Below, piece by piece: positions 1 through 10,834 of a stretch of 10,834 nucleotides of DNA. Made by a program: the position numbers and the translations under genes. This DNA is from Candidatus Desantisiibacteriota bacterium (GTDB lineage: Bacteria; JACRDZ01). The stretch spans positions 1-10,834 of the forward strand of contig JACQWU010000094.1 of assembly GCA_016209155.1 (NCBI GenBank). The letters run 5' to 3'. The notes below the pieces were generated by a model. The model was given only the letters and a program-made list of their open reading frames with translations. It did not search any database and had not been told where the DNA came from. How positions within the stretch are numbered: the first letter of the stretch is position 1; each line of letters starts with the position of its first letter.

Positions 1-304
1 CGTTAGTATCCAATTTTATTGCAAAATTTTCATTTTTTATTTTTTTTAAAAGTATTTCTAAATCTTCATGAATACATGGCTCTCCTCCGGTTATACAAAC
101 ACCGTCTATCCAGTTTTTATGTGAAATCAAATAATTGTATATTTTGTCCCATGAAAGTGTGGGTAATTCATCCGGTGAAATAACAAGCTTATGATTATGG
201 CAATAAATACAACGCAAATTACAGCCCGGAAGAAAAATTACAGATGAGATTTTCCCATCCCAATCAATAAAAGAACTCTCAATAAAGCTTTTAATTTTAT
301 ACAT
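1..304 (-). CDS. NrdG-type anaerobic ribonucleotide reductase activating protein (radical SAM), 3' end cut by window
   Basis: Translating the reverse strand from an ATG at 304 gives 101 residues that run off the window edge. The radical SAM cluster motif CxxxCxxC is visible at C28, C32 and C35 (PGCNLRCIYC), and the SAM-contacting GGEP motif is at 73-76 (ITGGEP). The N-terminus MYKIKSFIESSFIDWDGKIS is typical of the NrdG2 family (TIGR02495 type). These enzymes use a 4Fe-4S cluster and S-adenosylmethionine to install the glycyl radical on the anaerobic class III ribonucleotide reductase in the cytoplasm. A CAGGAT just upstream may be the ribosome binding site. It lies inside a 9-nt tandem repeat, and an earlier ATG at about 312 runs straight into a stop, so 304 is the likely start. 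A truncated relative lies at 6615-6705. Family call is firm; the exact partner reductase is not visible. Confidence 0.88.
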   Translation of the reverse strand, partial: MYKIKSFIESSFIDWDGKISSVIFLPGCNLRCIYCHNHKLVISPDELPTLSWDKIYNYLISHKNWIDGVCITGGEPCIHEDLEILLKKIKNENFAIKLDTN

Positions 305-314
305 TTAACATAAA

Positions 315-341
315 ATCCTGTTTATCCTGTATATCCTTGTT
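315..341. repeat. Three 9-nt tandem units of the ATCCTGTTT type
   Basis: ATCCTG, ATCCTG and ATCCTT start at 315, 324 and 333 with an exact 9-nt period. The array lies directly upstream of the nrdG-like start codon on the minus strand and probably supplies its Shine-Dalgarno-like CAGGAT. Similar short tandem ATCCTG arrays are common dispersed elements in some bacterial genomes; here only this one array is visible. Confidence 0.6.
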
Positions 342-354
342 AATTCACAACAAA

Positions 355-447
355 TTATACTTCTTGAGTACTTAAAACAACCGGCAATTTTGGCCCGCGA
401 TTTGCTCTAACAGTTTCCCCAAGTTCTTTAATTTCAATAGCTTCACC
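355..447 (-). pseudogene. Remnant of an integron integrase / tyrosine recombinase (start of the catalytic domain)
   Basis: On the minus strand, 31 codons before a TAA at 355-357 read GEAIEIKELGETVRANRG, then PKLPVVLSTQEV. In integron integrases (IntI) the linker into the catalytic domain commonly reads like RAKRPKRLPVVLSREEV, so the match to 'R-A-x-R-x-x-x-LPVVLS-x-x-EV' is good. Everything upstream is replaced by a REP-like element with a stop at about 454-456, and the catalytic R-H-R-Y region is absent, so the gene is dead. Its orientation, divergent from the plus-strand cassettes to its right, is the normal intI-to-cassette geometry. The similarity is recognised by eye over about 20 residues; another tyrosine recombinase is possible. 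Confidence 0.55.
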
Positions 448-477
448 TTCGTTTCACTCCGGGCTTTGGCTCACCCG

Positions 478-517
478 CTCGCAATGACGAATAAAAGTTT
501 CGTAATATGTCATTGCG
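478..517. repeat. REP-like palindrome with CGCAATGAC arms
   Basis: CGCAATGAC at 480-488 is matched by its exact reverse complement GTCATTGCG at 509-517, with a 20-nt spacer. The surrounding sequence (about 455-550) contains further fragments of the same type, such as CTCCGGGC, GAAGCAATCTC and another GTCATT at about 545. Elements built on 'CTCGCAATGAC' are widespread extragenic repeats in bacterial genomes. This one appears to have replaced the 5' part of the integrase remnant. Confidence 0.65.
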
Positions 518-545
518 AAGAGCTTTATCCTGAAGCAATCTCCTG

Positions 546-828
546 TCATTTTCACCATGAATTGCTGTTTGATATTTAACTGTATTGAAACGTTAGTCAT
601 TATTTTTAACATTTTCATAATTATATACAATTGTCAAGATTTAAAATAATTATTTTTATCAATAACTATTGAGATGATCAACATTGTTGAAAATTATAAT
701 AGCAATATTTAATATTTTAACATTTCGTAAATATTTTACCATTGCGTACAAGTTCCAATATTATACGGAATACGCTTACAATGGTAATATAGACAAAAAA
801 ACGGAATTGAGTCAAATAAAAAATTAAA
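546..828. other. AT-rich non-coding stretch
   Basis: No convincing gene was found on either strand. A short minus-strand reading frame across 717-899 is low-complexity and lacks a ribosome binding site. A GTTAGTC at about 591-597 resembles a recombination core site. It sits where an attI would be expected, between the integrase remnant and the first cassette, but nothing else supports that. Confidence 0.4.
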
Positions 829-857
829 TTGATACATAAAATAAATTGTATTATAAT
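829..857 (+). promoter_or_regulatory. Sigma70-type promoter for the first cassette gene
   Basis: TTGATA at 829-834 and TATAAT at 852-857 are separated by exactly 17 nt. The start of transcription would be near 864, giving a leader of about 125 nt before the start codon at 989. In integrons a cassette promoter (Pc) lies between intI and the first cassette; the position here fits that role, which is inference. Confidence 0.65.
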
Positions 858-988
858 ATTTTTATATAAAATATAAATTGGGACGGTAGTACGCTCCAAT
901 AAATGTAAAAAAATAATATAAATAAAAACTTACTGTGATAACACAGCTCCTCTAAATTATGACGTCGTTGACAAGAAGGAATACTAAT

Positions 989-1870
989 ATGATTGAAAAT
1001 AAGAAAGCAGATCTTCCATCAGATATTCTAAGTCTTTATAGGACTAAAGAACAAATTGCAATATCGTTAATGGATAAAAATGATTTTAGTTTAGCAGAGC
1101 AAGAGTACAAAACGATACTTTCCGAAATATTTAAAGCCCAAGGATCCATAATAAGATATCACAAAGGAGGGGTTTATCATCAAATAGGAATTTGTCTATA
1201 CTATCAGAAAAAACATGAAGAGGCTTTAACCTATTTTAAATATGCATTTATTGAAGACTGCTTGAGTGAAATTGGGTTTGTGGCTACACAATTTCCAGCT
1301 TATAGAGTTTTAAATCAATATTATAAAATTAGTGCTACGCAACTTATAGAGCTTTCAAATAAAATCAAATATGATATTAATACTGATATTCCTTTAAATG
1401 CCGAAAATTATCTCAAGAATTATCTTGATGGCGGAGGCAAACTTGATTCAATATCAGCCCAAAAAAACAATTGTGTTTTTGTTGGCGGTAATTATAAGAA
1501 TATTGCACTTCTTAGATATATTTCAAATAAAGTGAGTGAGTATAATTTTAGTTCAATTATGGCAATTGATTTTGATGTACCTAAAAATGAAGATATTTAT
1601 TCTCATGCTATGGCATTATTGCAGGATTGTGGAAGTGCAATTTTTGAAATAACTTTTGATTCTGGTCATCTAATGGAAATCGAAAGAGCAATAAACACTA
1701 AATTGTTTCCCAGTAAAAATATATTGCTTTTATTTCAAATTAGAAAAAACAATGATGAGCATTTCATTTCAAAAATGTTACTAGGTTTTCCAATAGTTTA
1801 CAAAGGGTATATGAATATAGACGAAATCCCAGGATTGGTTAAAAATTTTCTTGAAAAATTAAATAAATAA
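989..1870 (+). CDS. Two-domain protein: TPR-like N-terminus plus C-terminal TIR-like / nucleoside deoxyribosyltransferase-like domain
   Basis: I chose the ATG at 989 (293 aa) because AGAAGGA lies about 9 nt upstream; an in-frame ATG at 959 has no ribosome binding site. Residues about 15-120 are helical, with a TPR-like repeat (GVYHQIGICLYYQKKHEEAL, then TYFKYAF, about 61-87). After a linker, residues 161-293 form a Rossmann-like domain. It opens with NCVFVGGNY (161-169), which looks like a nucleotide-binding strand-loop. It continues with AIDFDVP (192-198), then CGSAIFEI (214-221) and SGHLMEIERA (225-234), whose glutamates 230 and 232 sit where TIR-like and deoxyribosyltransferase-like enzymes carry a catalytic Glu. 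There is no signal peptide, so it should be cytoplasmic. Such effector domains are often found in NAD-depleting or nucleotide-acting defence proteins, but a defence role here is inference. It stands alone with its own promoter, as a first cassette would. Confidence 0.7.
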   Translation: MIENKKADLPSDILSLYRTKEQIAISLMDKNDFSLAEQEYKTILSEIFKAQGSIIRYHKGGVYHQIGICLYYQKKHEEALTYFKYAFIEDCLSEIGFVATQFPAYRVLNQYYKISATQLIELSNKIKYDINTDIPLNAENYLKNYLDGGGKLDSISAQKNNCVFVGGNYKNIALLRYISNKVSEYNFSSIMAIDFDVPKNEDIYSHAMALLQDCGSAIFEITFDSGHLMEIERAINTKLFPSKNILLLFQIRKNNDEHFISKMLLGFPIVYKGYMNIDEIPGLVKNFLEKLNK

Positions 1871-1881
1871 AATAGATTGAA

Positions 1882-1933
1882 ATTTTGACATCAGCGCTAC
1901 GCTGTACTACAGCCTCTGATGCGTCTGTTGCCA
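1882..1933 (+). repeat. attC-like hairpin after the TPR/TIR-like gene
   Basis: Twelve nucleotides after the stop codon an inverted repeat has outer arms CATCAG (1889-1894) and CTGATG (1916-1921). It encloses an inner palindrome GCTGTA-C-TACAGC (1901-1913), followed by a GTTG at 1927. The layout resembles an attC site, but the end boxes are not canonical (TTTTGAC and GTTGCCA). A second small palindrome with GCAT/ATGC arms follows at 1937-1956. The alternative is a transcription terminator without a clear U-tract. Confidence 0.4.
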
Positions 1934-2006
1934 GTGAGCTTGCATTTATGCGGGCTAAAAAAATATTTTAAAAGCGGAAGATAACCTTAATTCCAGAGGA
2001 GAAACC

Positions 2007-2297
2007 ATGAAAATAACTTACACGATAATTGCTATATTGGCATTATCTTTGATGTTGACTGCATGTAATAAGCAATCAAGTATTGATGCAAGTAATGTGA
2101 ATTCAAGTAATGATAAGGAATGTGTGGAACCTCACAACCCTTATGAAGACGGGAGCGGTCATCACGCTGGATTCGAGTGGGCTAAAGAAAATGGCCGAGA
2201 GAGCGATGGAAATTCAGACTCATTCAATGAAGGTTCCGCGGAATATATCAGGCAATTGAATGAATATAATGAGTGCATGGCCAATAAGCGTAAATAA
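2007..2297 (+). CDS. Small secreted lipoprotein of unknown function
   Basis: 96 aa. The signal peptide MKITYTIIAILALSLMLTAC ends in the lipobox LTAC, so Cys20 should be lipidated and the protein anchored in a membrane. The mature part is acidic and low in hydrophobics. It contains HNPYEDGSGHHAGFEWA followed by NSDSFNEGSAEYIRQL and a second Cys near the end (NECM). The 'GSGHxAGxEWA ... SDSFNEG' layout is one I associate with small uncharacterised proteins, but I cannot name a family. The ribosome binding site AGAGGAG sits 7 nt before the ATG. It follows the first attC-like hairpin, as cassette cargo would. Confidence 0.8.
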   Translation: MKITYTIIAILALSLMLTACNKQSSIDASNVNSSNDKECVEPHNPYEDGSGHHAGFEWAKENGRESDGNSDSFNEGSAEYIRQLNEYNECMANKRK

Positions 2298-2360
2298 TGA
2301 GGATAATTATTTTAATTGTTGATTGAAATTTATAAGGGGTGAGATAAAAAGAAGGTGTCA

Positions 2361-2475
2361 AATCGGATTAAAAAAATACTAATTAAACCAATAAAAATAA
2401 ATATTAATTAAAATCGATAATAAAAATAAATTTAAAATTATAACGAAGCACTGCATCGGATGAGTTTCAGCATAG
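2361..2475 (+). repeat. A-rich linker plus collapsed attC-like site
   Basis: An A-rich tract containing CCAATAAAAATAAATATTAA leads to TTATAAC at 2438-2444, then GCACTGCATCGGATGAGTTT and a degenerate end (CAGCATAG). Compared with the full site at 5951-6037, the two stem arms (CATCGG ... CCGATG) are fused and the terminal loop is missing, so this looks like a deletion derivative. The same linker and TTATAAC arrangement recurs at 4580-4690. Confidence 0.55.
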
Positions 2476-2493
2476 TCTTGGAGGACGAAAGAG

Positions 2494-2676
2494 ATGTACT
2501 TACCAAAGCGATGCCCAAATTGCGGCTATACCAATGACGTTGGTGATTTTATAAAACCTGTGTACGAATGTGTCAGGTGCGGACACCCAATCTGGCCTCG
2601 TCCAAACCCAGTGGGTTTCATCCTGAACCTACTTTTTTTGGCAGCCCTTTTTCTCAGATTCCACGGTAGGGGGTAG
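2494..2676 (+). CDS. Small zinc-ribbon membrane protein, function unknown
   Basis: 60 aa with GGAGGA 9 nt before the ATG. Two CxxC pairs, CPNC (8-11) and CVRC (26-29), form a classic zinc-ribbon knuckle pair. A hydrophobic segment at about 41-55 (VGFILNLLFLAALFLRF) should cross the membrane once, with a short basic tail. The base composition is clearly richer in G+C than the linkers on either side, a sign of separate origin. It is probably in the same cassette as the next gene, 73 nt downstream. No family is recognised beyond the zinc ribbon. Confidence 0.65.
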   Translation: MYLPKRCPNCGYTNDVGDFIKPVYECVRCGHPIWPRPNPVGFILNLLFLAALFLRFHGRG

Positions 2677-2749
2677 TGTCGGCGCCCTTATTGCATGCAT
2701 AGAGATGTGGCATTTCTTCTTCGGACGCTTCAAGCGGAGGTAACTTGCT

Positions 2750-2956
2750 ATGGACCCTGGATATTATAAAGCGTTCATCATCTGCGGTGCGGCTACCCTT
2801 GTCGGAACGATTCTTCGTTATGGACATCGGAGGCTCATCCAGGCAAACTACCCGATTCAAGGTGCAATTGTCGTTTTTGTCCTTGGAGGCTTGGTCGGCA
2901 TGACCGTCTATCCCTTACTCAAGATGCTTGGCGGCCAATGGGCGTTTTGGAAGTAA
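2750..2956 (+). CDS. Small two-helix membrane protein, function unknown
   Basis: 68 aa, preceded by CGGAGG about 10 nt before the ATG. Two hydrophobic segments, about residues 5-22 (YYKAFIICGAATLVGTIL) and 38-60 (QGAIVVFVLGGLVGMTVY and following), are joined by a basic loop (RYGHRRL), suggesting an inner-membrane hairpin. G+C content is higher than the neighbouring linkers, like the zinc-ribbon gene before it. The opposite-strand reading frame at 2654-2860 lacks a ribosome binding site and is a shadow. No family recognised. Confidence 0.6.
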   Translation: MDPGYYKAFIICGAATLVGTILRYGHRRLIQANYPIQGAIVVFVLGGLVGMTVYPLLKMLGGQWAFWK

Positions 2957-3104
2957 TAGACAATCGGAGTCAAGGGACGGGTATTGGGGACAATACTTAA
3001 AATATTAAATTGTTTGATAAAATAGAAATTAAAAACAATAAAATATAAATTTATTATAGAATCTCACCTGTAAACTTGATATACTTATGAATAGGAGATT
3101 ATTC
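2957..3104. other. Cassette junction without a recognisable attC
   Basis: After the membrane protein gene comes a G-rich stretch (AAGGGACGGGTATTGGGGAC at 2973-2992), then an AT-rich linker up to the PIN gene. I see no TTATAAC box or matching stem here. The boundary between two unrelated cargo genes is therefore eroded, or both belong to one unit. Confidence 0.4.
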
Positions 3105-3596
3105 ATGAAATTACTTAAAATATATTTAGATACTTCTGTAATTAATTTTCTTTATGCTGATGATGCACCGGAAAAGAAAGAAATAACAGAAGAATTTTTT
3201 GAACAATTTGTAAAAACAAAAAAATATGATGTGTACATCTCAAACATAGTAATTTCTGAAATAGAAGCTACAAATGATTTAGAAAAACGAAAAAAACTGA
3301 TTCAAGTAATAAAAAAATATTCTATTAAGTTTGTTGATATTCAAGTGTCCGATGAAATTACGTCTTTAGCAGAATTATATATCGAACATGAAGTTATTCC
3401 ACAAACTAAATTAATTGATGCATATCACGTTGCTATTTCAGTTATTAATGAAATGAATATTCTATTAAGCTGGAATTTTAGACATCTGGCTAATATTAAT
3501 CGTGAGACAAAGATTAATGTGGTTAACTTGGCAAATAATTATACACATAATATACGAATTGTTTCACCTTTGGAGGTATTAGATTATGAAAAATGA
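3105..3596 (+). CDS. PIN-domain protein, probable type II toxin (VapC-like ribonuclease)
   Basis: 163 aa from the ATG at 3105, which has AGGAG 8 nt upstream; an in-frame ATG at 3087 lacks one. PIN-domain acidic residues are visible: Asp9 in IYLDTSVINFL, Glu52 in ISEIEAT and Asp105 in KLIDAYHVA. The fourth region reads LLSWNFRHLAN (about 120-130), the form used by a PIN subfamily where Asn stands near the usual Asp. PIN toxins are Mg2+-dependent endoribonucleases acting on tRNA, rRNA or mRNA. The following small gene overlaps its 3' end by 11 nt, the usual toxin-antitoxin layout though with the toxin first. Toxin-antitoxin pairs are common cargo in cassette arrays. Substrate unknown. Confidence 0.82.
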   Translation: MKLLKIYLDTSVINFLYADDAPEKKEITEEFFEQFVKTKKYDVYISNIVISEIEATNDLEKRKKLIQVIKKYSIKFVDIQVSDEITSLAELYIEHEVIPQTKLIDAYHVAISVINEMNILLSWNFRHLANINRETKINVVNLANNYTHNIRIVSPLEVLDYEK

Positions 3597-3786
3597 GAAA
3601 GTATCAAAAGCTCAGTTAGAAGTTTGGGAATGGAAAGATGCATTATATAATGAAGTCAAAAATATGGAAATAGGACAAGCTTTAAAATATTTAATCAAAA
3701 AAAGTGAAAAAACCGTTAAAGCTCTTAGTTTGAAAAATAAACCTCATTATATGAAAAATATTCATTTAAAAGCTAAAGCAAGCTAA
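3586..3786 (+). CDS. Probable antitoxin partner of the PIN protein
   Basis: 66 aa, highly charged and lysine-rich, with no clear DNA-binding fold visible by eye. A GGAGG about 10 nt upstream, inside the PIN gene, supports the ATG at 3586. The 11-nt overlap implies translational coupling. Size, position and charge fit an antitoxin that neutralises the PIN toxin and may autorepress the operon; the antitoxin role is inferred from context. Key segments are KAQLEVWEWKDALYNEV (residues 8-24) and IGQALKYLIKKSEKTV (28-43). Confidence 0.65.
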   Translation: MKNEKVSKAQLEVWEWKDALYNEVKNMEIGQALKYLIKKSEKTVKALSLKNKPHYMKNIHLKAKAS

Positions 3787-3829
3787 AAAGATATAAAAAA
3801 ATTAAAAACAACTTCAAAACAATTAAAAA

Positions 3830-3868
3830 TTTCAACTATGCACTACAGCGGAGTTTGGGCGTCAGTGC
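3830..3868 (+). repeat. attC-like site (collapsed) after the PIN/antitoxin pair
   Basis: An A-rich linker ends in TTTCAAC (3830-3836), followed by GCACTACAGCGGAGTTTGGG and the end box GGCGTCA. The order matches the other sites: AAC box, GCACTGCATCGGA-like left arm, GAGTTT, then GGCGTTR. The right arm and terminal loop are missing. The intron-like sequence starts at 3865, right after GTCA. Confidence 0.6.
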
Positions 3869-4280
3869 GCCAAGCGAAGCTTGGTGCTTCTTATATAGTG
3901 AAAGTCTATATCTGGCAAGGCTTAGCCAGCCGCCAGTATCGAGTGTTGCATTCGTCAGGAAGGGAAGAGTTTTACCCAAACAGATGACGACGACGTTAAC
4001 GCATCGGAAGTCAAAACAAAGGAATCGATTGTAAAGGCGAGATTTCTGAGGGTCTGCCGGAGTCAAAGAGCGTGGCATGTAACAAAAGAAGCATCAGGAA
4101 CTTGGGAGACCCTGCTATCTCCTCAAAAGAGGTAGGATGCAACAACTAACGGAAGAAGCATCCGAAGGATAACAGGGAGTCTTATCATCTAATAGTACTC
4201 AAGAGACGGTAACACCGATTACAGGCTTTTGTACGAAGGACGCAAAAGGGATTCGTTGGGGTGTAGATAGTGTATAGCGT
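3865..4280 (+). mobile_element. Group II intron 5' fragment, copy A (domain I-like, no reverse transcriptase)
   Basis: It begins with GTGCGCC, matching the GUGYG 5' end of bacterial group II introns. It folds into a near-perfect first stem (GCGCCAAGC/GCTTGGTGC), then ATATAG-TGAAAGT-CTATAT, then a segment containing CGAGTGTTGCATTCGTCAGG. This 'GTGAAAGTC ... CGAGTGTTGCAT' order is one I know from group II intron domain I. The later TAATAGTACTC and ACGGTAACACCG resemble intron sequence just before a reverse transcriptase gene. No reverse transcriptase, domain V or domain VI follows; the end near 4280 is approximate. Compared with copy C it lacks about 85-90 nt after position 3962. The short reading frame on the opposite strand here is a by-product of the structured RNA. 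The remainder to 4369 is an A-rich linker. Confidence 0.7.
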
Positions 4281-4369
4281 TTTATCCCCTGCTTTATTAC
4301 ATCGACAAACAAAAAGAAAAGATATAAAATAAAAGCAAATAAAAAAATAAATCTAAAAGAAATTAAAAA

Positions 4370-4428
4370 TTATAACACTCAATACAGTGGACTCCGCTTC
4401 GGTCCGCCGCTGATTTCGGGCATTAGTG
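4370..4428 (+). repeat. attC-like site with complete stem
   Basis: TTATAAC (4370-4376) is the left box. The left arm CAGTGG (4385-4390) pairs with CCGCTG (4407-4412, one G-T pair) around an inner GC-rich loop (ACTCCGCTTCGGTC), then GATTTCGGGCATTA leads to the end box. This is the clearest conventional short attC layout in the window: AAC box, stem, asymmetric spacer, GGC(G/A)TTA. Its end box ATTAGTG departs from the consensus GTTRRRY at the first base. Intron copy B begins at 4426 directly after ATTA. Confidence 0.68.
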
Positions 4429-4492
4429 CGCCAAGCGAAGCTTGGTGCTTCTTATATAGTGAAAGTCTATATCTGGAAAGGCTTAGCCAGCC
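4426..4492 (+). mobile_element. Group II intron 5' fragment, copy B (67 nt only)
   Basis: These 67 nt match copy A 3865-3931 at all positions but one (GGAAAGG for GGCAAGG), then the similarity stops abruptly at an A-tract. It keeps only the first stems of domain I. Such near-identity next to copy A points to a recent duplication or conversion followed by truncation. No gene lies between here and the next attC-like site. Confidence 0.7.
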
Positions 4493-4509
4493 ACAAAAAA
4501 AAATTTTAA

Positions 4510-4537
4510 TAGACAAACTGAATAAATATATTAGAAT
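4510..4537 (+). promoter_or_regulatory. Possible promoter, repeat copy 1 (TAGACA-16-TAGAAT)
   Basis: TAGACA (4510-4515) and TAGAAT (4532-4537) are 16 nt apart, inside a roughly 43-nt repeat (4501-4543) whose second copy is at 5301-5343. Each hexamer differs from consensus by one or two bases. If active it would read through the attC-like site into the lipoprotein gene at 4720. Conservation of both hexamers and the spacing between two otherwise diverged copies supports function, though AT-rich DNA yields chance matches. Confidence 0.45.
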
Positions 4538-4579
4538 AGTTATGTTCCATAGAATTGTCATTATATTAAATAAAATATT

Positions 4580-4690
4580 AAAACCGGATTAAAGAAAAAA
4601 CCAATTAATCCAATAAAAATAAATATTAATTAAAATCAATAAAAAAACAATTAAAAGTTATAACCTTGGCAATGCATTGGAGTTGGTGAA
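4580..4690 (+). repeat. A-rich linker plus attC-like site, related to 2361-2470
   Basis: About 105 nt align with 2361-2470: an A-rich leader with CCGGATTAAA, then CCAATAAAAATAAATATTAA, then TTATAAC (4658-4664). The following part, GGCAATGCATTGGAGTTGGTG, corresponds to the CACTGCATCGGATGAGTTT core but is degenerate and lacks a right arm. The repeat suggests the linker travels with the recombination site. Confidence 0.55.
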
Positions 4691-4719
4691 AAATAATTAA
4701 CTAACGAGGAGGTTGAAAA

Positions 4720-5208
4720 ATGTATACTTCATTAAGGGTCATAAAAACCACGAATGTATTGGTTGTCTGTCTGCTCTTGTTCATGTCGCTGTTTTCCTGT
4801 GGAAGGGAGTCGGAGAAAGAAAAGGATGCCTCGACTTCTATGCGAACTGATGTTCCAATAGTAAAGCCATGGAAAGTTGTTGGAAATCAAGGGGTTGCAG
4901 TATTTGTATATGTGGAATCTGAAAAGTCTCATGATGGTGTTCTCATGGCGCAGATTCTTCAGGTGGTAATCGGACAGAAAAACACAATTACTAAACCAGT
5001 ACAGATAATGTTCTTTGACAAAGAATCGGAGACCCCGGTTGCATTCCCAATGACAGATTCTCAGATGATTCATCAGGTCGCACAGTATAATTATAACCCG
5101 AATAATAGCTTTGAGGAGTTTGTCTGGCTCACGGTTACAGATTCAACTACCTCTCCACCGAATATTGCGACTAAGAAAGACAATATTTCACCTGGAATTG
5201 CTCCCTAA
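4720..5208 (+). CDS. Predicted lipoprotein, function unknown
   Basis: 162 aa. The N-terminal signal sequence (about residues 1-27) has a hydrophobic core VLVVCLLLFMSLFSC ending in the lipobox LFSC, so Cys27 is the likely lipidation site. A charged, flexible segment follows (RESEKEKDASTS), then a beta-rich domain of about 110 residues (VAVFVYVES at about 59-67, VLMAQILQVVIGQ, PVQIMFFDKE). GAGGAGG lies about 8 nt before the ATG. Base composition is more balanced than the surrounding linkers, consistent with separate origin. No family recognised. The opposite-strand frame over the same span is a shadow. Confidence 0.75.
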   Translation: MYTSLRVIKTTNVLVVCLLLFMSLFSCGRESEKEKDASTSMRTDVPIVKPWKVVGNQGVAVFVYVESEKSHDGVLMAQILQVVIGQKNTITKPVQIMFFDKESETPVAFPMTDSQMIHQVAQYNYNPNNSFEEFVWLTVTDSTTSPPNIATKKDNISPGIAP

Positions 5209-5415
5209 TGGAAAAAAGATAGGAAGAAAAATTTGCAGATATTTTTCAAATGTTTAATGTAAAAATTAGCGCAGAGAGTTCAGCATAAATTTTAAAAAAA
5301 TAAATTTAGTAGACAAATCCTATAAATAAATTAGAATAGTTATAATGAAATCCGAAACATAAAAACATTAAAATTTATTAAATTCAATTTTAAATGGTAA
5401 TGGTAAATATTGTAA
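5209..5415. other. Inter-cassette spacer with a possible half attC
   Basis: No gene is visible. AGCGCAGAGAGTTCAGCATAA at about 5268-5288 resembles the right half of the attC-like site at 2459-2473 (GATGAGTTTCAGCATAG). It may mark an eroded junction between the lipoprotein gene and the downstream toxin-antitoxin pair. The right part holds the second copy of the promoter-like repeat. Confidence 0.35.
5310..5337 (+). promoter_or_regulatory. Possible promoter, repeat copy 2 (TAGACA-16-TAGAAT)
   Basis: TAGACA (5310-5315) and TAGAAT (5332-5337) with a 16-nt spacer, same arrangement as at 4510-4537. It lies about 80 nt before the DUF4258-like gene at 5416 and would give that gene pair its own transcript, as expected for a toxin-antitoxin cassette. 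Confidence 0.5.
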
Positions 5416-5658
5416 ATGAAAAAATTTAAATATACTAAATATTTTATCAAAGAAGTTCTTCGTAAAAGACCTTATATTAAAAAGGAATGGTGTCATAAAA
5501 TAATTAAAAATCCAATTAAGGTTGAAAAGCAAGAAGAAAATAGATATAGATTTTGGGGTAAAGTTGAAGAATTTGATAATAAAATTTTTAGAGTAGTAAC
5601 ATTAGAAGATAAAATAACTATACATAACGCATTTCCAGATAGGGGGTTTGAAAAATGA
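5416..5658 (+). CDS. DUF4258-like small protein, probable toxin component
   Basis: 80 aa, strongly basic. It opens with KKFKYTKYFIKEVLRKRPYI and carries RYRFWGKVEEF (43-53), followed by RVVTLEDKITIHNAFPDRGF (59-78). This 'H/Y...RP-I..EW...V....NP....Q..NRYRFWG.V.EF....RVVT' layout is typical of the small DUF4258/BrnT-like family usually encoded just before a DUF2283 gene. The pair behaves like a toxin-antitoxin module in its genomic distribution; the biochemical activity is not established. No obvious ribosome binding site precedes the ATG. It overlaps the next gene by 4 nt (ATGA). Confidence 0.72.
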   Translation: MKKFKYTKYFIKEVLRKRPYIKKEWCHKIIKNPIKVEKQEENRYRFWGKVEEFDNKIFRVVTLEDKITIHNAFPDRGFEK

Positions 5659-5873
5659 AACTAAATTATTATCCTGATACAGATTCATTATATATTGATT
5701 TATCAGAGAAAAAAAGTGTTGATAGTGTTGAGATATCTGATGGAGTTGTTGTTGATTATGATTCTAAAGGGAATATAGTTGGTATTGATATAGATAATGC
5801 AAGTAAAAAACTATCTATTAAAAAATTAGAAATAAATAAACTTCCCAGCATACAGGAAGTATTAGTTGCATGA
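5655..5873 (+). CDS. DUF2283 family protein, probable antitoxin partner
   Basis: 72 aa with the signature DUF2283 layout: NYYPDTDSLYIDLSEKKSVD (4-23), then ISDGVVVDYDSKGNIVGIDI (27-46), then a degenerate tail. AGGGGG lies about 9 nt before the ATG. The ATGA overlap with the upstream gene implies coupled translation. Proteins of this family are about 60-75 aa and commonly partner DUF4258 proteins; the antitoxin role is inferred from that pairing. Confidence 0.82.
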   Translation: MKLNYYPDTDSLYIDLSEKKSVDSVEISDGVVVDYDSKGNIVGIDIDNASKKLSIKKLEINKLPSIQEVLVA

Positions 5874-5950
5874 TAAAAATATTAATAAAAGTTGGGGGTG
5901 CGGAGAGTACATCAACAATAAAATAAATCAATAATAAAAATAATTAAAAA

Positions 5951-6037
5951 TTATAACAGGCACTGCATCGGATCATTTTAAACAAGCAAGCGAAAAGCCG
6001 CTTACTTGTTTAAAACCGATGAGTTTTGGCGTTGGTG
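5951..6037 (+). repeat. Long attC-like site with extended terminal hairpin
   Basis: TTATAAC (5951-5957), then TGCATCGGAT; CATCGG (5966-5971) pairs with CCGATG (6016-6021). Between them is a long hairpin: TTTTAAACAAG (5976-5986) pairs perfectly with CTTGTTTAAAA (6005-6015), and AAGCG (5988-5992) with CGCTT (5999-6003). GAGTTTTGGCGTTG closes the site. Two stems with unpaired bases between, a variable terminal structure and a GTT end box are the structural features recognised by integron integrases in folded attC. It is the best-preserved site and shows what the collapsed ones have lost. Confidence 0.7.
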
Positions 6038-6417
6038 CGCCAAGCGCAGCTTGGTACTTCTTATATAGTGAAAGTCGTATCTGGCAAGGCACAGCCAGCC
6101 ACCAGTATCGAGTGTTGCATCCGTCAGGAAGGATGTTAATCCGAACGAAACGGATGAAGCGTACACAGAGAATGTTGCAGGCTGCATGGAAGACGTGCCT
6201 TCCCAAAGTAATTCAGCTCCGTTAGCGAAAATCAAAGCAGATGACGACGACGTTAACGTATCGGAAGTCAAAACAAAGGAATCGATAAAGGCAATATTCC
6301 TGAGGGTCTGCCGGAGTCAAAGAACGTGGTATGTAGCAAAAGAAGTATCAGGAACATGGGAGACCCTGCTAAATCCTCAAAAGAGGTAGGATGCAACAAC
6401 TAATGGAAGAAGTATCC
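6035..6417 (+). mobile_element. Group II intron 5' fragment, copy C
   Basis: It starts GTGCGCC directly after the attC-like end GTTG. It parallels copy A closely through CGAGTGTTGCATCCGTCAGG, GATGACGACGACGTTAACG, GGGTCTGCCGGAGTCAAAG and GGGAGACCCTGCT, with roughly 90% identity by eye. It keeps the segment (about 6133-6237) that copy A has lost, so it is the fuller version of this part. It stops at GAAGTATCCGA and is joined to higB debris at about 6418. There is no reverse transcriptase and no domain V or VI. Several short reading frames on both strands here are products of the structured sequence. Confidence 0.7.
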
Positions 6418-6453
6418 GATACGAACTGTGTTGAAATTGTTGATTACCATTAA
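6418..6453 (+). pseudogene. 3' remnant of a HigB (RelE-superfamily) toxin gene
   Basis: Eleven codons, DTNCVEIVDYH, then TAA at 6451-6453. HigB toxins typically end in VEIVDYH and are followed within about 15 nt by higA, exactly as here. The rest of the toxin gene is replaced by intron copy C. HigB proteins are ribosome-dependent mRNA endonucleases; this scrap cannot be active. Confidence 0.7.
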
Positions 6454-6466
6454 GGAGGTATTAATT

Positions 6467-6582
6467 ATGACCCAAAAAAAATACCGCCTGTACATCCATG
6501 CGAAATATTATTTGAAGAATTTCTTAATCCAATGGATATTAGCCAATATAGGATTGCACATAAGGCGATGTTAAAAAGTTAA
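6467..6582 (+). pseudogene. Broken higA antitoxin gene (frameshifted and truncated)
   Basis: The ATG at 6467 has GGAGG 8 nt upstream and reads MTQKK, then an A8 run shifts the frame. The +2 frame from 6481 reads IPPVHPCEILFEEFLNPMDI, then SQYRIAHKAM, closely resembling the HigA N-terminus (HPGEIL-EEF-PM-IS-YRLA-). One extra A would restore the frame. The gene then ends at 6580-6582, before the helix-turn-helix is complete, against a usual length near 95-105 aa. HigA represses its own operon and neutralises HigB. A sequencing error in the A8 run could explain the frameshift but not the truncation. Confidence 0.72.
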
Positions 6583-6614
6583 CTGATTTTACACCTGAAT
6601 ACAGATTGGATGAA
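6583..6614. other. Unassigned junction debris
   Basis: A third plus-strand frame from about 6564 reads GDVKKLTDFTPEYRLDESSF and continues to a stop near 6682. It lacks a start and crosses the nrdG-like remnant on the other strand. It may be a scrap of another gene; I cannot assign it. Confidence 0.3.
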
Positions 6615-6705
6615 AGTAGTTTTATAATAATATTACCGGATAAATTAATAGTCTTCCGTCCCAATCAAGAAAAGAACTTTTAATAAAACTTTTAATTTCA
6701 TACAT
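6615..6705 (-). pseudogene. Truncated second nrdG-like gene (N-terminal remnant)
   Basis: From an ATG at 6705 the minus strand reads MYEIKSFIKSSFLDWDGRLL, then IYPVILL and a stop. The first 17 residues match the intact NrdG-like start (MYKIKSFIESSFIDWDG) with three changes, and about 87% of bases over some 51 nt agree by eye. The radical SAM cysteines are lost. Its ATG overlaps the stop of the CBS-GGDEF gene (ATGTATGA), so it was once the last gene of that operon. Confidence 0.75.
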
Positions 6706-7330
6706 TGAACTCTACTCTATTGCGTCCGTTTATTTTTGCCTGATAAAGAGCATTGTCAACCTTATTTAGCAATTCACGTTCATTTTTAATTTCTTTTTTA
6801 TAACAAACAACTCCAAAGCTTGCTGTAATAGTGATATTATTTTTACCATATTTAAAAGCATTAATATAAATTTTTTTTCTAAGCCGCTCAGCAACTATAA
6901 TTGCGCCTTTTTGTTCAGTACATGGTAAAAGTATAATAAATTCTTCTCCGCCCCACCGGCAGCAAATGTCAGTGCGACGTAATGTATTTTTTTGATCAAC
7001 AACAAGCGAACGCCGTATGGCATTGTTCTTCATGAATTCTATAACGTTGGCTAAATCAAATTCTTTTTTTACAGAGAGAACAGGAGAACTCATTATCTGA
7101 TAAGCATAAATTTTATTTGATTTTTTGCCGGAAGAAATAGCTTGAAGGATATCTCTTTCTGTAATTATTCCGGCAGGTATATTTTTATCTAAAACTATTA
7201 AACAGCTGACGTTATTTGCTACCATTAATTTTACAATATTTTTAAATTTTGCATTTGTTTTTATAGTAATTAATTTTTTTGAAGTATACTTTGCGATACT
7301 ATACTTTTTAATTTTGCTTTTTTCTTCCAT
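6698..7330 (-). CDS. CBS-domain protein fused in frame to a truncated GGDEF domain
   Basis: 210 aa. Residues about 8-112 form a CBS pair (ISVIVLDKNIPAGIITERDI-like first repeat, IMSSPVLSV ... IRRSLVVDQKN second), which usually senses adenine nucleotides. The sequence then jumps at about residue 114-117 into LRRTDICCRWGGEEFIILLP, the middle of a GGDEF diguanylate cyclase domain with active-site GGEEF at 127-131. It continues through ITASFGV and VDNALYQAKINGRNRV to the end. The first half of GGDEF, with the metal-binding Asp and the F-K-x-x-N-D region, and the end of the second CBS repeat are missing, about 80-100 residues. c-di-GMP synthesis is therefore doubtful. An AAGGGC precedes the ATG. 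It is downstream of the coiled-coil gene, probably the same operon. It may be a decaying gene that stayed in frame. Confidence 0.8.
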   Translation of the reverse strand: MEEKSKIKKYSIAKYTSKKLITIKTNAKFKNIVKLMVANNVSCLIVLDKNIPAGIITERDILQAISSGKKSNKIYAYQIMSSPVLSVKKEFDLANVIEFMKNNAIRRSLVVDQKNTLRRTDICCRWGGEEFIILLPCTEQKGAIIVAERLRKKIYINAFKYGKNNITITASFGVVCYKKEIKNERELLNKVDNALYQAKINGRNRVEFNV

Positions 7331-7353
7331 TTTCAGCCCTTAAAATTTATCAG

Positions 7354-7393
7354 CTATCAGAGATAGTGGATACCTCGCAGCTTGCTGCGAGGT
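7354..7393 (-). repeat. Two hairpins between the coiled-coil and CBS-GGDEF genes
   Basis: ACCTCGCAGC at 7372-7381 and GCTGCGAGGT at 7384-7393 form a perfect palindrome with 10-nt arms. A second small hairpin (CTATC/GATAG, 7354-7366) follows in the direction of transcription. No U-tract follows on the minus strand, so this is more likely an RNA-processing or stability element, or a dispersed palindrome, than a terminator. Confidence 0.6.
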
Positions 7394-7396
7394 TCT

Positions 7397-7741
7397 TCAT
7401 TTTATTTTTTTTGCAACTTTAATAATGTCATCTATATAACCAACGGCTTTAACAATATTTTGTACAAAATTTATATTTTTCACAATTTCTTTTATACATT
7501 GCTCCAATTTTTTATTCAGATTAGTGAGCTTATTATTAAGCTCTGCTGTGAACTCATCCCAATTCAGATATGAATCACGCAGTAATTTGTCAATTTCTGT
7601 TTTTAATTCTTTTTTTTTGATTTCGAGCTGTGATGCAGTGTCAATCTCGTTTTTTTCTTCAGCAATGGTTTTAAGATAATTTATTTTGTTATAGCAGGTG
7701 CTCATTTTGTCCAATAGTTCATTTTTTTCAGAAATTGTCAT
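7397..7741 (-). CDS. Coiled-coil protein of unknown function
   Basis: 114 aa. Residues about 3-85 are almost entirely charged heptad-like helix (KNELLDKMSTCYNKINYLKT, then EIKKKELKTEIDKLLRD, then LNNKLTNLNKKLEQCIKEIV), pointing to a long coiled coil. There is no signal peptide and a lysine-rich end (DDIIKVAKKIK). AAGGAG lies 6-7 nt before the ATG. It follows the lipoprotein gene by 42 nt and is probably co-transcribed with it. No family recognised; a structural or partner role to the lipoprotein is speculation. Confidence 0.7.
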   Translation of the reverse strand: MTISEKNELLDKMSTCYNKINYLKTIAEEKNEIDTASQLEIKKKELKTEIDKLLRDSYLNWDEFTAELNNKLTNLNKKLEQCIKEIVKNINFVQNIVKAVGYIDDIIKVAKKIK

Positions 7742-7762
7742 ATTATCTCCTTATCTGGATGT

Positions 7763-7803
7763 GCCATTAATACCATGCCTGTCTAAGGCAGGGTACTAAT
7801 GGC
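7763..7803. repeat. Long imperfect palindrome overlapping the lipoprotein stop codon
   Basis: GCCATTAATACCATGCCT (7763-7780) and AGGCAGGGTACTAATGGC (7786-7803) are complementary at 16 of 18 positions with a 5-nt centre. The TAG stop of the lipoprotein gene lies in the centre and the last six codons form one arm. In mRNA it would be a strong hairpin just upstream of the next gene's ribosome binding site. No U-tract follows. Confidence 0.7.
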
Positions 7804-8616
7804 TAATTCCTCATGAGCTTTAGATAACGCAGTATATGCTGTCTCCAACTCTTTCAAAATTTCCAGAGCATTTATAAATTGATCATTTATATCAAGCATT
7901 GCTTCCGTTTGTTTTTGTCTTTCCAGTCCGCTTGAGGCATTCCATGTGATTTTTATTGGTTCATATTTTTCAACATAATAAGTTTTCAGATTCCCTATCA
8001 TAATATGTATAAGCAGAATGCAGGCATCAGAATATTTCTGAACAGATTCCTGATTCTTTTTTATGGTTTCAATTAAATAACCTTTTTTTTTGTGTTCAAT
8101 ATAAAGTCTTGCTGATTCTAATGAAGTTGTTGAAATAAGAGCCAAATTATCAGAAGAAACAGACATGTTTAATGCTTTTGCCGCTTCTGCGGCGTTTTTG
8201 TTTATGTCTTTTGTTAATTGATCAAATGTGTCAATATTTATTAATTCACCGCCTGACAATTTTACAAGCAAATCTGCATATTGGATAAAAGCGTTGTTAA
8301 GCTCAGTAAGCGTGAAATGTGCTTTCTTAATATCAAGATAAATCGGAGGTTTTTCCATCAGCCAATTGTATTTTTCTCCGGGTTGAATTATCAGCTGACT
8401 GAATTTTGATTCGGAATCAGCAGAAAAACCACTAATAAAACCTGCTCTGGTCCATTTGTGATTCACAGACATCGCAGCGTCTATCCCTGTACTTGCTTCT
8501 TTTACGGCATTATTAAATTTTATAAAAGAACCGGAATTAACAGAAGCACATCCGGATATCGAAAGTAAAATAATTATAATCAGGATATGTATACAGGGGA
8601 AATATTTTTGAAACAT
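7783..8616 (-). CDS. Predicted lipoprotein with helical domain, function unknown
   Basis: 277 aa from the ATG at 8616, chosen because GGAG sits about 8 nt upstream; an in-frame ATG at 8628 adds four residues. The signal peptide MFQKYFPCIHILIIIILLSI leads to the lipobox SISGC, Cys23. The mature part is mainly helical and free of cysteines apart from one in the middle. Recognisable stretches include KEASTGIDAAMSVNHKWTRA and LNNAFIQYADLLVKLSGGEL, a layout seen in uncharacterised periplasmic lipoproteins. It is the first gene of a minus-strand operon with a strong promoter. No family named with confidence. Confidence 0.78.
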   Translation of the reverse strand: MFQKYFPCIHILIIIILLSISGCASVNSGSFIKFNNAVKEASTGIDAAMSVNHKWTRAGFISGFSADSESKFSQLIIQPGEKYNWLMEKPPIYLDIKKAHFTLTELNNAFIQYADLLVKLSGGELINIDTFDQLTKDINKNAAEAAKALNMSVSSDNLALISTTSLESARLYIEHKKKGYLIETIKKNQESVQKYSDACILLIHIMIGNLKTYYVEKYEPIKITWNASSGLERQKQTEAMLDINDQFINALEILKELETAYTALSKAHEELAISTLP

Positions 8617-8654
8617 ATTTTTCTCCATCTTTTATCTATTAAAACATGGATTCG

Positions 8655-8682
8655 ATTATAATTAGATGTAGTGTTTTGTCAA
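8655..8682 (-). promoter_or_regulatory. Strong sigma70-type promoter for the lipoprotein operon
   Basis: On the minus strand TTGACA (8682-8677) and TATAAT (8660-8655) both match consensus perfectly, with a 16-nt spacer. Transcription would start near 8648, about 30 nt before the lipoprotein ATG. Confidence 0.8.
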
Positions 8683-8752
8683 GTTTTTTAATATTTCTGT
8701 TATTTCGTACTTGAGGTGTAAAATATTTTTTTGACCTTCAATATTTTTTTTC

Positions 8753-8781
8753 TTGACAAATATATTTTTTAGTTATATTAT
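8753..8781 (+). promoter_or_regulatory. Sigma70-type promoter for rho
   Basis: TTGACA at 8753-8758 and TATTAT at 8776-8781 with a 17-nt spacer. Transcription from about 8788 gives a leader of about 360 nt. The promoter is divergent from that of the lipoprotein operon, about 70 nt away. Confidence 0.75.
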
Positions 8782-8787
8782 ATATAA

Positions 8788-9146
8788 AAATAATAAATAT
8801 AAGGTTGCTTGAAAATTTCAAGCCAAAGTTTAAACCAACCTCTATTCCTACATTATTAATAATCATGAATAGGTATATGCAGAAATATAAAAAATTAAAG
8901 AAGATTAAAATTTTAGATAGTATATCTTAAAAATAAATATTTAATTCCTTAATATTGGAGAATTATGATATCTTTTTTGTTTGAGCAAAAACTATAATCT
9001 ATTGCCCGCATAGCTGCCTCTTATTATGAAATCCAAACATCTTATTAATAATTTATAGTAATTTAGTTTTTTCTAAAGTTTAATAGTATTTGTGTTTATT
9101 TAATTAATAACTGGTAAAAAATAATTAATTTTTCAGGAGGAGAAAA
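8788..9146 (+). promoter_or_regulatory. Long structured 5' leader of rho
   Basis: The start of the leader can fold. CTTGAAAATTTCAAG (8808-8822) is a hairpin enclosed by GGTTG (8803-8807) and CAACC (8836-8840), and CTATTC (8842-8847) pairs with GAATAG (8867-8872). The remaining 270 nt are AT-rich with no gene. rho is autoregulated by attenuation in its leader in Escherichia coli; a similar role here is inference. AGGAGGAG at 9136-9143 is the ribosome binding site. Confidence 0.5.
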
Positions 9147-10553
9147 ATGGAAAGTAACAAGACCACATGTGACAGACCTAAGAGTAAAGAGAAAGATGGG
9201 GTAGAAGCAGTAACAGAAACAGAAGAAAACGGTAAAAAGACAGAAGAAGATGAAGAACCTGATTTAGTAAAAAGAACTAATGTGAAAGCAGGGGAAAACC
9301 TGGATATAGGTGTTTTGCAGAAAAAAACTATTTCCTTCCTTACAAAAATTGCTCAGGGGTTTAATATAGAAGGTATTAGCGGACTGCGAAAGCAGGAACT
9401 GATTTTTAAGATTTTACAGGCACAGACAGAAAAAACCGGATTGATTTTTGGAGAGGGAGTTTTGGAAGTTCTGCCTGATGGCTATGGTTTTTTACGTGCA
9501 ACAAATTATAATTATCTTCCGGGTCCGGATGATATATATGTTTCCCCTTCACAAATAAGAAAATTCGGATTACGTACAGGAGATACAGTTTCCGGACAGA
9601 TACGTCCGCCAAAGGAAAATGAGAGATATTTTGCTTTATTACGTGTTGAAGCTGTTAATTTTGAGAATCCTGATCTGGGAAGGACAAAAGTCCTGTTTGA
9701 TAACCTTACACCTCTTTATCCGCAGGAAAAAATAAATCTGGAGATAGATCCTAAAGATATGTCAACCAGAATAATAGACATGCTTACCCCGATTGGAAAA
9801 GGACAACGCGGACTTATTGTTGCTCCGCCCAGAACAGGTAAAACAGTATTATTGCAGAAAATTGCCAACAGTATAACTGCTAATCATCCTGAAATAGTTT
9901 TAATAGTATTACTTATTGATGAGAGACCTGAAGAGGTTACAGATATGCAGCGCTCAGTAAAAGGGGAGGTTATAAGCTCAACTTTTGACGAACCCGCGTC
10001 AAGACATGTTCAGGTATCAGAGATGGTAATAGAAAAAGCAAAACGTCTGGTTGAGCATCAGAAAGATGTTGTAATTCTTCTCGATAGTATTACCAGATTA
10101 GCGCGGGCGTATAATACTATAGTTCCTCCAAGCGGTAAAGTTCTTTCCGGCGGAGTGGATTCCAATGCTCTGCAAAGGCCAAAAAGATTTTTTGGAGCGG
10201 CAAGAAATATTGAAGAAGGCGGAAGTATCACTATTATAGCTACAGCTCTTGTTGATACGGGGAGCAGAATGGATGATGTTATTTTTGAAGAGTTTAAAGG
10301 CACAGGAAATATGGAAATTATTTTAGATAGAAGATTGGTTGACAAGAGAACTTTTCCTGCAATCGATATTAACCGTTCAGGAACCAGAAAAGAAGAATTA
10401 CTTATACCTGCTGATGATTTAAATAAAATCTGGATAATGCGCAAGGTTTTAAATACTATGGGAGTTGTGGAAAGCATGGAATTGCTGATTGAAAAATTAT
10501 CCAAGACAAAAAACAATAAAGCTTTTATGAAATCCATAGCCAATAGCAATTAA
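9147..10553 (+). CDS. rho: Transcription termination factor Rho
   Basis: 468 aa. Rho is a hexameric ATP-dependent RNA translocase that ends transcription of untranslated RNA. Domains in order: an acidic, variable N-terminal extension (1-48); a Rho N-terminal helical region (about 52-95, with [12 protein letters not shown]); and an RNA-binding cold-shock-like domain (about 100-170, with [10 protein letters not shown] and [10 protein letters not shown]). The ATPase domain has Walker A APPRTGKT (226-233), [12 protein letters not shown] (256-267), the Walker B-type [16 protein letters not shown] (308-323), the Q-loop region [12 protein letters not shown] (327-338) and [12 protein letters not shown] (380-391). 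All catalytic motifs are intact. The N-terminal extension is longer than in E. coli (419 aa). A strong ribosome binding site fixes the start. Upstream promoter and leader are listed separately; rpmE follows. Confidence 0.97.
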
Positions 10554-10635
10554 ATAATCAAAGAAATATAGAATTATTTTTATTTTTATGTTATTATATC
10601 ACCTTAAAATTATAAGAAAGGAGTGAAATAAAATA

Positions 10636-10834
10636 ATGAAAAAAGATATACATCCTAAATATAAACAGACAAAAATAATATGTGCTTGCGGAGAAGTAAT
10701 TGAAACAGGATCTACTGTTGAAAATATACATACTGAAATTTGTTCAAAATGCCATCCATTCTTCACAGGTAAGCAAAGACTTGTTGATTCAGCAGGCAGA
10801 GTAGAACGTTTTAATAAAAAATACAAAAAAAGTG
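10636..10834 (+). CDS. rpmE: Ribosomal protein L31 (bL31), 3' end cut by window
   Basis: The visible 66 residues begin [20 protein letters not shown] and contain the zinc-binding pairs CAC (16-18) and CSKC (36-39), followed by [20 protein letters not shown]. This is the cysteine-bearing, zinc-type L31 of the large ribosomal subunit; the usual length is about 66-75 aa, so only a few residues are missing. GAAAGGAG lies about 13 nt before the ATG. The rho-rpmE order is a widely conserved arrangement. No clear separate promoter or terminator is visible in the 82-nt gap, so read-through from rho is possible. Confidence 0.93.

Follow-up and report, generated by a model that had tools for sequence, protein, structure and literature searches.

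The window, by which we mean the whole stretch of 10,834 nt analysed here, carries a true array of integron gene cassettes, and the bacterial lineage it comes from is little known. As an earlier note drawn from the sequence had described, small genes on the plus strand are interleaved with related sites; the array that this note placed at 860–6037 is present but ends further downstream, near 6430, so that cassettes occupy positions 930–6430. A 55-bp direct repeat flanks the array (copies at 255..309 and 6656..6710). The features, in order of position, are:

255..309, minus strand: repeat copy 1, the 5' end of an nrdG2-like gene with intact start (NrdG2 match, 101 bits)
693..907, plus strand: leader 5' of the first cassette, matching the leader on contig C206 (82%)
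829..857, plus strand: candidate Pc, a strong sigma70-type promoter TTGATA-17-TATAAT in the leader (11/12 match, best in region)
989..1870, plus strand: TPR-like protein, cassette gene (ORF listed from 959)
2007..2297, plus strand: small putative lipoprotein, cassette gene (lipobox read from sequence)
2438..2478, plus strand: attC site A, R'' TTATAAC, minimal hairpin ACT[G]CAT-CGG-ATGAGT, spacer TTCAGC, degenerate R' ATAGTCT (motif; weak model match, 8.0 bits)
2494..2676, plus strand: Zn-ribbon-like small protein, cassette gene
2750..2956, plus strand: small membrane-type protein, no family assigned, cassette gene
3087..3596, plus strand: PIN-domain protein, VapC-like toxin candidate (Pfam PF01850, 28.5 bits)
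3586..3786, plus strand: small ORF overlapping the PIN gene, antitoxin candidate by position only
3830..3864, plus strand: attC site B, R'' TTTCAAC, minimal hairpin ACT[A]C-AGCG-GAGT, spacer TTGGGC, R' broken after GTCA (layout)
3865..4293 (3' end approximate), plus strand: intron fragment 1, 5' end GTGCGCC, domain I onward, without reverse transcriptase (RT) or domains V/VI (RF02005, 52.9 bits at 3901–4072)
3997..4002, plus strand: EBS1 of fragment 1, TAACGC, the reverse complement of the consensus attC R' core GCGTTA
4370..4425, plus strand: attC site C, full stem, R' broken after ATTA (attC model, 25.3 bits)
4426..4494, plus strand: intron fragment 2, limited to the first 70 nt (93% identity with fragment 1)
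4510..4537, plus strand: linker promoter-like motif TAGACA-16-TAGAAT
4658..4687, plus strand: attC site D, R'' TTATAAC, minimal hairpin AAT[G]C-ATTG-GAGT, R' side deleted (motif; without attC model match)
4720..5208, plus strand: putative lipoprotein, cassette gene (lipobox read from sequence)
5310..5337, plus strand: linker promoter-like motif TAGACA-16-TAGAAT
5416..5658, plus strand: toxin-like small ORF
5655..5873, plus strand: DUF2283 protein, antitoxin-like partner (Pfam PF10049, 65.6 bits)
5951..6034, plus strand: attC site E, full long stem, R' broken after GTTG (attC model, 29.1 bits; single-stranded fold z −6.6)
6035..6430 (3' end approximate), plus strand: intron fragment 3, domain I onward, without RT or domains V/VI (RF02005, 116.2 bits at 6071–6326)
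6254..6259, plus strand: EBS1 of fragment 3, TAACGT
6656..6710, minus strand: repeat copy 2, a truncated nrdG2 start overlapping the stop of a CBS-GGDEF gene

The window was scanned with a covariance model trained on 38 attC sites, all from other genomes and with the window sites excluded. Two significant matches were obtained, at 5951–6037 (29.1 bits, E 3.7e-5) and 4370–4428 (25.3 bits, E 2.9e-4), which are the two sites previously credited with full paired stems, and attC sites were also found on other contigs. The three shorter sites (2438, 3830 and 4658; A, B and D) were missed or barely scored by the model; they have the R''-spacer-L'' motif or the whole layout in common far above chance. 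The motif TATAAC-N4-6-AMTRC occurs four times in the window, always on the plus strand and at described sites (2439, 4371, 4659, 5952), against an expectation of 0.10, and 0 of 200 shuffles reached four. Site 3830–3864 (TTTCAAC...GAGTTTGGGCGTCA) was the sole full-layout match and had no counterpart in shuffles, for a pattern that was written after seeing the site. The attC architecture R''/L''/L'/R' was found at two sites by the model and at three more by motif or layout. Folding as single-stranded DNA agreed for one full-stem site and not for the other: 5950–6042 folds far better than shuffles (z −6.6), whereas 4371–4432 by plain energy does not (z 0.6). A home-made attC scorer with loose boxes did not separate the sites from shuffles and was dropped in favour of the covariance model. 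An Rfam scan of the window returned no attC family, and its remaining weak matches fell below gathering scores.

Both toxin-antitoxin-like pairs recognised earlier were recovered, namely the PIN gene (3087–3596) with its small partner and the ORF at 5416–5658 with the DUF2283 gene at 5655–5873; two further loci with an integrase (L044, L075) likewise pair a homologue of the latter ORF with one of DUF2283. The A-rich linkers carry promoter-like motifs, conserved in six copies, which are putative promoters. Vertical inheritance with conserved synteny was considered and rejected, as the rho loci of phylum relatives, where rho and rpmE are present, have no cassette gene beside them; synteny past rpmE is not kept in these relatives, which confines the comparison to the rho loci. 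The host phylum comprises four genomes only in the collection searched.

Three of the attC R' boxes are split after the GTTR position (GTCA, ATTA, GTTG) by the group II intron 5' end GTGCGCC, and intron sequence starting at 3865, 4426 and 6035 had been overlooked by the earlier note. The presence at all three fragment starts of GTGCG, which fits the GUGYG intron start, in combination with domain I matches to RF02005 identifies a group II intron of the D1D4-6 type. All three copies are 3'-truncated, lie on the cassette strand and are 85–93% identical across their common parts; RF02005 matches were confined to the window, and no sequence resembling the intron turned up in E. coli genomes. The R' boxes look deviant because the intron was inserted inside three of them, and the lineage-specific attC type once suggested by these end boxes was not borne out. 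Searches for attC miss or mis-score such sites because the R' box is split.

The sequence itself establishes the insertion points, their agreement in the three sites, the orientation of the copies and the complementarity of EBS1 to the R' core. Breaks at the same insertion point (marked here by a slash) occur in other organisms: a Deferribacteres MAG has the same break CCGTTA/GCGCGCC in an attC site (31.9 bits) beside IntI, a Catenovulum plasmid has GGCGTTA/GTGCGAC after a BrnT/CopG pair, and a Thiodictyon plasmid is broken at GTTA/ on the bottom strand. In an aligned EBS1 column, picked after its match in one copy had been seen, 45 of the 48 positions pair between an intron and its own target, against a mean of 33.4 under permutation, and 12 of 40320 permutations were equally good. 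Pairing of EBS2 with the targets was no better than chance; its perfect pairing in two copies was dropped because 4–8 such matches are expected by chance. The MAG CSMAG_150 carries two related introns at GTTA with no clear attC, which suggests that the target may be the short sequence alone. The exact pattern GCGTTRGTGCGCCAAGCG had four matches in viral contigs, all in one phage gene with neither intron nor attC, and these were attributed to chance.

A single intron insertion followed by IntI-mediated shuffling or duplication of cassettes to three junctions, instead of three retrohoming events, would agree with the 85–93% identity of the fragments. With a crossover point (G/TT) immediately upstream of the intron, recombination puts TTR and the intron at the head of the next cassette, and the intron would move together with it. 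We nevertheless consider this history less likely than not, given that the GTTR bases differ in all three boxes, the fragments stop at different points and the same position is used in other phyla, the last of which indicates that targeting is real in any case.

The 10.8-kb array contig carries no integrase. Elsewhere in the MAG (contamination 2.28%), contig C206 encodes an apparently intact IntI (TIGR02249, 405.7 bits, cut-off 265) with the tyrosine-recombinase motifs kept, and its 215-bp leader is 82% identical to window 693–907, the aligned counterpart of the candidate Pc being TTGACA-17-TATAAT. Sites matching the attC model, up to 51.7 bits, occur on at least five other contigs of the genome, including 13 on C121 in one orientation and with regular R' boxes. 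Together, the IntI with its common leader and the dispersed attC sites indicate that the array is a distant part of an integron system and not an integrase-less lineage. Locally, on a contig of only 10.8 kb, the array is CALIN-like, but the genome encodes an IntI with the common leader; the integron reading itself is upheld by the model matches and the genome-encoded IntI. A true CALIN with lineage-specific attC sites and no integrase, as first read from the bare contig and from boxes reading GTCA, ATTA and GTTG instead of GTTRRRY, is very improbable in view of the IntI with its common leader, the regular boxes of C121 and the identity of the bases past R' as an intron 5' end. Host aside, the integron array itself is ordinary, and its attC sites are of the type seen beside integrases of Omnitrophota, Nitrospirota and Deltaproteobacteria.

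Contig C314, which is not contiguous with the window fragments, carries an RT of IIB type together with domains V/VI, and the 3' end of the RT runs into an A-rich linker of the array's type. This RT matches the T. elongatus IIB maturase with 410 bits, versus 131 for the best other chain, and scores far higher against the IIB maturase than against GsI-IIC; we infer its link to the window fragments, on which the likely assignment of the window introns to class IIB rests. It is probably the parent reverse transcriptase, and C314 would hold the 3' half of the window intron. Group IIC-attC introns, the known integron-associated type, are a scarcely credible source even though the fragments are associated with attC sites and cassettes and C206 has a separate group II intron 3' end (DV-like), antisense and next to an R''-like box, since the window fragments all lie in sense on the cassette strand, the C314 RT is IIB-like, the Rfam family is D1D4-6 and insertion falls after GTTR in R' rather than at the TTGT/T consensus in R'' (PMC7923331).

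The reading we favour, with a probability of about 0.8, is a cassette array with its IntI elsewhere in the genome and a mobile group IIB intron that targets the attC R' box via EBS1 and leaves relics. In this picture the distant IntI would act on attC sites in folded form to recombine them, and transcription of the first cassettes would come from the leader promoter. The mobile intron would use attC as its target: the intron RNA and its reverse transcriptase, presumably from C314, would reverse-splice into the top strand of attC, directly behind GTTR and ahead of the remaining R' bases. Pairing of EBS1 (UAACGC/U) with the R' core GCGTTA, the best-conserved segment of these sites, would guide this step, and the intron would thereby land in cassette orientation. 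The insertions in three of the five attC sites now persist as 3'-truncated relics, their 3' parts probably lost by later deletion. Weak points of this reading are that the window copies include no complete intron and that the MAG has some contamination. More tentatively, at somewhat short of even odds, we posit a group IIB intron lineage specialised on integrons, whose EBS1 is set to complement the near-universal R' core of attC and which could therefore enter almost any cassette junction of any bacterium; by inserting in the sense strand next to the IntI crossover, such an intron, or what remains of it, would come to head a mobile cassette.

Like sedentary chromosomal integrons, the system has an IntI, attC sites with an extrahelical base on the L'' arm, small cassettes in a common orientation, a candidate leader promoter and toxin-antitoxin-like pairs. 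It differs from them in that the array extends over several contigs with the window part separated from IntI, three attC sites are interrupted by introns and three have almost no variable stem. Promoter-bearing gene-less cassettes (PMC11014356, PMC6557892) likewise have noncoding promoter-like sequence facing the next cassette; here the putative promoters are recognised by motif conservation only (six copies). Group IIC-attC introns also use attC as an insertion site, and are of class IIC, entering the bottom strand at TTGT/T, opposite to the cassettes (PMC7923331). An unusual top-strand group IIC intron in an Enterobacter cloacae integron, a single case as cited in PMC7923331, resembles ours, by that account, in its sense insertion into the attC top strand and differs in its class. 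The closest comparison is UHB.I2, a group IIB1/CL1 intron that follows an attC directly in a metagenome from a soda lake, a single case with no target rule (PMC7923331). It agrees in IIB class, cassette orientation and position immediately at attC (PMC7923331), whereas the introns described here enter R' at one set position, occur three times in a single array and again in other phyla, and have an EBS1 that matches the R' core. Integron introns are known mainly as class IIC, antisense and bottom-strand, with one sense-strand IIB case in the literature found. An insertion point common across phyla, combined with a matching EBS1, amounts to a directly testable target rule, which suggests how retroelements enter and move with cassettes.

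The window is one entire contig (C341) of a MAG of 3.08 Mb in 352 contigs (completeness 78.8%, contamination 2.3%), from a phylum with four genomes only in the collection searched, and it is a real integron array. The related sites on which the earlier note had based this claim are genuine: TATAAC-N4-6-AMTRC is common to four of them (expectation 0.10), and the fifth fits the full attC layout by pattern match. For an independent test, loci encoding relatives of the genome's own integron integrase (IntI), 80 in all, supplied 38 clear attC sites. These came from Omnitrophota, Nitrospirota, Deltaproteobacteria and other groups, and a covariance model pairing R'' with R' and L'' with L' was built from them, window sequence excluded. 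This check, which the note had proposed, gave two significant window matches, 5951-6037 (29.1 bits, E 3.7e-5) and 4370-4428 (25.3 bits, E 2.9e-4), together with sites on other contigs. One short window site scored weakly (8.0 bits). Sites A, B and D are missed or under-scored because their variable stem is nearly absent (loops of 3-4 bases), and site D is without most of its R' side. All five sites keep a single extrahelical base, 3 bases into the L'' arm.

Features of the window, by position
255-309, first copy of a direct repeat, start of an nrdG2-like gene
693-907, putative leader
2438-2478, attC site A
3830-3864, attC site B; intron fragment 1 starts at 3865
4370-4425, attC site C; intron copy 2 starts at 4426
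4510-4537, conserved linker motif TAGACA-16-TAGAAT
4658-4687, attC site D
5310-5337, conserved linker motif TAGACA-16-TAGAAT
5951-6034, attC site E; intron fragment 3 starts at 6035
6656-6710, second copy of the direct repeat

The deviant R' boxes, posited earlier to mark a lineage-specific attC type, are instead boxes split by sense-strand group II intron relics, probably of class IIB, at a fixed base. In an Rfam search, two stretches match domains I-IV of a group II intron, 6071-6326 with 116.2 bits and 3901-4072 with 52.9 bits; the genome has no other match. Aligned to one another and to relatives, all three copies start with GTGCGCC, directly behind GGGCGTCA (3865), GGGCATTA (4426) and TTGGCGTTG (6035), and thus three attC sites have R' (GTTRRRY) interrupted between its fourth and fifth bases, each intron being oriented as the cassettes are. 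No copy retains a 3' end: copy 2 comprises 70 bases, while copies 1 and 3 extend past domain I without a reverse transcriptase (RT) or domains V/VI.

Target recognition may account for this position. The expected EBS1 loop of fragment 1, TAACGC, matches the reverse complement of GCGTTA, the attC consensus, at every base; fragment 3 has TAACGT at the expected place, and an intron with another target (TTCTTA) has TAAGAA. Across eight introns, 45 of 48 positions in the EBS1 column could pair with the six bases upstream of the same intron (G-U allowed), compared with a mean of 33.4 when partners were permuted (12 of 40320 permutations as good). Evidence for this predicted pairing is good, though not blind because the column was picked post hoc from one copy. 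EBS2 pairing, in the same comparison, was not above chance.

The integrase reported as missing lies elsewhere in the genome, on contig C206 (3227-4516; 405.7 bits against TIGR02249, cut-off 265), with the recombinase motifs GLR, GGKG, HTLRH, LLGH and MIYTH intact and an extra N-terminal stretch of ~100 residues. This extension itself has weak similarity to the N-terminal domain of IntI (19.8 bits) and resembles a duplicate of it. Window 693-907 recurs on the minus strand of C206 (1613-1835) with 82% identity; both copies stop just before a first gene and carry a near-perfect promoter (TTGATA-17-TATAAT in the window; TTGACA-17-TATAAT on C206, read from the alignment), and we take the segment as a putative leader with a candidate Pc. 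The model also found 13 attC sites in one orientation on C121 and others on C314, C139, C199 and C301. The genome therefore has a large, fragmented integron system of which the window is one part. Elsewhere in the genome, C158 (158-589) holds a 144-residue mini-IntI, its N- and C-terminal parts fused in frame, core absent and ORF still open; the 4.6 kb C294 holds several tandem tyrosine recombinase genes plus RT fragments; and on C224 Cas-like genes and a partial RT lie close to a CRISPR-like array with the unit GTTTCAGTTGCCTATTATCTTACCGGCTCTAATAC.

TAGACA-16-TAGAAT occurs six times in linkers of the window, C314 and C199, always in array direction (outside the window at L140 2775, 2370 and 1499, and L142 3149), and these motifs are promoter candidates; gene-less cassettes bearing promoters are already known (PMC11014356, PMC6557892). 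A direct repeat of 55 bp (87%) flanks the array on both sides; its second copy is an nrdG2-like start truncated after ~17 codons and overlapping the stop codon of a CBS-GGDEF gene (ATGTATGA). Most simply, this arrangement would reflect insertion of the array at the nrdG2 start within a ggdef-nrdG2 operon.

C314 begins inside a group II RT, followed by domains V/VI, an A-rich linker of the window type and attC sites, in array direction. Against the group IIB maturase of T. elongatus (6me0) this RT scores 410 bits, while the highest-scoring other chain, 7uim, reaches 131 and GsI-IIC 119, and we infer that C314 carries the missing 3' half of the window's intron family.

Similar insertions occur in other genomes (slash marking the break). 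In a Deferribacteres MAG, an attC beside an IntI (31.9 bits with the covariance model) reads CCGTTA/GCGCGCCAAGCGAAGC in array direction, the contig end cutting the intron. On Catenovulum adriaticum plasmid pCadTS8_1, an attC identified by visual inspection (CTAAC-AATG-CAAT[T]ATG ... CATATTG-AGGC-GTTA), to which the covariance model gives no score, lies behind a BrnT/CopG pair and is broken by GTGCGACAAGCGAAGC; the RF02005 match of this intron is just under the gathering score, and upstream lies the 3' part of an intron, which includes a maturase domain. A Candidatus Thiodictyon syntrophicum plasmid has the break GTTA/TAGCGCC in an attC, read by eye, that points the opposite way, which puts the intron into R'' on the bottom strand. 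In MAG CSMAG_150, related fragments occur twice, behind GGGTTA/ and behind GCGTTA/, with no clear attC; these last examples suggest a leading role for the short sequence. Two related introns (GTGCGCCAAGCAAAGC; G049, G037) each follow an attC R' box or CGTTATCC remnant at a distance of ~25-30 bases, a spacing that differs from insertion inside R' yet is alike between the two.

Class IIC is the type previously known for integron introns (PMC7923331). Another group II intron of this genome has near-identical 3' ends (95-97%) on C206 (1-150; no Rfam call), C301 (5885-6031) and C329 (1820-1923), the C206 copy lying antisense to the array beside an R''-like box, as IIC-attC introns do. One top-strand IIC intron, in Enterobacter cloacae, is cited, and UHB.I2, a single IIB1 intron for which no target rule was recognised, directly follows an attC and runs in the same direction as the cassettes (PMC7923331); the literature searched yielded no further IIB integron intron. 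IIC-attC introns insert at TTGT/T in the bottom strand of attC, antisense to the cassettes (PMC7923331), whereas the window introns run in cassette direction and lie inside R', after base 4.
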